Shown here: positions 1 to 64,000 of the stretch, piece by piece | Layout: every line of letters begins with the position of its first letter | How positions within the stretch are numbered: position 1 is the stretch's first letter | NCBI GenBank assembly: GCA_951812535.1 | Contig: CATOSK010000005.1 | Coordinates: forward strand, 1-64,000 | Length of the DNA: 64,000 nucleotides | Reading direction: 5' to 3' | DNA from: an uncultured Dehalococcoidia bacterium | GTDB taxonomy: Bacteria; Chloroflexota; Dehalococcoidia; Lucifugimonadales; UBA3495 | Translations under genes and position numbers: made by a program | Notes under the pieces: model-generated | What the model was told of the DNA's origin: nothing | The model's input: the letters and a program-made list of their open reading frames with translations, nothing else | Databases searched by the model: none

Positions 1-350
1 GGCCCGCCGCTCTGATATTCCCAGGACCGACCGGACGTGTTGGACGCAGTGACGGCGACGTGCATGGCTCGGAAGTTTCCCTCCGCGGCTTCCTTGAGAA
101 TCTGGTTGTCCAGGGCCAGTTCCGCCACCGCCCGCTTGAGCCGGACGTTCTCCGTCTCCCGCTGCTTCAGGCGCCGGGCTTGGTCCACCCTAAGACCGCC
201 GCACTCGGACCGCCAGCAGTGGAAGGTCTGCTCCGAGACCCCGATGTGCCGGCTGGCTTCAGCCACGGCGCTCCCCGAGGCAATCACCACCTCCGCCTCC
301 CTCAGCTTGTTTATGATCTCCTCAGGGGTGTGTTTCCTCTTTGGCGTCTC
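1..350 (-). pseudogene. IS3-family transposase OrfA, cut by window edge, start codon lost
   Basis: Reading the minus strand from about 350 down to 1 gives a typical IS3/IS407-group OrfA: a KRKHTPEEIINKLREAEV start region, a helix-turn-helix (VAEASRHIGVSEQTFHCWR), then the leucine-zipper-like stretch ending ALDNQILKEAAEGNF. OrfA binds the element ends and is normally fused to the OrfB DDE integrase by frameshifting; OrfB would lie beyond the left edge. A TGA lies in frame at 351-353 and the only nearby ATG (352-354) is in another frame, so the start appears destroyed by a small indel. After GNF the sequence no longer resembles the usual OrfA end. I am sure of the family and less sure that it is dead. 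Confidence 0.8.
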
Positions 351-388
351 TCATCCCCCGGTTTAGTGACCCGCAAAACCAGCGCAAT

Positions 389-409
389 GGCTGGTACAGA
401 AAATGGGGC
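389..409. repeat. Transposon-end-like 21-mer, second copy at 19241-19261
   Basis: GGCTGGTACAGAAAATGGGG plus C lies just outside the OrfA remnant. A copy with 19 of 21 bases identical lies at 19241-19261, beside another transposase remnant. The position next to transposase genes suggests an insertion-sequence terminus, but the matching opposite end was not found. Confidence 0.35.
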
Positions 410-424
410 CAGGCCAACGAGAAT

Positions 425-492
425 ATCGGAGGCAGGGAGAATGTCGGAGGCAGGTCACTTTCCTATTGCAAAGCCACTATTTGCAAAGCCAC
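425..492. repeat. Two short direct-repeat pairs upstream of the membrane-protein gene
   Basis: TCGGAGGCAGG occurs at 425-435 and 444-454, and TTGCAAAGCCAC at 466-477 and 481-492. The spacings of 19 and 15 bp place repeats on similar helix faces. They could be regulator sites for the gene at 575 or scars left by the neighbouring IS. Confidence 0.4.
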
Positions 493-574
493 CATTCTGG
501 CGTCAGGATATGTCCCAGGAGGGGTTGAACCCAATTTGATCCCTCTAATGACGTCACATGAAGGAGGTTCAAAC

Positions 575-1255
575 ATGGGCACCATATCCGTCAACCGGCT
601 AGCGGGTCTGTCCCTCATATTCGGCCCGATAATCGCCTTCGTGTTTTTTCTCTTGGAGCCGGGCGGCCTACTGATAGACAGCGCCGACGTGTCGGACCCC
701 GTTGGCTCCATAACCGCCAAGGGCGCCAACGCTGTGCTGGCCAAGGTAACCAACATCGGTATAATTCTTGGCCTGGCCATAATACTCTCGGGCCTCTACG
801 CGCTCATGCGGAACGTAACCCTGCAGGGCAACGGCAAGGCGCTAGTCCAGATGGGCTTCTTCATGATCTTCGTAGGACTGACCGGATGGATTCTCGCCAG
901 CGGCATGGACTTCATTCTGGCCGATGTCCAAACCAGTGCCCAGATCCCGGAAACCGTTCCCGTCTACTACGTCGGCTCGGCTCTCCTCTACGCGGGCGGG
1001 ATCGCGCTTGGGTTTGGAGGCTTCATTTTCGCGTTGGGCCTCTCCACGAGAGAAGACTTCAACCGGATAATCTCCCTCTTGGCCGCCCTGGTCAGTCTGG
1101 CCGTAATGGTCTTTTTCATATTAGCCGTACTCAACAACGACGACCGCGACACCTTTATCAGTTTGGCCCGAGGCTTCTACGTGCTGCTGGTTATCTGGTA
1201 TGGATATCTGGGCGTCGTACTGATGAACAGACCCGATCCTGACCTGTGGCAGTAG
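575..1255 (+). CDS. Six-helix integral membrane protein of unknown function
   Basis: This 226-residue protein has about six hydrophobic segments (roughly residues 7-25, 57-76, 88-112, 128-155, 163-185 and 196-215) separated by short polar loops. I chose ATG 575 because AAGGAGG at 561-567 sits eight bases upstream; the frame stays open much further upstream, but that part is not protein-like. There is no recognisable catalytic motif and I cannot assign a family. The gene stands alone, followed by a strong hairpin, so it is probably monocistronic. Confidence 0.75.
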   Translation: MGTISVNRLAGLSLIFGPIIAFVFFLLEPGGLLIDSADVSDPVGSITAKGANAVLAKVTNIGIILGLAIILSGLYALMRNVTLQGNGKALVQMGFFMIFVGLTGWILASGMDFILADVQTSAQIPETVPVYYVGSALLYAGGIALGFGGFIFALGLSTREDFNRIISLLAALVSLAVMVFFILAVLNNDDRDTFISLARGFYVLLVIWYGYLGVVLMNRPDPDLWQ

Positions 1256-1274
1256 ACTGGGGAAAGGACTTGCC

Positions 1275-1306
1275 AGCGGCCGTCCTGAAATCAAGGGACG
1301 GCCGCT
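1275..1306 (+). terminator. Perfect 11-bp hairpin after the membrane-protein gene
   Basis: AGCGGCCGTCC (1275-1285) pairs with GGACGGCCGCT (1296-1306) around a 10-nt loop, 20 bases after the stop. No U-run follows, so termination is inferred from position and stem strength. Confidence 0.55.
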
Positions 1307-1567
1307 GCTCGCGTGCAGCTACTCGAGCGAACCCGGCCCACAGATCCCGCTCCAACACCGGTCGGACTAACATAGAGAGTGGTACAACCACTGGGGGCAG
1401 GCCAGGGGATAATGTCCAGTGCTTTCGGTGCATACCGAAGAGTCGAGAGTGTATAATCAGGCGGCAAAGTACCGGAAAGGTCTCAGATCCGGCTGAGTGC
1501 TCAACCCCGGCAATCGGAGGATTTCCGCCACAGTTCGTGTTCAAGCCTCCTTCCAGGCAACGGCCAC

Positions 1568-1592
1568 AATCCGCCCAGGATGGCGGATTTTT
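1568..1592 (+). terminator. Intrinsic terminator with no gene directly upstream
   Basis: AATCCGCC (1568-1575) pairs with GGCGGATT (1582-1589), followed by TTT. The stem plus U-run is typical of a rho-independent terminator on the plus strand. Confidence 0.6.
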
Positions 1593-1925
1593 CGTGCCGG
1601 AGCTCTTATCCGATGCCCGGGCGTGTTGGGTCGGACGGGGCCTCCTCCCAATGACGTGACCGCCAATGGCCTGACTGCCGGGGGACTATTCACCAAGGAT
1701 GCGAGGACGCGCCATGGTTGGCAGAAGTAACCGGATATCGGGGTTTTGCGCCAGCTATTTCCATGGCCAGAATAGAGAGGAATGGAGACTTCAAAGAACA
1801 GACTTCAAAACAGGACCTGAGAGCCAGCGGGAGACCATAATATTCGCAGAAGGCGAATCTCCTTCCCTGGCAAAACCCGGCTATACTTTCCCGGGGACCA
1901 ATAATCCAACCTGAAAGGATAAGCA

Positions 1926-2540
1926 ATGATTTACGAAGTCCGCACCTACACCTTGGAACCGGGCACGGTGGGCCAGTTCGAGGAGAGCTTTGCCGAAGCC
2001 CTTCCTCATCGGGAGAAGTATTCGCCCCTGGCCGCGTTCTGGCACACTGACATCGGGGTGCTCAACCAGGTCATACACGTCTGGCCCTACGAGAACCTTC
2101 TGGAGCGGGAGACCATCCGCGCCGAAGCCGTCCAAGACCCCAATTGGCCGCCCCGCGACACCAGCATGGTCATGGATATGCAGTCGGAAATCTGGAACCC
2201 GGCGTCCTTCATGCGGCCCATGGGCGGCGGCCAGGAACTGGGCAACGTCTATGAAATGCGCATCTACACCTACAAGCCGGGGTCAATCCCCGAACTGCTC
2301 AGCCGTTGGGAAAAGGCCCTGCCCTGGCGGGAGCAGTTCTCCCCCTGCGCGGCCGCCATGTACTCCGAGTTGGGCGGGCTTAACCGCTGGATGCATATCT
2401 GGCCCTACAAGGACCTGAACCACCGGGACGAAACCAGGAAAGCCTCCAGCGGGACGCCCAACTGGCCGTCCGGCGCGCCGGGCCGCATCCGGCAGGAGAA
2501 CAAAATCATGCTGCCGGCCTCCTTCTCTCCGATGCGTTAG
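1926..2540 (+). CDS. NIPSNAP family protein, two-domain
   Basis: This 204-residue protein holds two tandem NIPSNAP-type alpha/beta-barrel (ferredoxin-like) domains, about residues 1-100 and 105-204. Each opens with a YEVRTYTLEPGTV / YEMRIYTYKPGSI strand and contains an HVWPYENL / HIWPYKDL motif. The family is widespread in catabolic gene sets; its bacterial biochemical role is unsettled, so I do not assign a reaction. AAAGGATAAGC precedes the ATG as ribosome-binding site. There is no signal peptide, so it is cytoplasmic. It stands alone, separated from the decarboxylase gene by a long hairpin. Confidence 0.9.
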   Translation: MIYEVRTYTLEPGTVGQFEESFAEALPHREKYSPLAAFWHTDIGVLNQVIHVWPYENLLERETIRAEAVQDPNWPPRDTSMVMDMQSEIWNPASFMRPMGGGQELGNVYEMRIYTYKPGSIPELLSRWEKALPWREQFSPCAAAMYSELGGLNRWMHIWPYKDLNHRDETRKASSGTPNWPSGAPGRIRQENKIMLPASFSPMR

Positions 2541-2559
2541 GTACCAGCGAGCTCTTCTT

Positions 2560-2603
2560 CTCCGCATCTCTGCGGAAAAGCAACGAACCGCAGAGACGCG
2601 GAG
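2560..2603. terminator. 16-bp hairpin between NIPSNAP and nspC
   Basis: CTCCGCATCTCTGCGG (2560-2575) pairs with CCGCAGAGACGCGGAG (2588-2603) with a single mismatch. It lies 20 bases after the NIPSNAP stop and ends 23 bases before the nspC start. It may terminate NIPSNAP transcription or act as a leader structure for nspC; there is no U-run. Confidence 0.5.
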
Positions 2604-2626
2604 GGCAGGAGCAGCTTCTCCTTTAA

Positions 2627-3811
2627 ATGCAGATCGCCGGCCTCCTAGAATCCCTGGAAACACCCGCCTTCGTTTACGACGAGGCAACCGTTAGACAGTT
2701 GCTTGAATATGCCCAACCGATACGGTCCCGCAGTGACTGCCAAGTCCTGTATTCCCTGAAGCCTCTCTCTCTCCCCGGGTTGCTTGAGTTTATGGCTCCC
2801 CACCTGGACGGGTTTGCCATTAGCTCGCTGTTCGAGGCGCGGCTGGCGCGCCCGGCGCTTGAGTGCTGCGAGACCGGGCCGGGGACGCTGCATCTGACCA
2901 CACCAGGCATCCGGCCCAATGATGTGGCGGAACTTGGGAGGTTGTGCGACTACATATCCTTCAACTCGGTGGGGCAATGGAACCGGCACCGGGATGCGCT
3001 GGAGGGGAAGGTCAGCTGTGGGTTGCGGGTCAATCCGGGCCTGTCGTTTCTGGACGATGAGCGATACGACCCTTGCCGCCCCAATTCCAAGCTGGGCGTG
3101 CCCCTGGAAGAGATAGCCGTCCTGGCCGCCGGTGGCGGGAACCCGTTTGATGGACTGGAAGGGTTGCTGGTACACACCAACTGCGATTCCAACGATTTCA
3201 CCCAACTGGAAGAAACGGTGGACCGGCTCCACACTGAAGTTAGCGGACTGCTGCGCCGGGTCAGTTGGATCAACCTGGGAGGCGGGTATTTGTTCGAGAA
3301 TTCGCCCGACCTGTCACCCCTTTACCGGGCGGCCGAGTTCCTGCAATCCAACTACGGGCTGGGGGTGATCATTGAGCCAGGAGCGGCTTTCGTTCGTTCC
3401 GCGGGCTACATCGTTGCCACAGTGCTGGATATCTTCACCAACAGCGCAAGGAACATTGCCGTGCTGGACACTACCGTGAACCATATGCCGGAAGTGTTCG
3501 AGTACGACTTTGAGCCGGATGTAGTGGGCCACGACGACAAGGGGAAATGGGAATACACTCTGGCTGGCTGCACCTGCCTGGCGGGCGATTTATTCGGGGA
3601 GTACCGCTTTCACCAACCCCTTGAGGTTGGGGACAAGGTGGTGTTCTGCAACGCCGGGGCCTACACCATGACCAAGGCCCATACGTTCAACGGGGTCAAT
3701 CTCCCGGCGATTTATGCCCTGAACGAGGCGCGCACCCTGGAGCTGAAGCAGCGGTCCTCCTACGCTGATTACGCCGCACGGTGGGGGGCTCATGCCGCCA
3801 GCACTGTTTGA
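2627..3811 (+). CDS. nspC: Carboxynorspermidine/carboxyspermidine decarboxylase
   Basis: The 394-residue protein is a fold-type III PLP decarboxylase that removes the carboxyl group from carboxy(nor)spermidine, the last step of the polyamine route that does not use decarboxylated SAM. Seen: TPAFVYDE start, YSLKPLS with the likely PLP lysine (about residue 45), CGLRVNPG, the NspC signature YDPCRPNSKLGVP, INLGGGYLF, VIIEPGAAFVRSAGYI, CTCLAGDLFGEY and FNGVNLPAIY. The length is normal for the family. The DUF3326 gene overlaps its 3' end by 20 bp, so the two are co-translated. No carboxynorspermidine dehydrogenase gene is in the window. Confidence 0.92.
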   Translation: MQIAGLLESLETPAFVYDEATVRQLLEYAQPIRSRSDCQVLYSLKPLSLPGLLEFMAPHLDGFAISSLFEARLARPALECCETGPGTLHLTTPGIRPNDVAELGRLCDYISFNSVGQWNRHRDALEGKVSCGLRVNPGLSFLDDERYDPCRPNSKLGVPLEEIAVLAAGGGNPFDGLEGLLVHTNCDSNDFTQLEETVDRLHTEVSGLLRRVSWINLGGGYLFENSPDLSPLYRAAEFLQSNYGLGVIIEPGAAFVRSAGYIVATVLDIFTNSARNIAVLDTTVNHMPEVFEYDFEPDVVGHDDKGKWEYTLAGCTCLAGDLFGEYRFHQPLEVGDKVVFCNAGAYTMTKAHTFNGVNLPAIYALNEARTLELKQRSSYADYAARWGAHAASTV

Positions 3812-5156
3812 GCGCGAGCTGATTATCCCCACGGCTTCAACCCACGGGAACCTGGTGGAAGCCCTGGGCCGGGCGGTTACAGCCCAAATTGGGGAAGGCG
3901 AGATCCCAATCCGGCTGGCCGTAACCACCTCCGCCGAAGAGAGTTACCACTGCGAAATGGGCTTGTTGTCCGGCCTGGAGCCCATGAAAGGGTCCGGGTG
4001 GAACCGGCCAAAGCCGGAGGCCCTCTTCCGATTCGTTCGGCGGCCGGTGGAGAATACGCTGGGCTTCAACGCCGTCCTGCTGGTCCCCACCGGAATCGGG
4101 GCGGAAATCGGGGGCCATGCCGGGGACGCCGCCCCGGTAGCCTCGCTGCTGGCCTCCGTTTGCGACACGCTGATAACCCATCCCAACGTGGTAAACGCCT
4201 CGGACATAATAGACCTGCCCGCCAATGCCCTGTACGTGGAAGGCAGCGTCATCACTCGACTGCTGCTGGGGACCCTGGGTTTGCAACGGGCCCGCAACAA
4301 CCGCCTGCTGGTGGTCATCGGGCACCACGAGGACGAGCTGTTTACCCACGCCGCCATCAACTCGGTCAACGCGGCCCGGTCATCCTATGGGCTGACCGTA
4401 TCGCGGATAATCCAACTGGGACCCGAATTTGAGATGGATTCCTGTTACACCGGGTCGGGTCGGGCCGCCGGCCGGGTGCGAGGGCCGGATTGCCTGTTTG
4501 AAGCGTTGGACGAGTACGCCGGCCAATATGATGCGGTGGCGATAACTTCGCAGATCATGGTTCCGCCAGGTTACCACGCCGACTACTTCAACGGCATGGG
4601 AGCAATGGTGAACCCCTGGGGCGGAGTGGAGGCCATGCTGACCCACGCTGTTTCCGCCATTTACGACGTTCCCTCGGCCCATTCACCGATGCTGGAAACC
4701 CAGGAAATCGCCAACGAAGACCCGGGAATCGTTGACCCCCGGATGGCTGCCGAAGCAGTATCCCTGGCCCTGCTGCAATGTATTCTGAAAGGCTTGCAGG
4801 AAAGCCCCAGGATCATCACCGGCGCAAGCGGGATGGTGCATCACAGCGTCCTCACCGCCGCAGACGTTTCCTGCTTGGTAATACCCGACGGCTGCATCGG
4901 CCTGCCCACGCTGGGCGCGCTGGAGCAGGGGATACCCGTGGTTGCGGTCCGGGAAAATCGCAACCTGATGCGGAACGACCTGGCCGCTCTGCCCTGGGCG
5001 AAGGGACAGTTTCACCGGGTCGAAAACTATTGGGAGGCCGCCGGGGTAATGGCGGCGATGCGAGCCGGAATCAACCCGGCATCGGTGCGGCGTCCGATCC
5101 TGCCTTCAAGGGCGGAACGCTGGACCGGAGGGGCTGATGAAGCGAAGGCGCGCTGA
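3792..5156 (+). CDS. DUF3326 domain-containing protein
   Basis: The 454-residue protein matches the DUF3326 type best known from cyanobacteria. The core begins near residue 95 with LLVPTGIGAEIGGHAGDA, then ASVCDTLITHPNVVNASD and ANALYVEGS; later come NPWGGVEAMLTH and LTAADVSCLVIPDGCIGLPT. The first 90 residues are an extra N-terminal segment. No reaction is known to me for the family. The ATG overlaps nspC by 20 bp, so translation is coupled and a role linked to polyamines is plausible but inferred. A strong terminator follows. Confidence 0.85.
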   Translation: MPPALFERELIIPTASTHGNLVEALGRAVTAQIGEGEIPIRLAVTTSAEESYHCEMGLLSGLEPMKGSGWNRPKPEALFRFVRRPVENTLGFNAVLLVPTGIGAEIGGHAGDAAPVASLLASVCDTLITHPNVVNASDIIDLPANALYVEGSVITRLLLGTLGLQRARNNRLLVVIGHHEDELFTHAAINSVNAARSSYGLTVSRIIQLGPEFEMDSCYTGSGRAAGRVRGPDCLFEALDEYAGQYDAVAITSQIMVPPGYHADYFNGMGAMVNPWGGVEAMLTHAVSAIYDVPSAHSPMLETQEIANEDPGIVDPRMAAEAVSLALLQCILKGLQESPRIITGASGMVHHSVLTAADVSCLVIPDGCIGLPTLGALEQGIPVVAVRENRNLMRNDLAALPWAKGQFHRVENYWEAAGVMAAMRAGINPASVRRPILPSRAERWTGGADEAKAR

Positions 5157-5182
5157 ACGACAAGGGGGCCAAACTACCGAAG

Positions 5183-5206
5183 GGGGACGCTTGCGTCCCC
5201 GGTTTT
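5183..5206 (+). terminator. Terminator of the nspC-DUF3326 operon
   Basis: GGGGACGC (5183-5190) pairs with GCGTCCCC (5193-5200), followed by GGTTTTGTT. It lies 27 bases after the DUF3326 stop. Confidence 0.8.
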
Positions 5207-5254
5207 GTTCAACGGAACATTGACCTTTTCCGCGGCGTCACTGTTCGGGCAGGA

Positions 5255-5533
5255 CTAGCCGGGCAGCAGACCGTCCCCGATAAATATATGTTCAGCCTCT
5301 TCCAGGGTCAGGTCCGACTCAGGCAGGATCAGGTCCGATTCCACGAGTTCCTCTACGGGCACCTCGGCGCCCTTGCCCCTGACCAGGTCGAGCATTTCCT
5401 TCAGCAGCAGGTTGAAGTTCTCTTCATCTTCGGATTCCACCGCTTCCACCAACCGGTTGTCAATGTCGTTGAGGTCGTCAAGGACCGCACCCGGCACATT
5501 GAACTGACCTTCACCGAGAATGCGAACAATCAT
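5255..5533 (-). CDS. pspAA: PspA-associated protein PspAA
   Basis: The 92-residue acidic protein has the features of PspA-associated domain proteins: MIVRILGEGQF start, a central acidic helix (NDIDNRLVEAVESEDEENF), SDLILPESD, and a C-terminal GDGLLPG. The family accompanies PspA in actinobacteria and Chloroflexota, where it is thought to act with PspA at the membrane. It starts 17 bases after the pspA stop, so the two form an operon in the usual order. Confidence 0.9.
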   Translation of the reverse strand: MIVRILGEGQFNVPGAVLDDLNDIDNRLVEAVESEDEENFNLLLKEMLDLVRGKGAEVPVEELVESDLILPESDLTLEEAEHIFIGDGLLPG

Positions 5534-5550
5534 GGCTAATTCTCTGCCCC

Positions 5551-6342
5551 CTATTCGGATTGAGAGGGACGCTCCGCTCGGAGAGCGGACAGTTCATCAT
5601 CCACGCTGGGTTGGCCCGGCGGCAGCGACCTGGGTTCCTCCCCGCCGGGAGGGCTGATGCCTTTCAGAGCGGCCAACTCTGCCTCTACGCCCGCGGAAGT
5701 AGAAATCCGGGACAATTCCCGCTCGATATCGTCCTGTGGGCCGGTGATGTCGTCCAGGACACCGGTGGCGACCAGCTCGTCAATTGCGCCGGCCTTGGCC
5801 CGCATCTGGTCGGTCTTGTTCTCGGCACGCTGCACGGCCAGAGAAATGTCTCCCATCTCTTCGGATATGCCGCCGAGGGCGGAGCCGATACGGACCTGGG
5901 CCTGGGCCGCCGAGTACTGGGCCTTGATGATTTCCTTCTTGTTGCGGAAAGCGCTGACCTTGGCCTGGAGGCGCTGCTCGGCTACGGTCAACTTTTTCTG
6001 CTCCTGCTCCATACCCTCTATCTGTTCATCGAGCCCTTGCAGCTCCAACAATGCGTTCTGTTTGCGCTGCAGGGCCAAGCGCGCCAGGTCTTCCCGGTCG
6101 GCGTCCAGAGCCTGACGGGCCTGACGGTCCAGGCGGACAATGTCCTCCCTGACCTTGGCGGCTTGCTGTTGGATACGCCGCTTGGCGGTTACCATTTCCA
6201 CCACGCCGCGCTTCACGTTCTGGAGCATCTCCAACTGCTTCTCATACGAGTAATCCAGGGTTTCGCCGGGGTCTTCAGCGGAGTCAAGGATGCGGTTCAT
6301 CTTTGACTTAACAACAGTGGACATCCTGGAAAACATTCCCAT
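5551..6342 (-). CDS. pspA: PspA/IM30 family envelope-stress protein
   Basis: The 263-residue protein is a PspA/Vipp1 (ESCRT-III-like) membrane remodeller. Seen: the N-terminal amphipathic helix (MGMFSRMSTVVKSKMNRIL), the DPGETLDYSYEKQLEMLQNV signature, then long coiled-coil helices to about residue 200. The last 60 residues are a flexible Pro/Gly-rich tail (PPGGEEPRSLPPGQPS) longer than in E. coli PspA. Neighbours are a small membrane protein upstream and pspAA downstream, as in actinobacterial-type PSP loci. No PspF, PspB or PspC is present, so regulation differs from E. coli. Confidence 0.93.
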   Translation of the reverse strand: MGMFSRMSTVVKSKMNRILDSAEDPGETLDYSYEKQLEMLQNVKRGVVEMVTAKRRIQQQAAKVREDIVRLDRQARQALDADREDLARLALQRKQNALLELQGLDEQIEGMEQEQKKLTVAEQRLQAKVSAFRNKKEIIKAQYSAAQAQVRIGSALGGISEEMGDISLAVQRAENKTDQMRAKAGAIDELVATGVLDDITGPQDDIERELSRISTSAGVEAELAALKGISPPGGEEPRSLPPGQPSVDDELSALRAERPSQSE

Positions 6343-6431
6343 GTCTCATGCCTCAGTTTGGACTTTTACGGAAACTCCGGGTGTCAGAAACGGCGCATTC
6401 AGTCCCAAGCGTCAGGCCAGGGGCGACCACT

Positions 6432-6608
6432 TCAGTATCTGCTTTTCTTGCTGAAAATCGCCATCGCACCCATCACGATAGCAACAACAATGCAGACGGC
6501 GCCCAGGATCCAAAGCAGGAAATTCAGGATACCGGAAATCAGGAGTATCCCCAGGACCAGCAGGAATATGGCGATTAATATCCCGCCAAAACCTCCAGTT
6601 TGACCCAT
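6432..6608 (-). CDS. Small two-helix membrane protein upstream of pspA
   Basis: The 58-residue protein consists almost entirely of two hydrophobic segments (about residues 8-27 and 29-50) and a basic tail (FSKKSRY). I chose the ATG at 6606-6608 because GAGGTCAG precedes it at good spacing; the frame is open further upstream but without a good ribosome site. It ends 89 bases before pspA on the same strand and could be a membrane anchor or partner of PspA; this is inferred from position. Confidence 0.65.
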   Translation of the reverse strand: MGQTGGFGGILIAIFLLVLGILLISGILNFLLWILGAVCIVVAIVMGAMAIFSKKSRY

Positions 6609-7100
6609 CAACTGACCTCGCGAGCAAGCCGTCGTTTTCGGAGAAAACCACAAAGGGCCATGGTCCATTGCTCCAGTTCAACGATAGCTTGCCTGGCAAG
6701 CCGGGTCAAGGGAAGCTGGAGACAACGGATTCCCAAAACTCCCCCGGGGCCAATGGGGGATTTCCCAGGCGTACCGTGCTATCATCGGTGAAAGGCGCCC
6801 GCGGCCGGTCAGGTTTCAACTTGAAGAGCGGCGCGCGGTGGGGAACCCCCAACGTCGGACTCCGGCCAGAGCCCTCCACCATCCGGAGTTATTCCGGCTG
6901 GGAATCGGATTTCCTGGCCCCGCCGAAAGCGACAGGACCGGAGTTGGGTCAGCGTGACGATGGGGAGGGCCTGTTGACGAGGAAATTAGCGGCTCAAATG
7001 CCATGGAACGGTACCAGGCCAAAGGTCAGCAGGCAATTATAACCCCGTAGAACCGCCGGGGTTTTGCCAAGGGCCGTCCTCGGGCACAACTGATAGGGAG
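6609..7100. other. Divergent intergenic region between the PspA and DUF4178 units
   Basis: No gene seen. It must carry the promoters for both divergent units, but no clear consensus pair stood out. A hairpin (AACCCCG 7041-7047 with CGGGGTT 7057-7063, then TTG) lies 37 bases before the DUF4178 unit and could be an attenuator-like leader element. Confidence 0.4.
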
Positions 7101-7112
7101 ATGGCTGCTGCA

Positions 7113-7715
7113 ATGTTGCGTTCACTGTTCGGCAGGGGGAAGAAAAGACCGGATCCCAGCAATTCGCCGCCGGAAACCACTATCAGGGATTCGCAGGTCG
7201 GCGACGTGGTGGTGATACAGGGCCTGGCCCTGGAATATGACGACGCATACTTCGTTGTAGAGAACGTGCATCGCTACTGGGGCAACGGCGTCACCTGGCA
7301 TGAGTTGGTAGTGGCCGACGGCGACCGCCGGGTGTGGCTGGAGTGGTCCGACGACGGAACGGAACTTTTCATAACCGCCTCAGACAACCGGCGGCCGGTG
7401 TCGCCGGAAACCATCGGGTTGACCGAGGAAGAACTGATGAAGCTGGACGAGCAGCACTCCATTGACAGCTCGGTGGACATAGACGGGCAACGCTTTTTCT
7501 ACCGGAACAGTTTCGAGGCCTTTTATTTCAGGGACAACCGGCCCGACGATGGCGAGGGCTTCTATCTTTGGGAGTTCCTGTCGGAGGACGAGCGGACGAC
7601 CCTGGGGGTAACCAAGTTTGAGGGAATGCCTTTCGAAGCCCACTTCAGCGAGGTAATCCCCCCGGGAAACGTCACTCTTTACCCGGGAAAGCGACCTGAG
7701 CAAAGGAACCGGTGA
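7113..7715 (+). CDS. DUF4178 domain-containing protein
   Basis: The roughly 200-residue soluble protein has the DUF4178 pattern: a basic N-terminus (MLRSLFGRGKKRPDP), then a beta-rich domain with VGDVVVIQGLALEYDDAYFVV, TWHELVVADGDRRVWLEWSDDG and a C-terminal GFYLWEFLSEDERTTLGVTKFEG. ATG 7113 is preferred because the AGGGAG ribosome site directly abuts the alternative ATG at 7101. It overlaps the DUF350 gene by 4 bp (GTGA). DUF4178 and DUF350 genes are commonly linked with PspA-type and polyamine-type genes, which matches this neighbourhood. Function unknown. Confidence 0.85.
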   Translation: MLRSLFGRGKKRPDPSNSPPETTIRDSQVGDVVVIQGLALEYDDAYFVVENVHRYWGNGVTWHELVVADGDRRVWLEWSDDGTELFITASDNRRPVSPETIGLTEEELMKLDEQHSIDSSVDIDGQRFFYRNSFEAFYFRDNRPDDGEGFYLWEFLSEDERTTLGVTKFEGMPFEAHFSEVIPPGNVTLYPGKRPEQRNR

Positions 7716-8626
7716 ACGCTATTTTGGAAGCTTTGATAGATACCTTGACTTTCTTTCCCCGCGGGCTGGTGTTCGTGGGCCTGGGGCTGGTGGTGCTTTT
7801 TCTGGCCAAGTTGGGCCGGGACCTGGTGACCCGGCACCGGATTGACGAAGAACTCACCGAGAAAAGGAACCTGGCCGAAGCCCTGCGCCTGTCGGGATAC
7901 CTGCTGGGCGTAATCCTGGTTTTCCTGGGGGCAATCTATCAACCCTTCACCCAGGTGGTGAGCGTCAGCGAACTGGGCTTCAGCCAGGCGTTCTGGGTTG
8001 ACGTGCTTCGCGTGTTTCTATATTCCCTGGGGGGTATCATCGCCCTGAACCTGGTCCGGCCCCTCATGGACCGGCTGATCCTGTACAAGTTCAACCTTGA
8101 ACAGGAAATCATCAACGAGCAAAACGTGGGGACCGGAGCCGCGGAATTCGGCTTGAACGTGGCGGCAGGTCTGGCCATTGGCGGAGCGATTTCAGGCAGC
8201 GGCAGCGGTTCCGAAGTGTCCCAGGCCTACACTGCACTGGCCTTTTCGGTCCTGGGGCTGGCGGTGCTGATCCTCTTCGCCCTGTTTTACCAAGTGACCA
8301 CCCGTTTTGACATTCACGCCGAAATCGAAGACGGGAATATGGCGGTCGGAGTCGTTCTGGGAGCCAACCTGATCGCCATCGGGTTGGTTACGCTCAAAGC
8401 CCTGTTCGGGGACTTCATCGGATGGCGGCAAAGCATCATCGAGTTCCTGATCTTTGCGGTTATCGGCCTCGTATTGCTTTACGTGCTGCGGTTGGTGGTT
8501 GACCTGATCCTGCTGCCCCACACCAAGGTGTCCGAAGAACTGGGGACCGGGAAGAACCTCGGGATGGCCTTCGTGGAAAGCACGGTGGTCATCAGTTCGG
8601 CGCTGATCCTGTTCTTTGCCATTTAG
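7712..8626 (+). CDS. DUF350 family integral membrane protein
   Basis: The 304-residue protein has about eight hydrophobic segments in two halves, each with DUF350-like spacing. It opens FPRGLVFVGLGLVVLFLAKLG and includes a Gly/Ser-rich segment AIGGAISGSGSGSE. It starts at GTG 7712, overlapping the DUF4178 stop, so it is translationally coupled. DUF350 proteins (E. coli YjfL type) occur with PspA homologues and glutathionylspermidine-synthetase-like genes. Here PspA and a polyamine gene lie within 6 kb, but no ATP-grasp partner is present. Transport or channel function is speculative. Confidence 0.87.
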   Translation: MNAILEALIDTLTFFPRGLVFVGLGLVVLFLAKLGRDLVTRHRIDEELTEKRNLAEALRLSGYLLGVILVFLGAIYQPFTQVVSVSELGFSQAFWVDVLRVFLYSLGGIIALNLVRPLMDRLILYKFNLEQEIINEQNVGTGAAEFGLNVAAGLAIGGAISGSGSGSEVSQAYTALAFSVLGLAVLILFALFYQVTTRFDIHAEIEDGNMAVGVVLGANLIAIGLVTLKALFGDFIGWRQSIIEFLIFAVIGLVLLYVLRLVVDLILLPHTKVSEELGTGKNLGMAFVESTVVISSALILFFAI

Positions 8627-8726
8627 AGAACTGCGCCATTCAGAAAACTGGACTAAAGCAGGAGCGGGCCGCAACAGCCGGAGACGTGGCGAAACCGGCT
8701 ATTGAGGCAACAGGACCAATCCCTTT

Positions 8727-9812
8727 CTAGCCCGGAGGTCCTTCCGTGGCAGCGGAATCTCCGAAGGAAGTACGCACCCGTTGGGCGATTTGCGCCTCCA
8801 TGCGTTCCTTCCGGGCGGATTCAGCCCGCTCTTCCAGGCAAGCATACCCAGCTTCTACTATCTCCTGAATCAACTCCCCAGGGACCTCAAACCGGTCCAC
8901 CACCGGCTCCAGTATCATATTGAAGAACTCAATATCGCCAATCCGTTCCGGCCAGGTTGAGACGAATTCATCGAACGTGCCGTCGTAGAGCCGCAACAGG
9001 AAAACCGTGCGCACCGGATCGAGTCCCTCGGCGATAAAAACCTGCACCCGCAAGTCGAGGCCGGAGCCTGTGTCAAACTCGGGAGACCCGGCATCCTCCT
9101 CCCAGAGAACGTCCTTGAAAACGTCGAACCGGTCAATGCAGGACCCGGTCTCGGACAACAGTGCGCTGATGAACCTGCGGCCCTCCCCGGTAATCCGGGG
9201 AAATCCGGCTTCACCGCAAGGGGCCAGGAACCCGCGGTCGAAAAGGCTTTGCGCTATGGGCCGAAGCGGGGAACTTTCACTCATCCCGGTCAAAGGCGGC
9301 AGCCGGTACTTGTGCTTGTCCAGATAGTAGAGGAGGGTACAAGATCGCAGCCAGGCCAGCAGTTCGTCCTCGCTGTCGGCATACCCTTGGGAAACGGCAT
9401 ACTCCAGGGGCCGGTACTCGGGCTCCACCGCTAGCTCAAGAGCGAATTGGACGGAGCCGGGCCACACCAATGTAGTGGAAGAATCCGGAAGCGGTTGGAG
9501 GAAATCCGAGGCGATGTCGGAAAGCTGTACCGGGCGGCCCAAGGCGCCAGTGAGGTTGAGCCGGCACAATCCTGAGCGATAGTGGTCAAAAACCGGCAGG
9601 AAGCAGTCGTAGATGTCCGGCAAGTCCGGGTTTTCCGGCAAGTCCAGCATTTGCTCCACCGCCAACTGGCCGGCCTCATCTTCAGGGAACACTGAGTCCA
9701 GAAGTTGCCCGATGGAAAGACGCGCATAGTCTCGCGGGAGGGTTATTTCAAGGGAAGCGCCCGGTGGCATTCCAGACAGCGACACCGCCAACGCGAAGCC
9801 CTCGCCGCGCAT
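8727..9812 (-). CDS. Uncharacterised acidic protein, 361 residues
   Basis: I do not recognise this protein. It is soluble, acidic, and alternates beta-rich segments (residues 1-25) with helical ones. The last 60 residues look helical and charged (ELIQEIVEAGYACLEERAESARKERMEAQIAQRV). A winged-helix-like stretch may lie around residues 170-230 (SPLRPIAQSLFDRGFLAP...ITGEGRRFISALL). The ATG at 9812 was chosen for GGAGAGGG upstream; the open frame continues to 10085 but overlaps the lipoprotein gene in a low-complexity stretch. It follows the lipoprotein gene by 37 bases on the same strand, so they form an operon. Confidence 0.75.
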   Translation of the reverse strand: MRGEGFALAVSLSGMPPGASLEITLPRDYARLSIGQLLDSVFPEDEAGQLAVEQMLDLPENPDLPDIYDCFLPVFDHYRSGLCRLNLTGALGRPVQLSDIASDFLQPLPDSSTTLVWPGSVQFALELAVEPEYRPLEYAVSQGYADSEDELLAWLRSCTLLYYLDKHKYRLPPLTGMSESSPLRPIAQSLFDRGFLAPCGEAGFPRITGEGRRFISALLSETGSCIDRFDVFKDVLWEEDAGSPEFDTGSGLDLRVQVFIAEGLDPVRTVFLLRLYDGTFDEFVSTWPERIGDIEFFNMILEPVVDRFEVPGELIQEIVEAGYACLEERAESARKERMEAQIAQRVRTSFGDSAATEGPPG

Positions 9813-9849
9813 GGAGAATCCCTCTCCCACTCGAGCACCCTGATCCCGT

Positions 9850-10674
9850 TTATGACGAGCTTGCGGAACCACGCTCCCGTCTGAACCTGACCTGGCTGAA
9901 CCTGACCTGGCCGCCGCCGCCGCTAAAGCCACCGCTGGTGCTCCTGGACACGGAGGAGGAACCAAAGCTGGAACGGGAAACCGCAGAGCTGGACCGGAAA
10001 GCACCGGAAGACTTCTGCGTCTGCCGATAAGTCTGCCGTCCCGAACTGAGGTTCCGGCTGGATTCCTGGTAGCGGGAGCCGGCAAAACCGCGCTGGGTGC
10101 TGGCGTAACGGCTATTGCGGGAAACCTGGGTGCCGTACCTGCTGGACTGGCGGTAATTGTTGCGTTGTTGGCGGATCGTCGGCCCGGAATTTACCGGCGT
10201 GTGATAGAAATACGGCCCACGGCTGAAGCTGCTGGCGATCAAAAAGCCAAACAGGAAATCACTGCCCCCGAAGCCCCGGTCATAGTAGCCGTTGGCTCCG
10301 TAGCCCCGCATATTGTACTCTTCGTTGACCTTGACAATGGAAAAGAGCCGGTCATCCGCGGAATCGTCAATGTTATTGTCGCCGTTGAGGTCTTCCCACC
10401 CCTCCAAGGTCAACCTGTCGCCATCCTGCAGGGCGCGGATCAGGATGATCCCGTCGCCCTCGTAGATTTCGTTAACCCGCTGCTCGAACTCGGTCGGACT
10501 CTTGGAACTCTTGAAAGCTTGCTGAACGTCATCTAGGTTGATCCGCCCTGCCGCGCCGTCGGTCGCCGCCCAGTCATCGTACGAAGGACCGCCGCAAGCA
10601 GCGATGAGGGGCGAGCCGGCCACCATGCCCCCCGTAAAGATTGCCATACTCGCCCTGCGGAGTTTTGGCGCCAT
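9850..10674 (-). CDS. Lipoprotein with dockerin-like Asp loop and Ser/Arg-rich tail
   Basis: The 274-residue protein has a basic N-terminus, hydrophobic core and lipobox LIAAC (Cys about residue 27), so it is an exported lipoprotein. Residues 45-125 form a globular part containing DLNGDNNIDDSADD, a calcium-loop-like run resembling dockerin or EF-hand loops. From about residue 145 the sequence is low-complexity, rich in Ser, Arg, Gln and Tyr, ending in a Gly/Ser/Arg stretch. GAAGGAG precedes the ATG. Lipoproteins often sit in PspA/DUF350 loci, which fits the context; I assign no function. Confidence 0.8.
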   Translation of the reverse strand: MAPKLRRASMAIFTGGMVAGSPLIAACGGPSYDDWAATDGAAGRINLDDVQQAFKSSKSPTEFEQRVNEIYEGDGIILIRALQDGDRLTLEGWEDLNGDNNIDDSADDRLFSIVKVNEEYNMRGYGANGYYDRGFGGSDFLFGFLIASSFSRGPYFYHTPVNSGPTIRQQRNNYRQSSRYGTQVSRNSRYASTQRGFAGSRYQESSRNLSSGRQTYRQTQKSSGAFRSSSAVSRSSFGSSSVSRSTSGGFSGGGGQVRFSQVRFRRERGSASSS

Positions 10675-10793
10675 TTACGCTCCTTCTTCCCAATGGTTCC
10701 GTACTTGATGCCGCGGACCCGGGCCCGCCCGTTCCTGATTGCTGTTGCCGGGAATCACCAGGCTCGAAAGAATCCCGGCGGCACTGACGGGAT

Positions 10794-13700
10794 TCAGCGA
10801 GCCAAAACTGGTATATCCCAGCCCAATTCTAACACTCCATCCGGTGGGGACGGCCCATCGGTCAACCGGGCCAGCGGGAAGGTGAGCAGGCGGGACAGAA
10901 ACAGGTCCGCCGCATCATTCCGGAACCGCTCCCAGCCGTCCGCAGCATGGATTATGTAATCGGCCACAGCGGACTTGTGCCCATAATTCCCCAGCCGGGA
11001 AGCAACGGTCAATGCCCGCAGCCCACCCCGGTAGTCTTTCCACACTTCATCGCCGCACTGCAACATCAGCAGCCGGGCCAGTTCGGTAAACCTTCCGTCA
11101 CCCAATTGAGATTTCAGCGACTCCAGGCGGGCGGCCAGCGATTCTTCCAGGGTGCCGGCCAGCCGGTCCAGACCCAGGCCGCGCAAACCGGGGTCTTTTA
11201 TACCGTACGTCTGTTCCAGATCCCTCACAATTTCGCTCAAGTGCCGGTCATAATCGGCGCAGTCCAGGCCGGGAAAATGACGGTCGACCAGGCGGGATGC
11301 CGAGTTCTGCACCAGGGCATTGACCGGTTGGAGAAGATCATCGGCAAACATTACTGCCTGGCGTCCACGATAGTATGCTTCGGTGCGCGCGTCGGACACG
11401 GCAGCGTAGTCCTGCGTGACACTGCGCTGTACCGCCCCCTCTTTCTCGGCTTCCTCCTGGAGGCGGTGGAGATATCGCTCCACCCCGTTCCCTTCGAAGC
11501 AAACTCGTCCTGCTGAGTCGGTGTGCCGGCAGCCAGCCAGACCGGCCATACGGTTTCCCTCGTAAGCCAGCCGGCGGTCATCCCAGGACAGGAAGAACCG
11601 GGTGGAGCCAAACCTGCCCTGCCGGCCGCTTCGTCCCTTGAGCTGCAGGGTGACCCGGAGCGATTCGTTGAAATCCGCGTTGATAACGTACAGTCCCAAC
11701 CCGAACTCTATGGAATCGGCCGGCTCCGCCTGACAGTTGGCCGATTCCGGCTGCGCTGAAGGGGCGACGGTCACTTCTTCCCGGGTTCCGCAACGCCGCC
11801 TGGTGACGGCCAGTCCGTCAATTGCTGTCAACCTCCCAACCAGCAGGCCGGCTTCCCCGACGGTATTACACCGGACTGTAACCGGAGCATTTTCCTGCTG
11901 AAGACGCAGCCTGACGAGGGCTATGTAGTTGTCTAGAATACGCTCGTCCAGGTCACCCTCAAGGATGATGTCGGTGCCCCGTCCAGCCATGTTGGTAGCG
12001 ACAGTAACGGCGCCAAAGGCTCCGGCTTGCCGGACAACCTCTGCTTCATCGTGCCCGGTTACGGCGTTGAGCAGCTGGTGGCCGATGCCCAATTCGGATA
12101 GATGCCCGCTGACCCGTGCCGACTGCTCCACGGTCTGGACACCAACCAGAACGGGCCGCCCGACCTGCTGCCAAAACTTGACCTCGTCGGCGACACCCGC
12201 CAATTTATCCTTGCCGGAAGCATAAATCCGGCCTGGCAAGTCCTGCCGCAACAGGGGCCGGGCAGTGGGAATAACGACCACATCAAGGGAATACTTGCGG
12301 CGGAACTCTTCCGCCGCCGCCGCCGCAGTGCCGGTAATGCCGGACAGCCATTGGTAGCGGTTGGCGAAGCCCTGCACTGAAATCTCCGCCAGGCTCTCAC
12401 AGTCCGGGTTTACGCTAACCGATTCCTTCGCCTCCAGGGCCGGATGCAGGCCTTCCTGGTAGCGGGTGTCCGGCCGCGGCCGACCGCTATAGCGGTCAAT
12501 CAGGACCACGGCATCCTCGGTAACAAGATAATCCACGTCCTTTTTAAGCAGCAGGTTGGCCCTCATCGACTGGTACACCTGATTCGCCAAGTTGACCCGG
12601 AGCAGACGGTTTCGGGACAGGGGGCGGCAGCCTTCGCCTTCGTCCAACCCCGGCGCTGGTTCCCAGGAATCAACCGGTTGCCCTTCCGGATAAAAGGCCC
12701 CCAAACGCTTTTCCAGAACAGCGACGCCCCTGGCAGTAAGGGTTACGAACCGCTCTTTCGGGTCGATCACATAGAACAAATCCGCGGTCAGGGATTCGTC
12801 CGGGTAGTCGGAGCCGTCGGGGTAAAGGATGGCCTGCGCCCTGCGATAAGCGCGGGGATTCGCTGCCGCGATCTGCCGCAGGTCATCGTCGTCCGGCTGG
12901 GCCAGCATTGCCTGTCCCAGAAGGGTGGCGTAACCCTTGCTGCCCGGCAGTTCCCTATCCAGCTGCGACCGGAGTTCATCGAATAGCTCCTGCTGGAGCG
13001 AGATTAACCGGGCTACCGCACCCGTCGCCCGGTTGAAGGTCTGCGGGGCCAGCACGGGGGAACCCGCGATTATCATCGGGGTACGGGCTTCGTCAATCAG
13101 GGCCTGGTCCGCTTCGTCGATGATGGAGACTTGGAGAGGGGTCTGGACCTGCTCTTCTGGAGACACGGCGATGTTGTCCCGCAGGAAATCAAACCCGAAC
13201 TCGCGCATGGTCCCGTAAACGATTCGCTGGCGATAGGCATCGCGACGCTCCGCCTCGACCATGTAACCCAGGACGGCATCAACACCTATACCAAGGGAGC
13301 GATAAACCGGGGCCAGCAGGCCGCAATCCCGGTCCGCCAGGTAATCGTTGGCGGTAACGACGTGGACCGAGCGGCCCAGAACCGCGTGCATGACTGCCGG
13401 AAAGGCGACCGCAACGGTCTTGCCCTCTCCGGCGTTCATCTCGACAACCTTGCCGCGGAACAGGTGCAAACCGGCCAGGATTTGCTCATCGGTGGTCTGG
13501 AATGGCAAGAGATTGTGGACATCCCTGGATGCTACCGCCCGGTAAAACTCGGCGGTAAGCAGGACATCCCAACCGTACCGGCCCCGGCTTGCGTTCTGCA
13601 TCTGGCGCAGCGCATCAACAATGATTCGTTCATCGGGATCGAGAGCCGATATTCCTGAGCCGGACCTGGCGATCTGCCAATATACCTCCAGGCCCTGACG

Positions 13701-14072
13701 ATCAAAGGCAGGGTCGAAAATGCGCCAGATTCCCAACCGGCGGCGGATGGCTTCATTAGTGATGGCAAATACGTGAGCCAGGATGCTATCAAAGCAGGGG
13801 GAGGCAGGCCGATCCTCGATGTCGTGCCTGATTCGGCCCAGGGATTCCCGTAGTTCCCCGTCCGAATATCCATCCAGGCCCAGATCGGAGTGCAGCCGCC
13901 GTATCTCTTGCAAGAGGTCCCGCTCCGACCGGGGCCTCCCGGCTTCCGCCAGCCGTTTGAACGCTCCGAGCGCACCGGCCAACCTCTGAGATTCCGGCAG
14001 CCTCCAACCACTGCCTCCAGCGGCGGAAAAACGGCCGGCTCTATTGGCCGGCGTTTTGGCAGTCACGTTCAT
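10794..14072 (-). CDS. Divergent SecA-like preprotein translocase ATPase (accessory type)
   Basis: The 1092-residue protein keeps SecA ATPase motifs: Walker A MNAGEGKT (about 212-219; canonical MKTGEGKT), VTANDYLADRD, YGTMREFGFDFLRDN, Walker B IIDEADQALIDEARTPMII (about 317-335), GITGTA, VATNMAGRGTDI, and LKGRSGRQG. It differs in having about 200 residues before Walker A, lacking the GTERHESRRIDNQLRGR consensus (here NADFNESLRVTLQLKGR), carrying a 60-residue insert after the MAGRGTDI motif, and lacking the C-terminal zinc motif. The housekeeping SecA is presumably elsewhere. The gene overlaps the transglutaminase-like gene upstream by 32 bp, implying coupled translation and a shared job, perhaps dedicated export or another remodelling task. 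Confidence 0.85.
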   Translation of the reverse strand: MNVTAKTPANRAGRFSAAGGSGWRLPESQRLAGALGAFKRLAEAGRPRSERDLLQEIRRLHSDLGLDGYSDGELRESLGRIRHDIEDRPASPCFDSILAHVFAITNEAIRRRLGIWRIFDPAFDRQGLEVYWQIARSGSGISALDPDERIIVDALRQMQNASRGRYGWDVLLTAEFYRAVASRDVHNLLPFQTTDEQILAGLHLFRGKVVEMNAGEGKTVAVAFPAVMHAVLGRSVHVVTANDYLADRDCGLLAPVYRSLGIGVDAVLGYMVEAERRDAYRQRIVYGTMREFGFDFLRDNIAVSPEEQVQTPLQVSIIDEADQALIDEARTPMIIAGSPVLAPQTFNRATGAVARLISLQQELFDELRSQLDRELPGSKGYATLLGQAMLAQPDDDDLRQIAAANPRAYRRAQAILYPDGSDYPDESLTADLFYVIDPKERFVTLTARGVAVLEKRLGAFYPEGQPVDSWEPAPGLDEGEGCRPLSRNRLLRVNLANQVYQSMRANLLLKKDVDYLVTEDAVVLIDRYSGRPRPDTRYQEGLHPALEAKESVSVNPDCESLAEISVQGFANRYQWLSGITGTAAAAAEEFRRKYSLDVVVIPTARPLLRQDLPGRIYASGKDKLAGVADEVKFWQQVGRPVLVGVQTVEQSARVSGHLSELGIGHQLLNAVTGHDEAEVVRQAGAFGAVTVATNMAGRGTDIILEGDLDERILDNYIALVRLRLQQENAPVTVRCNTVGEAGLLVGRLTAIDGLAVTRRRCGTREEVTVAPSAQPESANCQAEPADSIEFGLGLYVINADFNESLRVTLQLKGRSGRQGRFGSTRFFLSWDDRRLAYEGNRMAGLAGCRHTDSAGRVCFEGNGVERYLHRLQEEAEKEGAVQRSVTQDYAAVSDARTEAYYRGRQAVMFADDLLQPVNALVQNSASRLVDRHFPGLDCADYDRHLSEIVRDLEQTYGIKDPGLRGLGLDRLAGTLEESLAARLESLKSQLGDGRFTELARLLMLQCGDEVWKDYRGGLRALTVASRLGNYGHKSAVADYIIHAADGWERFRNDAADLFLSRLLTFPLARLTDGPSPPDGVLELGWDIPVLAR

Positions 14073-15492
14073 AGCCCGGGTTTCCCTGGTTACCCGGGGT
14101 GGAGGGGCCAGCCAACCTGATCACCACCAACCCCGCGTCGTGGCCCGGCCGGTCCCATTCGTTATACCGATCGAGCAGGTGGTCCCTGGCATCCAGAATA
14201 TTTGCCGCGGCCTGGGGATGGGAAGACGTCAATTCGCGACCCAGCGGTGATTCCAGCGTCCACTCCCGGTCCACTTCGCACTGGAAATTGGCCCGGCGGC
14301 AGATGCCGAGATATTCCTGACGCAGCCGGTCGTACTCTTTCCCGTTGCGGTAAGGCAGCGGCATGACGTAGAACTCTTCAGACAAATACAGGCCGAGCTC
14401 ATTCTCGAATACCTGCACCATGTCGGTATCGGAAAGCCAGCCTTCCAGGGCAAAAAACAGGTTTTCCGGTATGTCCTGCGGCACCCGGTGGTAGTAATAG
14501 TTCTCCTCGGCTTCCACCATCCTGACCATTACCGAGGTCTTGCAATCATAGCCTAGCATGCGTTCTACATCCGGGCCCTGGAGGAACAGGAAGGGAATGT
14601 TGCCGTTAGTCGCGTCCACCAGGACCGGAACGCCGCCCACATGGTACAACAGGGCGGTGTGCTGCCAGTAACGCATATGCCGCTTGGCGAACCGGAAATC
14701 GAAGGTGGTCAGCATTTCCCGAAGCTTGTTCACCGGGACCGGCCCGCGGGCGTTGTCACCACCAATAAGATACTCGGACTGCAGGCCGTAGTGGTCGGTT
14801 AGGAATTTCAAAGCCTGCACCTTTTCGGTGCAGATTCCCCCGGCCCCGGCGGCAATGTTCCGAACCGTTTCATCCCCGGTCTTGAACATCACTTTTTCGC
14901 CTATGAACCGGGAATAATTCTCGAAATCGCTCTCCCAGATGCGACGGCCCAGGGCCTTGATAAACCGCAACTGGCGCTCCCCCGAGTCCAGACGGAGCAC
15001 GTCCTCCGCTCCCTCAACACCAAGGGCTTCTTCCAGGGTGGCCCGAACAAAGGATGCGAAAAGCCCGGGGGCGTTTTCCCACCGGCGGCGATGAAATCCG
15101 GCCCAATTGCGCTCGTATGAAACATTGGTGCGGTCAATCGCCAAGTCGATTACGGGCACCTGCTTTTCCTCAACCAGGGCCACCTGAACAGCCGGCGGAT
15201 TCTCCAGACTGACCTCCCGCCCCTGCTGCCTGAAAGCAATCCCGGAAAACATTCCGGTCAGTCTACCCATGTCATCACAGGCGTAAACCAGGTCCTGCAA
15301 CACCCGCAGCGAACCTAACGAAGCCTCGGTGATGGCCCCGGTCTCCAGTAAACTTTCCGCCGGACAATGCAGCAAATACCTGTCGAGGATTTGGGCCACG
15401 GCTGGTTGCCCGCCGGACGGCTCGATGCGCAGGGCAGCCCCGCGCCTGGTGAATGTATCGGTCAGTTGCAATATCAAATGTGAGGATTCCAC
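14041..15492 (-). CDS. Transglutaminase-like cysteine-enzyme fold protein coupled to SecA-like gene
   Basis: The 483-residue protein carries a transglutaminase-like core: GGICTEKVQALKFLTDHYG with candidate nucleophile Cys221, YWQHTALLYHV with His278, and VPVLVDATNG with Asp293, in the order and spacing of the Cys-His-Asp triad. The rest is unfamiliar. No signal peptide is seen, so it is likely cytoplasmic. The start is GTG 15492 with a weak GGTGA site. It is first in an operon with the SecA-like ATPase. A protease, amidase or acyl-transfer role on secreted substrates is possible but untested. The family call rests on motif spacing only. Confidence 0.7.
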   Translation of the reverse strand: MESSHLILQLTDTFTRRGAALRIEPSGGQPAVAQILDRYLLHCPAESLLETGAITEASLGSLRVLQDLVYACDDMGRLTGMFSGIAFRQQGREVSLENPPAVQVALVEEKQVPVIDLAIDRTNVSYERNWAGFHRRRWENAPGLFASFVRATLEEALGVEGAEDVLRLDSGERQLRFIKALGRRIWESDFENYSRFIGEKVMFKTGDETVRNIAAGAGGICTEKVQALKFLTDHYGLQSEYLIGGDNARGPVPVNKLREMLTTFDFRFAKRHMRYWQHTALLYHVGGVPVLVDATNGNIPFLFLQGPDVERMLGYDCKTSVMVRMVEAEENYYYHRVPQDIPENLFFALEGWLSDTDMVQVFENELGLYLSEEFYVMPLPYRNGKEYDRLRQEYLGICRRANFQCEVDREWTLESPLGRELTSSHPQAAANILDARDHLLDRYNEWDRPGHDAGLVVIRLAGPSTPGNQGNPGYERDCQNAGQ

Positions 15493-15993
15493 ACTTCACC
15501 AGCAACGGGGACGGGTCTGCGGAGGGAGGATTGCTCTGACGTTAGGCAACCATGAACTCGGCATAGTACCGAACAGGATTATCCAGGGTGATTGTACAAC
15601 CTGACTGGCCGGAGTTGCTGAACCCTTCAATTCCAGGGGAGACAGGCGCCTTTGACTCGGTCATTCCTGGAATCATCGGTCATTCCTGGAATCAAAGGTA
15701 CCGAGCCGGTCAGGTCGGGAGCCGACATTGCTCGTGGTGAACCGGCAAAGAATGGTGGGCTGGGCGGCGGTTCTGTTTGCCGCGGCCCCTACTTCCCGCT
15801 GCGGCCCGCTTCATAAGGGAGTCCCTGCCTGGGCCGCGAGCGGGACAACACGCTTAATCCGGTCTTCGGTCAACCCAAGTCCAAACGATGTGGACAGGAG
15901 CTGCCGTCCCGGTGCCAACCGTTCCCGAAGCACCTTCGACAACTGGGCTGAGAAAAGGCCGTAGATTCAATCGTCGTTGACCGGAAGGCGCCC
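15493..15993. other. Gap upstream of the transglutaminase/SecA-like operon
   Basis: No gene seen. It contains the tandem palindromic repeat described separately (15657-15694) and must hold the operon promoter. The stretch around 15730 shares GTGGTGAACCGGCA with 24409-24422; I cannot say whether that is a mobile-element scar or chance. Confidence 0.35.
15657..15694. repeat. Tandem 19-bp repeat with palindromic core
   Basis: TCGGTCATTCCTGGAATCA occurs twice head to tail (15657-15675 and 15676-15694). Each unit contains ATTCCTGGAAT, a perfect dyad around its central base. Two palindromes about two helical turns apart, some 165 bp upstream of the transglutaminase/SecA-like operon, look like a cooperative regulator operator. 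Confidence 0.5.
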
Positions 15994-17769
15994 TTATGAA
16001 TTTTCCTTCCAGCTTCCGGCCTGGCGCAACATCTCCACGGCGCTCGCGCGGGTTGCGCCACTGTCGGAACCCAGCATCTGACTGAGTTCCGTAACCTTGC
16101 CCTCGCCGTCGAGGACCTCCACCGATGTCACGGTCCTGCCGCGGGAGGCAAGTTTCGCCACCTTGACGTGGTGGTCTGCGTAGCTGGCTATTTGCGGGAG
16201 GTGAGTTACGCACAGCACCTGGTGGCTCCTGGACAGATCCCACAGTTTCCTGCCCAGGACACCCCCGACCCGACCTCCGATTCCCGCATCCACTTCGTCG
16301 AAGACGAGTATCGGGATCTGGTCCGCGGTGGACAGAATGGCCTTGATGGCGAGCATCAGCCTGGAAGCTTCTCCCCCAGAGGCGATCCTGGCCAAAGGCC
16401 GGGGCGGTTCACCAGGGTTCAGCGAGATCATGAATTCCACGGAGTCCACACCGGTCCCGTTGAACGCGACGCGCCTGGTGGACTCATCACCAGGAAAAGT
16501 TGTTGCGGGAGGGACCGGGTCCGGGGCGCCAACCGGCACACCGTCCTCCGAGTCCAATTGGCGGATATCCACGAGCACCTGGGCATGTTCCAAGGCCAGT
16601 TCGGCGACCTCCTCCTCTATCGCATCAGCCAGGCGTTTGGCCGCCTGTTGTCGGGCCCCTGAGAGTTGGCCCCCCAGCCTGCCGACCTGCCTCCGAAGAT
16701 CCATCTCCCGGGACTTCAGTTCCTCCACCCGGGCCTCGCTGTGATACAGCTTTTCCAGCTCCTGCGAGGCGCTCTCGCCAAAAGCCAGGATTTCTCCGAT
16801 GGTGCGGCCGTACTTCCGCTTCAGACCGTTGATCAAGGCCAAACGGTCCTCGAGTTCATGAAGACGGTCCGTGCTGTACTCGATGCCGTCGCGGTAACTG
16901 CGAAGGGCACGCGCCAACTCGTCCACCTGGTGCGTCAAGGCATCCGCCAACTCAACATTCGGCCTCAATGGGGGGTCCAATTGCCCCAATTGGTAGAGGT
17001 CCTTTGACACCTGCCCGAGAAGGTCAATCACCGATTCCTGGTGGTCGAAGCCGTCGTATAACGCTCGGCAGGCATGGTCGGACAGTGTGATAATCCGCTC
17101 CGCGTTGGCGACCCGGTCCCTCTCCAGGGTCAGGTCATCATCTTCAGCCGGGCGTAGATTCGCAGCGCTGATCTCTTCTGCCTGGTACCTCAGAAAATCC
17201 ACCCGGAGAGCAAGCTCTGCTTCATCCTTCCGCAGCCGGTCCAACTCTTGCTGCACCTCGGCCAGTTGTCGGACCTCGTGCGTCACCTCGTTCCGAAGTT
17301 TCCATAAGCCGCCATACTGGTCGAGGATATCCATGTGCTCAGGTACCCGGAGCAGGGAAAGGTGCTGATTTTGGCCATGGATGTCCACCAAGTGTTGGGC
17401 CAGCGTGCTCAACAGTCTGAGAGGTACGATCCGACCGTTCACACGGCAGGTATTGCGCCCTTCCAGGTTGACCTCTCGAGTGAGAATTATTTCCTCTTCG
17501 CCAACGTCAATTCCATACTCATCCAGAACGGCGTTCATTCTCTGAGCGATGTCCCCGCCAACCAGGAAGACCCCCTCTACCCTGGACTGCCGGGCACCGG
17601 AACGTACCATGCCAACATCGGACCGTCCGCCAAGCAGCAGGCCCAGCGCGTCCACGATGATCGACTTGCCGGCCCCCGTTTCCCCGGTCAGCGCGCTGAA
17701 GCCGGGCGCCAACTCAATTTCGAGCCGTTCTATGGTAGCGAAGTTGGTGACGCTGAGTAGTCTGAGCAT
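15994..17769 (-). CDS. recN: DNA repair protein RecN
   Basis: The 591-residue protein is an SMC-like ATPase that acts in double-strand-break repair. Seen: N-terminal LLSVTNFATIERLEIEL, Walker A GETGAGKS (about 31-38), the long coiled-coil middle (about 160-400), ABC signature region LARIASGGEASRLMLAIKAI, Walker B ILVFDEVDAGIGG and VTHLPQIASYADHH. It is slightly longer than E. coli RecN because of an extra segment (GAPDPVPPATTFPGDEST) before the signature motif. The start is normal for the family. It stands alone. No LexA-type box was recognised upstream. Confidence 0.95.
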   Translation of the reverse strand: MLRLLSVTNFATIERLEIELAPGFSALTGETGAGKSIIVDALGLLLGGRSDVGMVRSGARQSRVEGVFLVGGDIAQRMNAVLDEYGIDVGEEEIILTREVNLEGRNTCRVNGRIVPLRLLSTLAQHLVDIHGQNQHLSLLRVPEHMDILDQYGGLWKLRNEVTHEVRQLAEVQQELDRLRKDEAELALRVDFLRYQAEEISAANLRPAEDDDLTLERDRVANAERIITLSDHACRALYDGFDHQESVIDLLGQVSKDLYQLGQLDPPLRPNVELADALTHQVDELARALRSYRDGIEYSTDRLHELEDRLALINGLKRKYGRTIGEILAFGESASQELEKLYHSEARVEELKSREMDLRRQVGRLGGQLSGARQQAAKRLADAIEEEVAELALEHAQVLVDIRQLDSEDGVPVGAPDPVPPATTFPGDESTRRVAFNGTGVDSVEFMISLNPGEPPRPLARIASGGEASRLMLAIKAILSTADQIPILVFDEVDAGIGGRVGGVLGRKLWDLSRSHQVLCVTHLPQIASYADHHVKVAKLASRGRTVTSVEVLDGEGKVTELSQMLGSDSGATRASAVEMLRQAGSWKENS

Positions 17770-18302
17770 GACTTTGTCCGAAACTCATCCTTCCTAGCAG
17801 TGCGCCTTGGACTACCGAAATTGACGATCACATTCGGCTTTCAGGGAAATGCAGTGTCCGGATATATCAATGGGCCGGGCCTTACTTCCACGAAGAACGT
17901 TGGGTGAATTATGGAGTGAATCCCGGAAAATCAAAAGACCCTTATTTGATCCCCATCTCGGTGGATAAAAAGAGAACCTTCGCTATTGGGTTCAAGCTGG
18001 GCCGGTAGACTATCTGGGTGAGCCGCATTTGAGCCAGGAAGACCCTTCCTTGTCCTTGTCATCGCAAGGGAAGGGATTCTCACCGTGAACCTCATGCTAC
18101 GGTGATGACCAGTTGCTCCGGCGTGTACCGGGACTTCTTGATGGGACAATTTTCCCAGTTCTTCAGTTTAGATCATCACACCGAGTTCCCGTTTCAACCG
18201 CCCCAGGATTCGGGGAGCAGACCAGTCATGGTCCTGGGCCGAGCATGAATCAGTTGAAACAGAACGCTTTCGAAATAGAACTCCTTCTCGGATCCGCCGC
18301 CA
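17770..18302. other. Degraded region between recN and the first YbaK-type gene
   Basis: No intact gene. On the minus strand at 18098-18145 the reading IKKSRYTPEQLVITVA then stop resembles the first residues of an IS3-type OrfA (KKSRYTPEQ), the only recognisable remnant. The rest appears to be decayed sequence. Confidence 0.35.
18098..18145 (-). pseudogene. Tiny IS3 OrfA N-terminal remnant
   Basis: The minus strand reads KKSRYTPEQLVI, the start typical of IS3-family OrfA proteins, then stops at TGA. It is too short for certainty. Confidence 0.3.
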
Positions 18303-18866
18303 TCACTCCGCCGAAATCGACAACCCTTCGATGAATTCCAAACCCGGCAGCTTCTCCAGCTCTTGGGGCGCCATTTTCAGCTTGCCAGATCGGCTGCCCG
18401 CTCCAAGGATGATGTAGTCCATTTCCAGCAGGCGCACGTCGGCGTAGATCGGCAACCCCTCCGGCAGCGCCAGTGCCGTAACCCCGCCGATCATCATTCC
18501 CGTCACTTCACGGGTCTCCTCCGCCGAGGCAAATGAGGCCCGGGACACCCCCATCAACCCGCGCACTCGCTTGTTCACATCCAGCCGGTCGCACGCCCGC
18601 ACAATCCCTGCGCAGTACGCCGCCGACCCCCTCTTGCTGGCAACGATGATCGTATTGGCGGAATGGGGCAAGTCATACCCGTACTGCTGGCAGAAGTCCG
18701 CAGTGTCGCCGTACTGGGGATCGATCTCGATCCACTCCCAGCCTGTGATGCCCAACTCGTCCAGGACCGCCCGCACGCGGCCTTCAATCTCTTGAGGTGT
18801 ACTCATCATCCTTTCTTTCGTGGGGATTCAGGGACGCCCCATGAGTCGCCCCAGTACTACAGTCGA
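18294..18866. repeat. Copy 1 of a ~0.56-kb duplicated block (copy 2 at 23599-24165)
   Basis: The whole YbaK-type gene plus its upstream region recurs at a constant offset of 5305 bp without indels in the gene; only scattered substitutions differ. Identity decays after 18845 (CCCCATGAGTCGCC versus CCCCATAAGGCGCT). This is a recent dispersed duplication. Confidence 0.85.
18303..18809 (-). CDS. YbaK/EbsC-type aminoacyl-tRNA deacylase domain protein, copy 1
   Basis: The 168-residue protein matches the YbaK (prolyl-tRNA editing) fold: NTIIVASKRG, a conserved RASFASAEETREVTGMMIGGVTALALPEG stretch, then YADVRLLEMDYIILGAGSRSGKLKMAPQELEKL. Family members hydrolyse mischarged tRNA in trans; the true substrate here is unknown. 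The sequence is atypical at the N-terminus (a WEWIEIDPQYGDTADFCQQYGYD segment). Copy 2 (23608-24114) differs visibly at one residue (Ser versus Pro in RGSAAYC/RGPAAYC). Upstream lies a transposase remnant. Two near-identical expressed copies in 6 kb are unusual. Confidence 0.85.
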   Translation of the reverse strand: MMSTPQEIEGRVRAVLDELGITGWEWIEIDPQYGDTADFCQQYGYDLPHSANTIIVASKRGSAAYCAGIVRACDRLDVNKRVRGLMGVSRASFASAEETREVTGMMIGGVTALALPEGLPIYADVRLLEMDYIILGAGSRSGKLKMAPQELEKLPGLEFIEGLSISAE

Positions 18867-19213
18867 GCACGGCCGATACGATTCGCCCTGACCGGGCGCA
18901 GGCGTCGGATGGTCCCCCAGGCCATACTCCTGCTGGCAGGGATAGACACCGGTGCCGTGATAGCCGGCAAGGGCTACGAGATCAACCGGATACTGACATT
19001 CATCCGCTCAACGGGTGCCAGGGTCGTGATATCGCCCAGATCGAACCGGAAAGAGCCTCGGGAATACGCCAGGGAACTGTACCGGAAACGCAACCTGATC
19101 GAACGGACATTCAACAAACTGAAGCACTGGCGCAGGATAGCACCCGGTATGACCGCAGGAGCGTCCACTTTCTCTCAGCGCTCTACCTGGTCTCCGCGGT
19201 CATATGGGGCTAA
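18861..19213 (+). pseudogene. IS5/IS427-type transposase C-terminal fragment, frameshifted
   Basis: The plus strand reads RFALTGRRRRMVPQAILLLAGIDTGAVIAGKGYE, then RVVISPRSNRKEPREYARELYRKRNLIERTFNKLKHWRRIA, the DDE-transposase C-terminal half of IS427-group elements. One base is missing near 19145; in the shifted frame the reading continues RYDRRSVHFLSALYLVSAVIWG and stops at 19213, the normal end of this protein. The N-terminal half is absent. Confidence 0.75.
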
Positions 19214-19240
19214 CAAATTGTCGATTCGTCCTACCACTCT

Positions 19241-19261
19241 GGCTGCCACAGAAAATGGGGC
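19241..19261. repeat. Second transposon-end-like 21-mer
   Basis: 19 of 21 bases match 389-409. It lies 28 bases after the transposase remnant and may be a surviving insertion-sequence terminus. Confidence 0.35.
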
Positions 19262-19377
19262 GGTGCCATTCGTCTGAACTTCATACGGAATTGACGGCGT
19301 TGTTTGAGAGACTTGCCGGAAGAGTGCAGGCGGTTAGGTTGGGGCAGAATGACTTACCCTCTTGATATTAGATTGGC

Positions 19378-20547
19378 TCACCACCCCGGCGCGCCCGGGA
19401 GCAGCCCCATGGCCACGCGGCCACCCTGTTCAAAGTTGGCGGGTAGACCCGCGGCGTGCATCATCGCGGCGTTGACGTCGCGGAAGCAGCGCTCCAACTG
19501 GTTGCTGCGTCGTACCGCGTTTGTGCCGGAGGCGTGGTACAACATCCCTATGGCGCGGGCCGCCTCGTGGACCCCGTGGGTGACCGCCAGTCTGCTCTGC
19601 AGTATTTCCCCGCCCAGGTCCGGCTTCCCGGACTGAACCGCTCCCCACAGGTCGCCCACCGCGTGGAGCACGTATGCCCTGGCCCCGCTGATGATGGCCT
19701 CGGCCTGCCCCACTGCCAACTGCACGGACCCCCGGTCGCGGAGCAGGGACGGGTTCATGGTGGTGGCGGATGCTCCGGCAAGATCCAGGAAAGCATCCAT
19801 CGCCCCCCGCGCCATGCCCAGGGCATTGGCCGCCAGCAGGGTGAAGGCGGTGGCCAGCGCGGTGCGGGGGTTGAACAGAGGGGCGGTCTCCACCGAGTCG
19901 GAGGCCAGCACGAAGGTGCGTCCGGCCGGAACGAACAGCCCCTCCACCGACACGTCATGGCTGCCGGTGCCGCGAAGACCGATAACCGACCAGTTGTGGT
20001 GGATCGTGGCGGCCTCGATGGGGAGCGGCATCATCCTTAGTTCGGGCAGGCCGTCCTTGTTGTAACGCGGCCCGTTCTCGTCGGCCACCACGCAGTTGAA
20101 AAACAGCCAGTTGGCGTGGAGGCAACCGCTGGCGAAGTCCCAGCGGCCGTCGACCACAAAGCCGCCGTCGGAGACCCTGGCCGTTCCCTCGGGGCGGAAG
20201 GAACCCGCTCCCCGGAGTGCGGGCGGGTTTCCGGATATTCCCCTGGCCGTCTCGGCGTCCATCCAGCCCATGTACAGGGAGATGGAGCCGGCGATGAGGC
20301 AGCACCACCCCACAGAACCGTCGGCAATGGAAAGTTGCTCCACCGCCCGGAAGGCGGTCAGGGGGTCGGTCTCAGGCCCGCCCAGGGACTCTGGCATGAA
20401 AATACGGAACAACCCTGCGTCGTCCATAGCCGAAACCAGGTCCGGCGGCAGACGCTGGGTTTCCTCGATCTCGTCCCGCGCAACTACTATTTGTGGCCGC
20501 AGCGCTCTGGCCGCGGCCACCATGCCATGCTCGGATGGGGTCGTCAT
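19378..20547 (-). CDS. Acyl-CoA dehydrogenase-like flavoprotein (HsaA/HpaB-type monooxygenase)
   Basis: The 389-residue protein has the acyl-CoA dehydrogenase fold with the type-2 C-terminal domain found in flavin-dependent monooxygenases such as HsaA. Seen: helical N-domain (LPPDLVSAMDDAGLFRIFMPESLGG), DGSVGWCCLIAGS, the beta-domain VDGRWDFASGCLHANWLF, IGLRGTGSHDVSVEGLFVP, and the C-terminal helical bundle with NAVRRSNQLERCFRDVNAAMMHA. The catalytic glutamate of true acyl-CoA dehydrogenases is not evident, favouring a two-component hydroxylase; the substrate is unknown. ATG 20547 is chosen with a GAGGG site. A BNR propeller gene lies upstream on the same strand. Confidence 0.85.
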   Translation of the reverse strand: MTTPSEHGMVAAARALRPQIVVARDEIEETQRLPPDLVSAMDDAGLFRIFMPESLGGPETDPLTAFRAVEQLSIADGSVGWCCLIAGSISLYMGWMDAETARGISGNPPALRGAGSFRPEGTARVSDGGFVVDGRWDFASGCLHANWLFFNCVVADENGPRYNKDGLPELRMMPLPIEAATIHHNWSVIGLRGTGSHDVSVEGLFVPAGRTFVLASDSVETAPLFNPRTALATAFTLLAANALGMARGAMDAFLDLAGASATTMNPSLLRDRGSVQLAVGQAEAIISGARAYVLHAVGDLWGAVQSGKPDLGGEILQSRLAVTHGVHEAARAIGMLYHASGTNAVRRSNQLERCFRDVNAAMMHAAGLPANFEQGGRVAMGLLPGAPGW

Positions 20548-20599
20548 TTGTACGCCCTCACCCTGACCCCCTTCCAAGAGGATGGGGAAATCCAGAGCT

Positions 20600-20626
20600 C
20601 CGCCCTCCCCGCTCCGGAGAGGGCGG
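20600..20626. terminator. Hairpin between BNR-propeller and flavoprotein genes
   Basis: CCGCCCTC (20600-20607) pairs with GAGGGCGG (20619-20626), just after the stop of the upstream minus-strand gene. No U-run is seen; it may be a weak terminator. Confidence 0.4.
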
Positions 20627-20637
20627 CAGATTGGTCC

Positions 20638-21621
20638 CTATGCCGACGTGCAGGCGATGGCCTTGACGTTGGCGGCCATCTCTGGGAGGTCGTGGGCCTG
20701 CCAGGTGGCCCCGCCGTCGTGAGTGCCAAAGACCTGGCCCTTGCGGGTGCAGAAGTACACCTGCTCCGGAGAGCGGTCGTTGACGGCGATGCCGAAGGTG
20801 GTGCTCAACGGCCGGATGCCCTGGTCGAACCGGCTCCAGGACTCACCGGCGTCGGTGGAACGCAGGATGCCTCCTTCTTCACTTCCGAAGTTCAGGCCGA
20901 CGCAGGCGTAGAGAGTGCTGGGGTCGTTGGGCGCGACCTCGACGCCCCGGGAGTAGCGGATGTTGGAGAAATTGTCGAAATGGAGGTCGTCCCAGGTCTG
21001 TCCCCGGTCGCGGGTGCGCCAGACACCGGTGCGGTTGGAGATGAACACGGACTCGTCGACGCCCACAGTCACGCCATGCAGGTCCAACAGGTCAACGTCG
21101 CCTTCGAACCGGTTGTTGACGATGGTCCAAGTCTTGCCGCCGTCGGAGCTGTGACCCGCGCCGCCGACTTCCAGCGCCGCGTACATCTGGTTGGTATCAC
21201 CCGCCTCGATGCCGATGCCCAGGATGCGGGTGGCGAAGGCCATCTGCACCGCGTCGGGGTTGGCGACGGTGGACAGGTACTCCCAGTTCTCGCCGCCATC
21301 GGTGCTCTTGAACACCTCGGCGCCCTCGGTGCCCAGGAACATGATGCTGGAGTCGTGGGGATGGAACTTGATGGACCACACGATGCGGCCCTCGGTCATA
21401 TTCATGCGCTCGAAGCTGTCGCCACCGTCCTTGGAGCGGTAGACGCCGCGCTGGGTGCCAACGAAGACGGTGCTGGAATCATTGGGGTGCACCGCAATGG
21501 CGCGCACCTGCGGGGAGGGTGGCATACCCTTGGCCAGCTTCTCCCAACGGGAATCGCCCGCCTCCTTGCGATACAGCCCATCCGCCTCGGCGCCGACGTA
21601 GATCAAAGTCCTGCCTGCCAT
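20638..21621 (-). CDS. BNR/VPS10-like beta-propeller protein
   Basis: The 327-residue protein is built of repeated propeller blades with Asp-box motifs: YRSKDGGDSFERM, FKSTDGGENWEYL, HSSDGGKTWTIV, WRTRDRGQTWDDL, LRSTDAGESWSRF and FGTHDGGATW, six in all. This is the sortilin/photosystem-assembly/exo-alpha-sialidase type of propeller. It lacks a signal peptide with the start at 21621 (GGAGGAG ribosome site). These proteins bind ligands or glycans; no catalytic residues of sialidases are evident, so function is not assigned. Confidence 0.88.
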   Translation of the reverse strand: MAGRTLIYVGAEADGLYRKEAGDSRWEKLAKGMPPSPQVRAIAVHPNDSSTVFVGTQRGVYRSKDGGDSFERMNMTEGRIVWSIKFHPHDSSIMFLGTEGAEVFKSTDGGENWEYLSTVANPDAVQMAFATRILGIGIEAGDTNQMYAALEVGGAGHSSDGGKTWTIVNNRFEGDVDLLDLHGVTVGVDESVFISNRTGVWRTRDRGQTWDDLHFDNFSNIRYSRGVEVAPNDPSTLYACVGLNFGSEEGGILRSTDAGESWSRFDQGIRPLSTTFGIAVNDRSPEQVYFCTRKGQVFGTHDGGATWQAHDLPEMAANVKAIACTSA

Positions 21622-22219
21622 AACGCTCTCCTCCATATCTATAATTCTGGTTGGCAATGGCCCAATTTCAGCAGACACGACAGATACTGTCAATTGCGGA
21701 CTTCCGGCCTCAATAGTCTGCCGTCTCCGCTCCCTTGAGAGGAAATCAAAGGTCTGTTGACATTCCCTGTTGCCTCACCAGGGTATGTCACCGAAACTTT
21801 AGGTCCGGGGATCCGTTCCAACCAGTGCCAGTTCCGGCAGTCCGTTCGGTTCCGCGAGGGTCTCAGCAGTCCCGGCGCAAACCAGTTCTTTGGCCATGAT
21901 AGTGCGCCACTCTTTCACCCGGCGCTGCCTGTTCCGCAGCCGGCCTCTCGGTTCTGCAGCATGCATCTGCCCGGTCCCCAGGGGCAGACGGGCCTCGCGT
22001 TCTTTCGGATTCTCATTCTCAGAAGGGTTAATGAGAGACCTTTCCCTCATCTAGCCCCCATTCTTCTTGGTCAACAGCCTTGCAGCTGTGGTTCCGCTGC
22101 CTTGGCTACCGCGCCCGCCACCTCAGTCTTTGCAACTGCAAGCAGAATCGCCGGTATAGGAATCACTCGACAGCCCCCACCGATATCCCCTGATTCAGGC
22201 CGAGTGATCATAGCGGTGG
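21622..22219. other. Gap where a CoA-transferase B subunit would be expected
   Basis: No credible gene. The stretch lies immediately downstream (minus direction) of the CoA-transferase A subunit, where the B subunit normally sits, but no matching protein is visible in any frame. A hairpin with arms CATCTGCCC and GGGCAGACG lies at about 21964-21990. Confidence 0.45.
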
Positions 22220-22918
22220 TTAGTAAAACATTCCGTCACTTGGAATCTTGACCAACCGGTTGACATAGACGCCGGAAACGTGGACCTCGTCCGGGTCCAG
22301 TTCACCCACCGGGACGATCTCGCCCTCGCCCTCGACCACGGTAACCCTGGCCGCGATGGCCATGAGCGGGTTGAAGTTGCGCTGGGCCATGCGAAACTGG
22401 AGGTTTCCGAAGGTGTCGGCCTTCCATGCTCGGATGAAAGCGAAATCCCCGGGCAGCGGATGTTCCAGGACGTGCACCCGGCCGTTTATCTCCCGGTGCT
22501 CCTTTCCTTCAGCCAACTCGGTGCCCACGCTGGTGGGAGTGTAAAATCCCCCGATTCCCGCACCGGCAGCCCGAATCCGCTCTGCCAGGGTGCCCTGCGG
22601 GACCAACTCCGCGTCTATTTCGTCGTCGTTGTACATCCTGACGAAGGGCGTGACCTGAGACGGATGGGTCGGCGCGGTAAACGCGGCGATCATCTTCTTG
22701 ACCTGCCCCGCTTCAACCAGGGTTCCCGCGTCCACCCTGTCGTCAAAGTAACCGGAGTTGTTGGAGACTATGGTGAGGTTCTTGGCCCCCTGCCGGTGCA
22801 ATGCGGCCACCAGGTTGCGGGGTACCCCCACGCCTCCAAAGCCCGGGCACATGATTGTCACGCCGTCTGGGATGTCGGCAACCGCCTCGTCAAACGTCTG
22901 GTAGATCTTGTTTTTCAT
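22220..22918 (-). CDS. CoA-transferase subunit A, orphan
   Basis: The 232-residue protein is the alpha subunit type of heterodimeric 3-oxoacid (succinyl-CoA:acetoacetate or 3-oxoadipate) CoA-transferases. Seen: DEAVADIPDGVTIMCPGFGGVGVPRNLVAALH (CoA-binding glycine-rich start), NLTIVSNNSG, IGGFYTPTSVGTELAEGKEHREING, KADTFGNLQFR. The catalytic glutamate lies in the beta subunit, which is absent here, so this subunit alone should not be active. ATG 22918 is chosen because family members start this way (MKNKIYQTFDEAV). It may pair with a B subunit elsewhere. Confidence 0.88.
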   Translation of the reverse strand: MKNKIYQTFDEAVADIPDGVTIMCPGFGGVGVPRNLVAALHRQGAKNLTIVSNNSGYFDDRVDAGTLVEAGQVKKMIAAFTAPTHPSQVTPFVRMYNDDEIDAELVPQGTLAERIRAAGAGIGGFYTPTSVGTELAEGKEHREINGRVHVLEHPLPGDFAFIRAWKADTFGNLQFRMAQRNFNPLMAIAARVTVVEGEGEIVPVGELDPDEVHVSGVYVNRLVKIPSDGMFY

Positions 22919-23060
22919 CGGTTGGGACTCCCGCCCTGGTTGGGGTTGCTTATTTGTAGTCCATCCCGCCGAAATCATTATCCCCGAGGTGCGGGAGCAC
23001 TTTCCTGTCCCTTCAGCACACGGCCACTATCATCTTTTCGGTGGATTGGGGCTGACCATC

Positions 23061-23400
23061 CGCCATCCAGGTACAAAATACCACGGCCGCTTCTCCCTTC
23101 AGTCCAGGTCCACAAGATGGACTCTCAGGGAGATCTCCGGGTCCTCGGAGCCGGCCTCGGTCAGGTGGTCCAGGCGGGTCAGCACCGACGGGATGAATCC
23201 GCAGGCCGGCTCCGTCCACGACTGCCCCTCGACCCAGATGTCGTCCAGGTCATCGTTGTCGCACTCCCAGCGGTACTGGAACTGCTGCCAGAAGTGGGCC
23301 CATTCACCCGGGTCACGGGGAGTGTGCTTATGCTCCAGCGGAGCGGCCACAACTGCCTCGACGCCTCCCTTCTCTCAATCTTCCCAGGACTCCGTCCCGG
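23061..23400 (-). repeat. Copy A of a ~340-bp dispersed block (copy B at 30560-30902, plus strand)
   Basis: The reverse complement of this stretch aligns along its length with 30560-30902, from CTGGGAAGATTGAGAGAAGG through the 83-residue gene to GTACCTGGATGG. Divergence is mostly substitution, stronger outside the reading frame. Confidence 0.75.
23099..23350 (-). CDS. Small conserved protein of unknown family, copy A
   Basis: The 83-residue frame starts at GTG (GVEAV then VAAPLEHKH) and contains WQQFQYRWECDNDDLDD, WVEGQSWTEPACGF, VLTRLDHLTEAGSEDPE. It is rich in Trp, Asp and Glu. Copy B at 30615 shares about 85 percent of residues with mostly conservative changes, which argues it is translated. 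It has no signal peptide and I cannot name a family. Copy A lies just downstream of the second YbaK-type gene. A short frame (from about 23510 to 23370) upstream reads VVIGVNSIVCLDCALSQPED and may be the eroded first gene of the unit. Confidence 0.55.
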   Translation of the reverse strand: MAAPLEHKHTPRDPGEWAHFWQQFQYRWECDNDDLDDIWVEGQSWTEPACGFIPSVLTRLDHLTEAGSEDPEISLRVHLVDLD

Positions 23401-23598
23401 AGCCGCAGGAGCAGGTCCATCTGGACGCTGACGCTGTCTTCGTCCTCCGGCTGGGAAAGGGCGCAGTCCAGGCAGACGATACTGTTGACTCCGATGACCA
23501 CCATGCCCACCGTCTGATTGATATGCCCTTCGGCTTCTGGAAAATAGCTTGCCAGGAACAGACTGCTGAAGCAACTCGCGAGAACCCGGTGCCCTCAC

Positions 23599-24165
23599 CC
23601 GCCGCCATCACTCCGCCGAAATCGACAACCCTTCGATGAACTCCAGACCCGGCAGCTTCTCCAGCTCTTGGGGCGCCATTTTCAGCTTGCCAGATCGGCT
23701 ACCCGCTCCAAGGATGATGTAGTCCATCTCCAACAGGCGTACGTCAGCATAGATCGGCAACCCCTCCGGCAGCGCCAGTGCCGTAACCCCGCCGATCATC
23801 ATTCCCGTCACTTCACGGGTCTCTTCCGCCGAGGCAAATGACGCCCGCGACACCCCCATCAACCCGCGCACTCGCTTGTTCACATCCAGCCGGTCGCACG
23901 CCCGCACGATCCCTGCGCAGTACGCCGCCGGCCCCCTCTTGCTGGCAACGATGATCGTATTGGCCGAATGGGGCAGGTCATACCCGTACTGCTGGCAGAA
24001 GTCCGCGGTGTCGCCGTACTGGGGATCGATCTCGATCCACTCCCAGCCGGTGATGCCCAACTCGTCCAGGACCGCCCGCACGCGGCCTTCAATCTCTTGA
24101 GGTGTACTCATCATCCTTTCTTTCGTGGGGATTCAGGGACGCCCCATAAGGCGCTCCAGTACATA
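23599..24165. repeat. Copy 2 of the YbaK-gene block (copy 1 at 18294-18866)
   Basis: Aligns with copy 1 at a constant offset of 5305 bp, with no indels in the gene and scattered substitutions. Confidence 0.85.
23608..24114 (-). CDS. YbaK/EbsC-type aminoacyl-tRNA deacylase domain protein, copy 2
   Basis: Same length and nearly the same sequence as 18303-18809 (Pro replaces Ser in the RGPAAYC motif). The reading frame is intact, so neither copy has yet decayed. Downstream lies the repeated small-protein block rather than the decayed DNA that follows copy 1, so only the gene and a little flank were copied. Confidence 0.85.
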   Translation of the reverse strand: MMSTPQEIEGRVRAVLDELGITGWEWIEIDPQYGDTADFCQQYGYDLPHSANTIIVASKRGPAAYCAGIVRACDRLDVNKRVRGLMGVSRASFASAEETREVTGMMIGGVTALALPEGLPIYADVRLLEMDYIILGAGSRSGKLKMAPQELEKLPGLEFIEGLSISAE

Positions 24166-24581
24166 CAGTAGCAGAATTGAAAGCCGGAGTTTGCAGTAGC
24201 GCTGCCGCGCCCCGGCTAAGAAACTATTGCTAGGTCAAATTTCGAGTGTCAGGATTAAGAAATTATCTCAAAAGTCCCTTCCCCCTTGATGGGGGAAGGT
24301 TAGGATGGGGGTGAAAGAACGTGCTGTGCCAAGACCAGGGGCAACCGACATGTTCCTGACCCGTTTCGAGATAGTTTCTAAGGCGGCGCATCTTGGCTCG
24401 GGCGTGCTTGGTGGTGAACCGGCAGTTGCCGGCAGTTGATTGTAGCTCTGGCGTAGTTGCGTCCCGCCTGGCGGGCGCTGATGTTTCTTTGCAGGGCGTC
24501 TTCATCAGGCTTTCGCCCCTTGAGACAGGCCGTGGCCAACACGCTGAACTAGATTTCTGCCATGTTCAGCCAGCTGCCATG
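24166..24581. other. Decayed region with a GC hairpin repeat
   Basis: No intact gene. CCCTTCCCCC (about 24273-24282) pairs with GGGGGAAGG (24288-24296) and is followed by TTAGGATGGGGGTGA, the form of a common dispersed intergenic repeat. Around 24409 GTGGTGAACCGGCA recurs from 15736. I see nothing else. Confidence 0.35.
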
Positions 24582-24836
24582 CTAGGTGACCCTCCCGGGG
24601 TCCAAACCCCGCCCACCAGGCTCTGAGAAGACCCCGGGTCTGGTGACCCACATCTCGGAGTCGTCCACCGGGAAGATCGTGGCCAGCAAGTCGGCCACGC
24701 CTGGTTCAGCCAGGTCTCTCAGCCGGTCACCCACCACTTCTTCGCCGACCACCATGGCGATATCGCCGGGGCCATCAACCCGTTCCGTTCCAGCATGACG
24801 CGGTTGCTGGGAGGGGGGTGCAGCCACACCCGCATC
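24582..24836 (-). pseudogene. Luciferase-like (F420-type) oxidoreductase C-terminal fragment, frameshifted
   Basis: The minus strand reads PPSNRVMLERNG, then after a one-base shift VDGPGDIAMVVGEEVVGDRLRDLAEPGVADLLATIFPVDD. This is the typical C-terminal end of LLM-class F420-dependent oxidoreductases (MLEREG, GDE..VADRLRELADAG..D). The N-terminal two thirds are missing or unrecognisable in 24840-25130. Confidence 0.6.
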
Positions 24837-25140
24837 GCGCTCCCGTCCGATGCACCGATGGACTCGATGCCGATCTCAGTCAGCCGGACCCTGATGAGCT
24901 GGCTGTCTCCGACATCCTCATTCCAGCCGTCCTCACGGGACTGCCGGCCGTGTCTCTGCCCGCAGGCCAGGGTGTCCGCCAGCCGGAATTTAGCCGGGGT
25001 CGATGGTAAGTTCCAGGATTCTTCCCCCCGGTTCGTCTGATCGATCCGTCTGATCGGTCCGTCTGAAGGATCGCCGAGTATGTCTGGGTCTCCGGTTGGC
25101 CAGTTGCCCCCCCAACTTCGGGGCGTTCCCACGCCCTCCT

Positions 25141-25986
25141 TTACGGGAATGGAATCTCCTCCTCGTCCGGTAATGAGCAGCCCGTCTCGTCCAGGATGTT
25201 CCTCAGGTTCTCCGGCAGCCTGACCCTCGCCTCGTCTTCCGCCTTGGTCGCTTCGAGGAAATCCGGCCCCAACAAATTCATCAACGGCTCTTCCATGATC
25301 TGCTCGATCTCTGCTTGCTTCTCTTCCTCCGTTTTGTTGGGGTCGAGCCCCACCGCCATCATCTCCGGGAAGACCGTGGCCATCATTTCCTGGAAGTCCA
25401 TCATCATTGGCCGGTCCGCGGGGCGGGTCTTCGCATTGTCCCGGAAAGCCTTCAGCGTTTCCAGGCGGGCGTGGTGGTACTCTTCGACCTCCGGAGGCGG
25501 CTCCAGTTGGCTGTATGTTTCCAATTGAAGGTCGGATAGCTCCGCCACCTCTCCCCAGGTCTGGCCCGGGTCGGTTTCCGGCATGGCCATCGGGTCACCC
25601 GTCAGCGCCGCCGTCAAGGCCGCACACTCCTCGGCATAGGCCCGAACCCTCTCCTCGGTATCGCCGCCAGCCCCCGTTGACGAATCCGGCGGTTCAACCG
25701 GGGGGTCCGGGTCCGCTGAAGGTGGCAGTACGGGAGTGGCCGTCGGCCCAGGAGTGTTGGTTGGGTCCGGCGTTGGAGTCGGCGCCGGCGTGTTGGTCGG
25801 CGCAGGTTCCGGGGTGGCCGTTGGATTCGGCGTCGGCCACGCCGGAGCTTCAACCGCAGCAGCGGGTCGGGTTGACGGTTCCGAAGCGGGTTCGGGATCG
25901 TCTCCGCCGCACCCCGCCATGATGATGGCGACCCCCAGGGCCAGTACGACTGTCAACCAACCTGGCCTCAATCCGAGATGTCCCAT
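25141..25986 (-). CDS. Lipoprotein with Pro/Thr-rich stalk
   Basis: The 281-residue protein has a signal peptide with lipobox IMAGC (Cys about 26), then a roughly 75-residue linker of Pro, Thr, Ala and Asn (TPNPTATPEPAPTNTPAPTP) and a helical acidic C-terminal domain (about 110-281) rich in Met and Glu (ADRPMMMDFQEMMATVFPEMMAVG). The linker looks like a spacer holding the domain off the membrane. I do not recognise the domain. It is not in an obvious operon. Confidence 0.8.
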   Translation of the reverse strand: MGHLGLRPGWLTVVLALGVAIIMAGCGGDDPEPASEPSTRPAAAVEAPAWPTPNPTATPEPAPTNTPAPTPTPDPTNTPGPTATPVLPPSADPDPPVEPPDSSTGAGGDTEERVRAYAEECAALTAALTGDPMAMPETDPGQTWGEVAELSDLQLETYSQLEPPPEVEEYHHARLETLKAFRDNAKTRPADRPMMMDFQEMMATVFPEMMAVGLDPNKTEEEKQAEIEQIMEEPLMNLLGPDFLEATKAEDEARVRLPENLRNILDETGCSLPDEEEIPFP

Positions 25987-26409
25987 TCCTCTCCTCCCCT
26001 CACGTCCCGGGTCCCAACCGGCTGGCGGTTTCCCCGTGCAGGATTGCCGGCAACCGTCTTTTCAATCCTTCGCTGCTGGTTGGGCAACTGCTATTCTATC
26101 GTTGTTCCCATCTCGCATCCCTTCACGACAACAGGCAGATTGCCAGCGGTTCGGGCAAGGTGCACCCTGGAAATCCCCAGCAGGCTGACCCGAAGATTTT
26201 CATGCACCTCCGCAAAGCCTTCGTGGATGATGTCCTCGCCGGCAGGAGGTCAAGTGTTCAGCTCCGCTCTGATTTGCCGCAGTGCTTTTTCCACGTCGGC
26301 CGGCCGTTCTTCAGGTTCGCGCTGGTTCCCCACAACATTCCCCTGCTTGCTTCACTCGGTTCCGTTTGCTTATAGGGTACGGCCCATGGGCAAAGTCGTG
26401 TAGGGATTT
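25987..26409. other. Gap with one arm of an inverted repeat
   Basis: No gene seen. GGTTCCGTTTGCTTATAGGG (26358-26377, extending to 26379) matches the reverse complement of 27724-27745 at 21 of 22 bases. Confidence 0.4.
26358..26379 (+). repeat. Left arm of inverted repeat flanking the META lipoprotein gene
   Basis: 22-bp arm; its partner in inverted orientation is 27724-27745 (21/22 identity). The two arms enclose only the gene at 26410-27666. Confidence 0.5.
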
Positions 26410-27666
26410 CTATTCGGCTTGGAACAAGAGGACAGTACCGTCTTCGGTATGGACGACAAGCAGATCCCCATATATTCGATAACGCTCGAACTTCGGAAGA
26501 AGCTCCGTATAGCGCTTCTCCTGCTCCATTATGCCGACTGGGTCAGTACATAGCGCCAAAGTCTTGACGATATCATCGTCTATATCGATGGAGCCGTCTT
26601 CGTTGATCAGGAAGCCACCCGACTCCGGCTGCGATGCGTAGCCTTTGCAGCCCCCAGATCCTCCGACACCGCCCTCGCCGAACCCAACCGTCACCTCCGT
26701 TCCCGGGACCAGCCTGGTGACCCGCAGCAGCCCCTGATCGGAGTCGCCCTGATCCACGCTTACGAAGGCTTTCAGGCGCCATTCCACGTCAGACACACTT
26801 TCGACTTCATGGGCCAGCGGGTCAAAAGCCATGGTCCTGCCCCGGCTCGTCCGAATTCTCAGCCGCCTTATTCCATCCTCCTCACTACTGATGGAGTATT
26901 CGATTGCCCGCGACAGGTCGTCGGTGAACCGGCCTTCGCGCTCCCGCATCTCTCCTGAACACGACGCGGTATATTCTGTCATCGACGTTGACCGAAAGTC
27001 CAGGCGCTCGCCCGATGCCTCGTAAGATGCCACATAACTACGGCACGCAGTCAGGCCAACGGCCAGTCGGCCGTCCAGAAATGCCAACGTGGCCGCCTTC
27101 ACATCTCCACCCGCGCTATTCTCAACCGCGAGTTGCCATTCTGTGCCCGCCAGTTCTACGGGACGACCGGAGAAAGGTACTTGCCGGACAAAAACCAGCC
27201 GCGTCTCACCCCCTCCGTCGAGAATCTCCAAGAGGTCGTCCACCAGGCGGAACCTTTCTCCATGCTCCAATATCTCAAGATAGCTATCAGCCTGGTCCAT
27301 TATTCCGTGGGGAAACTCGCATCCAATCAAAGTGCTGACGGCGGGTGTAATGGTGAACTCACCGTCAACACTAGCAACCGGCGTCCCGTCCTCTGATTTC
27401 CCTCCAAAGGTGTTGCAACCGTCGAATCCGCTGTAGGTGTGGCCGTCCACTTTGAGCCAAGCGAAAGTGCCTTCGATCGGTGGGCTTCCGTCCAGCATTT
27501 GAAGGATCCATGTTGGACCGTCAGGAATCCGGGTCGTGGGTGGGGGTTGCGAGAGGGCCGGTGCAGTGCTGCTCGCGGTCGGCGCCGCGCCATCAGGATT
27601 GCTACAAGCAACGCTTGCTACAAACAGCCCAGCTATCGCCAGAATCACGCCAGTCCACTCGCCCAC
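26410..27666 (-). CDS. META-domain lipoprotein, multi-domain
   Basis: The 418-residue protein has a signal peptide and lipobox SVAC (Cys about 21), then three META/HslJ-like domains (about 50-160, 165-285, 290-418). Each shows the W.L / DGC..F.G.....G.F.I or GCKGY...GGF.I pattern and a late cysteine (LIGCEFPHGIMDQ, CSGEMREREGRF, LCTDPVGIMEQEKRY). META domains occur in HslJ-type outer envelope proteins tied to antibiotic or stress resistance; exact function unknown. The cysteines are placed to form one disulphide per domain. Flanked by inverted repeats. Confidence 0.85.
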   Translation of the reverse strand: MGEWTGVILAIAGLFVASVACSNPDGAAPTASSTAPALSQPPPTTRIPDGPTWILQMLDGSPPIEGTFAWLKVDGHTYSGFDGCNTFGGKSEDGTPVASVDGEFTITPAVSTLIGCEFPHGIMDQADSYLEILEHGERFRLVDDLLEILDGGGETRLVFVRQVPFSGRPVELAGTEWQLAVENSAGGDVKAATLAFLDGRLAVGLTACRSYVASYEASGERLDFRSTSMTEYTASCSGEMREREGRFTDDLSRAIEYSISSEEDGIRRLRIRTSRGRTMAFDPLAHEVESVSDVEWRLKAFVSVDQGDSDQGLLRVTRLVPGTEVTVGFGEGGVGGSGGCKGYASQPESGGFLINEDGSIDIDDDIVKTLALCTDPVGIMEQEKRYTELLPKFERYRIYGDLLVVHTEDGTVLLFQAE

Positions 27667-27723
27667 ACGGTTTCACTCCTCAACGACTTTGGATTTCTTA
27701 CAGTCGCCTATCCGACAGGGTCA

Positions 27724-27745
27724 TACCCTCTAAGCAAACGGAACC
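27724..27745 (-). repeat. Right arm of inverted repeat flanking the META lipoprotein gene
   Basis: Reverse complement reads GGTTCCGTTTGCTTAGAGGG and matches 26358-26379 at 21 of 22 bases. It lies 58 bases upstream of the gene start. Confidence 0.5.
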
Positions 27746-27851
27746 CTTCACTCGGCCAACCACCGTTCTGTCAACTGGCTTGTTCTGAACCTGCCAGGCC
27801 CGCTACCGAGCAGCACTTCAGGCAAAGCGTTCTCCTGCTTCCTTGCCAACC

Positions 27852-27879
27852 GGTCCAGGTGTTGCGGTCCAGGTGTTGC
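27852..27879. repeat. Short tandem duplication
   Basis: GGTCCAGGTGTTGC occurs twice head to tail. It lies in noncoding DNA and looks like a replication slip. Confidence 0.5.
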
Positions 27880-27951
27880 TGGAACTCCGCGGCGGTGCCC
27901 ACGGCTACAACGCAGCACCAGGCGAGGGTGCTGCGCCCATTGCTCCGCCGG

Positions 27952-29343
27952 CTACCCTTGCTTCAAAGTGAGCTGAATGAGCTTGTCCGCCCGGTCCTGG
28001 CGGTCGAGGCCGCGGCAGGTCGCGATGATATCCTCGAACTGCGCCTCCGGGATCGGCAGACCCGGGATGACGTCGCGAATCCGGCGCGCCTCCTCGTCGA
28101 AGTCCCACATGAACTCCCGCCCGGTGGACTGCTTCGTGTAGCTCTGGCCATCTCTGGTATAGACCGTGATGCGCGGTCCGAAGAGGGTCATCTCATGCGA
28201 CGGGATGAGCGTCACCCGGTGCATTAGTTCCAGGACCTCGGGCGGATCGTTAGCGTCACCTCCCTGGCTTTGCAGCACCGGGAAGCCGCGCTGGACAACG
28301 CCGTAGGCGGTGTAGTACGGCGTGCTTCCCGGCTGCGGGGCCGCGTCTTCCCGCCGGCTCGGGAAGGCCGGGCTGGGATACCGGGTTTCGAGCCAGTTCA
28401 CCACGGCCTCGACGCGCTCGACATCCTCATATCGGATGTTGTGCTCGGCGCAGAGCTGCGCAGTGACGTCGACATGGGCAATGTTGTAGCCGGCCGTCGA
28501 GTAGATGCGGTAGAGTGTCTCGAGGAACATCCAGTCCTGCCCCAGCCCGGTGGTGATTTTGTCCAGGCTGGTCTGGGTGGCGCCGACAAAGCTGTAGGTG
28601 AGTCGGCCCTGGTTGTTGCCCGCGTAGGCGTGATAGAACCCCGCGTCGCCTTCGAGGACGGTCTCGCCGCCCACATATCCCTGCTGCGCCAGCGCCACTG
28701 CCAGCATCGCGTTGCGTACCGCGGCCCCCTCGCGCAGGGCGCGGCCGCCGCCCCGGGGCCCTTCGAGATTGCCTGCTGCCAGGTGCACGCAGAGCGCGAT
28801 GGTGCTGTTCACCTGATCCTCGGTAAAGTTCAGGATCTTGGCGGCAGCGACGGCTGCGCCAAAGATGCCGAACACCGGCCCAGCATGAAAGCCCCGCGCC
28901 ATCACCGTCGGAATGAAGTCCGCCGCCATCCGTTCCATGACCTCGTAACCGGCAGCAATACCGGTGAGGAAGTCCCGGCCGGACGCCCCTGCGGTTTCCG
29001 CAGCCACAAAGGCGCCCGGTAGGATGCTGGTGCCCGGATGAGTGAGCATACGGAAGGAATCCAGCTTGCCGCCCGCCATGGCCATTTCCGCGTTGCAGAA
29101 GGCGGCTCCACCCCTCGTCACCCTGGCGCCGTCCACCATGATGGTGGCGCCGTGGCCCACACCGGATTCTTCCGCCGTGATGAGCTCCACGGCCTGCTGG
29201 CCTCCCGGCGACTGAGAGCCGAGGAGCACGGAGGAGAGACTGTGAAGCGTGACGCCCTTGGCGCGATCGGCCACCGCGGACGGGAGATCGTCATAGCGCA
29301 GCCCTACGACCCACTGCGCAAGTTGCCGGCTGAGAGATGCCAT
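27952..29343 (-). CDS. MmgE/PrpD family protein
   Basis: The 463-residue protein belongs to the MmgE/PrpD family (2-methylcitrate dehydratase, cis-aconitate decarboxylase and related enzymes). Seen: helical N-domain with LAQWVVGLRYDDLPSAVADRAKGVTLHSL, NAEMAMAGGKLDSFRMLTHPGTSILPGAFVAAE, AAGYEVMERMAADF, GFHAGPVFGIFGAAVAAAKIL, LAAGNLEGPRGGGRAL, and the C-terminal alpha/beta domain. The substrate cannot be read from sequence. ATG 29343 is chosen with GGAGG upstream; an earlier in-frame ATG at 29433 lacks a site. Monocistronic. Confidence 0.9.
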   Translation of the reverse strand: MASLSRQLAQWVVGLRYDDLPSAVADRAKGVTLHSLSSVLLGSQSPGGQQAVELITAEESGVGHGATIMVDGARVTRGGAAFCNAEMAMAGGKLDSFRMLTHPGTSILPGAFVAAETAGASGRDFLTGIAAGYEVMERMAADFIPTVMARGFHAGPVFGIFGAAVAAAKILNFTEDQVNSTIALCVHLAAGNLEGPRGGGRALREGAAVRNAMLAVALAQQGYVGGETVLEGDAGFYHAYAGNNQGRLTYSFVGATQTSLDKITTGLGQDWMFLETLYRIYSTAGYNIAHVDVTAQLCAEHNIRYEDVERVEAVVNWLETRYPSPAFPSRREDAAPQPGSTPYYTAYGVVQRGFPVLQSQGGDANDPPEVLELMHRVTLIPSHEMTLFGPRITVYTRDGQSYTKQSTGREFMWDFDEEARRIRDVIPGLPIPEAQFEDIIATCRGLDRQDRADKLIQLTLKQG

Positions 29344-29908
29344 AATTGCCTCCGCTACGTTGCTGAAGTTTTGCCGCTCGTCTGGGAAATTTGCTAACGA
29401 GGAAATATCGGACGGCCTGGGGCCCGTGGACATTCGGACGCTCCAGCCCCTGGAGCAGGATCATGAATCAGGCCGCCAAGGCCAAGGGTAGTTGGGTGGT
29501 GTACGCGGGGAATCCGCCGCTTTCCGCAGCACGGTGCTGAAGTGGAAGCTCCCGCTGATGCGCAATCTGACCTGCTGCGCCTGGGCAGTTGTTCCCTCAG
29601 GGCCTTGTCTTCTTGGAACAGGTCAACTCCTTTGATTCACGCTCCATCCTCGGTCGGGCTTGGCGGGGCCCCATGTCTCCACAGTCCCGCGCCGGCTTGA
29701 CAGAGGTATCTCGGAGCAATTGCGGGAGTTAACACCAACGTCACAAAAATTGGCTCGTTAACCGCCCAATTCTTCACGCCCAACTTGCGTCGTTCCCGCG
29801 AATGCTTGGCCAGGAAACTCTGTCTGCCGGGCCGCGTTCGACGCGGACCAGCCGGGCCGAAGACGGCGCGGCTGCCCTTCCCAATGGTCGAAACGAATTG
29901 AGGTAAAC
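29344..29908. other. Gene-free region
   Basis: I see no intact gene, tRNA or clear promoter in this 565-bp stretch. Confidence 0.4.
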
Positions 29909-30414
29909 ATGAACAGTTCTCTGCTGCCGGAGCGTCCTGCCAAGAGCATTATATCCCGTACACGCATCCGGGTGCTTATAGTCCTGGCCCTTTCGGCGCT
30001 GGGAGCGGTATTGACTTGGCCGGGCCCGGCCTACGCTCGCAGCGGCAACCAACAACGTATCCGGCACAACCTCGGCATCACCACCGACCAGGAAGGAACT
30101 GGGGCGTGTGGACATTCAGCTCCACCCAGAGTCAGCGTTGCCGTCTCCGGAGGGGTGGTAGTCGTGTTCTCCGCTTATTCAGGCTGTTGGACTGGAGGTT
30201 CGCGGGCGGGAGCAACCCACCACGATCCCGCCCGCGGCTGAAGGCCGCGCCAGTTGCGCCCGCGACAGAACCGCAGACCGCCGCGCCGCAAGTCGCTATC
30301 AGCAACGAGGCCGGAATTGACCCCAGGTGCACCTCCATCAGCCTGGACCGCCACCACTCGTGCGGCATCTGTACGGACGGATCTTTGGTATGCTGGGGTG
30401 CGTTCGTCCAATGA
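29909..30414 (+). pseudogene. Secreted RCC1-repeat protein, broken
   Basis: The first frame gives a signal peptide (basic start, then VLIVLALSALGAVLTW, PAYARS cleavage region) and about 65 residues before losing sense. A second frame then reads CTSISLDRHHSCGICTDGSLVCWGAF, the RCC1/alpha-tubulin-suppressor repeat motif (SCGI.TDGS..CWG), and stops at 30414. Signal and repeat are out of frame and only one repeat remains, so this is a shortened, frameshifted relic. Confidence 0.5.
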
Positions 30415-30559
30415 AGGAATAATGGACAATGGGGCGGGGCCGGTTCCCCGCCCCCGTCAAGGCGTCCAAAAGTGCACATCTATTGGGCCATAGGCTTCAA
30501 ACTCTGGAGCGGGGCCGACCACCCTGAAGGGTTTCCTGCCGCGGGGTGTCCAACTCCGG

Positions 30560-30902
30560 ACGCTGTGGGACGGGTTCCTGGGAAAATTGTGAGAAGGAAG
30601 GCGTCGAGGTAGGCATGGCCGCCCCGCTGGAGCACAAGCACGCCCCCCGGGACCCGGGCCAATGGGACCGCTTCTGGCAGCAGTTCCAGTACCGGTGGGA
30701 GTGCGACAACGATGAGATGGATGACATCTGGGTCGAGGGGCAGTCGTGGACGGAGCCGGCCTGCGGATTCATCCCGTCGGTGCTGACCCGCCTGGACCAC
30801 CTGACCGCAGCCGGCTCCGAGGACCCGGAGATCTCCCTTCAGTCCATCTCGTGGACCTGGACTGAAGGGAGAAGCGGCCATGGTATTGCCGTACCTGGAT
30901 GG
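30560..30902 (+). repeat. Copy B of the ~340-bp dispersed block (copy A at 23061-23400)
   Basis: Plus-strand counterpart of the block at 23061-23400; it ends just before the antiporter gene. Confidence 0.75.
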
Positions 30903-30995
30903 GGCAGAGCGGTCCTCGGGCAGCCGCCAGGCCAGCGGTACAAGCTCCAAGTGATGAATGATGCTGGAATCCCTCTCCCTAACCACTCTTACTGA
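30615..30995 (+). CDS. Small conserved protein of unknown family, copy B, C-terminus shifted
   Basis: Starts MAAPLEHKHAPRDPG and follows copy A (23099-23350) closely through AGSEDPEISL. One base fewer than copy A after that point shifts the frame, so the normal VHLVDLD end is lost and the frame runs on, overlapping the antiporter start by 38 bp. Either copy B is newly decayed or its tail is replaced. AGGAAGG precedes the start region. Confidence 0.4.
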   Translation: MAAPLEHKHAPRDPGQWDRFWQQFQYRWECDNDEMDDIWVEGQSWTEPACGFIPSVLTRLDHLTAAGSEDPEISLQSISWTWTEGRSGHGIAVPGWGRAVLGQPPGQRYKLQVMNDAGIPLPNHSY

Positions 30996-32658
30996 CCTGG
31001 CCGGCTTCTCCGGCCAGGTTGGCGACATCCGCCAGTCCCTCCTGTCCCTGGGCCTGTTGATCATAGTTGCCAAGCTGGCCGAGGGCGTTTTTCGCCGGCT
31101 GCACCTGAACTCCATTGTGGCCTATGCCTCGGCGGGCATCCTTCTGGGACCAGTGCTGCAGGTGCTGACCGGTTGGTCGGTGCAGCCAACGGGCCACATC
31201 GACCTGCTGCTCACCCTGGGGATCTTCATCTTTTTCTTCCTGATCGGATTGGACGAGATCGACATCTCCAGCTTTGTGGCGACCCTGCGGGGCCACTACT
31301 TCCTGGCCGCCATTGTGTCCGTGCTGTTCTCCCTGGGAGCCTCCGTGCTGGTAACCAGTGGCACCCTCCTGCCTTTGGGGATATCCCTCTCCTTTGCGGA
31401 GGCCCTGGCCCTGGCGGGGATTCTCTCCATGAGCAGCCTGGGCATTGTGGCCAAGGTCCTGGCCGACGAGGGGCGGCTGCGGGAACCCGTGGGTCTGCAG
31501 ATATTCACCGTCGTGGTGATCGCCGAACTGCTGACCCTCCTGGTGATCGGATTCAGCATCGGCGACCACACCCACGAATTATCTGCGACCGGGATCCTTG
31601 TCCTGGTCGTAAAGATTGCAGCCTTCGCGGCCCTGGCCTGGGTCCTGTCGGCCCGGGTGCTGCCCCCGTTGGTGGGTCTGCTGCAACGGGTCATCCGGGT
31701 GCCCCAGCTTTCCCTGGGGCTGCTCCTAGGCACCCTGTTCCTCGTGGTGGACGCCGCCGAGTTCATGGGCCTGCACGGGTCCCTGGGCGCTCTCCTCTTC
31801 GGCGCTTCCCTTTCCGGGCTGACCTACCAGGTGCGCTCGGAGATGATGCCGGGCCTGCGCAGCGTCGCCGAGGGTTTCTTTGTGCCCCTTTTCTTCGCCT
31901 CCGCCGGTCTTTATTTCAGCCTTACCTTCGTGACCATGCCCTGGTGGACCATGGCGGCCCTCGCCCTGATCCCGCTGCTGGGCAATTTCCTGGGGGCTTT
32001 CCTGGGAGCCTACCTGTCCCGGCTGACGGTGCCCTACGCCGTGGCTTCGGGGCTGATGGGAAAGGGGGTCGCCGAAATCGCCCTGCTGCTGGTCCTCCGG
32101 GAGTCTGGGATCATCGACGAGGTGGTGTTCTCCTTCCTGGTGCTGGTGATGTTCTGCTACATCCTGCTGATGCCATCGGTCATCAGCTTTGCGGCGGCCC
32201 GGGCCAGCCGGAGCCAGGCTGCCTCGTCGGTCCCGGACGACATTCCCGAGGGCATCATCCGTTTCGTCCTGCACGACATCAGGGTTGACGACATCCTGGA
32301 CCGGCTTCGGCCTCATCCCAGCACCTCCATGTCGGTGCGTGCCTTCACCGACAACTGGGCCACCCCCAACCAGCACGACTACGTGGTGTTGGACGATGAT
32401 TCCGTGCCTGGAATCGTGTCCATCGGGATGTTGCGCTACCTGCCGGAGGACGCCTGGTCGACCACGACGCTGGGCCAGTTGGTCCGCCCCGACCCTCCGG
32501 TGGCCTCGCTGGACGAGCACGTGGAGGATGTGCTGCAGCGCATGGCGGAGAGCAATCTGACCGCCCTGCCGGTGGTCGACCGGGAATCGGGAGGCTTCGT
32601 TGGGGCATTGACCAGCCGGGACATACTGGAGCTGGTGCTGAACCGGGGGCGGGCGTAA
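30958..32658 (+). CDS. CPA2-type cation:proton antiporter with C-terminal CBS pair
   Basis: The 566-residue protein has an N-terminal Na+/H+ exchanger domain of 12-13 helices (about 20-420), with AYASAGILLGPVLQ, FFLIGLDEIDIS, LAGILSMSSLGIVAKVLADEG, SLGALLFGASLSGL and ASGLMGKGVAEIALLLVLRESG. A cytoplasmic tail follows with a CBS domain pair (about 435-566; GIIRFVLHDIRVDDIL, SVRAFTDNWATPNQHDYVVLDDD, ALPVVDRESGGFVGALTSRDIL). CBS domains bind adenine nucleotides and probably gate the exchanger. K+ versus Na+ specificity cannot be read. It lacks the TrkA-N domain of KefB/KefC. Confidence 0.92.
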   Translation: MMLESLSLTTLTDLAGFSGQVGDIRQSLLSLGLLIIVAKLAEGVFRRLHLNSIVAYASAGILLGPVLQVLTGWSVQPTGHIDLLLTLGIFIFFFLIGLDEIDISSFVATLRGHYFLAAIVSVLFSLGASVLVTSGTLLPLGISLSFAEALALAGILSMSSLGIVAKVLADEGRLREPVGLQIFTVVVIAELLTLLVIGFSIGDHTHELSATGILVLVVKIAAFAALAWVLSARVLPPLVGLLQRVIRVPQLSLGLLLGTLFLVVDAAEFMGLHGSLGALLFGASLSGLTYQVRSEMMPGLRSVAEGFFVPLFFASAGLYFSLTFVTMPWWTMAALALIPLLGNFLGAFLGAYLSRLTVPYAVASGLMGKGVAEIALLLVLRESGIIDEVVFSFLVLVMFCYILLMPSVISFAAARASRSQAASSVPDDIPEGIIRFVLHDIRVDDILDRLRPHPSTSMSVRAFTDNWATPNQHDYVVLDDDSVPGIVSIGMLRYLPEDAWSTTTLGQLVRPDPPVASLDEHVEDVLQRMAESNLTALPVVDRESGGFVGALTSRDILELVLNRGRA

Positions 32659-32659
32659 C

Positions 32660-32759
32660 TCCCGTCACCCCCCGCCGCGCAGAGCCTGCCCTCGCGTAGG
32701 CGGGGGCGGAGACCCAGACCCCGGTAAAAGCACCCCCCAACAACCCCGTCTCCCCCACC
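32660..32759. repeat. GC-rich dispersed repeat, copy 1
   Basis: Pattern CCCGTCACCCCCGCGCAG / GGCGGGGGCGG / ACCCAGACCCCGGTAAA / CAACAACCCCGTCTCCCCC; more copies at 33262-33357 and 33370-33442. Its GTCAYCCCCGCG...CGGGGAYCCAGA core is the form of a common genomic palindromic repeat. Confidence 0.7.
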
Positions 32760-32895
32760 CAACCTCTTCCGCTCCCCACAGCCGCTGAGTTGGACCACTA
32801 AAACAGAACGCTGCCTCAGTCACACGGCAGGTTGACGCCGCAGGCAGCCCCCATCATACTCAACCCACACCCGGCCCAACATCAGGAGCCATCCA

Positions 32896-33234
32896 ATGAC
32901 CACCGACGAGCGATTGACAATTATTGAGAGTGCGGTCGTTCAGCTTATAGATTCCCTCCGCCAATTGGCGGACACGACCGCCGAGCATCACTTCGAACTT
33001 GCCGAGCACCGCCAAACCCTTGCCCGGCAAAACGAGGAAATTGCACGGCACAGCGAAGCGATGGTCGCGATAGTCGAGACCCTAGCCCGGCATGATCAAC
33101 GACATGAGGACTTCCGCGAGAGTATGGAGGAATACCGCCGGGAAGCCAGCCAGATGCAGCGCCTCTGGGTCCACTTGGCCCGCAAGAACGGCTGGCTCGA
33201 GGACGAAGACTGGCCTCCGCCCGAAAACCCTTAG
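32896..33234 (+). CDS. Small coiled-coil protein
   Basis: The 112-residue protein is almost wholly helical and coiled-coil (about 5-95), His-, Glu- and Gln-rich (EHHFELAEHRQTLARQNEEIARHSEAM), with a short C-terminus WLEDEDWPPPENP. ATG 32896 is preceded by AGGAGCC. Flanked on both sides by GC-rich dispersed repeats. No family assigned. Confidence 0.7.
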   Translation: MTTDERLTIIESAVVQLIDSLRQLADTTAEHHFELAEHRQTLARQNEEIARHSEAMVAIVETLARHDQRHEDFRESMEEYRREASQMQRLWVHLARKNGWLEDEDWPPPENP

Positions 33235-33261
33235 AGGGTGTGTTAGAAATACCCAGTTGCC

Positions 33262-33442
33262 CTCCCGTCACCCCCGCGCAGAGCTTGCCCCCGCGCAGGC
33301 GGGGGCGGGGATCCAGACCCCGGTAAATCCTCCCCCAACAACCCCGTCTCCCCCACCGGCCCTCTCTCTCGTCATCCCCGCGGGGGCGGGGACCCAGACC
33401 CCGGTAAAACATCCCCCACCTGCCCCGTCTCCCTCTCCCCCC
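33262..33442. repeat. GC-rich dispersed repeat, copies 2 and 3
   Basis: Copy 2 spans 33262-33357 and matches copy 1 nearly along its length; copy 3 (33370-33442) is shorter. With 33235-33659 holding no gene, this region is repeat-filled intergenic DNA. Confidence 0.7.
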
Positions 33443-33461
33443 ACTACCGCACTCGGAAAAG

Positions 33462-33503
33462 CACCACCATGTTGGTGAAAACACCACCATGCAGGTGCCG
33501 CAA
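33462..33503. repeat. Two CACCACCATG-NN-GGTG hairpin repeats
   Basis: CACCACCATGTTGGTG (33462-33477) and CACCACCATGCAGGTG (33482-33497) are adjacent short hairpins. The 21 bases at 33483-33503 recur exactly at 56857-56877, and a diverged copy lies at 58130-58145. Confidence 0.55.
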
Positions 33504-33659
33504 TCCGCTCCCAAACCCCGCCGCTCGCAGCCCTCCCAAATTACTGACACTTGCCCCTTGCCAAGCCTGGCGCCGCCTTTCTACGATGATTGCAGGTCTC
33601 TCAATCCCCAGACCCAAGAGCCTGAATCCAACCCCGTCACCGAGGCAAAAAGCGACACA

Positions 33660-34073
33660 ATGCGACAAAAAGCGACAGATAATAATTCTTCCGCCCTTAC
33701 TCCTAGACAACGAAAGGCCCTGCCCATGGTCGTGTCCTCGACTTCGTTGGCCCAGGCCGCCCGCGACGCCGACGTCCACCGCGCCACTCTCCACCGCTGG
33801 ATGGAAGACGACAAGTTCCGCGAGGAACTGGTCCGCCTCCGCCAGGAAGCCGCCGAGCTGGCCCGCTCCGAGCTTCAGGAACTCATGCTAGTCAGCGTCG
33901 CAGTCCTCGCCGATGCCATGGAAAACGCCGCCAGCCATGACGTCCGCGTCCGTGCCGCCCGCACCGCCCTCTCCTTCGGCATGCAGCTCAACGAAATGAA
34001 AAAGCTCCGCGAAGAGATTGATACCCTCCACGATGCCCTGAAGATCTGGCAGACCCACTACTCCAAGCTGTGA
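33660..34073 (+). CDS. Helix-turn-helix protein, terminase-small-subunit-like
   Basis: The 137-residue protein has an N-terminal helix-turn-helix (ALPMVVSSTSLAQAARDADVHRATLHRWMEDDKFREEL, about 20-57) followed by long helices and a coiled-coil C-terminus. This build is shared with small HTH proteins annotated as phage terminase small-subunit-like. ATG 33660 is chosen because the sequence before it is low-complexity; GAGG lies 13 bases upstream. It precedes the 34086 gene by 12 bases, so they are probably co-transcribed. No phage structural genes are nearby. Confidence 0.7.
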   Translation: MRQKATDNNSSALTPRQRKALPMVVSSTSLAQAARDADVHRATLHRWMEDDKFREELVRLRQEAAELARSELQELMLVSVAVLADAMENAASHDVRVRAARTALSFGMQLNEMKKLREEIDTLHDALKIWQTHYSKL

Positions 34074-34085
34074 GGTATCCAGGTT

Positions 34086-34376
34086 ATGAAGTCCGGCATC
34101 TCCTCCCTCCGCCGCCGCATGGTCCTCGCCCGCACCCACATCGTCCTCGACCGGTTGGGGGAGCAGTTCTGCATCGAGTGGCACGTCGCCCGGGTTGACA
34201 GGAAGCCCCTGCCCGAATGGCGTACCTTCACTCGCCGGACCTACGCCGCCGGCATCATGGTTCCCAACCTTTTCCCTCTCATCAACTATCTTGATAGCTG
34301 CCGCGAGAAGGACGAGGACCCGGCCCCCTACAAGCTGCGCATGATGATGGCCCCCTGGACTTCCCCCAACATTTGA
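34086..34376 (+). CDS. Small uncharacterised protein paired with the HTH gene
   Basis: The 96-residue basic protein (SLRRRMVLARTHIVLDRLGEQFCIEWHVARVDRKPLPEWRTFTRRTYAAG...LINYLDSCREKDEDP) has no recognised domain. It follows the HTH gene at 12 bp. A partner or effector role is inferred only from linkage. Confidence 0.6.
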   Translation: MKSGISSLRRRMVLARTHIVLDRLGEQFCIEWHVARVDRKPLPEWRTFTRRTYAAGIMVPNLFPLINYLDSCREKDEDPAPYKLRMMMAPWTSPNI

Positions 34377-34402
34377 CCCCCGGCCCCGTTTCCGCCGGAT
34401 GC

Positions 34403-34432
34403 AAAACACCCCGGGGCATTCGCCCCGGGGTG
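34403..34432 (-). terminator. Terminator of solute-binding protein 1
   Basis: CACCCCGGGGC (34407-34417) pairs with GCCCCGGGGTG (34422-34432); on the minus strand the stem is followed by TTTT (34403-34406). Confidence 0.85.
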
Positions 34433-34475
34433 CGCCGTCCTTGCCGGACGTTGGTTTGCTTGCTGGGTTGCTGGC

Positions 34476-36332
34476 CTACTTGAAGTACATCGTGCTTACC
34501 CGTATGCGCGGGTCGTAGCGCGGCGTCCACACCAGGTCCTCCGACAGGCCGTACACCGCCTGAACGTGGAAGAACGGGATGAACCAGTACTCGTCGTGGG
34601 CCCTCTGCGCGATGGCTTCCATCCGCTCCCGCCGCAGGTCTCCCAGCGGGGTCTCCTGCGCGATGCGGATCTGTTCCTCCAGGTCCGGGTAGCAGACCCG
34701 GCTGTTCACGTTGAAGCAGCTCAGGCGCAGCGTGCCCTGCCGGGCGAAGTCCAGCTGCTCGTTGGAGGTCGCCGTCTCGTAGTAGTGAGTGGTTGCGTTG
34801 ATCGGGGGAGCCGGCCCGCGCTCGGCGCAGTCCATCGCCTCCGCGTAGCCCTCCTGCCCGTTGAACTTGCCGCAGCCGGCCCGCCGGTGGTTGGTGGCCT
34901 GCGCGTTCTCCAGGACCTGCACGGTGGCGTTTACCCCCACCTCGTTCCAGTACCCGACGACGGCTTCATGAAGCTCCACGTCTCGGTACACCCGGCCGCT
35001 GCGGGTGTGAATCCGGATCTCGTTCTCCTCGTCATACCCGGCGTCCGCCAGCAGTTGGCGGGACAGGTCCGGGTCGTACTCGTAGGGCCTCGAGTTCTCC
35101 TCGGTGATGCCCAGGGTCCCCGGCTGGGAGATATTCCCGAAGCACTCGTTCCGGCCGTCGTAGAGGGATTCGACAATCGCCTGGCAGTCAATGGCGTGGG
35201 CCAGGGCCATGCGGACTTCCTTCTTCTTCAGCTCCGGGTGCCAGATGTTGTCGGCGACCAGGGTGTATATCTCGTTGGTGCCCGACTGGATGGCCTGGGG
35301 GACCACCTCGGCGTTCTCAAAGCCGATGTTGTCGGCCCAGTCGGCCTCGCCCGTCGAGACCATGCCGGCTCGGACGAAGGCCTCCGAGCGCCAGAGCTGC
35401 CGGACGGTGTTGATGGCCGGGTAGGTCGTGGCGAACACGCCGTCTTTGGGCTGGTAGTCTTCAAAGGCTTCGACCGTAATTTCCACCCCCGAATTCCAGT
35501 TCACGAACTTGTACGGGCCGTTGCTCACCACGGTTCTGGCCCTTTCCTCTTCCGAAGCGCTCTGGTACCAGGCTGGCGCCGCGAACTTGGCGAACATCGC
35601 CTGCCGCGGGAAGATGGGACATGCCCGGCTCTCCCCGCCCGCATCAAGGCAGAGCACGTCCACTGTCAGGTCGTCCACCACCTCGCCCTCGACGAAGCTG
35701 TGCTGGCTGAACCCGCCGCCGTTCAGTCCGGTGCCGTTCTTGTCGATCCCGAACTTGGCCGCGTCGGCGTTCCACGGCTCCCCGTTGTGGAAGGTGATTC
35801 CGGGGCGTAGGAAGAACCGCCACCGGTCGGAAGACACCTGCTCCCACCGGTCAATGCCGGTCAGTCCCTGCACTTCAAAGGTCGTGCCGTCAATCCAGGT
35901 GAACGGGTCCACCGTCAGCTCCTGGCAGACCATGTGGTCAATATTCCCGCTGCACTCGTCGCTGTGAATGTCCATGTTCACCGGCTCGCCGCTCGTCACC
36001 ACCGTGATCGAGTCCCGGCTGGAAACCGGAGCGGGAGCTTCCACCGCCGGCTGTGGCGCCGCCGTGGGTGCGGGAGCCGCAGATCCGCCGGATTCCGACG
36101 GGGCAGCCGGCATGGCAGTGGGAGTCGGCGCTGCAATCGCCACCGTGGCCGTGGGTTGGGGAGCCTCCGAGGCTCCGCTGGCGGCTCCTGTCGAGCCTGC
36201 CGGTTCTTGAGATCCCTGCGACGGCGTGTCCGAAGGACTGCCGCAGGCAACGAGGATGACGGCCAGCAGCCCGGCCAATGCCATTATTAAAATCGCGCCC
36301 TTCTTGGCGCCTTGGGTTGGGTGTCTCATCAA
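34476..36332 (-). CDS. ABC transporter substrate-binding lipoprotein, family 5 (SBP 1)
   Basis: The 618-residue protein is an extracytoplasmic family-5 (DppA/OppA-type) binding lipoprotein: lipobox LVAC (Cys about 30), a roughly 75-residue Ala/Pro/Thr linker, then the two-lobed binding domain with FFLRPGITFHNGEPWNADAAKFGID, ELKKKEVRMALAHAIDCQAIVESLYDGRNECFG and DPDLSRQLLADAGYDEENEIR. Family members bind peptides, nickel, sugars or other organics; the ligand is unknown. It carries paired cysteines (C-x9-C, CPIFPR, DC...C, SCFNVNSRVC) like its paralogues. It is the most diverged of the tandem six. No permease or ATPase is adjacent. Confidence 0.93.
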   Translation of the reverse strand: MMRHPTQGAKKGAILIMALAGLLAVILVACGSPSDTPSQGSQEPAGSTGAASGASEAPQPTATVAIAAPTPTAMPAAPSESGGSAAPAPTAAPQPAVEAPAPVSSRDSITVVTSGEPVNMDIHSDECSGNIDHMVCQELTVDPFTWIDGTTFEVQGLTGIDRWEQVSSDRWRFFLRPGITFHNGEPWNADAAKFGIDKNGTGLNGGGFSQHSFVEGEVVDDLTVDVLCLDAGGESRACPIFPRQAMFAKFAAPAWYQSASEEERARTVVSNGPYKFVNWNSGVEITVEAFEDYQPKDGVFATTYPAINTVRQLWRSEAFVRAGMVSTGEADWADNIGFENAEVVPQAIQSGTNEIYTLVADNIWHPELKKKEVRMALAHAIDCQAIVESLYDGRNECFGNISQPGTLGITEENSRPYEYDPDLSRQLLADAGYDEENEIRIHTRSGRVYRDVELHEAVVGYWNEVGVNATVQVLENAQATNHRRAGCGKFNGQEGYAEAMDCAERGPAPPINATTHYYETATSNEQLDFARQGTLRLSCFNVNSRVCYPDLEEQIRIAQETPLGDLRRERMEAIAQRAHDEYWFIPFFHVQAVYGLSEDLVWTPRYDPRIRVSTMYFK

Positions 36333-36424
36333 CTAAATCTCCATATCAAGCTTGGTTCCCGTTGGATCAGCCAAAGATTATTGCCTTCCGGTTCCCCACC
36401 TCCTGGATTTCGATAATAGCGCAG

Positions 36425-36453
36425 AATGTAATATAAACCAGTCACAAAGTCAA
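36425..36453 (-). promoter_or_regulatory. Promoter of SBP 1
   Basis: TTGACT (36453-36448, minus strand), 17-bp spacer, TACATT (36430-36425). It predicts a 5' leader of about 85 nt. Confidence 0.6.
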
Positions 36454-36521
36454 TTGAGTGTTACTCAAACCGAGAACCAATAATGACTATTCGCAACCCT
36501 ATGGATCCTGTCCCGCCAAAA

Positions 36522-36553
36522 CAAAAGGCCCCGGGACAACCGTCCCGGGGCCT
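36522..36553 (-). terminator. Terminator of SBP 2
   Basis: AGGCCCCGGGAC (36526-36537) pairs with GTCCCGGGGCCT (36542-36553), with TTTTG following on the minus strand. Confidence 0.85.
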
Positions 36554-36586
36554 CGCAGCGGCCCGAAAGCCGCTTTCGCCGGAAAC

Positions 36587-38359
36587 CTACTGCGTAAAGC
36601 GCATCGTGTTGGCCCTGACTCTGGGAGCGTACAGGGGTTCCCAGTCCAGGTCTGCCGACAGGCCGTAGATGACCTGCACCTCGATAAAAGGTATGAAGAT
36701 ATACTCGTCATAGGCGAAATCGAAGATCTCGACCATGCGCTCGGTCCTCAGGTCGCCCACCGGGGTCGCCGTCGCCTCCTGTACCTTCTCGAAAACTTCC
36801 GGGAAACAGGCCCGGGTGCTCGTGCTCAGGCAGCCTACCCGCCGGTTGGCCTGGACCTGGCCGTCCAGCATCTCGTTGGACGTCGCTGTAACCAGCATGT
36901 GGGATGTGGCGAACGAAGGAGCAGGAGGGTCACGCTGGGCGCAGTCCCAGACGCCAATGTAGTTCGGTTCCTTGGCGAATTGGCCGCAGCCGGCCAACTG
37001 GATTTCCCTGGAGCGGTTGTACTCAAGGAGTTGGAACTCGGCGTTGACACCAACTTCGGCCCAGTACTGGATGACCGCTTCCTGGAACTCCTCGTTGCGG
37101 CAGCAATTGCCTTGCCGGCTGTAGATGGTTATCTTGTTGCCCTCGTCGTACCCAGCCTCTTCCAACAATTGCCTTGCCATTTCCGGGTCGTAAGGATATG
37201 GCTGGGAGTTCCGCTCGGTAACCCCGACCGTCCCGGAGGGGTTGATGTTCCCCCAGCACGGTATGCCTTCCAGCAGGGCGTCCGTGATAGCCTGGCAGTC
37301 AATGGCCAGGTTGAGGGCTTGCCGGACCTTCTTCTTCTTGAGCTCCGGGTGCCACATGGCATCCGGGATCAGCGCGAAGACCTCGCTGGTGGTGGAAAGC
37401 TTGGCTACCGGTACGTTGTTCTTGTTGGCAAACCCGATGTCCGCCGACCAGTCCGCCTCGCCGGTGCGCACCATGGAAGCCCGGACCAGCTCCTCACCCC
37501 GCCATACGTTGGTCACCGTCTTGATGTGGGGGGCTTGCCCGTCCACGACCGAGCTGTCGGGGTTCGGAACATAGTCCTCATAAATCTCCATCTGGATATC
37601 GATGTCCGGGCGCCATTCCACCAGTTTGTAGGGGCCGATACCGTAGAGCTTTTGGTTTCGTTCTTCATCTGGGGCGGAGGCGTACCATCCGGGGGCTTGG
37701 AACCGTCCGAAAATCAGGCCACGGGGAAGAACAGGGCAATCTTCTTCACACACGACCCTGACGGTATATTCGTCCACGACCTCACCGCTGATGGATCCGT
37801 GGTAGCTGTAGCCTGATGAGGCATTGTCCACGTTGCCGTTTTGGTCTAACCCTGCTTTGGCAGTCTCGGCGTTCCACGTCTCGCCGTTGTGGAACTTGAC
37901 CCCTTCGCGCAGGGTGAAATCCCAGTTCTTGCTGTCGACCTGTTGCCAACTATCTACACCGGAGAGAGTAACCACCTCATAAGTGTCGCTCGTGATCCAG
38001 GTCATCGGCTCGTTTACGATAGTGTCGCATACAGCGGTATAGATCACCGCCGTGCAACTGGTGCCCCAAGGATCCATGCTTCCCGGCTGTTCCGGCATGA
38101 CGAAGGTCAGGTGGTCCTTGGCGCTCGTCGGCTCAGCGGGCTCGGGAGCGGGGGCAGATTCGGCTACTGGTGTGGGTGGGGCAGAGGAGTCAGTGGACGC
38201 TTGGGGGGCCGCTGCTGGCGCGGCCGCCGCCGGCTCAGCTGGGGGTGGAGCAGCATCCTCTGCCGCAGTCCCGCAGGCAACCAATAGCAAGACCACAAAT
38301 ACGGCCACCACCGCTGGCCAGGATCGATTCCAAGACAGGGGTCCTCGTCTACCGTTCAT
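36587..38359 (-). CDS. ABC transporter substrate-binding lipoprotein, family 5 (SBP 2)
   Basis: The 590-residue lipoprotein (lipobox LVACG, Cys about 29) shares the design of SBP 3 and SBP 4: short Ala/Pro linker, VMPEQPGSMDPWGTSC, TPLREGVKFHNGETWNAETAKAG-like core, MWHPELKKKKVRQALNLAIDCQAIT, the tandem cysteine motif QGNCCRNEEFQEAV, GCGQF, WDCAQRDPPAP and CLSTSTRACFPE. It belongs to a subgroup with SBP 3 and 4. GGGAG precedes the ATG. It has its own promoter and terminator, so it is monocistronic. The ligand is unknown. Confidence 0.93.
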   Translation of the reverse strand: MNGRRGPLSWNRSWPAVVAVFVVLLLVACGTAAEDAAPPPAEPAAAAPAAAPQASTDSSAPPTPVAESAPAPEPAEPTSAKDHLTFVMPEQPGSMDPWGTSCTAVIYTAVCDTIVNEPMTWITSDTYEVVTLSGVDSWQQVDSKNWDFTLREGVKFHNGETWNAETAKAGLDQNGNVDNASSGYSYHGSISGEVVDEYTVRVVCEEDCPVLPRGLIFGRFQAPGWYASAPDEERNQKLYGIGPYKLVEWRPDIDIQMEIYEDYVPNPDSSVVDGQAPHIKTVTNVWRGEELVRASMVRTGEADWSADIGFANKNNVPVAKLSTTSEVFALIPDAMWHPELKKKKVRQALNLAIDCQAITDALLEGIPCWGNINPSGTVGVTERNSQPYPYDPEMARQLLEEAGYDEGNKITIYSRQGNCCRNEEFQEAVIQYWAEVGVNAEFQLLEYNRSREIQLAGCGQFAKEPNYIGVWDCAQRDPPAPSFATSHMLVTATSNEMLDGQVQANRRVGCLSTSTRACFPEVFEKVQEATATPVGDLRTERMVEIFDFAYDEYIFIPFIEVQVIYGLSADLDWEPLYAPRVRANTMRFTQ

Positions 38360-38455
38360 GAAGCAACTCCCGTTTGGTTATTACGAAACCCGTAGCAATT
38401 ATGCTGTTAGTTGGATCGGATTTAAGTAGATAACCTCCTTTCATCACTTCGGTAC

Positions 38456-38484
38456 GTTATAGATAATGAACAATCGAATGTCAA
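38456..38484 (-). promoter_or_regulatory. Promoter of SBP 2
   Basis: TTGACA (38484-38479, minus strand), 17-bp spacer, TATAAC (38461-38456). A 26-bp palindrome lies 46 bp upstream of the -35 box. Confidence 0.8.
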
Positions 38485-38530
38485 GAGGATTCATTAATAA
38501 TATAATGGATCGAATAATCATAATATCTCA

Positions 38531-38556
38531 ATATACGCTAATATATTAGCGTATAT
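38531..38556. promoter_or_regulatory. Perfect 26-bp palindrome, operator-like
   Basis: The half-site ATATACGCTAATA is followed directly by its exact reverse complement (38544-38556). It lies in an AT-rich stretch between the SBP 3 terminator and the SBP 2 promoter, a normal place for an activator or repressor dyad. No second copy was found in the window. Confidence 0.65.
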
Positions 38557-38593
38557 CGTATCCCCATCCCTCCAACCACTATCCGAAGATACC

Positions 38594-38626
38594 AAAAAAG
38601 GCCCCGGGACAACCGTCCCGGGGCCT
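38594..38626 (-). terminator. Terminator of SBP 3
   Basis: AGGCCCCGGGAC (38599-38610) pairs with GTCCCGGGGCCT (38615-38626); TTTTTT follows on the minus strand. The stem is identical to that of SBP 2. Confidence 0.88.
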
Positions 38627-38658
38627 CGCGTCTACCGAAATCTGTTTTGGCCGGAAAC

Positions 38659-40434
38659 CTACTGTGTGTACCGCATGGTGTTGGCCCTCAGCCTTGGAGC
38701 ATACAGTGGCTCCCAGTCGAGGTTGTCCGCCATCCCGTAGACCAGTTGCACCTCCAGCAGCGGTATGAAGACATGCTCATCGTGGACGAAATTCGCAATT
38801 TCAACGGACCGCTGCTCGCGCAGTTCTCCGATGGGAGTTTGCGAGGCCACTTGCAGCTTCTCCCACATCTCAGGGAAGCAGGCCTTGGAGCTGGTATGGA
38901 GGCAGCCCATCCGCCCGTACAAACGCACCAGGACGTCCAACTGCTCGGTGGAAGTAGCCACGGTGTTGGTGTGGGACGTGGTGAAGGCGGGACCCGGTGG
39001 GTCGCGCTGGGCGCAGTCCCAGACGCCGATGTAAGACTCATCGTCCTTGAACCGGCCACATCCGGAACTGGTCAGTTCCTTCAGCCGGGTGCGCTCGACC
39101 AACTGGAACTCGGCGTTGACCCCGACATCCTGCCAGTATTGCACCACTGCTTCCTGGAATTCCAGGTCCCGGCAGCAGTTGCCCGGGCGGCTGTAGATAA
39201 TGATCTTGTTGTCCCTGTCGTACCCAGCCTCTTCCAACAACTCCTTGGCCCGCGCCGGATCATAAGGATAAGGCGCGGTGTTCTCGGGAGTCAGGCCGGC
39301 CGAGCCGGAGGGCGATATGTTACCCCAGCAAGGAAGACCTTCCAGCAGGGCATCGGTGATTGCCTCACAGTCTATGGCCAGGTTCAGGGCTTCCCGAACC
39401 TCCTTCTTCTTCAGTTCCGGGTGCCACATGATGTCCGGTATCAGGGCATAGACTTCAGTGGTGCCGGACTGTTGCCACTTGGGGACGGCTCCCTTGTTCT
39501 CGAAACCAATGTCGGCGGCCCACTCCGCTTCACCGGTCTCCACCATGGCGGAACGCACCAGCGGTTCGTTGCGCCAGGTATTGGTCACGTACTTGATATG
39601 TGGCGCCTGACCGTCCACGATGGATGTGTCCGGGTTGGGCACGTAGTCCTCGTAGATTTCCATCTGTATGTCAATACCGGGTCGCCACTCTATGAACCTG
39701 TACGGACCAATGCCATAAACGTGGCGGGACGACTCATCCTTCGTCACCGTCTGGTACCACTCCGGGGCTTGGAATCGGTTGAAGATCATGCCCCGTGGCA
39801 GGTTCGGACAATCGGCGCCGCAGACCACCCGCACCACGTACTCGCTGATAACCTCGCCGGTAATCGGTCCGTGGTTGCCGTAGCTCTGGGACGAGTTGTT
39901 CACGTCCCCGTTCTGGTCGATCCCCGCCTTGGCGGTAGTGGCGTTCCACGGTTCGCCATTGTGGAACTTGACCCCCTGTCGCAGGGTGAAGTCCCAGTTC
40001 TTTGCGTCAACCTGTGCCCAGCCTTCAACACCCGACAGGGTTACCACTTCGTAGGTGTCGCTGGTGATCCAGGTCATCGGCTCGTTGACGATTTCGTTGC
40101 ACACCGCCGTGTCCAGGGTTGCGTTGCACGTCGGATTCCACGGGTCAACGCTCCCCGGTTCAGCGGCCATCACAAGGGTGATACTGTCCTTGGCTACGGT
40201 GGTCTCCTCAGGTGCTGGCGCGGCTTCGGCTTGGGGTACCGGAGTGGGTTGGGCAATTTCCTGGGCCGGTGCCGCCGCTGCCGCTGGTTCCGCCGCCGGT
40301 TCGCTGGCGGGAGCCTCGGATGCCGCAGGCTGCTGCGCCGCAGTCCCGCAGGCGACCAGGATTAAGACGAGGCATGCTGCCGCTGCCAGTGGCCAGGATA
40401 AATTCCGGGACAGGGGTCCTCGTTTACCATTCAT
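38659..40434 (-). CDS. ABC transporter substrate-binding lipoprotein, family 5 (SBP 3)
   Basis: The 591-residue lipoprotein (LVACG lipobox, Cys about 29) closely resembles SBP 2 and SBP 4: AEPGSVDPWNPTCNATLDTAVC, KNWDFTLRQGVKFHNGEPWNATTAKAGID, MWHPELKKKEVREALNLAIDCEAIT, LPCWGNISPSGSAGL, RPGNCCRDLEFQEAV, WDCAQRDPPGP and CLHTSSKACFPE. AGGAGAGG precedes the ATG. It has its own promoter and terminator. High similarity to its neighbours marks a tandem gene duplication; ligand specificity probably differs between copies. Confidence 0.93.
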   Translation of the reverse strand: MNGKRGPLSRNLSWPLAAAACLVLILVACGTAAQQPAASEAPASEPAAEPAAAAAPAQEIAQPTPVPQAEAAPAPEETTVAKDSITLVMAAEPGSVDPWNPTCNATLDTAVCNEIVNEPMTWITSDTYEVVTLSGVEGWAQVDAKNWDFTLRQGVKFHNGEPWNATTAKAGIDQNGDVNNSSQSYGNHGPITGEVISEYVVRVVCGADCPNLPRGMIFNRFQAPEWYQTVTKDESSRHVYGIGPYRFIEWRPGIDIQMEIYEDYVPNPDTSIVDGQAPHIKYVTNTWRNEPLVRSAMVETGEAEWAADIGFENKGAVPKWQQSGTTEVYALIPDIMWHPELKKKEVREALNLAIDCEAITDALLEGLPCWGNISPSGSAGLTPENTAPYPYDPARAKELLEEAGYDRDNKIIIYSRPGNCCRDLEFQEAVVQYWQDVGVNAEFQLVERTRLKELTSSGCGRFKDDESYIGVWDCAQRDPPGPAFTTSHTNTVATSTEQLDVLVRLYGRMGCLHTSSKACFPEMWEKLQVASQTPIGELREQRSVEIANFVHDEHVFIPLLEVQLVYGMADNLDWEPLYAPRLRANTMRYTQ

Positions 40435-40530
40435 GAATCCTCTCCTGCATGGGTGTTACGAAATCAGTTGTTATGATGCTTGTTATCAAAAGCGTTATCG
40501 GCAATTATCCCCCTTTCTTTAGTTGGGTAC

Positions 40531-40559
40531 GTTATAGATAAAGGACTCTCTGTTGTCAA
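40531..40559 (-). promoter_or_regulatory. Promoter of SBP 3
   Basis: TTGACA (40559-40554, minus strand), 17-bp spacer, TATAAC (40536-40531). Confidence 0.8.
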
Positions 40560-40665
40560 GAATAATACGTAACAATGAGTGGGGTGACGCATCGCAAAAG
40601 CAGTATCAATCTTCCAAACCAGCGCAAAGCCGACAGTCATCCATCGGCCGCTACTAATGGACATC

Positions 40666-40696
40666 AAAAGGCCCCGGGACGGTTGTCCCGGGGCCT
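40666..40696 (-). terminator. Terminator of SBP 4
   Basis: AGGCCCCGGGAC (40669-40680) pairs with GTCCCGGGGCCT (40685-40696); TTTT follows on the minus strand. Same stem as SBP 2 and 3. Confidence 0.87.
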
Positions 40697-40730
40697 CGCG
40701 TCTACCAAAAGCTGTGTTTGCGCTGAAAAC

Positions 40731-42482
40731 CTACTGGGTAAAGCGCATCGTGTTGGCCCGCAGGCGCGGAGCGTACAGAGGTTCCCAGACCAGGTTGGCT
40801 GACATCCCGTAAACCAGCTGCACCTCGACGAACGGTATGAAGATGTGCTGGTCGTGGATGAAGTCGGCGATCTCCCCCATGCGCTCCTGCCGCAGGTCCC
40901 CCGGTGGGGTGGCCTTCGCTACCAGGAACTTCTCCCAGATCTCGGGGTAGCAGGCGAACGAGCTGGTGTGCAGGCACCCCACCCGCCGGTTGGCCTGGAC
41001 CTCGGTATCCAGCATTTCGTTGGAGGTGGCGGTGGTGCTCATGTGGGACGTATTGAAGTTGGGGCCCGGGGGATCGCGCTGGGCGCAGTCCCAAACTCCG
41101 ATGTAGCTCTCTTCGTCCTTGAACCGGCCGCAGCCGGAACTGGTGATTTCCTTGCTCCGGGTCCGTTCCACTATCTGAAGGTCAGCGGTGATCCCGACTT
41201 CCCGTAGGTAGTTGAGCACGGCTTCCTGGAACTCCGGGTCGCGGCAGCAGCGACCGGAACGAGTGTAAAGAGTTATCTCATTGGCTGGGTCGTATCCGGC
41301 CTCCTCCAGCAACTCCCTGGCCCGGTCCGGGTCATAGGGGTAGGGAGCCGAGTTCCGCTCGGTCAGGCCCACCGTGCCCGAGGGAGAAATGTTCCCCCAG
41401 CAGGGGATCCCGTCCAGCAGGGCATCGGTGATGGTCTGGCAGTCGATGGCCAGGTTGACGGCCTCGCGCACCTTCTGCTTCTTCAGTTCCGGGTGCCACA
41501 TAGTATCCGGAACAAGGGCGTAAACCTCGCTGGTGCCGGACTGCCGGAACTGGGGCACCTGGTCCTTCTTGTCAAAGCCGATGTCGGCAGCCCATTCCGC
41601 CTCACCCGCCTGGATCATGGAGGCCCTGACCACCTCTTCACCCCGCCACACATTGGTGAGGTACTTGATATTGGGGGCTTGGCCGTCGACGATGGACGTG
41701 TCCGGGTTGGGCACGTACTCATCATAGGCTTCCATTTGAATGTCGATGCCCGGACGCCATTCAATCAGCTTGTACGGACCGATGCCGATGACAGTGCGGC
41801 CCCGGTCGGTTGAACTGGCCGAGGCGTACCACTCGGGAGCCTGCATCCGGCTGAAAATCATCCCTCTGGGCAGGATGGGGCAAGCAACTTCGCAGTTGAC
41901 TTCCAGAGTGTAGTCGTCCACTACCGTCCCCGAGATGGGTCCGTGGTAGGTGTAGCTCTGCGAGGAGTTGTTGACGTCCCCGTTCTGGTCCACGGCGGCC
42001 TTGGCGGCCGTCGCGTTCCACGGCTCACCGTTGTGGAACTTCACGCCCTGGCGCAAGGTGAAATGCCAGGTATCCTCGTCAACCTGTGACCAGCTTTCGA
42101 TGCCCGACAATGGCACCAACTCGAAGTTGTCGCTGGTAATCCAGGTGAATGGCTCGTTGACGATTTCGTTGCACACCGCCGTGTCCAGCGTCGCGTTGCA
42201 GTTGGGGTCCCAGGGGTCCACACTGCCCGGCTCGGCTGGCATTACGATGGTTATGCTGTCCTTGGCCCCCGTCGTATCGACGGGTGCGGGCGCGGATTCC
42301 GCTTGGGCCACCGGCGTAGGTTGGGCTGGCGCTTCGGCCGGTGCCGACACTGGTTCGGCCGCCGCTGGAGCGCCGGGTTGCTCTGCGGCTGTGCCGCAGG
42401 CGACCAACATCAGAACAAGGAAAACTGCTAATCCCCAGTGCCATATCCTGGTTTCGGAAAAAGGTTCCGGTTTTCTTCTCAT
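40731..42482 (-). CDS. ABC transporter substrate-binding lipoprotein, family 5 (SBP 4)
   Basis: The 583-residue lipoprotein (LVACG lipobox) is the third member of the SBP 2/3/4 subgroup: CNATLDTAVCNEIVNEPFTWI, CEVACPILPRGM, MWHPELKKQKVREAVNLAIDCQTIT, RSGRCCRDPEFQEAV, GCGRF, WDCAQRDPPGP and CLHTSSFACYPE. I chose the ATG at 42482 because AGGAGG lies six bases upstream; in-frame ATGs at 42488 and 42515 lack a usable site. Own promoter and terminator. No transporter genes are adjacent. Confidence 0.92.
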   Translation of the reverse strand: MRRKPEPFSETRIWHWGLAVFLVLMLVACGTAAEQPGAPAAAEPVSAPAEAPAQPTPVAQAESAPAPVDTTGAKDSITIVMPAEPGSVDPWDPNCNATLDTAVCNEIVNEPFTWITSDNFELVPLSGIESWSQVDEDTWHFTLRQGVKFHNGEPWNATAAKAAVDQNGDVNNSSQSYTYHGPISGTVVDDYTLEVNCEVACPILPRGMIFSRMQAPEWYASASSTDRGRTVIGIGPYKLIEWRPGIDIQMEAYDEYVPNPDTSIVDGQAPNIKYLTNVWRGEEVVRASMIQAGEAEWAADIGFDKKDQVPQFRQSGTSEVYALVPDTMWHPELKKQKVREAVNLAIDCQTITDALLDGIPCWGNISPSGTVGLTERNSAPYPYDPDRARELLEEAGYDPANEITLYTRSGRCCRDPEFQEAVLNYLREVGITADLQIVERTRSKEITSSGCGRFKDEESYIGVWDCAQRDPPGPNFNTSHMSTTATSNEMLDTEVQANRRVGCLHTSSFACYPEIWEKFLVAKATPPGDLRQERMGEIADFIHDQHIFIPFVEVQLVYGMSANLVWEPLYAPRLRANTMRFTQ

Positions 42483-42576
42483 ATACATCCTCCTGCGTGT
42501 TGAATCCGGATTCATGTGTATTGATGTAGCAATTTGCTGTCTTTAGTAAAAAGCATTGCACCAATATCAGTAGTAC

Positions 42577-42605
42577 GTTATAGACATGGTGGAGAAGCTT
42601 GTCAA
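42577..42605 (-). promoter_or_regulatory. Promoter of SBP 4
   Basis: TTGACA (42605-42600, minus strand), 17-bp spacer, TATAAC (42582-42577). Confidence 0.8.
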
Positions 42606-42727
42606 GGCGGGTTCCGCCGTTTCCAGCAAGGGTGACGGGGATGTTCTGAATCCAAAAATTATGGCCCGCCGCCCACATGCCACGGCAAGCTAGCCACCCC
42701 CACGCTAAGGAAGATCGGAAAAGAAGA

Positions 42728-42752
42728 GCGCCCCGGGTTAACCCCGGGGCGC
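42728..42752 (-). terminator. Terminator of SBP 5
   Basis: GCGCCCCGGG (42728-42737) pairs with CCCGGGGCGC (42743-42752), 26 bases after the stop. The following tract is U-poor. Confidence 0.7.
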
Positions 42753-42778
42753 CGGAAAGACCTGATCAGTCAGCCAGG

Positions 42779-44635
42779 TTACTGGCTGAAGTACATGGTG
42801 TTGGCCCTTATACGCGGAGCGTAGTGGGGCTCCCACTCCAGGTTGGCGGACAATCCGTAGATCTGCACCACCTGGAAATTCGGATAGAAGTGGAAGTCGT
42901 CATGTACCCGGTTGGCGATGGCTTCCAGCCTCTGCCTGCGCAGGTCGCCGGTCGGGGTCTCGATGGCTTCCTGGATCGCTTCCTGTAGGTCCTGGTAGCA
43001 GACCCCGCTGCTGCGGCTGTAGCAACTGTTGCGGAGGAGGGCCTGCCGCGAGTAGTCCAGAGACTCGGTGGAAGTCGCCGACTCCACTATATGCTGGGAG
43101 GCAAATTCCGGGGGTCCAGGTCCCAGGTTCTTGCACTTCTCGTGCAGATCGTTGCCCGCGGCGTTCTCGAAGTCTTCCCGCGTCCGCTGGTGGCCGCAGT
43201 TGGACCGTTGCTTGGCGGACCGGACCGACGATTCAACCACTTCCAGGTTCGCGTTGATGCCTACCTCCCGCCAGAACGTTACGACCGCCTCGGCGTACTC
43301 AACGTCCTTGGGAACACGGTTAGCGCGGATGAAGAGGTTGATCTCGTTATCTTCGTCGTACCCAGCTTCGGCCAGCAGTTCCCTGGCACGGGCGGGGTCA
43401 TAGGGATACGCAGCTGTGTTCTCTTCGGTGATGCCCACGGTACCGTCCTGGGCCAGGTTGGTGTGACATTCCAGCAGACCGTCGAAGATCTCTTCCATCA
43501 GGGTCGGGCAGTCGATGGCCAGGGCCAGAGCTTCCCGAATCCCCCGCTTGCTCAGCTCGGGGTGATGGACAGTGTCGATGGTGTAGATGTAGACCTCATT
43601 GTTGGTCCCGGATTTCCACTTAGGGACCCGGTCGCGGTCCTCCAGGGCGATCTCCGCCCAATCGACTTCACCGGTTTCCAGGGCAGAGGCTCGAACCAGG
43701 GGCTCGTTGCGCCACTGCTGGATAACGGTCTTGATGGACGGGGCGCGCGAATAGATGGTGTTGGGGTTGGGGTTGTAGTCCTCGTTGGCCTCCAACTCCA
43801 CTTCCACGCCCGAGCGCCACTCCACGATCTTGTAGGGCCCCAGGCCCACGGTGAAGCGCTCAATGTCGTCTTCGGAAGCCTGTTCAAACCAGCCTACGTC
43901 CTGGAACTTGGTGAAGATCGTGGTTCGCGGAAGAATCGGGCATGGGTTGCCGCAGACTACGTCCAGCGTGTAGTCGTCAACGACTTCTCCGCCGATGACG
44001 CCGTGGAAGCTGAAGTCGTTGGAGTTATGGTGCCCGCTGGTCTCTTCGTCGCCGAAGTAATCAATCCAGAACTTGGCCTGGGTGGCGTTCCAGGGAGCGC
44101 CGTTGTGGAAAGTAACCCCTTCCCGCAGATTGAACCGCCAGCGGTCCGGCTCCAGTTGCTCCCATCCCTCGATGCCTGTCAACCCGACCACCTGGTACCC
44201 GTTCAGGTCGTCGATCCAGGTGAGGGGGTCGGAGACCATGTCGTCGCAGACGGTGTTCTGAATGTTTCCGCCGCAGTTGGCAGAAGCTGCTCCGATGGTG
44301 GTCGGCTCTTCGTTGGTGATGATGATGACCTCGTCCTGGGCGGACTCCGGTTGTGTCGGGGGGGCCGGGGTAGGTTGGGGAGCTGCGGTGGGAGCTGCGG
44401 CTTGAGTCTCGCCGCCGGACGCCGCCGGCGCGGGAGCCGTAGTGGGTGGTATGGCCAACGCCGTCGGTTTGGCTACTTCAGGCGCGGGCGCGGCCGATCC
44501 GGACGCAGCGGGTTCGCTGCTGTCGGTGGGAGCCGTCGGGCTCCCGCAGGCCACAATCAATCCCACCAGCAAAATACCCAAGCCCAGGAGCCAGCCATGC
44601 TTCGCCTTCCCTATGGTTCTGCTGTTGTTGGACAT
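42779..44635 (-). CDS. ABC transporter substrate-binding lipoprotein, family 5 (SBP 5)
   Basis: The 618-residue lipoprotein (LIVACG lipobox, Cys about 30) forms a second subgroup with SBP 6: NEEPTTIGAASANCGGNIQNTVCDD, FNLREGVTFHNGAPWNATQAKFWIDYFGDEETSGHHNSNDFSFHG, VCGNPCPILPRTTIF, ELSKRGIREALALAIDCPTLME, NCGHQRTREDFENAAG, KCKNLGPGPP and SCYSRSSGVCYQDLQ. ATG 44635 is chosen with GGAAGGGAAA upstream; an earlier in-frame ATG (44695) lies beyond it without a site. The linker is Ala/Pro-rich. Own promoter and terminator; ligand unknown. Confidence 0.93.
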   Translation of the reverse strand: MSNNSRTIGKAKHGWLLGLGILLVGLIVACGSPTAPTDSSEPAASGSAAPAPEVAKPTALAIPPTTAPAPAASGGETQAAAPTAAPQPTPAPPTQPESAQDEVIIITNEEPTTIGAASANCGGNIQNTVCDDMVSDPLTWIDDLNGYQVVGLTGIEGWEQLEPDRWRFNLREGVTFHNGAPWNATQAKFWIDYFGDEETSGHHNSNDFSFHGVIGGEVVDDYTLDVVCGNPCPILPRTTIFTKFQDVGWFEQASEDDIERFTVGLGPYKIVEWRSGVEVELEANEDYNPNPNTIYSRAPSIKTVIQQWRNEPLVRASALETGEVDWAEIALEDRDRVPKWKSGTNNEVYIYTIDTVHHPELSKRGIREALALAIDCPTLMEEIFDGLLECHTNLAQDGTVGITEENTAAYPYDPARARELLAEAGYDEDNEINLFIRANRVPKDVEYAEAVVTFWREVGINANLEVVESSVRSAKQRSNCGHQRTREDFENAAGNDLHEKCKNLGPGPPEFASQHIVESATSTESLDYSRQALLRNSCYSRSSGVCYQDLQEAIQEAIETPTGDLRRQRLEAIANRVHDDFHFYPNFQVVQIYGLSANLEWEPHYAPRIRANTMYFSQ

Positions 44636-44732
44636 TACGAAATTTCCCTTCCATTTGTTGGGGACGTTAAGGACCGTTGCTAGGGGTTGCCACAAAGATC
44701 GATACTTTCACCCCCCGAGAAGATTTCGGGTA

Positions 44733-44762
44733 CTTATAGGTTAAACGGAACGGCATTGTCAA
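44733..44762 (-). promoter_or_regulatory. Promoter of SBP 5
   Basis: TTGACA (44762-44757, minus strand), 18-bp spacer, TATAAG (44738-44733). Confidence 0.75.
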
Positions 44763-44891
44763 ATGCCTGCAATAGGATGTTTCTACGGCGTATATGCGAC
44801 GACATCCAGACTCTTATTACCGTGAACATCAACAATTAATGTAACGTCCTCGCCGGGTGCGGAAGGAAACGCAAGCGCAGTGGGAAAAATG

Positions 44892-44920
44892 CAACACCCC
44901 GGGAGTTTCCCGGGGTGTTG
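44892..44920 (-). terminator. Terminator of SBP 6
   Basis: CAACACCCCGGGA (44892-44904) pairs with TCCCGGGGTGTTG (44908-44920); CATTTTTCCC follows on the minus strand. Confidence 0.87.
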
Positions 44921-44943
44921 CGGTAACCGGATGGGTCGAGGGG

Positions 44944-46881
44944 CTACTCGGTGAAATACATCGTATTGGCCCGGATGCGGGGCGCGTAGGTGGGTATCCA
45001 TTCCAGGTGCTCGGACAGGGCATAAACCGAGACCACCTGGAACCCTTGCACGAAGTGGAAGTTGTCGTGCACCCGGTCCGCAATGGCTTCCATTCGCTGG
45101 CGGCGCAGGTCGCCCGTCGGGGTGGCGTTGGCTTCCTCAATCGCGTCCTGCAGGTCCTGGTAGCAGATGCCGCTGCTGCGGCTGAAGCAGCTGTTGCGCA
45201 GGACGGCCTGCCGGGAGTAGTCCAGCGACTCGGTGGAGGTGGGACCGCCGCTGATCTGCATCGAAGCGAAGTTCGGGGGCCCGGGGCCCAGGCTCCGGCA
45301 CTTCTCGTGAAGGTCGGCTCCGGCGGCGGCTTCAAACTCTTCCCTGGTCCGCTGGTGGCCGCAGTTGGAACGGCCGGCTGCCCCGTAAACGCTGGACTCG
45401 ACCACGTTCAGTTCGGCGTTGATCCCCGCTTCCCGCCAGGCACTTACCAGGGCCTCACCGAACTCGGTGTCCTTGGGAACCCGGTTGTTGCGCATGGTCA
45501 GGGCGATCTTGTGGTCGCGGTTGTAGTTGGCGTCAGCCAGCAACTGCTTGGCCCGTTCCAGGTTGTACGGATGGGGGGCCGAGTTCCGCTCGGTTATCCC
45601 AACAGTGCCCGGTTGAGCTATGTTGGCGTAGCAGTTCACCAGACCTTCGAAGATCTGCTCCAGGATGGTCTGGCAGTCGGCCGAGATGTTCAACGCTTCC
45701 CGCACTTCAATTTTTCTGAGTTCCGGGTCGTGTACCGTGTCCATGGAGAAGCGGAACACCTCGTTGTTGGTAGCGGACACCCACTTGGGCACCCGGTCCC
45801 GGTCGTCCAGGGATATCTCGGCCCAGTCGGCTTCACCCGTCTCCAGCATTGAAGCCCTCACCAACGGTTCGTTGCGCCACTGCTGGATAACTGTGTTGAT
45901 AATCGGCGGGCGGGAGAAGATGGTGTTGGGGTTGGGGTTGTAGTCCTCGTAGGCTTCCAGCTCGATTTCCAGTCCGGACCGCCATTCGACGACGCGGTAG
46001 GGACCCAGACCGACGGTGAACCGCTCTATGTCCTCTTCCGAGGCTTGCTCGAACCAGCCCACGTCCTGGAACTTGGTGAAAATGGTGGTGCGGGGCAGGA
46101 TAGGGCAAGCCTTGCCGCAAACCACGTCCAGGGTCAGGTCGTCCACCACCTCTCCTCCAATGACTCCGTGGAAGCTGAAGTCGTTGGAGTTATGGTGTCC
46201 ACTGGTTTCCTCATCTCCGAAGAAGTCGATCCAGAACTTGGCCTGCTCGGCGTTCCAGGGAGCCCCGTTGTGGAAGGTGACGCCTTCCCGCAGGTAGAAT
46301 CTCCACCGGTCGGGGTCAATCTGCTCCCAACTCTCGATGCCTGTCAGCCCTACCACCTGGAAGTCCTGCTGGTCGTCGATCCAGGTCAGGGGATCAGAGG
46401 CCATGTCATCGCAGATTGTGTTCTGGATGTTGCCGCCGCAGTTGGCCGAGGCCGCGCCGATGGTCGTCGGTTCCTCGTTGGTCACGAAGATGACACGGTC
46501 CCGGGCGCTGGTGACATCCGGCCACGCGACTGCGGGAGCGGGAACGGCGGTGGGAGCAACCGGCGCCGACCCAGATGTTGTCGCCGGGGCGGTCGACGTC
46601 GTAGTGGCTGGGGAAGTGGACGAACTCGCAGATTGGGTCGTGGCCTCCGATCCGCTGGGCGCGGCAGGCTCAGCCGGAGCCGCGGTCGGAGCGATTTCCA
46701 GAGCCTGGGGTTTGGCCAGCTCAGGCTCTGCAGCGGTTTGTGGTTGCGAGGCTTCTCCTTCTCCGGCCTCCTGCGCCGGCGAGGAAGTCCCGCAGGCCAC
46801 AACCAAGCCCAGCAGAAGAATGCCCAGCCCCAGTAACCATTGGGCGCTTAGTTTCCGTTTGGGTTCCTTCGTTTCGGACAT
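44944..46881 (-). CDS. ABC transporter substrate-binding lipoprotein, family 5 (SBP 6)
   Basis: The 645-residue lipoprotein (LVVACG lipobox, Cys about 30) is the close paralogue of SBP 5, with the same NEEPTTIGAASANCGGNIQNT, GDEETSGHHNSNDFSFHGVIG and CGHQRTREEFEAAAG motifs. Its linker is longer and Ser/Thr/Ala-rich (about 35-110). ATG 46881 is chosen with AAGGGGAA upstream; the open frame reaches 47067 but reads across the promoter. The shared SGHHNSNDFSFHG segment between SBP 5 and 6 suggests a common ligand class. Monocistronic. Confidence 0.93.
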   Translation of the reverse strand: MSETKEPKRKLSAQWLLGLGILLLGLVVACGTSSPAQEAGEGEASQPQTAAEPELAKPQALEIAPTAAPAEPAAPSGSEATTQSASSSTSPATTTSTAPATTSGSAPVAPTAVPAPAVAWPDVTSARDRVIFVTNEEPTTIGAASANCGGNIQNTICDDMASDPLTWIDDQQDFQVVGLTGIESWEQIDPDRWRFYLREGVTFHNGAPWNAEQAKFWIDFFGDEETSGHHNSNDFSFHGVIGGEVVDDLTLDVVCGKACPILPRTTIFTKFQDVGWFEQASEEDIERFTVGLGPYRVVEWRSGLEIELEAYEDYNPNPNTIFSRPPIINTVIQQWRNEPLVRASMLETGEADWAEISLDDRDRVPKWVSATNNEVFRFSMDTVHDPELRKIEVREALNISADCQTILEQIFEGLVNCYANIAQPGTVGITERNSAPHPYNLERAKQLLADANYNRDHKIALTMRNNRVPKDTEFGEALVSAWREAGINAELNVVESSVYGAAGRSNCGHQRTREEFEAAAGADLHEKCRSLGPGPPNFASMQISGGPTSTESLDYSRQAVLRNSCFSRSSGICYQDLQDAIEEANATPTGDLRRQRMEAIADRVHDNFHFVQGFQVVSVYALSEHLEWIPTYAPRIRANTMYFTE

Positions 46882-46981
46882 CAGTAAAAGTTCCCCTTTT
46901 GACGGTGGCAATGAGGTCATTGGATTACGATTTACAACTGATTGTATTAATAAATGCCACCTCCCACGCGGATTTCGCATA

Positions 46982-47010
46982 TTTATAGTTGAGGGGCAAT
47001 CTATTGTCAA
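46982..47010 (-). promoter_or_regulatory. Promoter of SBP 6
   Basis: TTGACA (47010-47005, minus strand), 17-bp spacer, TATAAA (46987-46982). Confidence 0.78.
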
Positions 47011-47052
47011 GCGTGAACCCCAGCGACGGACTGACACTTTGCGGCTTAAGAA

Positions 47053-47086
47053 AAGCAACAGGGGCACGGAAATCCGTGCCCCTGTT
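47053..47086 (-). terminator. Terminator of the 47113 oxidoreductase gene
   Basis: AACAGGGGCACGGA (47057-47070) pairs with TCCGTGCCCCTGTT (47073-47086), then GCTTTTC on the minus strand. Confidence 0.85.
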
Positions 47087-47112
47087 CGTCATGGACGGGA
47101 AATGGGGGTTGG

Positions 47113-48366
47113 TTAATCGTCGCCGGCGACGGCCTCCGGTTCCTTGTCCTCGATGGGTTGGCCAGTCTTGGGGTCAACCTCGAAGGGGCTCTTCAGGTCC
47201 AGCTCCTTGGCCATTTCGCGGACGGCGGGGATGACCTCCTGGCCCATTAGACGCAGGCTCCGCATCTGGTCCTCGTGACTCATCGCACCGTCGCCGTCCC
47301 AGAAGAAGACGCTGCCCGGGCGCAGGTACTCAAGGACGTGGCGTATCTTTGGCAGAACCGTCTTGGGAGTCCCGGAGATGATGCTATAGTCGGCCGCTTG
47401 ATCCTCGTAGGGGCGGCGGTTGGTCCCGAAGCGTCCCGCCGGTCCGAAGGCGGTGGCGGAAAGGCGGCGGGAGGTCCGCGAGGTGTGGCCAGGGAGATTC
47501 ATGATGGCGGGATTGACCTGGCCCTCGTTGCCGGAAAGGAAGGGGTTGCTGACGCCGGACAGGTACTTGCGTCCGACCTCGTCGGCCTTTTCCTCGGTCT
47601 CGTCGACGTGGACCTTCCAGAGGTAGGCGACGTTCTGTGTGCCGGACTTGTGGCCGAACTCGGCGGCCGTGTCGTGGTAAAGCTGGAAGGCCTCCTTGGT
47701 GGGTTCCAGGCGGGTGGCCAGCAGGACCAGCGGGTACGCCTTCTCGGCGGTCCACTTGACGGTCTCAACGCTGACGGTCGACGGAATCCAGATGGGCGGG
47801 TGGGGCTGCTGGAGGGGCCGCGCCCAGGGATTGACGTAGCGGTAGTGGTAGTGCTTGCCCTCCCAGCGCCAGGGGCCTGGGGTGGTCCAGGCTTTGATGA
47901 GGAAGTCGTGGGCTTCCTCGAAGCGCTCCCGGTTGAAGTGGGGGGGAGCGTTGTGGGAGTAGCTCTCCCGCCCGCCGCCGCGGACAAAGCCGGAGACGAG
48001 ACGCCCGTGGGAAATCATGTCGATCATGGCCAACTGCTCGGCCAGCCATAGGGGGTCGTCCCAGATGGGGAGGACATTGCCGAGGATGATGATCTTGGCC
48101 TTGTTGGTGATACGGGCGAGGATGGATGCCCCGACGTTGGTCACTCCCTGCATACAGAAGGGGGTGCTGTGGTGCTCGTTGAGCATGAGGGCGTCGAAGC
48201 CCATCTCCTCAGCGTAGACCTTCTCGTCGAGGTAACGGTTGTAGAGGCTGGCGCCGACCCGGGGGTTGTAGTGCTCGTTGCTGATGCTAAGGTCGGTGGA
48301 CTGGGTGCCCATCAACCCGGAATTGTCGTCCTGCCAGGGCTGTTCGGTGAAGTGGCCAATGAGCAT
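47113..48366 (-). CDS. Luciferase-like (LLM class) flavin-dependent oxidoreductase
   Basis: The 417-residue protein is a TIM-barrel LLM-class flavin oxidoreductase: EEMGFDALMLNEHHSTPFCMQGVTNVGASILA (substrate/flavin region), ILGNVLPIWDDPLWLAEQLAMIDMISHGRLVSGFVRGGGRES, WARPLQQPHPPIWIPST and SGTPKTVLPKIRHVLEYL. The bulk of the length and the EHH motif suit alkanesulfonate-monooxygenase-like enzymes; the cofactor (FMN or F420) and substrate are not decided by sequence. ATG 48366 is chosen with GAGGTG upstream. Such enzymes are expanded in SAR202 genomes, which supports the organism call. Confidence 0.9.
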   Translation of the reverse strand: MLIGHFTEQPWQDDNSGLMGTQSTDLSISNEHYNPRVGASLYNRYLDEKVYAEEMGFDALMLNEHHSTPFCMQGVTNVGASILARITNKAKIIILGNVLPIWDDPLWLAEQLAMIDMISHGRLVSGFVRGGGRESYSHNAPPHFNRERFEEAHDFLIKAWTTPGPWRWEGKHYHYRYVNPWARPLQQPHPPIWIPSTVSVETVKWTAEKAYPLVLLATRLEPTKEAFQLYHDTAAEFGHKSGTQNVAYLWKVHVDETEEKADEVGRKYLSGVSNPFLSGNEGQVNPAIMNLPGHTSRTSRRLSATAFGPAGRFGTNRRPYEDQAADYSIISGTPKTVLPKIRHVLEYLRPGSVFFWDGDGAMSHEDQMRSLRLMGQEVIPAVREMAKELDLKSPFEVDPKTGQPIEDKEPEAVAGDD

Positions 48367-48778
48367 ATCGACACCTCGTGGTTGGGATGCGTTGGGCCGA
48401 AGGGTGCTCCGGGGGGTTGTTGGGCCGAGTTTAGCATCGGCCACAGGGGTTAGCAAGGATAGGATGGCGAGAAAGAATTCCTGGTCCGTTTTGGCCCATT
48501 TGGGGCCGATGGCTCCATGGGGCGCCGGGCTGGAGAATTAATTTCTGTCGCATTCTGATGCATTTTGTTGCATTTGCGGCGGCCCCGGTCGGGTCAGAGA
48601 CATGGGTAGGGATGGCCTACATCCATGGTAGGGAGCTGGCAGCGGGGTTGGCAAGGGGGAAGTGTCAGTTGAGCTCCCAAAGGGATGTGACAAACGATGA
48701 AACTTTGCACTCCACTTGCAAATTTCGATGGGTTCTCGGTTAGCTAAGTTCGGTGCAACGCAGAGTTATGCAACGAAG
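48367..48778. other. Gap before the accessory island
   Basis: No gene seen. GCATT recurs at short spacing around 48550-48578 (GCATTCTGATGCATTTTGTT). Base composition drops in GC from here into the island. Confidence 0.35.
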
Positions 48779-49288
48779 TTAGTTGGAAATCCAACCAGTG
48801 CGAAAGTCCAAGTGGCGTATAAGAGCGAACGTGTTGCACCAGTCAATATTAAAGGCATTGCATACATCTGGGATGTGGCGGTTGGCCCGGGTTTTCTTGG
48901 GCTTCGAAATTTCGTTCGTCACAACGCAGCGGTCAACTACATCCACTAACGCATAAGCAATCAGAAAGGGATCACGGCCTAATTTTTCGACTTCTGCGTC
49001 GGTCAAGTCGTTCGCGTACCCTTCATCAGTCACCAATTCCACGAGATCCCGCCTCACTTCTTCGCCCAAGAGCACGTTTTCCAGATTCTCTCGCAGCCAT
49101 TCGACAACGGCGTCCGCGCGATTAGACCTAGGTAGCATCACTTCTTCGAGTGTTTCCACCGGCAGTTTCAAGAGACCTCTATTGCCCATTTCAGCTAACC
49201 AATCCCAAAATTCGGGAACCCGATCAACGGGGTAATAGTATCGATTGGCATCAATCAATATGTTGGCATCGAGCAGATAAAGCACCAC
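48779..49288 (-). CDS. DUF4411 family PIN-like toxin
   Basis: The 169-residue protein matches DUF4411: LLDANILIDANRYYYPVDRVPEFWDWL (acidic Asp at about 7), PVETLEEVM, GRDPFLIAYAL (second acidic site), VVTNEISKPKKTRANRHIPDVCNAFNIDWCNTFALIRH. PIN-like proteins are Mg-dependent RNases, usually toxins. It starts six bases after the stop of the XRE-ImmA gene, the classic order antitoxin then toxin. Base composition is AT-richer than the surroundings. Confidence 0.9.
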   Translation of the reverse strand: MVLYLLDANILIDANRYYYPVDRVPEFWDWLAEMGNRGLLKLPVETLEEVMLPRSNRADAVVEWLRENLENVLLGEEVRRDLVELVTDEGYANDLTDAEVEKLGRDPFLIAYALVDVVDRCVVTNEISKPKKTRANRHIPDVCNAFNIDWCNTFALIRHLDFRTGWISN

Positions 49289-49294
49289 ACCCGC

Positions 49295-50488
49295 CTAAAA
49301 CGCCCCGTTGGCGTCCAGCAAAGGCTCAACTTGCCTAGGTCTCACGCCAAGAAGTCGTGCCGCCTTAGAAGTCGACAGCGCGTCAGATGCCATCATCGTA
49401 CGAACAAATTCTGTCATCTTTGTTCCCAGTCTGTGGCGACGAACCAAATAGAAACTCGGACCCCCCTCTCGTTCTCGTGCTAAGGCGCGAACCTTCTCCC
49501 GTTCTTCTTTCCATTGCGCCCGGAATGCGGCGTTCAGTTGTCTGAAGTATTCTTGACTAATTAGATCAGATCGGTAGGCGTGATAAGCCACCATGGTACG
49601 GCTGACGTTCGTTTCGGCAGCGAACTGGCTAATCCTTGCGGATATGGTAATGAGGTCATTGCTTTCGTTTAGGTTGAGCTTAAGAAGTTCGTTGCCCGGT
49701 AACAAGAACTCAGCCGCCACCTGATCACAAAACCTCTCTACTTCGTTGTCAGAGTATTCTGAGCTCACTCCAGTTTGACCAAGGATGATATGAACTGTCT
49801 CATGCAGCAATGTAAAAGACCAAGCCGGACGAGCATCTTGATCGTTAATTACTAAGAACGGTGCTACCGTGTCTGCGATAGAGAACCCTCGGAAAACGTT
49901 GACATCGATCGCGGAACGGTAATTCCCCAAATCGCCTTTTAGCAGAACAAAAACCCCCGCGTCTTCAGCACCCTCGCGAAGCAAGTGGAACGCATCCGAT
50001 GCGCTCCGTTCGGAGCGGAATGCGGTCAAAGTCACACCCAATACACTTCGAAGAGACTCCAATACGGTCGGTAGCCCGTCTTCCATTGAGCAAGAACCAA
50101 CAAAACTCAGACGGTCAGCTTCCTCTTCGTCTTCCAGAATAGCTCGAACCATGCTTTGTCGAGCTGTAATGTCCCGAACTAACGTGTCTAGCAACGCGTC
50201 ATCAGACGGGGTATGCTCTGAAGAAAGTGTGCGGAAGTCAATTCCCCGGTTCCCTTTTGGCGGGGGCTTGGACAAATAAAAGGTGAGCAAAGGGCGATGG
50301 TAGACATCCGCCATCTTGACAATCTGGGGACGCGTCGGCTCTTTGACACCCGTCTCCAGAGCCACCATCTTGTCAACTGCGGAGGAACTCCGACTGTCCT
50401 GAAATCCTAGTTTCGTTGCGGCATCAGGTTGAGAAAGGCCAGCGGTTTCCCGTGCCCAAACTAATATCTCTGGATTAACGTTTGGCAT
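49295..50488 (-). CDS. XRE-type regulator fused to ImmA/IrrE metallopeptidase (antitoxin)
   Basis: The 397-residue protein joins an N-terminal HTH (about 7-60; ILVWARETAGLSQPDAATKLGF) to an ImmA/IrrE peptidase domain with HETVH (229-233) and a third ligand region VERFCDQVAAEFLLP. C-terminal residues 345-397 form another HTH-like part (TSKAARLLGVRPRQVEPLLD). This arrangement is the known partner of DUF4411 toxins. It probably represses the operon and controls the toxin by proteolysis. ATG 50488 is chosen; GAGGC precedes it. The whole module is AT-richer than its neighbours, indicating transfer. Confidence 0.9.
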   Translation of the reverse strand: MPNVNPEILVWARETAGLSQPDAATKLGFQDSRSSSAVDKMVALETGVKEPTRPQIVKMADVYHRPLLTFYLSKPPPKGNRGIDFRTLSSEHTPSDDALLDTLVRDITARQSMVRAILEDEEEADRLSFVGSCSMEDGLPTVLESLRSVLGVTLTAFRSERSASDAFHLLREGAEDAGVFVLLKGDLGNYRSAIDVNVFRGFSIADTVAPFLVINDQDARPAWSFTLLHETVHIILGQTGVSSEYSDNEVERFCDQVAAEFLLPGNELLKLNLNESNDLITISARISQFAAETNVSRTMVAYHAYRSDLISQEYFRQLNAAFRAQWKEEREKVRALAREREGGPSFYLVRRHRLGTKMTEFVRTMMASDALSTSKAARLLGVRPRQVEPLLDANGAF

Positions 50489-50552
50489 ATTGGTGCCTCG
50501 GGTCAAGTGCCACGAAAAGCGCATTAACCGTTCGTGTACGGCAGTCCGACTT

Positions 50553-50637
50553 CCCTACCCCGAAAAGAACCCCTGACCAACTCCACGAACCGTTGCGGGT
50601 GCTCCACCTGGGGGCAGATTATTCCCAGATGGAAGCC
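50553..50637 (-). pseudogene. Alpha/beta-hydrolase 3'-end remnant, diverged
   Basis: Minus strand reads GFHLGIICPQVEHPQRFVELVRGSFRG, homologous to the last 28 residues of the hydrolase at 52329 (EIIDNCGHRPEVEHPQRFIELVGGFFG). The rest of the gene is missing. It lies just upstream of the XRE-ImmA gene. Confidence 0.65.
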
Positions 50638-50695
50638 GGAGGGGATGACACAGCTTACCATAGCGGGTATTGACTCCCAGCGGTTGCTTGGCCGG

Positions 50696-51697
50696 CTAGG
50701 TATCCATCGTATTCGCCGAGAATATCTCCTCCAGCCCCACCCGCCGATGCGTCAAGCCCTGCTCCTCTCCATACCGCGCTATCGTCTCCAGGGTCTTGCG
50801 ATTGGCGGCCATTCCGTAGGGCATGGGGTCGGAGGGGAGGGATTTCTGGGCTTGGATGGGGAGGTGTCCCAGCTGGAAGTAGGTCTCGATTAACCTGCGG
50901 GACGGCGCCAGCAGTTGCTCCTTGGCCGACAGGAAGGCCTTGTACAGGTTAAGCGCCACCCAGGGATGGGCCTCCAGCACCGACCGCCGGATCGCGATGC
51001 AGTGGTTGATCGGCAGTACGCCGGTCTTCTGATAGTAGCGGGCGCTCTCCGCCGTCGGGTCGGGAAACAATGGCCGCATAGTGGGCATGGCGTCCACGGA
51101 GGTTCCGGTGCGGTCCAGCAGAGTGTGTCCCGCGATGTGGATGCAGACCCCGTCCAGTTCCCCAGCGGACAGCAGGGAAGCGATGCTCTGGCCGGCGGGA
51201 ATCTGGTTGATCACCACATCACCCGGGGGTTCGTATCCGAACTCGGCTCCGATGCTGTCCAGCCGCTCCTGGTACCAGATATAGCTGTCCGTGTCGGCAT
51301 CAAACTCGTCGTGGAGGACGCCCCTGGACCAGACGGCGGCGGTCATCATGTATTCGGCGACACCGATGCGCTTGCCGGGGAGGTCGTCAACCGACTCGAT
51401 TCCAGAGTCGGCCCGCACCTGGAAGCGGGTGTGGTGGAAAGACCGGAAGGGGAAGACGGGGATGGCCACCCAGGGGGAGTTGCCCCGCTCGGCCAGCATG
51501 AGTAGCGCGGTAACGGACATCTGGGCCACATCAAACTCGGCAAAGCGTAGTTGCCGCCAGATGAGCTCTCCGGAGTAGACGTCGGAGGGGATGAGGTCGA
51601 TCCCGTCGGGCCTCACCGAACCGTCAAGGACCAGGCGGGTCAGGTTGCTGGGCTGCTCTGACACGGCCAGCGCCAGGCTCAGTCGGATATTGGTCAT
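50696..51697 (-). CDS. 4,5-dihydroxyphthalate-decarboxylase-like periplasmic-binding-fold protein
   Basis: The 333-residue protein is of the type annotated as 4,5-dihydroxyphthalate decarboxylase, a PBP2/NMT1-like fold: LVLDGSVRPDGIDLIPSDV, LRFAEFDVAQMSVTALLML, VAIPVFPFRSFHHTRFQVRADSGIESVDDLPGKRIGVAEYMMTAAVWSRGVL. Many members are binding proteins rather than enzymes, so the reaction is not claimed. No signal peptide with the start at 51697 (GGAGG upstream). It lies between two hydrolase-end remnants, suggesting that a hydrolase gene once neighboured it. Confidence 0.85.
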   Translation of the reverse strand: MTNIRLSLALAVSEQPSNLTRLVLDGSVRPDGIDLIPSDVYSGELIWRQLRFAEFDVAQMSVTALLMLAERGNSPWVAIPVFPFRSFHHTRFQVRADSGIESVDDLPGKRIGVAEYMMTAAVWSRGVLHDEFDADTDSYIWYQERLDSIGAEFGYEPPGDVVINQIPAGQSIASLLSAGELDGVCIHIAGHTLLDRTGTSVDAMPTMRPLFPDPTAESARYYQKTGVLPINHCIAIRRSVLEAHPWVALNLYKAFLSAKEQLLAPSRRLIETYFQLGHLPIQAQKSLPSDPMPYGMAANRKTLETIARYGEEQGLTHRRVGLEEIFSANTMDT

Positions 51698-51776
51698 GGG
51701 GGGAACCTCCAGGGTCAATTGGAGAAGGCGGGCCTGCTGATGCCTGCCGAATGTCCCGTTATGTACTGGAACCCAC

Positions 51777-51876
51777 CACTATCCGAAAAACCCTCCGACC
51801 AACTCAATGAACCGCTGGGGGTGCTCGACTTCGGGGCGATGGCCGCAGTTGTCGATGATTTCCAGACGGGCACCGG
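51777..51876 (-). pseudogene. Alpha/beta-hydrolase 3'-end duplicate, nearly exact
   Basis: About 100 bases match the last ~100 bases of the hydrolase gene (52327-52426) at an offset of 550 bp, with few differences. It forms one side of the direct repeat that brackets the DUF4258-DUF2283 pair. Confidence 0.8.
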
Positions 51877-51877
51877 G

Positions 51878-52078
51878 TTACCTTTTCTCAAGCTGCAAAT
51901 CTGACAAGTCCAGGTTCGGGGAACGCCGGGAAAGATACAGCATTTCCACTCCCACTACTTCGTTGTCTTTGTTGTAGTCCAGTACTACGCCGGGGGATAC
52001 CTCTTCCGACTCTACTATTGGGGACGTGTCCAGGCGCAGGTACAGAGCGTCGGCCGAACTGTCTATCGTAAGTTTCAT
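51878..52078 (-). CDS. DUF2283 family protein (probable antitoxin of the DUF4258 pair)
   Basis: The 66-residue protein reads MKLTIDSSADALYLRLDTSPIVESEEVSPGVVLDYNKDNEVVGVEMLYLS, the DUF2283 pattern (Y.....D..YI.L, GI..DYD..G.IVGIEIL). It overlaps the DUF4258 gene by 4 bp (ATGA), so translation is coupled. DUF2283 genes commonly follow DUF4258 genes in two-gene modules. ATG 52078 is chosen on that overlap. Confidence 0.85.
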   Translation of the reverse strand: MKLTIDSSADALYLRLDTSPIVESEEVSPGVVLDYNKDNEVVGVEMLYLSRRSPNLDLSDLQLEKR

Positions 52079-52293
52079 TGCAATCCTCTGGCGGCGCTGC
52101 CGAAAAACGTGGTTACTACTCGCCACGGTGTCGCCCTGGTGTTTGCGGCTACCCGTAACACGCGATTGCCAAATTCTGGAATCGGGCCAAAGAAGCGTTC
52201 TACGTCCGGGTCGTTTGGGTCTGGCAGCCGGAGGGATGAATTTTCCAGGACTCTTTCTACCCACTCCGGCAGAATTTCCCGCTCACCCATCAT
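52075..52293 (-). CDS. DUF4258 family protein (probable toxin), N-terminus possibly truncated
   Basis: The 72-residue protein contains the DUF4258 helix and strand pattern (EREILPEWVERVLENSS, VLRVAANTRATPWRVVTTFF). In the same frame upstream of the ATG the DNA still encodes DLRYTVHALSMM, which resembles the normal family start (R.T.HA..RM), but no in-frame start codon exists before the hydrolase stop. The junction with the hydrolase 3' end may have removed the true start. Confidence 0.75.
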   Translation of the reverse strand: MMGEREILPEWVERVLENSSLRLPDPNDPDVERFFGPIPEFGNRVLRVAANTRATPWRVVTTFFGSAARGLQ

Positions 52294-52328
52294 GCTTAAG
52301 GCATGTACGGTGTATCTTAAGTCCGCCG

Positions 52329-53126
52329 CTATCCGAAAAACCCTCCGACCAACTCAATGAACCGCTGGGGGTGCTCGACCTCCGGGCGATGGCCGCAGTT
52401 GTCGATGATTTCCAGGCGCGAGTTGGGGATGGAGTCGTGGTAGAGCTGTCCGGCGCTTAGGGGGACTATGGGGTCTTCGCGGCCCCAGACGATCATGGTG
52501 GGCAGGCGCTTGAGACGTCCCAGCAGGTTGGGCAGCGCCGGGTAGTGCATGTAGGGACGCCAGCTCAGGCGGCAGGAACCTTCCAGGGACGTTTCCCAGT
52601 TTTCCATCTGCTCGGGGGAGGGCTCGTCGGGGCAGATGCTCTGGAACTCTTCCACCGCGTCCGGGTCCAGCAGGCTGCCGGTGATGTAGGCCTTGGCCAC
52701 CACCTGGAAGATGTCGAAGATCTCGCCCTCCGGCGGGCGCACTCCGGCGGCGGCGACCAGCGCGAGGCGCTTGAACTGCTGGGGACACATGACCGCCATC
52801 TCGGCGGCCAGCCAGCCGCCCAGCGAGAACCCAAGAACGTCGACACCCTCCAGCCCCAGGTCGTCCAGGGCGCCGAGATACCATCCCGCGAGGTCGTGGA
52901 GGTTCATCACCCAGTCCATCTCGTCGGAGTCTCCGAATCCGGGATGCCAGGGGATGTAGAGGGTGTGATTCTCGGCCAGGGCCTGGTGGTATCGCAGCCA
53001 GCCGGGGTGGCCCATTTCGTCGTGCAGAATCAGCAGCGGGTCCCCGGAACCGCCCTTGATGAGCTTGATCTGGGCGCCGGCTACGGTGACCATTTCTTCG
53101 GTAAAGGTGGTGGATGCGGCGGTCAT
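52329..53126 (-). CDS. Alpha/beta hydrolase
   Basis: The 265-residue protein has the alpha/beta-hydrolase core: LLILHDEMGHPGWL oxyanion region, nucleophile elbow GFSLGGW (Ser about 100), acid in VWGREDPIVPL (Asp about 219), and catalytic His in NCGHRPEVEHP (about 247). Substrate unknown; sequence style matches C-C-bond hydrolases and esterases of aromatic catabolism. Its final 100 bp recur twice more downstream. ATG 53126 with AAGGAG upstream. Confidence 0.9.
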   Translation of the reverse strand: MTAASTTFTEEMVTVAGAQIKLIKGGSGDPLLILHDEMGHPGWLRYHQALAENHTLYIPWHPGFGDSDEMDWVMNLHDLAGWYLGALDDLGLEGVDVLGFSLGGWLAAEMAVMCPQQFKRLALVAAAGVRPPEGEIFDIFQVVAKAYITGSLLDPDAVEEFQSICPDEPSPEQMENWETSLEGSCRLSWRPYMHYPALPNLLGRLKRLPTMIVWGREDPIVPLSAGQLYHDSIPNSRLEIIDNCGHRPEVEHPQRFIELVGGFFG

Positions 53127-53316
53127 GGAAACTCCTTAGCGAAACGAGCATACGCTCCGGCGCGAGGGGCCGGAGGGGTGGTTCGGGGGGGTTGGGTTGA
53201 TTGTCAGAGAGGGGACAACGGTTGTCAAGGATTGGGGGTGGGGCAGCACATGGATGTGCTGGAAGGGCACAAGATCATTTCACGAGCAGCCCCTAAGACA
53301 ACGAAGAGATGTGGGT

Positions 53317-53664
53317 TTATACTTTTTCTAAGGCAGCGATAAACTCATCGAGTTGACCACTCACATTAAGTGCGTGCCACCTAGCCTTGGTGTAAAGCTC
53401 CCGAAGTTTGTTAGCTTTGACCTCGTTTTCACCCGTGGACGTGTAGTCGATTTGCTTGTTTTTGCTATCACGGATGCGGAGGGTTACCCTCTCGTCAAAT
53501 TCACCATATGGCCCGTATTGAGGGGAGTCCTTGGAAATACTTACAGATAACTCCCCAATCCGAACTACAAACTCGTTCCTGTCCATACTGGGTGCTTCCC
53601 AAGACACTTTGCCCTGTTCGGTACGCTCAAGCAATCTAACCGCAACTTCAGAAATTTTGGGCAT
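53317..53664 (-). CDS. Small uncharacterised protein, paralogue of the adjacent upstream gene
   Basis: The 115-residue protein begins with a helix (MPKISEVAVRLLERTEQGKVSWE), has a beta-rich middle (EFVVRIGELSVSIS, RVTLRIRDSKNKQIDYT) and ends in helices with LRELYTKARWHALNVSGQLDEFIAALE. The gene at 53757 has the same layout (LLERTLQEKIWW; FSVLYKNARRVALNIDQQLDGLLGDL). I have seen this general type as an uncharacterised small-protein family but cannot name it. ATG 53664 is chosen as the paralogue-matching start. Confidence 0.75.
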   Translation of the reverse strand: MPKISEVAVRLLERTEQGKVSWEAPSMDRNEFVVRIGELSVSISKDSPQYGPYGEFDERVTLRIRDSKNKQIDYTSTGENEVKANKLRELYTKARWHALNVSGQLDEFIAALEKV

Positions 53665-53756
53665 TTTCGTCCTCGATCGGTCCACAGAAACTAGACCCAC
53701 ACTAAGTTATCGCCTGGAAGTCTGAACGGCAGTCCAAAATACCAGGATGACCTTGA

Positions 53757-54095
53757 CTATGTTTGGCTAAGATCCCCAAGCAGGCCATCCAACTGTTGGT
53801 CAATATTTAAAGCAACCCGTCTTGCATTCTTGTACAGAACACTGAACTTATCACCTATTTCGCTAGGTTCTAGCGTATCAGCGCCATAACTTTCGACTTC
53901 CCCTCCTTCCTTATCGAGTATCTGGAGAAGAACACCCTCTTCAGGATAAGAAGGGTGCTGGTGAAGCGACACTACCGCAGAAAAATCCCCTACCACTGCG
54001 ACGAAGGATGTCTCGACGGCGGTGGGCTTCCACCAAATCTTTTCTTGTAGAGTCCGCTCCAATAACTTGTCGAACACTTGAGCCATTTCTGCCAT
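53757..54095 (-). CDS. Small uncharacterised protein, paralogue of 53317-53664
   Basis: The 112-residue protein shares the layout of the next gene: helix with LLERTLQEKIWWKP, beta-rich centre (SFVAVVGDFSAVVS, GVLLQILDKEGGEVESYG), C-terminal helices. It begins one base after the stop of the membrane protein gene (54097), so all three genes form one transcription unit. The two small proteins may form a heterodimer; this is inferred from tandem paralogy. Confidence 0.75.
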   Translation of the reverse strand: MAEMAQVFDKLLERTLQEKIWWKPTAVETSFVAVVGDFSAVVSLHQHPSYPEEGVLLQILDKEGGEVESYGADTLEPSEIGDKFSVLYKNARRVALNIDQQLDGLLGDLSQT

Positions 54096-54096
54096 A

Positions 54097-54615
54097 TCAG
54101 TTACTCAACTGGACCCCAGTAAAATAAGTCGAACTTGCTAAAGACTGTAAGCTGGTCTGGATCTCATTCAGCTTTTCGTCGAATTCACCGACTCGAGACG
54201 GGTCGGTCCCTTCGCGTAACGCTCTTACAACCGCGTTTTCCATCGCCGCCAGTTGGGGTATCGCTTCCTTGAGGATCAAGGATTGGGTCTCAGTCAACGG
54301 GGAATGTCTTTCCGCAATGTCAGATACTGTAGAACGCAACGGCTGGTAGTTCTCCAGGCAAGCTTCCCAACTCTCCTCCCGATGCAACAGTTTGAGGCGC
54401 TGGATGGCAGATATTGCCTTCTGTAAATCAACCACGGTCAAAATGTTGGTTAGGCTATCTTGGGTTTTCTGGCTGGCTCTCTCTGATGCATCGGCGGCAG
54501 TTCTGGCTTTACGCGCTTGGATGAATGCGCCGATGCTAAAAACAACACCAATCGCCGAAAATATCAAAGCGGCTATGTTGACGACAGCTTCCCAGTTAGC
54601 CACGAAAAAATCCAT
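54097..54615 (-). CDS. Single-span membrane protein with long helical cytoplasmic domain
   Basis: The 172-residue protein has one transmembrane helix (about 10-32; VNIAALIFSAIGVVFSIGAF), then a basic/coiled-coil region (QARKARTAADASERASQKTQDSL) and a helical domain (VDLQKAISAIQRLKLLHREESWEACLENYQPLRSTVSDI) to the end. I chose ATG 54615 with GGTGGA upstream; TATAAT lies 20-25 bases before it. It heads the three-gene operon 54615-53317. No known family is assigned. Confidence 0.75.
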   Translation of the reverse strand: MDFFVANWEAVVNIAALIFSAIGVVFSIGAFIQARKARTAADASERASQKTQDSLTNILTVVDLQKAISAIQRLKLLHREESWEACLENYQPLRSTVSDIAERHSPLTETQSLILKEAIPQLAAMENAVVRALREGTDPSRVGEFDEKLNEIQTSLQSLASSTYFTGVQLSN

Positions 54616-54735
54616 AGGTTCCACCGATATTATACAACCCTGCACTCGCGGGACGTCCCTATAGATGACCGTTGCTCTACCCAACTGCCGCGACCGTCCT
54701 GCATCGAGTAAGACGGCCGGATGGGTTTAGACAAC

Positions 54736-54771
54736 GAACCGCCCGCCCTGGCACCCCAGGGCGGGCGGTTC
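54736..54771. terminator. Perfect 16-bp bidirectional hairpin
   Basis: GAACCGCCCGCCCTGG (54736-54751) pairs with CCAGGGCGGGCGGTTC (54756-54771). It lies between two minus-strand genes, after the zinc-ribbon gene stop (54813), so it most likely terminates that gene. Confidence 0.75.
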
Positions 54772-54812
54772 TTACGTTTGCGACGACGGTTGGCAGCGTC
54801 GGGGAGATGGAT

Positions 54813-55313
54813 TTAAGGGCTGGCTATCGTCTCTCCGCTGCCGGGGATGCGGTCTCGGTTGTGCCAGACGACCTCGGCCTCGCCCCGCTGCTGCATACGG
54901 GCCAGGTCCTTGCTGCAGTTGTGGTGGTTGCGGGTATCGTGGCCGTTCTCGGCACGGCACCACTGGACTACCGATTCCCACCAGACGTCGTTCACCGTCA
55001 CCGGCTTTCCCCCCTGCCTGCGCTGGCGCCCGGCAGGTGCTGGGGCTGCCTCGGCCCGTTCCGGCACGGGCGGCGGAGGCGGTATCTCTATCGTCACGGC
55101 CGTAGGCTGGACGTCCTCAGTTTCAGGGATCACCTTGCCGCAGTAGGGGCATTTTTCCCCCGCCACGTACAGTTGCAGCATCTCGGTGTCCTCGTTCCAC
55201 CGCCAGTGGGGTATGGTCGAACACGCCAGACACTCGAAGCAGGCCCCATCGTCATCCCCGCCCAACCTGGTCAAGCCAGTGCCGCAAAAGTAACAGAAAG
55301 AGCCGCGTTTCAT
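54813..55313 (-). CDS. Zinc-ribbon protein
   Basis: The 166-residue protein has three CxxC pairs: CYFCG and CFECLAC near the N-terminus and CPYCGK about residue 55, typical of zinc ribbons. A Pro-rich linker (IEIPPPPPVPERAEAAPAP) follows, then a C-terminal part with WWESVVQWCRAENGHDTRNHHNC that contains further Cys and His. Likely binds zinc; partner unknown. It stands alone. Confidence 0.75.
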   Translation of the reverse strand: MKRGSFCYFCGTGLTRLGGDDDGACFECLACSTIPHWRWNEDTEMLQLYVAGEKCPYCGKVIPETEDVQPTAVTIEIPPPPPVPERAEAAPAPAGRQRRQGGKPVTVNDVWWESVVQWCRAENGHDTRNHHNCSKDLARMQQRGEAEVVWHNRDRIPGSGETIASP

Positions 55314-55434
55314 TCCAGTTTCCTCTTTTTCCTGTGGTTGCCAACCCCTTTCGGGGGTACAGACCGGGAACCTCGGGGCCCGGTAACGGCGTGGACATTA
55401 TAGCCACTGCGAGCCGGTTCGTCACCCGGCCCGC

Positions 55435-56694
55435 TCAGCTCAGGCTCCGCACCCGGAACATCAAGGCGACGCAGACCAGGGTCAACACCAGCCCCGCCGC
55501 GCCCATCACGGTTATGGCTGTGCTCACCGATGTTGCGTCAGCGATCCAGCCGATTCCCAAGCTTGAGGCTACCACGAATCCCTGTCCGTAGGAGCGGAGG
55601 CTGGTGATGCGGGACCGCAGGGTGTCCGGCGCCAGTTCCTGGATCAATGTACCGTTGGTGGTTCGGAAACCGGACTGGCTGAATCCGAAAGCCGCTACGA
55701 GGATTACCGCCGGCACTATCAATTGGACCTGGGCCATGATAATCACAAGTATCGAGCTGGACACTGCCAGACCCAGCACGACCCATCCTTTGCGGAAAAT
55801 GAAGCCAAAGGAGGCTATGATGAACGCTGCGAAGAAACCGCCCAGTCCGTTGATGGCCAGCAGGGACCCTCCGATGTCCGCCCCCTTTTGAAGGATTTCA
55901 TCGGTGTACACCGGCAGCAGGAACATGAAGGGCTGCAGCACGACGTTGGGAATCAGGCCCAGGCAGATCAGGTTGAACAACGCCCTCTCGCCCCGCCAAA
56001 CGTATACGATGCCTTCCTTCAGGTCGGCCATGACTGATCGCCGTCGCGACCTGTCCCCACCTTCGTAGTAGGGGGTCTTCATGGGGATAAGCGCAAGGAC
56101 CATGAGGACGTAGAAGACGGACTCGAGGACGAAGTTCCAGAAGAAACCCAGGGAGGCGATGAGCAATCCCCCAATGGCAGGTCCGACCAGGCGGCTGCTG
56201 GTGATGGTGAAAACGTTGGTGGCCAGGGCGTTGCCCAGGACTTCGCGGGGTACGGTGTTGGCAATCAACGCCTGCCGCAACGGCATTGCAAAGGAACGGC
56301 ATACTCCCGAGATAACGACGTAGGCGTACGCATGCCAGATTTCGATGCGGTCGGACAACACCGCGAATGAGAACAGCATGGCGCAGGCGGCCATGATGCA
56401 CTGGATGGTCATCAACAGTTTGCGCCGGTCGACCCGGTCTCCTAACACCCCCGCCCAGGGCCCGACAAAGAGGCCGGGGAGGGTGTTGATTGCTCCTACA
56501 CCGATTACCAGCAGGGACGAGGAGGAAGACTCGGAGGAAAGTCTCTGGACCAGCCACCCCACGGTGAGCAGTTGCAGCCACTGGGCGTTGTTGCCGCAGA
56601 AGTTGCCAATCCAAAGGAAGCGGTAATTGCGATACCCCAGCCAGGTGTCCAGGGTGTGCATCCGGGGCAGGGCCGGCAGGTGCAGCAGCTTCAT
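55435..56694 (-). CDS. MFS transporter, MFS_3/EntS-like
   Basis: The 419-residue protein has twelve hydrophobic segments and the MFS loop 2-3 motif GPWAGVLGDRVDRRKLL. The N-terminus YRNYRFLWIGNFCGNNAQWLQLLTVGWLV and the loop at 220 match the EntS/MFS_3 group of exporters. A drug- or siderophore-exporter role is likely, but the substrate is unknown. Alone on the minus strand; the first in-frame Met is used. Confidence 0.9.
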   Translation of the reverse strand: MKLLHLPALPRMHTLDTWLGYRNYRFLWIGNFCGNNAQWLQLLTVGWLVQRLSSESSSSSLLVIGVGAINTLPGLFVGPWAGVLGDRVDRRKLLMTIQCIMAACAMLFSFAVLSDRIEIWHAYAYVVISGVCRSFAMPLRQALIANTVPREVLGNALATNVFTITSSRLVGPAIGGLLIASLGFFWNFVLESVFYVLMVLALIPMKTPYYEGGDRSRRRSVMADLKEGIVYVWRGERALFNLICLGLIPNVVLQPFMFLLPVYTDEILQKGADIGGSLLAINGLGGFFAAFIIASFGFIFRKGWVVLGLAVSSSILVIIMAQVQLIVPAVILVAAFGFSQSGFRTTNGTLIQELAPDTLRSRITSLRSYGQGFVVASSLGIGWIADATSVSTAITVMGAAGLVLTLVCVALMFRVRSLS

Positions 56695-56856
56695 CAGGTT
56701 CCGCCATCGTCCAATGAGCGCTGCGCCCTGGCGCTCGGAACCGGGCGGAAAAGCACCGAATGAATCATGGTCGGCAGCATTGCATCAGTTTACATTATAA
56801 AAATGGTTCGGCAATATCAAAGAACGTGGGGTACAGAGCTATCGCATTTGAGAGAT

Positions 56857-56877
56857 ACCACCATGCAGGTGCCGCAA
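56857..56877. repeat. Exact copy of the 33483-33503 21-mer
   Basis: ACCACCATGCAGGTGCCGCA plus A, a short hairpin-forming sequence seen at two far-apart intergenic places in the window. Confidence 0.55.
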
Positions 56878-57057
56878 CTCGACACCCATATGCCGTATTG
56901 TCAACTATTGACTTGGGTAACTTCTCGGGCATCCATCCCCCACTTTATCAAGGGGCGGCTGGTTCGCGAGCGTCAATGGGTCTTCGAGAACCCAAATGCG
57001 ATTGCCCTGACGTGGGGTATGTCTCGAGGGACATAACCTGCCCCGGCTAAACCGACA

Positions 57058-57096
57058 GCGGCGGAACCTCCGCACTCCTGCGCGAGGTTCCGCCGC
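57058..57096 (-). terminator. Terminator of the 57126 oxidoreductase gene
   Basis: GCGGCGGAACCTC (57058-57070) pairs with GAGGTTCCGCCGC (57084-57096) around a 13-nt loop, 29 bases after the stop. Confidence 0.75.
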
Positions 57097-57125
57097 CAAA
57101 GTTTTCGTGGTTGTTGCCCGGAGTG

Positions 57126-57992
57126 TTAGCCCGAGACGGCTTCCTTGAACCGGGTGATGGCCTCGATGTGCTGGTCCGGTCCCTTCAAGCCGGCCCGCAT
57201 GGTGTTGATCGACAGGTGGGTAGCTCCCGCTTCGTCCCAGGCCGCCGCCAGCTTGTTCCACTCGTCCGGCCCGCCGTCGTTCAGGCTGACGCGGCCCTCA
57301 ATCCCTATATTGGCGGGGTCCCGTCCCGCTTTCTCCGCCAGTTCCCGCATCTCGCCGATCTTCTCCTGCCCCTCGCTGTCCGGCTGGAACTGCGGAAACC
57401 AGCCGTCACCCATGCGGGCCAGCCGCCGGACCACCTGTGGGGCCCCGCCGCCGAACCACAACGGGATCGGACGCTGGACGGGCAGGGGGTTGATGCCGGC
57501 GTGGGTTATCTTGTGGTAGCGGCCTTCGTAGTTGACCACATCCTGGGTCCAAAGCAGTCGCAGTAGCTCAATCTGTTCCGCCGAGCGGCGTCCCCGGTTG
57601 CCGAAATTCTCTCCCAGGGCCTCGTACTCTACGTTGTTCCAGCCAATGCCGATGCCCAGCCGCAGCCGTCCTCCGGTCAAGACGTCGACCGCCGCCGCCT
57701 GCTTGGCGACCAGTGCGGTCTGCCGCTGGGGAAGGATCAGGATTCCGGTGGTCATTTGTATTGTTTCCGTTATGCCCGCCAGGTAGCCGAAGAGAACAAA
57801 GGGTTCGTGGAAGGTATCCACGTGGCTGTAAGGACGTTCCCAACTTTCCCGTTTGCTTGCGTCGGCTCCCAGGACGTGGTCGAACACCAGCAGATGCTCG
57901 TAGCCCAGTCCCTCCGCAGCCTGGGCGAAGTCCTTCACCGCCGCCGGATCGGAGCCGATTTCGGTTTGGGGAAAAATAGCGCCAAGTTGCAT
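57126..57992 (-). CDS. LLM class F420-dependent-type oxidoreductase
   Basis: The 288-residue protein is of the Rv2161c-like LLM type: MQLGAIFPQTEIGSDPAAVKDFAQAAEGLGYEHLLVFDHVLG, TTGILILPQRQTALVAKQAAAVDVLTGGRLRLGIGIGWNNVEYEALG, PIPLWFGGGAPQVVRRLARMGDGWFP. F420 use is inferred from family; the substrate is unknown. It is a close relative of the gene starting at 63794. Starts at ATG 57992 with GGAGGCG upstream. Confidence 0.92.
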   Translation of the reverse strand: MQLGAIFPQTEIGSDPAAVKDFAQAAEGLGYEHLLVFDHVLGADASKRESWERPYSHVDTFHEPFVLFGYLAGITETIQMTTGILILPQRQTALVAKQAAAVDVLTGGRLRLGIGIGWNNVEYEALGENFGNRGRRSAEQIELLRLLWTQDVVNYEGRYHKITHAGINPLPVQRPIPLWFGGGAPQVVRRLARMGDGWFPQFQPDSEGQEKIGEMRELAEKAGRDPANIGIEGRVSLNDGGPDEWNKLAAAWDEAGATHLSINTMRAGLKGPDQHIEAITRFKEAVSG

Positions 57993-58337
57993 TGTCGCCT
58001 CCTGCCTTGCTTTATTTCAGGCTCTCGCCCCGGACGGGTTCAACCGCCGGAACCAGGCCGTGGGTCTTGGTTTCCGGTCAGTATCATGTGTAGCGGTACG
58101 TGCGTCAACATCGCTGCGGGCGCGTGTGACACCACCATGCGGGTTATGCAGCCAGGAGTGTATGCCCGGCAAAAATCTCAACGTTCCGGCGCCACCCGGA
58201 CCGCCCTTGTTTTCGGCGAAATCCTGCTATTGACAGGAAATTGGCGGTAACTTATATATAGGCAGCCTTTGCGAGGGAGGTGACAGTTCACCTGCGTAAC
58301 GCGTAACCGAATAATTGTTTTCCAGGAGTGACTACGG
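57993..58337. other. Divergent promoter region upstream of SBP 7
   Basis: Contains the SBP 7 promoter (58230-58258) and a diverged hairpin repeat CACCACCATGCGGGTT (58130-58145). No other gene. Confidence 0.5.
58230..58258 (+). promoter_or_regulatory. Promoter of SBP 7
   Basis: TTGACA (58230-58235), 17-bp spacer, TATATA (58253-58258). Confidence 0.78.
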
Positions 58338-60161
58338 ATGATCAACCAATCACTGGCAATGTTGAAACGACCGGGTTTGCTGGCAGGTCTGGCAATACTG
58401 ATCACGGCCTTGGCCGTGGCGTGCAGTACGTCCGCCGCCCCCACCGCCGCCCCCACCGTACCCCAGTTCTCGGCGCAGGCGATTCCCGCCGCAACCGCAG
58501 TCCCTGCTCCGGAAGCGGCCGCACCGGCTACTGATTCTGGTTCCGGCGCGGCTTCGGCTCCTGCCCCGGCCGCGGCGCCAACTGCGGCACCCCAGCCCAC
58601 CGTTCCTCCACCTGCGCCAGTCGCGGGGCGCGACACGGCAATTGTCGTGACAGAGGCGGAGCCGGCCAGCGTCGGAGCATGGAGCGAGGGTTGTAGCGCG
58701 GAAATCCACAGCCTTGGGTGCCAGGACTTCGTCAGCGACTTCCTCACTTGGCTGGACGACCGCACCAGCGAAATCGTTCCCCTGTCCGGGGTCGAAAGCT
58801 GGGAACAGCAAGGCCTGGACCGCTGGCGCTTTTTCCTGCGTGACGGCGTCACATTCCACAACGGGGCCCCGTGGAACGCGGCGGCTGCCAAGTACGGCGT
58901 CGAATACAACGCCAACGTGGCCAACCCCAGCGCGTCCATCAGCTGGACCGGCCCCGATGTCAAAGGCGAAGTTGTGGACGACCTGACCGTCGACATCGTC
59001 TGCCCGGTGGCCTGCCCCATTTATCCACGCACAGCCCTGTTCGCGGACTTCCAGGACCCGGCGTGGTTCGAGGCCGCCGACGAGTCGGAGCGCTCCCGCC
59101 TCACTGTCGGGTTCGGCCCTTACAAGATTATCGAGTACAACCCGGGCGTGGACACCAAGTTCGAGGCGTTCGAGGACTACAAGCCCAACGAAAACTGGTT
59201 CTCCCAGGCTCCCAGCATCCAATACATCACCCACACCTACCGAGCCGAGGCGACGGTTCGTGCTTCCATGATCCAGACCGGGGAGGCCGACTGGGCCGCC
59301 GACATCGGTTTCGACGAAATCGTCCGGGTGCCCAAGCACACGAGCGGCAAGACCGCCGAGGTCTACACCCTGGTCCTCGATACCGTCTTCCACCCGGAAC
59401 TGAAAAAGCAGAAGGTCCGCGAGGCTCTGGCCATCGCAATAGATTGCCAGTCCCTTCTGGACTCGCTGTTCGACGGGCGGATTCCCTGTCACGCGGCCAT
59501 TTCCATGAAGGGGACCGTCGGTATCAATGACGAGAATTCCAAGGTCAGGGAATACGATCCGGAGCGTGCTAAGGAGTTGTTGGCCGAAGCAGGCTACGAC
59601 CCTGCAAATGCAATCAACGTCAACACCCGCCCAGGCTCCAACATTCGCGGACTGGAACTCATGGAATCAACCGTCACGTTCTGGCGTGATATCGGAGTCA
59701 CCTCCGAGCTGAATTCATGGAGTGATCTGGGTAAGGCACGCGAGGTCCAGATTTCCGGTTGCGGACGGTTCATTGACGAGCCGGGCTACAAGGAAGCCAT
59801 GGATTGCGGGAGCCGGGAGCCGCCGGGTCCTTATTTCCAGACCTCCCACGCCTACGAGATCGCGACATCCAACGAGATTCTGGACATGCAGCGGTTCAAC
59901 AACTCCCGTCTCAGCTGCTTCAGCCGCAGCAGCCGGGTCTGCATTCCCGAGTTCGAGGCCCGCAAGCTCAAAGCCAATGCCATCCCCGAAGGCGCCGAGC
60001 GGACCAAGGCAATGGAGGACCTGGCCCAGTTCGCCTATGACGAGGTCTTCTTCATACCTTACTTCGAAGTGGTCTATGTCTATGGCCTGTCGGAAGACAT
60101 GGAATGGGAAGCCTATTACGCTCCACGGCTGAGGGGAAACACCATGCGGTTCAGCCAGTAA
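58338..60161 (+). CDS. ABC transporter substrate-binding lipoprotein, family 5 (SBP 7)
   Basis: The 607-residue lipoprotein (lipobox AVAC, Cys about 30) has an Ala/Pro-rich linker (about 32-100), then EAEPASVGAWSEGCSAEIHSLGCQDFV, FFLRDGVTFHNGAPWNAAAAKYGVEYN, ELKKQKVREALAIAIDCQSLLDSLFDGRIPC, GCGRF, MDCGSREPPGP and LSCFSRSSRVCIPE. It combines features of SBP 1 and the others. AGGAG precedes the ATG. Like the six tandem copies, it has its own promoter and terminator and no transporter genes adjacent, but it lies on the opposite strand, 11 kb away. Confidence 0.93.
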   Translation: MINQSLAMLKRPGLLAGLAILITALAVACSTSAAPTAAPTVPQFSAQAIPAATAVPAPEAAAPATDSGSGAASAPAPAAAPTAAPQPTVPPPAPVAGRDTAIVVTEAEPASVGAWSEGCSAEIHSLGCQDFVSDFLTWLDDRTSEIVPLSGVESWEQQGLDRWRFFLRDGVTFHNGAPWNAAAAKYGVEYNANVANPSASISWTGPDVKGEVVDDLTVDIVCPVACPIYPRTALFADFQDPAWFEAADESERSRLTVGFGPYKIIEYNPGVDTKFEAFEDYKPNENWFSQAPSIQYITHTYRAEATVRASMIQTGEADWAADIGFDEIVRVPKHTSGKTAEVYTLVLDTVFHPELKKQKVREALAIAIDCQSLLDSLFDGRIPCHAAISMKGTVGINDENSKVREYDPERAKELLAEAGYDPANAINVNTRPGSNIRGLELMESTVTFWRDIGVTSELNSWSDLGKAREVQISGCGRFIDEPGYKEAMDCGSREPPGPYFQTSHAYEIATSNEILDMQRFNNSRLSCFSRSSRVCIPEFEARKLKANAIPEGAERTKAMEDLAQFAYDEVFFIPYFEVVYVYGLSEDMEWEAYYAPRLRGNTMRFSQ

Positions 60162-60188
60162 CTTTGGGCTAACCCAAGTTGCGAACTC

Positions 60189-60220
60189 AGCGCCCCCGGG
60201 AAAACCGGGGGCGCTTCTTT
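60189..60220 (+). terminator. Terminator of SBP 7
   Basis: AGCGCCCCCGG (60189-60199) pairs with CCGGGGGCGCT (60205-60215), followed by TCTTTG. Confidence 0.87.
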
Positions 60221-60280
60221 GTCCGCTCAAAAAGACCGCGCTTGAAAGACCGCGCTTGTAGGATCTGGTTTCCTTGTGCT

Positions 60281-61441
60281 TTATGCCAGTGCCTTCACCG
60301 CCTCGGCCAGTTGGTTGACTTCGTCCTCGGTGTTGAAGAAGTGGAGCGATGCCCGGACCGCCGCAGGGTGCGGGACCTGCCGGACAACGATGCGGTGGTT
60401 GTTCCACAGGTTTTCCACCACCGATTTGGGCTCCCATCCGGCCACGGCGAAGGACACCAGCCCCGCCGACAGTTCCGTGTCTTCGGGAGACAGGACGCTG
60501 ACGCCGGGAATTTGTCGTAGCTGGGCTTTCAACCCTTCCGCCAGTCCGAGGTTGCGGGTTTCTATATTTTCAACACCGATTTCCCCGATGAAGCGGGATG
60601 CTTCCAGGAACGCCGCTTGCAGGGGGGCGCTGGATGACCCGCCGACGAACTTGTCCATGGAGTTAATGTTGGGTTCCAGGTGGTCCGGCGTGACCGGTGG
60701 CACCAACGCCCTCCCTCCGGTGTGGGCCGGGTGGACCTCGGGGATCAGTTCCCGCTTGATGTAGAGCGCGCCCACCCCTTCGTAGCCGAGGACCCACTTC
60801 TGCCCGGGTATGGAGTAGAAATCAAAACCTTGGCCAGCCATGTCCAGCTGGATATGGCCCCCGGTCTGCGCCCCGTCCAGCATGATCAGCGCGCCGTGGG
60901 CGTGGGCCATGCGGCAAAGGTCCTCGGCGGGCAGGCGCATTCCGGTGGAGTACTCGATGTGACTGACGAAGACCATGCGGGTGCTGGGAGTGAAGGCTTC
61001 CTCGAACTTCTGGAGGATAGTCTCCCTGGAGTCATGGGGATCCAGCGTCACCACCCGAGGCTTTACCCCGTAGCGCTCCCCCAGCATGACTATCGGGACG
61101 ATAACCGAGCCATGTTCCAGGTTGCAGGTGATGATTTCGTCCCCGGGTTTCCAGTCCAACCCGCTGAGGACGATGTTCAACCCCTCGGTGGTGTTGCGGG
61201 TCACCAGAACTTCGTCTATGGAGGCGTTCAACAATCCGGCAGCGGCCACGCGGGCGTTACCCCGAATCTCGCGGCCGGATTCCTGGACTGCCGGACTGGC
61301 GGCGCCCTCCTCCATCTCCAGGTCTACCCGGGTCTTCAATGCCTCGGCTACCGACCGAGGCGGTGGGCCGGACCAGCCGGTGTTCATGTAGGTCATTCTG
61401 GACAGGACAGGAATCTCCGCCCGTAACTGCATAACGTCCAC
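60281..61441 (-). CDS. Class V aminotransferase family protein (PLP enzyme)
   Basis: The 386-residue protein is a fold-type I PLP enzyme of the class V group (cysteine desulfurase/isopenicillin-N-epimerase-like). Seen: YMNTGWSGPPPRSV, NTTEGLNIVLSGLDWKPGDEIITCNLEHGS, VSHIEYSTGMRLP, MLDGAQTGGHIQLDM and PLP lysine in SIPGQKWVLGYEG (about 220). It lacks the catalytic Cys loop of true desulfurases in any obvious form, so an epimerase/lyase role is more likely. GTG 61441 is preferred because GGAGG lies nine bases upstream; an ATG at 61432 is the alternative. It follows the oxidoreductase gene by 68 bp. Confidence 0.9.
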   Translation of the reverse strand: MDVMQLRAEIPVLSRMTYMNTGWSGPPPRSVAEALKTRVDLEMEEGAASPAVQESGREIRGNARVAAAGLLNASIDEVLVTRNTTEGLNIVLSGLDWKPGDEIITCNLEHGSVIVPIVMLGERYGVKPRVVTLDPHDSRETILQKFEEAFTPSTRMVFVSHIEYSTGMRLPAEDLCRMAHAHGALIMLDGAQTGGHIQLDMAGQGFDFYSIPGQKWVLGYEGVGALYIKRELIPEVHPAHTGGRALVPPVTPDHLEPNINSMDKFVGGSSSAPLQAAFLEASRFIGEIGVENIETRNLGLAEGLKAQLRQIPGVSVLSPEDTELSAGLVSFAVAGWEPKSVVENLWNNHRIVVRQVPHPAAVRASLHFFNTEDEVNQLAEAVKALA

Positions 61442-61509
61442 GAAGATGTCCTCCTTCCGGGGTGTGTTCGGGTTGCCTTGCTCTCGAAAATTTGAGGCCT
61501 GGTGCGGAG

Positions 61510-62607
61510 CTAATCCCCCACCGCCACCTGCCGTCCCTCGGTGGTGGACCGGCGGATGTCGTCCAGGAATTCGTGCAGCTTGACGGCGGTGGCGAAGCTG
61601 GGTTCGCAGGTCCCCGATCCGTTGATGGCCTGGCCAAACTGGTAGTACATCTGGCCCACGTTGAAAGCCTCTCCGGCGGGCATCCCTTCCAGCACGCTGG
61701 TATAGCGTGCTGGAACCTCGATGGCCTCCAGCCGATCGCTGTTCTGGGCCCCTTCCAGGTTGACTTCCTTAAGCTGGGGTGAGTCGTCGGAGGCAGCCAT
61801 CAGCGTTCCCTTGCTGCCGTAGACCTCCAGCCGCAGCCCGCTGCCTGCGTAGGGAGTGGACGCCACATGGACCGAGGCCACCGCTCCGTTGTCCAACTGC
61901 CCGCTCACCAGCACATTGTCCGGCGAGGTAACGTCCAGGACGTCACCGGTGTCGCTGGCAGTCCACTGCCTGGCCTGGGTGCTGACCACGGACGACACCT
62001 GGGCCAGGTCGCCGACCACGAACTGCATAGCGTCCACCGTGTGCCCGAAGGCGATGGTGAGGGTGTTGGCCCCCAAATCCACGTCCCGCTGCCAGGTGCG
62101 GTCCAGCACTCGGGACAGGACTCCGCCGCGGATCATACTGCAATGGCAGGACATGACGTCTCCCACGAATCCGTCCTCGATCAAGTCTTTCATGTGCAGC
62201 ATGGCGGGATTGGCGCGGGCCTGCAGCCCGACCATGTTGACCAGTCCCTTGGCCTGGGCGAGTTCGGCCATTTCGCGGGCCTGGCCGGTGTCCTGTCCCA
62301 GGGGCCACTCGGTGTAGACGTGCTTGCCGGCGTTGAGAGCGGCCATGGTGGGTTCGTAGTGAGAGGGGACGCGAAGGACCACCGCCACCGCGTCTATTTC
62401 CGGGTGGGCCAGCATATTCTCGTAGTTGTCGAAGGCCAGCCGGGCCCCGAAGGCCTGGGCCGACTCCTCGGCACTTTCCATGCGGGTGGTGCATACCCCG
62501 GTCAGCTCAAATTCCGGGCTGGCGACCAGGGCAGGCAGGTGGGAACGGGGAGCCCAGCCCCGGTGAATGTTGGCTCCGATGACACCGATGCGAATCCTGT
62601 CGGCCAT
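61510..62607 (-). CDS. Gfo/Idh/MocA family oxidoreductase
   Basis: The 365-residue protein has an N-terminal Rossmann fold (IGVIGANIHRGWAPRSHLPAL), the family motif EWPLGQDTGQAREMAELA (normally EKP), and a C-terminal alpha/beta domain with DLGANTLTIAFGHTVDAMQFVVGD. Members are NAD(P)-dependent sugar or inositol dehydrogenases and related. The EKP lysine is replaced by Trp-Pro (TEWPL), which should alter catalysis. It is upstream of the aminotransferase on the same strand, so the two may be an operon. The aldo/keto reductase lies divergently. Confidence 0.9.
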   Translation of the reverse strand: MADRIRIGVIGANIHRGWAPRSHLPALVASPEFELTGVCTTRMESAEESAQAFGARLAFDNYENMLAHPEIDAVAVVLRVPSHYEPTMAALNAGKHVYTEWPLGQDTGQAREMAELAQAKGLVNMVGLQARANPAMLHMKDLIEDGFVGDVMSCHCSMIRGGVLSRVLDRTWQRDVDLGANTLTIAFGHTVDAMQFVVGDLAQVSSVVSTQARQWTASDTGDVLDVTSPDNVLVSGQLDNGAVASVHVASTPYAGSGLRLEVYGSKGTLMAASDDSPQLKEVNLEGAQNSDRLEAIEVPARYTSVLEGMPAGEAFNVGQMYYQFGQAINGSGTCEPSFATAVKLHEFLDDIRRSTTEGRQVAVGD

Positions 62608-62702
62608 GTCGTTGCCTCCTCTAACTGCTTTTGGGCCATCCTAACACGGGTTTGACGCGGACGGACAGGGTGGGACAGTATGGGACCGGTGAGGTGACGA
62701 TT

Positions 62703-63722
62703 ATGACTCTTCCTGAATCCAGCCGTTTCCAACTTGCCCGTGACATCTCCATCTGCCGCGTCCTCAATGGAATGTGGCAGGTATCCGGGGCGCACGGACG
62801 GATTGATCCGACAGCCGCTGTTCGCTTCATGTTCGCCTACGCGGATGCGGGGTTCACGACGTGGGACCTGGCGGATCACTACGGGCCGGCAGAGGACTTC
62901 ATCGGAGAGTTCCGGCGGCAGTTGGCGGAGTCGCGGGGTGAAGATGCCCTGTCCGGCATCGAAGCGTTCACCAAGTGGGTGCCCCGCCCGGGGCCGATGC
63001 CGCGTCAGGTCGTGGAGAACAACATTGACATTTCCCTGCGGCGGATGGGGGTGGAGCGGCTGGACCTGCTGCAGTTCCACTGGTGGGACTACCGAGACGG
63101 CCGCTACCTGGAGGCCCTGTCCCACCTGGCGGCTCTGAGAGACGAGGGGAAAATTGGGGAGGTTGCCCTGACCAACTTCGATACCCAGCGGATGCGGGAG
63201 ATCGCCCAGGCCGGCATCCGGTGCGTGTCCAACCAGGTGCAGTATTCCCTGATCGACCGCCGTCCCGAAGTGGCTATGGCGGAATTCTGCCAGGAAAGCG
63301 GGGCATCGCTGCTGGCCTATGGGACGGTCTGCGGGGGGTTGCTTTCCGACCGGTACCTGGGACAGCCGGAGCCATCCCGCATGGATCTGACTACAGCCAG
63401 CCTCGGGAAGTACAAGCAGATGATTGATGCCTGGGGCGGCTGGAACCTGTTCCAGCAACTCCTGACCGTGCTTCGATCCGTGGCAGACAAGCATGGCATG
63501 AGCATAGCCAACGTGGCTGTCCGGTATGTTTTGGACCGTCCGGTGGTGGCGGGAGTTATTGTCGGAGCGAGGTTGGGGGTGGCGGAGCACATATCCGACA
63601 ACGCACGGATATTCAACTTCAACCTGGATGACGAAGACCTGGAATTCATTGAATCAGCACTGGCGCAGTCTCGCGACCTGTACCGGATCATCGGCGACTG
63701 CGGGGACGAGTACCGGCGGTAG
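62703..63722 (+). CDS. Aldo/keto reductase family protein
   Basis: The 339-residue protein has the (alpha/beta)8 AKR pattern: FTTWDLADHYGPAEDFIGEF (Asp and Tyr of the tetrad), AFTKWVPRPGP (Lys), LDLLQFHWWDY (His), and the C-terminal NADPH region VIVGARLGVAEHISDN. AKRs reduce aldehydes and ketones with NADPH. ATG 62703 is chosen with GAGGTG upstream. It diverges from the Gfo/Idh/MocA gene, with 95 bp between starts, so they may share regulation. Confidence 0.9.
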   Translation: MTLPESSRFQLARDISICRVLNGMWQVSGAHGRIDPTAAVRFMFAYADAGFTTWDLADHYGPAEDFIGEFRRQLAESRGEDALSGIEAFTKWVPRPGPMPRQVVENNIDISLRRMGVERLDLLQFHWWDYRDGRYLEALSHLAALRDEGKIGEVALTNFDTQRMREIAQAGIRCVSNQVQYSLIDRRPEVAMAEFCQESGASLLAYGTVCGGLLSDRYLGQPEPSRMDLTTASLGKYKQMIDAWGGWNLFQQLLTVLRSVADKHGMSIANVAVRYVLDRPVVAGVIVGARLGVAEHISDNARIFNFNLDDEDLEFIESALAQSRDLYRIIGDCGDEYRR

Positions 63723-63793
63723 GGATTGCCTTCGCCGTGCGGGCACCGGATACTTGCCGGCAACAGATACGAAATCATACAACAGGAGCCGAC

Positions 63794-64000
63794 GATGCAG
63801 TTTGGAGTAGTTTTTCCTCAGACGGAGATCGGGGCCGACCCCGGGGCGGTCCGGGAGTATGTTCAGGCCGCCGAGGGGATGGGGTATTCGTACATTTTCA
63901 TCGCAGACCATGTCCTGGGGGCGGATCCGGCCCACCATGAGCATGTCGTAGGCTCCTACTACACCCACCAGAGCGTGATCCACGAGACGTTCACGACGTT
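63794..64000 (+). CDS. LLM class oxidoreductase, 5' part (cut by window edge)
   Basis: The first 69 residues read MQFGVVFPQTEIGADPGAVREYVQAAEGMGYSYIFIADHVLGAD, closely matching the start of the 57126 protein. AGGAG precedes the ATG. The gene continues beyond the window. Confidence 0.88.

Follow-up and report, generated by a model that had tools for sequence, protein, structure and literature searches.

A patchily distributed membrane-anchored two-protein module in Dehalococcoidia with a possible conflict or stress role

This study identified two protein families, here designated mem and sm, that are near-obligate neighbours in their genomes; taken together, the evidence favours a dedicated unit of two proteins, distributed patchily across Dehalococcoidia. 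The starting point was an operon in a 64,000-nucleotide stretch of DNA from an uncultured Dehalococcoidia bacterium (hereafter the window). On balance, we tentatively read this operon as a copy of a mobile, membrane-anchored two-protein accessory module, most likely with a role in conflict or stress.

The operon comprises three genes, all on the minus strand. The gene mem (54097 to 54615, with its ATG at 54615 and its stop at 54097) encodes 172 amino acids and is followed after 1 bp by smA (53757 to 54095, 112 amino acids). The third gene, smB (53317 to 53664), lies 92 bp downstream of smA and encodes 115 amino acids when read from its ATG, and an in-frame GTG at 53700 is a possible alternative start. 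The open reading frame calls therefore agreed with the original prediction of a tightly packed, co-oriented trio. The GC content was 47-52% over 53250 to 54750 compared with approximately 58-66% in the surroundings, which also agreed with the proposed AT-richer island. A possible promoter region (54616 to 54660, minus strand) was read in the sequence as a TATAAT hexamer located approximately 14-19 nt before the mem start codon; a good -35 element was lacking, and the candidate is weak because the hexamer was absent from the matches of a consensus scan. A search for RNA families and tRNAs at the locus found none, which argues against a tRNA integration site. The left flank of the operon, comprising a hydrolase gene and a DUF2283/DUF4258 pair, was common to relatives, in which the operon and its right flank were missing beside it.

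The two nearby toxin-antitoxin-like modules that had been proposed were both recognised by Pfam, and they are described here as context outside the mem-sm module. The first is a DUF4258/DUF2283 pair (51878 to 52293, minus strand), in which DUF2283 matched with an E value of 6e-17 and DUF4258 with one of 4.3e-5, the latter falling just below its own cut-off. The second is a DUF4411/HTH-M78 peptidase pair (48779 to 50524, minus strand; DUF4411, E 6.5e-30; Peptidase_M78, E 5.8e-11). A 96-bp direct repeat, 95% identical between its copies, lies on either side of the DUF4258/DUF2283 pair (51773 to 51868 and 52323 to 52418) and takes in the 3' terminal part of the alpha/beta hydrolase gene (52329 to 53126). 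The pair seems to be an insertion at the end of the hydrolase gene that duplicated this end, and a similar arrangement was observed in two loci of relatives (L082 and L085).

Searches of Pfam, NCBIfam, and PADLOC returned nothing significant for mem, smA, or smB, and PADLOC matched none of its families to any of the three proteins at E values up to 10. Pfam searches with further family members (13 of mem and 26 of sm) revealed nothing consistent, PHROGs gave no match for sm, PDB sequences gave no significant match, and no relatives were found in the plasmid and viral collections. No enzymatic or pore feature was recognisable in mem, and no DNA-binding or other antitoxin domain was recognisable in sm. 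Assignment to a known family was rejected on the basis of the sequence searches of Pfam, NCBIfam, PADLOC, PHROGs, and PDB, and no clear homology to a housekeeping family, which would have spoken against the proposed role, emerged from the first four of these.

We then analysed how consistently the genes occur together. With mem as the query, a match was found in 14 of 59 near genomes, and each of these loci carried an sm-like open reading frame directly downstream on the same strand, although with a weak score in a few. When family profiles were run across the order, 33 of 250 genomes had mem and 31 of 247 had sm. Among the approximately 250 genomes, sm stood directly downstream of 31 of the 32 full-length mem genes, and mem stood upstream of 34 of the 38 sm matches, a result that answers the co-occurrence question raised by the original prediction in favour of mem and sm. 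The lone unpaired mem was a second copy in one genome (G411), with a weakly sm-like open reading frame in the expected place (E 1.1). The unpaired sm genes were those of G457 and G413, one copy in G426, and that of G518, which is a contig-end case; in G456, mem was merely truncated by the end of the contig. The pairing persisted in families with only 24-33% identity to the window mem (f3, f97, f118, and f121) and was also observed, at twilight similarity, in other orders of the class. One pattern scan retrieved Chloroflexota only, the named relatives being Dehalococcoidia, SAR202, and Chloroflexota metagenome-assembled genomes. In a 400-genome sample of the phylum, the sm profile matched the window genome alone, the order being sparsely represented there. 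Similar small proteins presumably occur in other phyla.

The two genes were also closely spaced and co-inherited. The distance from the mem stop to the sm start ranged from -8 to +19 bp, with a 4-bp overlap in 7 of 19 cases. The evolutionary distances of mem and sm were correlated (r 0.785), and 0 of 999 permutations gave a value as high; this correlation indicates co-inheritance rather than binding, and shared species history can also yield it. Synonymous change greatly exceeded non-synonymous change in every measurable pair, many pairs being saturated, and dN/dS in the measurable pairs was approximately 0.09-0.19 for mem, with most sm values at 0.08-0.37. That the three genes are hypothetical open reading frames brought together by chance would be consistent with the lack of any database family, yet the pairing in 31 of 32 cases, the coupled spacing, the purifying selection, and the high-confidence predicted folds render this explanation extremely improbable; the pairing statistics and the selection rule it out.

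The two small proteins had been predicted to be paralogues, and BLASTP supported this relation, aligning smA with smB at 33% identity and 51% positives (E 2e-13); a whole-genome search with smA also retrieved smB. The trio as such did not prove to be the conserved unit, because elsewhere mem is accompanied by one sm. A single sm is the rule, and tandem sm genes were found in the window and at one further locus (L014), which indicates that the tandem arrangement recurs. In the tree, smB was placed near smA, yet the split between them was as deep as that between copies of different genera, suggesting either an old duplication or the derivation of smB from another copy. The conserved unit is thus the mem-sm pair, with a second sm, probably an old duplicate, present only occasionally.

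The distribution of the pair was uneven even among close relatives. Within the genus g226, the small gene was present in 7 of 14 genomes and absent from the other 7. In one genome (G464), the pair lies inside an insert of approximately 6.76 kb (5543 to 12301 of L070), and in at least five congeners (G400, G424, G463, G429, and G457) the genes flanking the insert lie next to each other, with alignments ending only 26-31 bp apart; this empty-site comparison was repeated for G400 and G424. A further genome (G462) carries a single PaREP1-like gene at the same site. Together with the junctions in G400, G424, G462, and G415 (L076, L077, L079, and L080), this shows one intergenic site that, depending on the species, is empty, occupied by one PaREP1 gene, or occupied by the 6.8-kb island. 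This site is an insertion hot spot, and no integrase was recognised within the 6.8-kb island. Copies of mem split by a frameshift or stop beside an open sm were observed at L019 (1495 to 2008), L108, L042, and L043; such broken copies fit accessory genes and may be pseudogenes, with assembly errors as a possible alternative.

In addition to the pair, the G464 insert carries PaREP1 in three copies, a fusion of a DNA methylase with HNH, and a second HNH protein. The PaREP1 genes stand in tandem (L070, 6290 to 7588) as 434-bp units that are 81-84% identical, and the HNH part of the methylase fusion recurs 1.2 kb downstream in a separate gene at 95% identity (L070, 8558 to 11144). In L063 and, as judged by eye, in L030 and L037, sm is likewise followed by a lone HNH gene. 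PaREP1 is a family of the HEPN superfamily that has been discussed alongside conflict systems (PMC3710099), and it was close to the pair or to an orphan sm in four of the seven g226 loci. Because PaREP1 has been amplified in this family, with 11-52 copies in each genome, this link is suggestive at most. PaREP1 was rejected as an obligate partner, because its proximity to the pair is confined to genus g226 and its genes are common in these genomes.

This context bears on two quite different explanations of the module. In the first, the pair would be an anti-phage system in which sm detects a product of infection and triggers damage or depolarisation of the membrane by mem. The G464 insert with its methylase-HNH and HEPN-family genes, the fast evolution of the small partner, and the two toxin-antitoxin-like modules near the window copy are consistent with such a system, whereas the lack of any PADLOC match and of a consistent defence-island context, with an island insert in G464 but mixed or housekeeping neighbours elsewhere, argue against it, and we regard it as unlikely. 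Among the further neighbours were a viperin-like gene and the metabolic MFS, MmgE/PrpD, and luciferase-like genes, and copies in other orders adjoin housekeeping genes, with moeA and pheS recognised by eye from the sequence. The defence or stress role suggested for the operon by the original prediction thus fared unevenly: the accessory, island-like behaviour was partly supported by the patchiness, the 6.8-kb polymorphic insert, and the broken copies, but defence itself was not supported, given the absence of a PADLOC match and the many metabolic or housekeeping loci.

In the second explanation, the pair would be a membrane adaptor outside biological conflict, with mem as a scaffold and sm as its subunit in a dispensable, patchily distributed function related to envelope stress, lipids, or transport. 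The many loci among metabolic and housekeeping genes fit this account, as do the lack of a toxin or enzyme signature in mem and sm and the generic nature of the mem bundle. The presence/absence polymorphism involving a multi-gene insert, the copies with stops, the linkage to PaREP1, HNH, and methylase genes in g226, and the patchiness even inside one genus weigh against it. We consider this explanation a serious contender, though doubtful; the likelihood of an accessory membrane function unrelated to conflict comes close to that of a conflict or stress role.

To characterise the proteins further, AlphaFold2 models were built from 26 sequences for sm and 20 for mem. The mem model (pLDDT 89.6) comprised helices at residues 2-79, 83-103, 109-134, and 145-171, and a single transmembrane helix was predicted at a hydrophobic stretch of approximately residues 14-32. 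The protein is confidently predicted to consist of one membrane helix that continues into a four-helix bundle. The earlier description as a membrane coiled-coil protein therefore fits the predicted single transmembrane helix, but the helical part is better described as a bundle than as a coiled coil. The charges flanking the transmembrane helix of the window mem were -2/+3, corresponding to an N-out/C-in orientation; among 19 members, the net charge before the helix was 0 to -2 and that of the next 20 residues was mostly positive (-1 to +4). Under the positive-inside rule, these charges suggest that the bundle is cytoplasmic. The sm model (pLDDT 91.8) displayed one helix, four strands, and two helices (alpha-beta4-alpha-alpha), and the most conserved positions of sm were W22, A91, L109, and L11.

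Structural comparisons yielded nothing firm for sm (best Foldseek E values of 0.046 against PDB and 0.0011 against BFVD; VIA Z scores of at most 4.5), and Foldseek and VIA returned only generic bundles for mem, with Z scores inside the stated noise range for such shapes. The lack of a structure match for either protein is no proof of a new fold. The four-helix-bundle sensor domains of NarQ, PcaY_PP, and Adeh_2942 resemble mem in having a helical bundle beside a transmembrane helix (VIA Z 12.5-12.9 over approximately 120-139 residues, within the noise range), but their bundles are periplasmic, whereas that of mem is predicted to be cytoplasmic from the charge bias. Nor is mem predicted to follow the two-transmembrane periplasmic bundle plan, having one N-terminal hydrophobic segment with the positive charges on the bundle side. 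In sm, a helix follows an antiparallel sheet of four strands, which recalls the beta4-alpha domains of PUR/Whirly type and the ChuX/HutX-like folds (matches to PURA, Whirly, and HutX), but the scores were weak (Foldseek E values no better than 0.06; Z scores not above 4.5) and there is no sequence relation.

Among described systems, the closest analogue that we found is EACC1, a membrane conflict system of two genes (PMC7159879). Both are two-gene operons with a sporadic distribution, in which the 5' gene encodes a small protein with a single transmembrane helix; EACC1 has small residues near the centre of this helix and mem a near-invariant glycine at about the same place, and EACC1 has been proposed to act as a membrane sensor (PMC7159879). 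However, EACC1 has alpha+beta extensions, whereas the mem model is an all-helical bundle, and the EACC1 domain was absent from the Pfam matches listed for mem and 12 relatives. The partner of EACC1 is a caspase-superfamily protein (or cyclase) with variable C-terminal effectors, whereas sm has approximately 110 residues and no enzyme domain; no caspase-superfamily or cyclase domain was found in sm, the gene that stands directly downstream of mem in all but one of the full-length cases.

It must also be weighed whether the pair is a classical two-gene toxin-antitoxin module, mem being the membrane toxin and sm its antitoxin. Like type II toxin-antitoxin systems, mem and sm are small, tightly coupled, mobile, patchily distributed genes with decaying copies. 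In addition, sm diverges faster than mem (mean tree distance 4.03 versus 2.73), 4 of 38 sm genes are orphans, as expected of a surviving antitoxin, and some mem copies are broken. Full-length mem lacking sm, which would speak against this reading if common, was rare (1 of 32). Against this, neither protein has a toxin, antitoxin, or DNA-binding domain according to Pfam, NCBIfam, and PADLOC, and the bundle of mem is conserved. To our knowledge, the known single-helix membrane toxins are smaller than mem, which also counts against this reading. The type II comparison therefore fits the pair in layout only; we assign the pair to neither this class nor EACC1, and we judge a classical module improbable, if slightly less so than the anti-phage sensor.

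On the basis of these findings, we return to the mobile accessory module as our preferred, if tentative, reading; its mobility and the faster divergence of sm make a conflict or stress role the most likely use, whereas the mixed, metabolic, and housekeeping neighbours, the lack of a PADLOC, Pfam, or NCBIfam match or of a functionally characterised relative, and the lack of a recognisable enzymatic or pore feature in mem weigh against this reading. In the mechanism that we propose, mem would be held by one N-out/C-in transmembrane helix, with its four-helix bundle presumably facing the cytoplasm. Translated by coupling from the shared message, sm would dock on this bundle as the dedicated partner of mem. 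There, sm might silence mem or, more speculatively, detect a trigger, and its release or rearrangement could free mem to act at the membrane in a manner resembling toxin-antitoxin or abortive-infection systems, the membrane action being speculative as well. The window mem may bear two different partners, smA and smB, and mixed complexes could form.

These findings describe two families with confident models and no database name, whose genes almost always stand side by side across a deep class of bacteria. A bolder proposal, which we consider possible but on the whole unlikely, is that mem-sm constitutes an undescribed two-gene conflict system in which a membrane-anchored helical effector is paired with a small regulator that evolves fast; such a system would be widespread in Dehalococcoidia, would probably extend beyond this class, and would gain combinatorial control from its duplicated regulators. 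If the pair is a conflict system, it would contribute a compact module that acts at the membrane, from an ocean and sponge group with few cultured members; if it is not, the pair would still be a clear target, with two families in need of a name and a simple candidate complex of two proteins.
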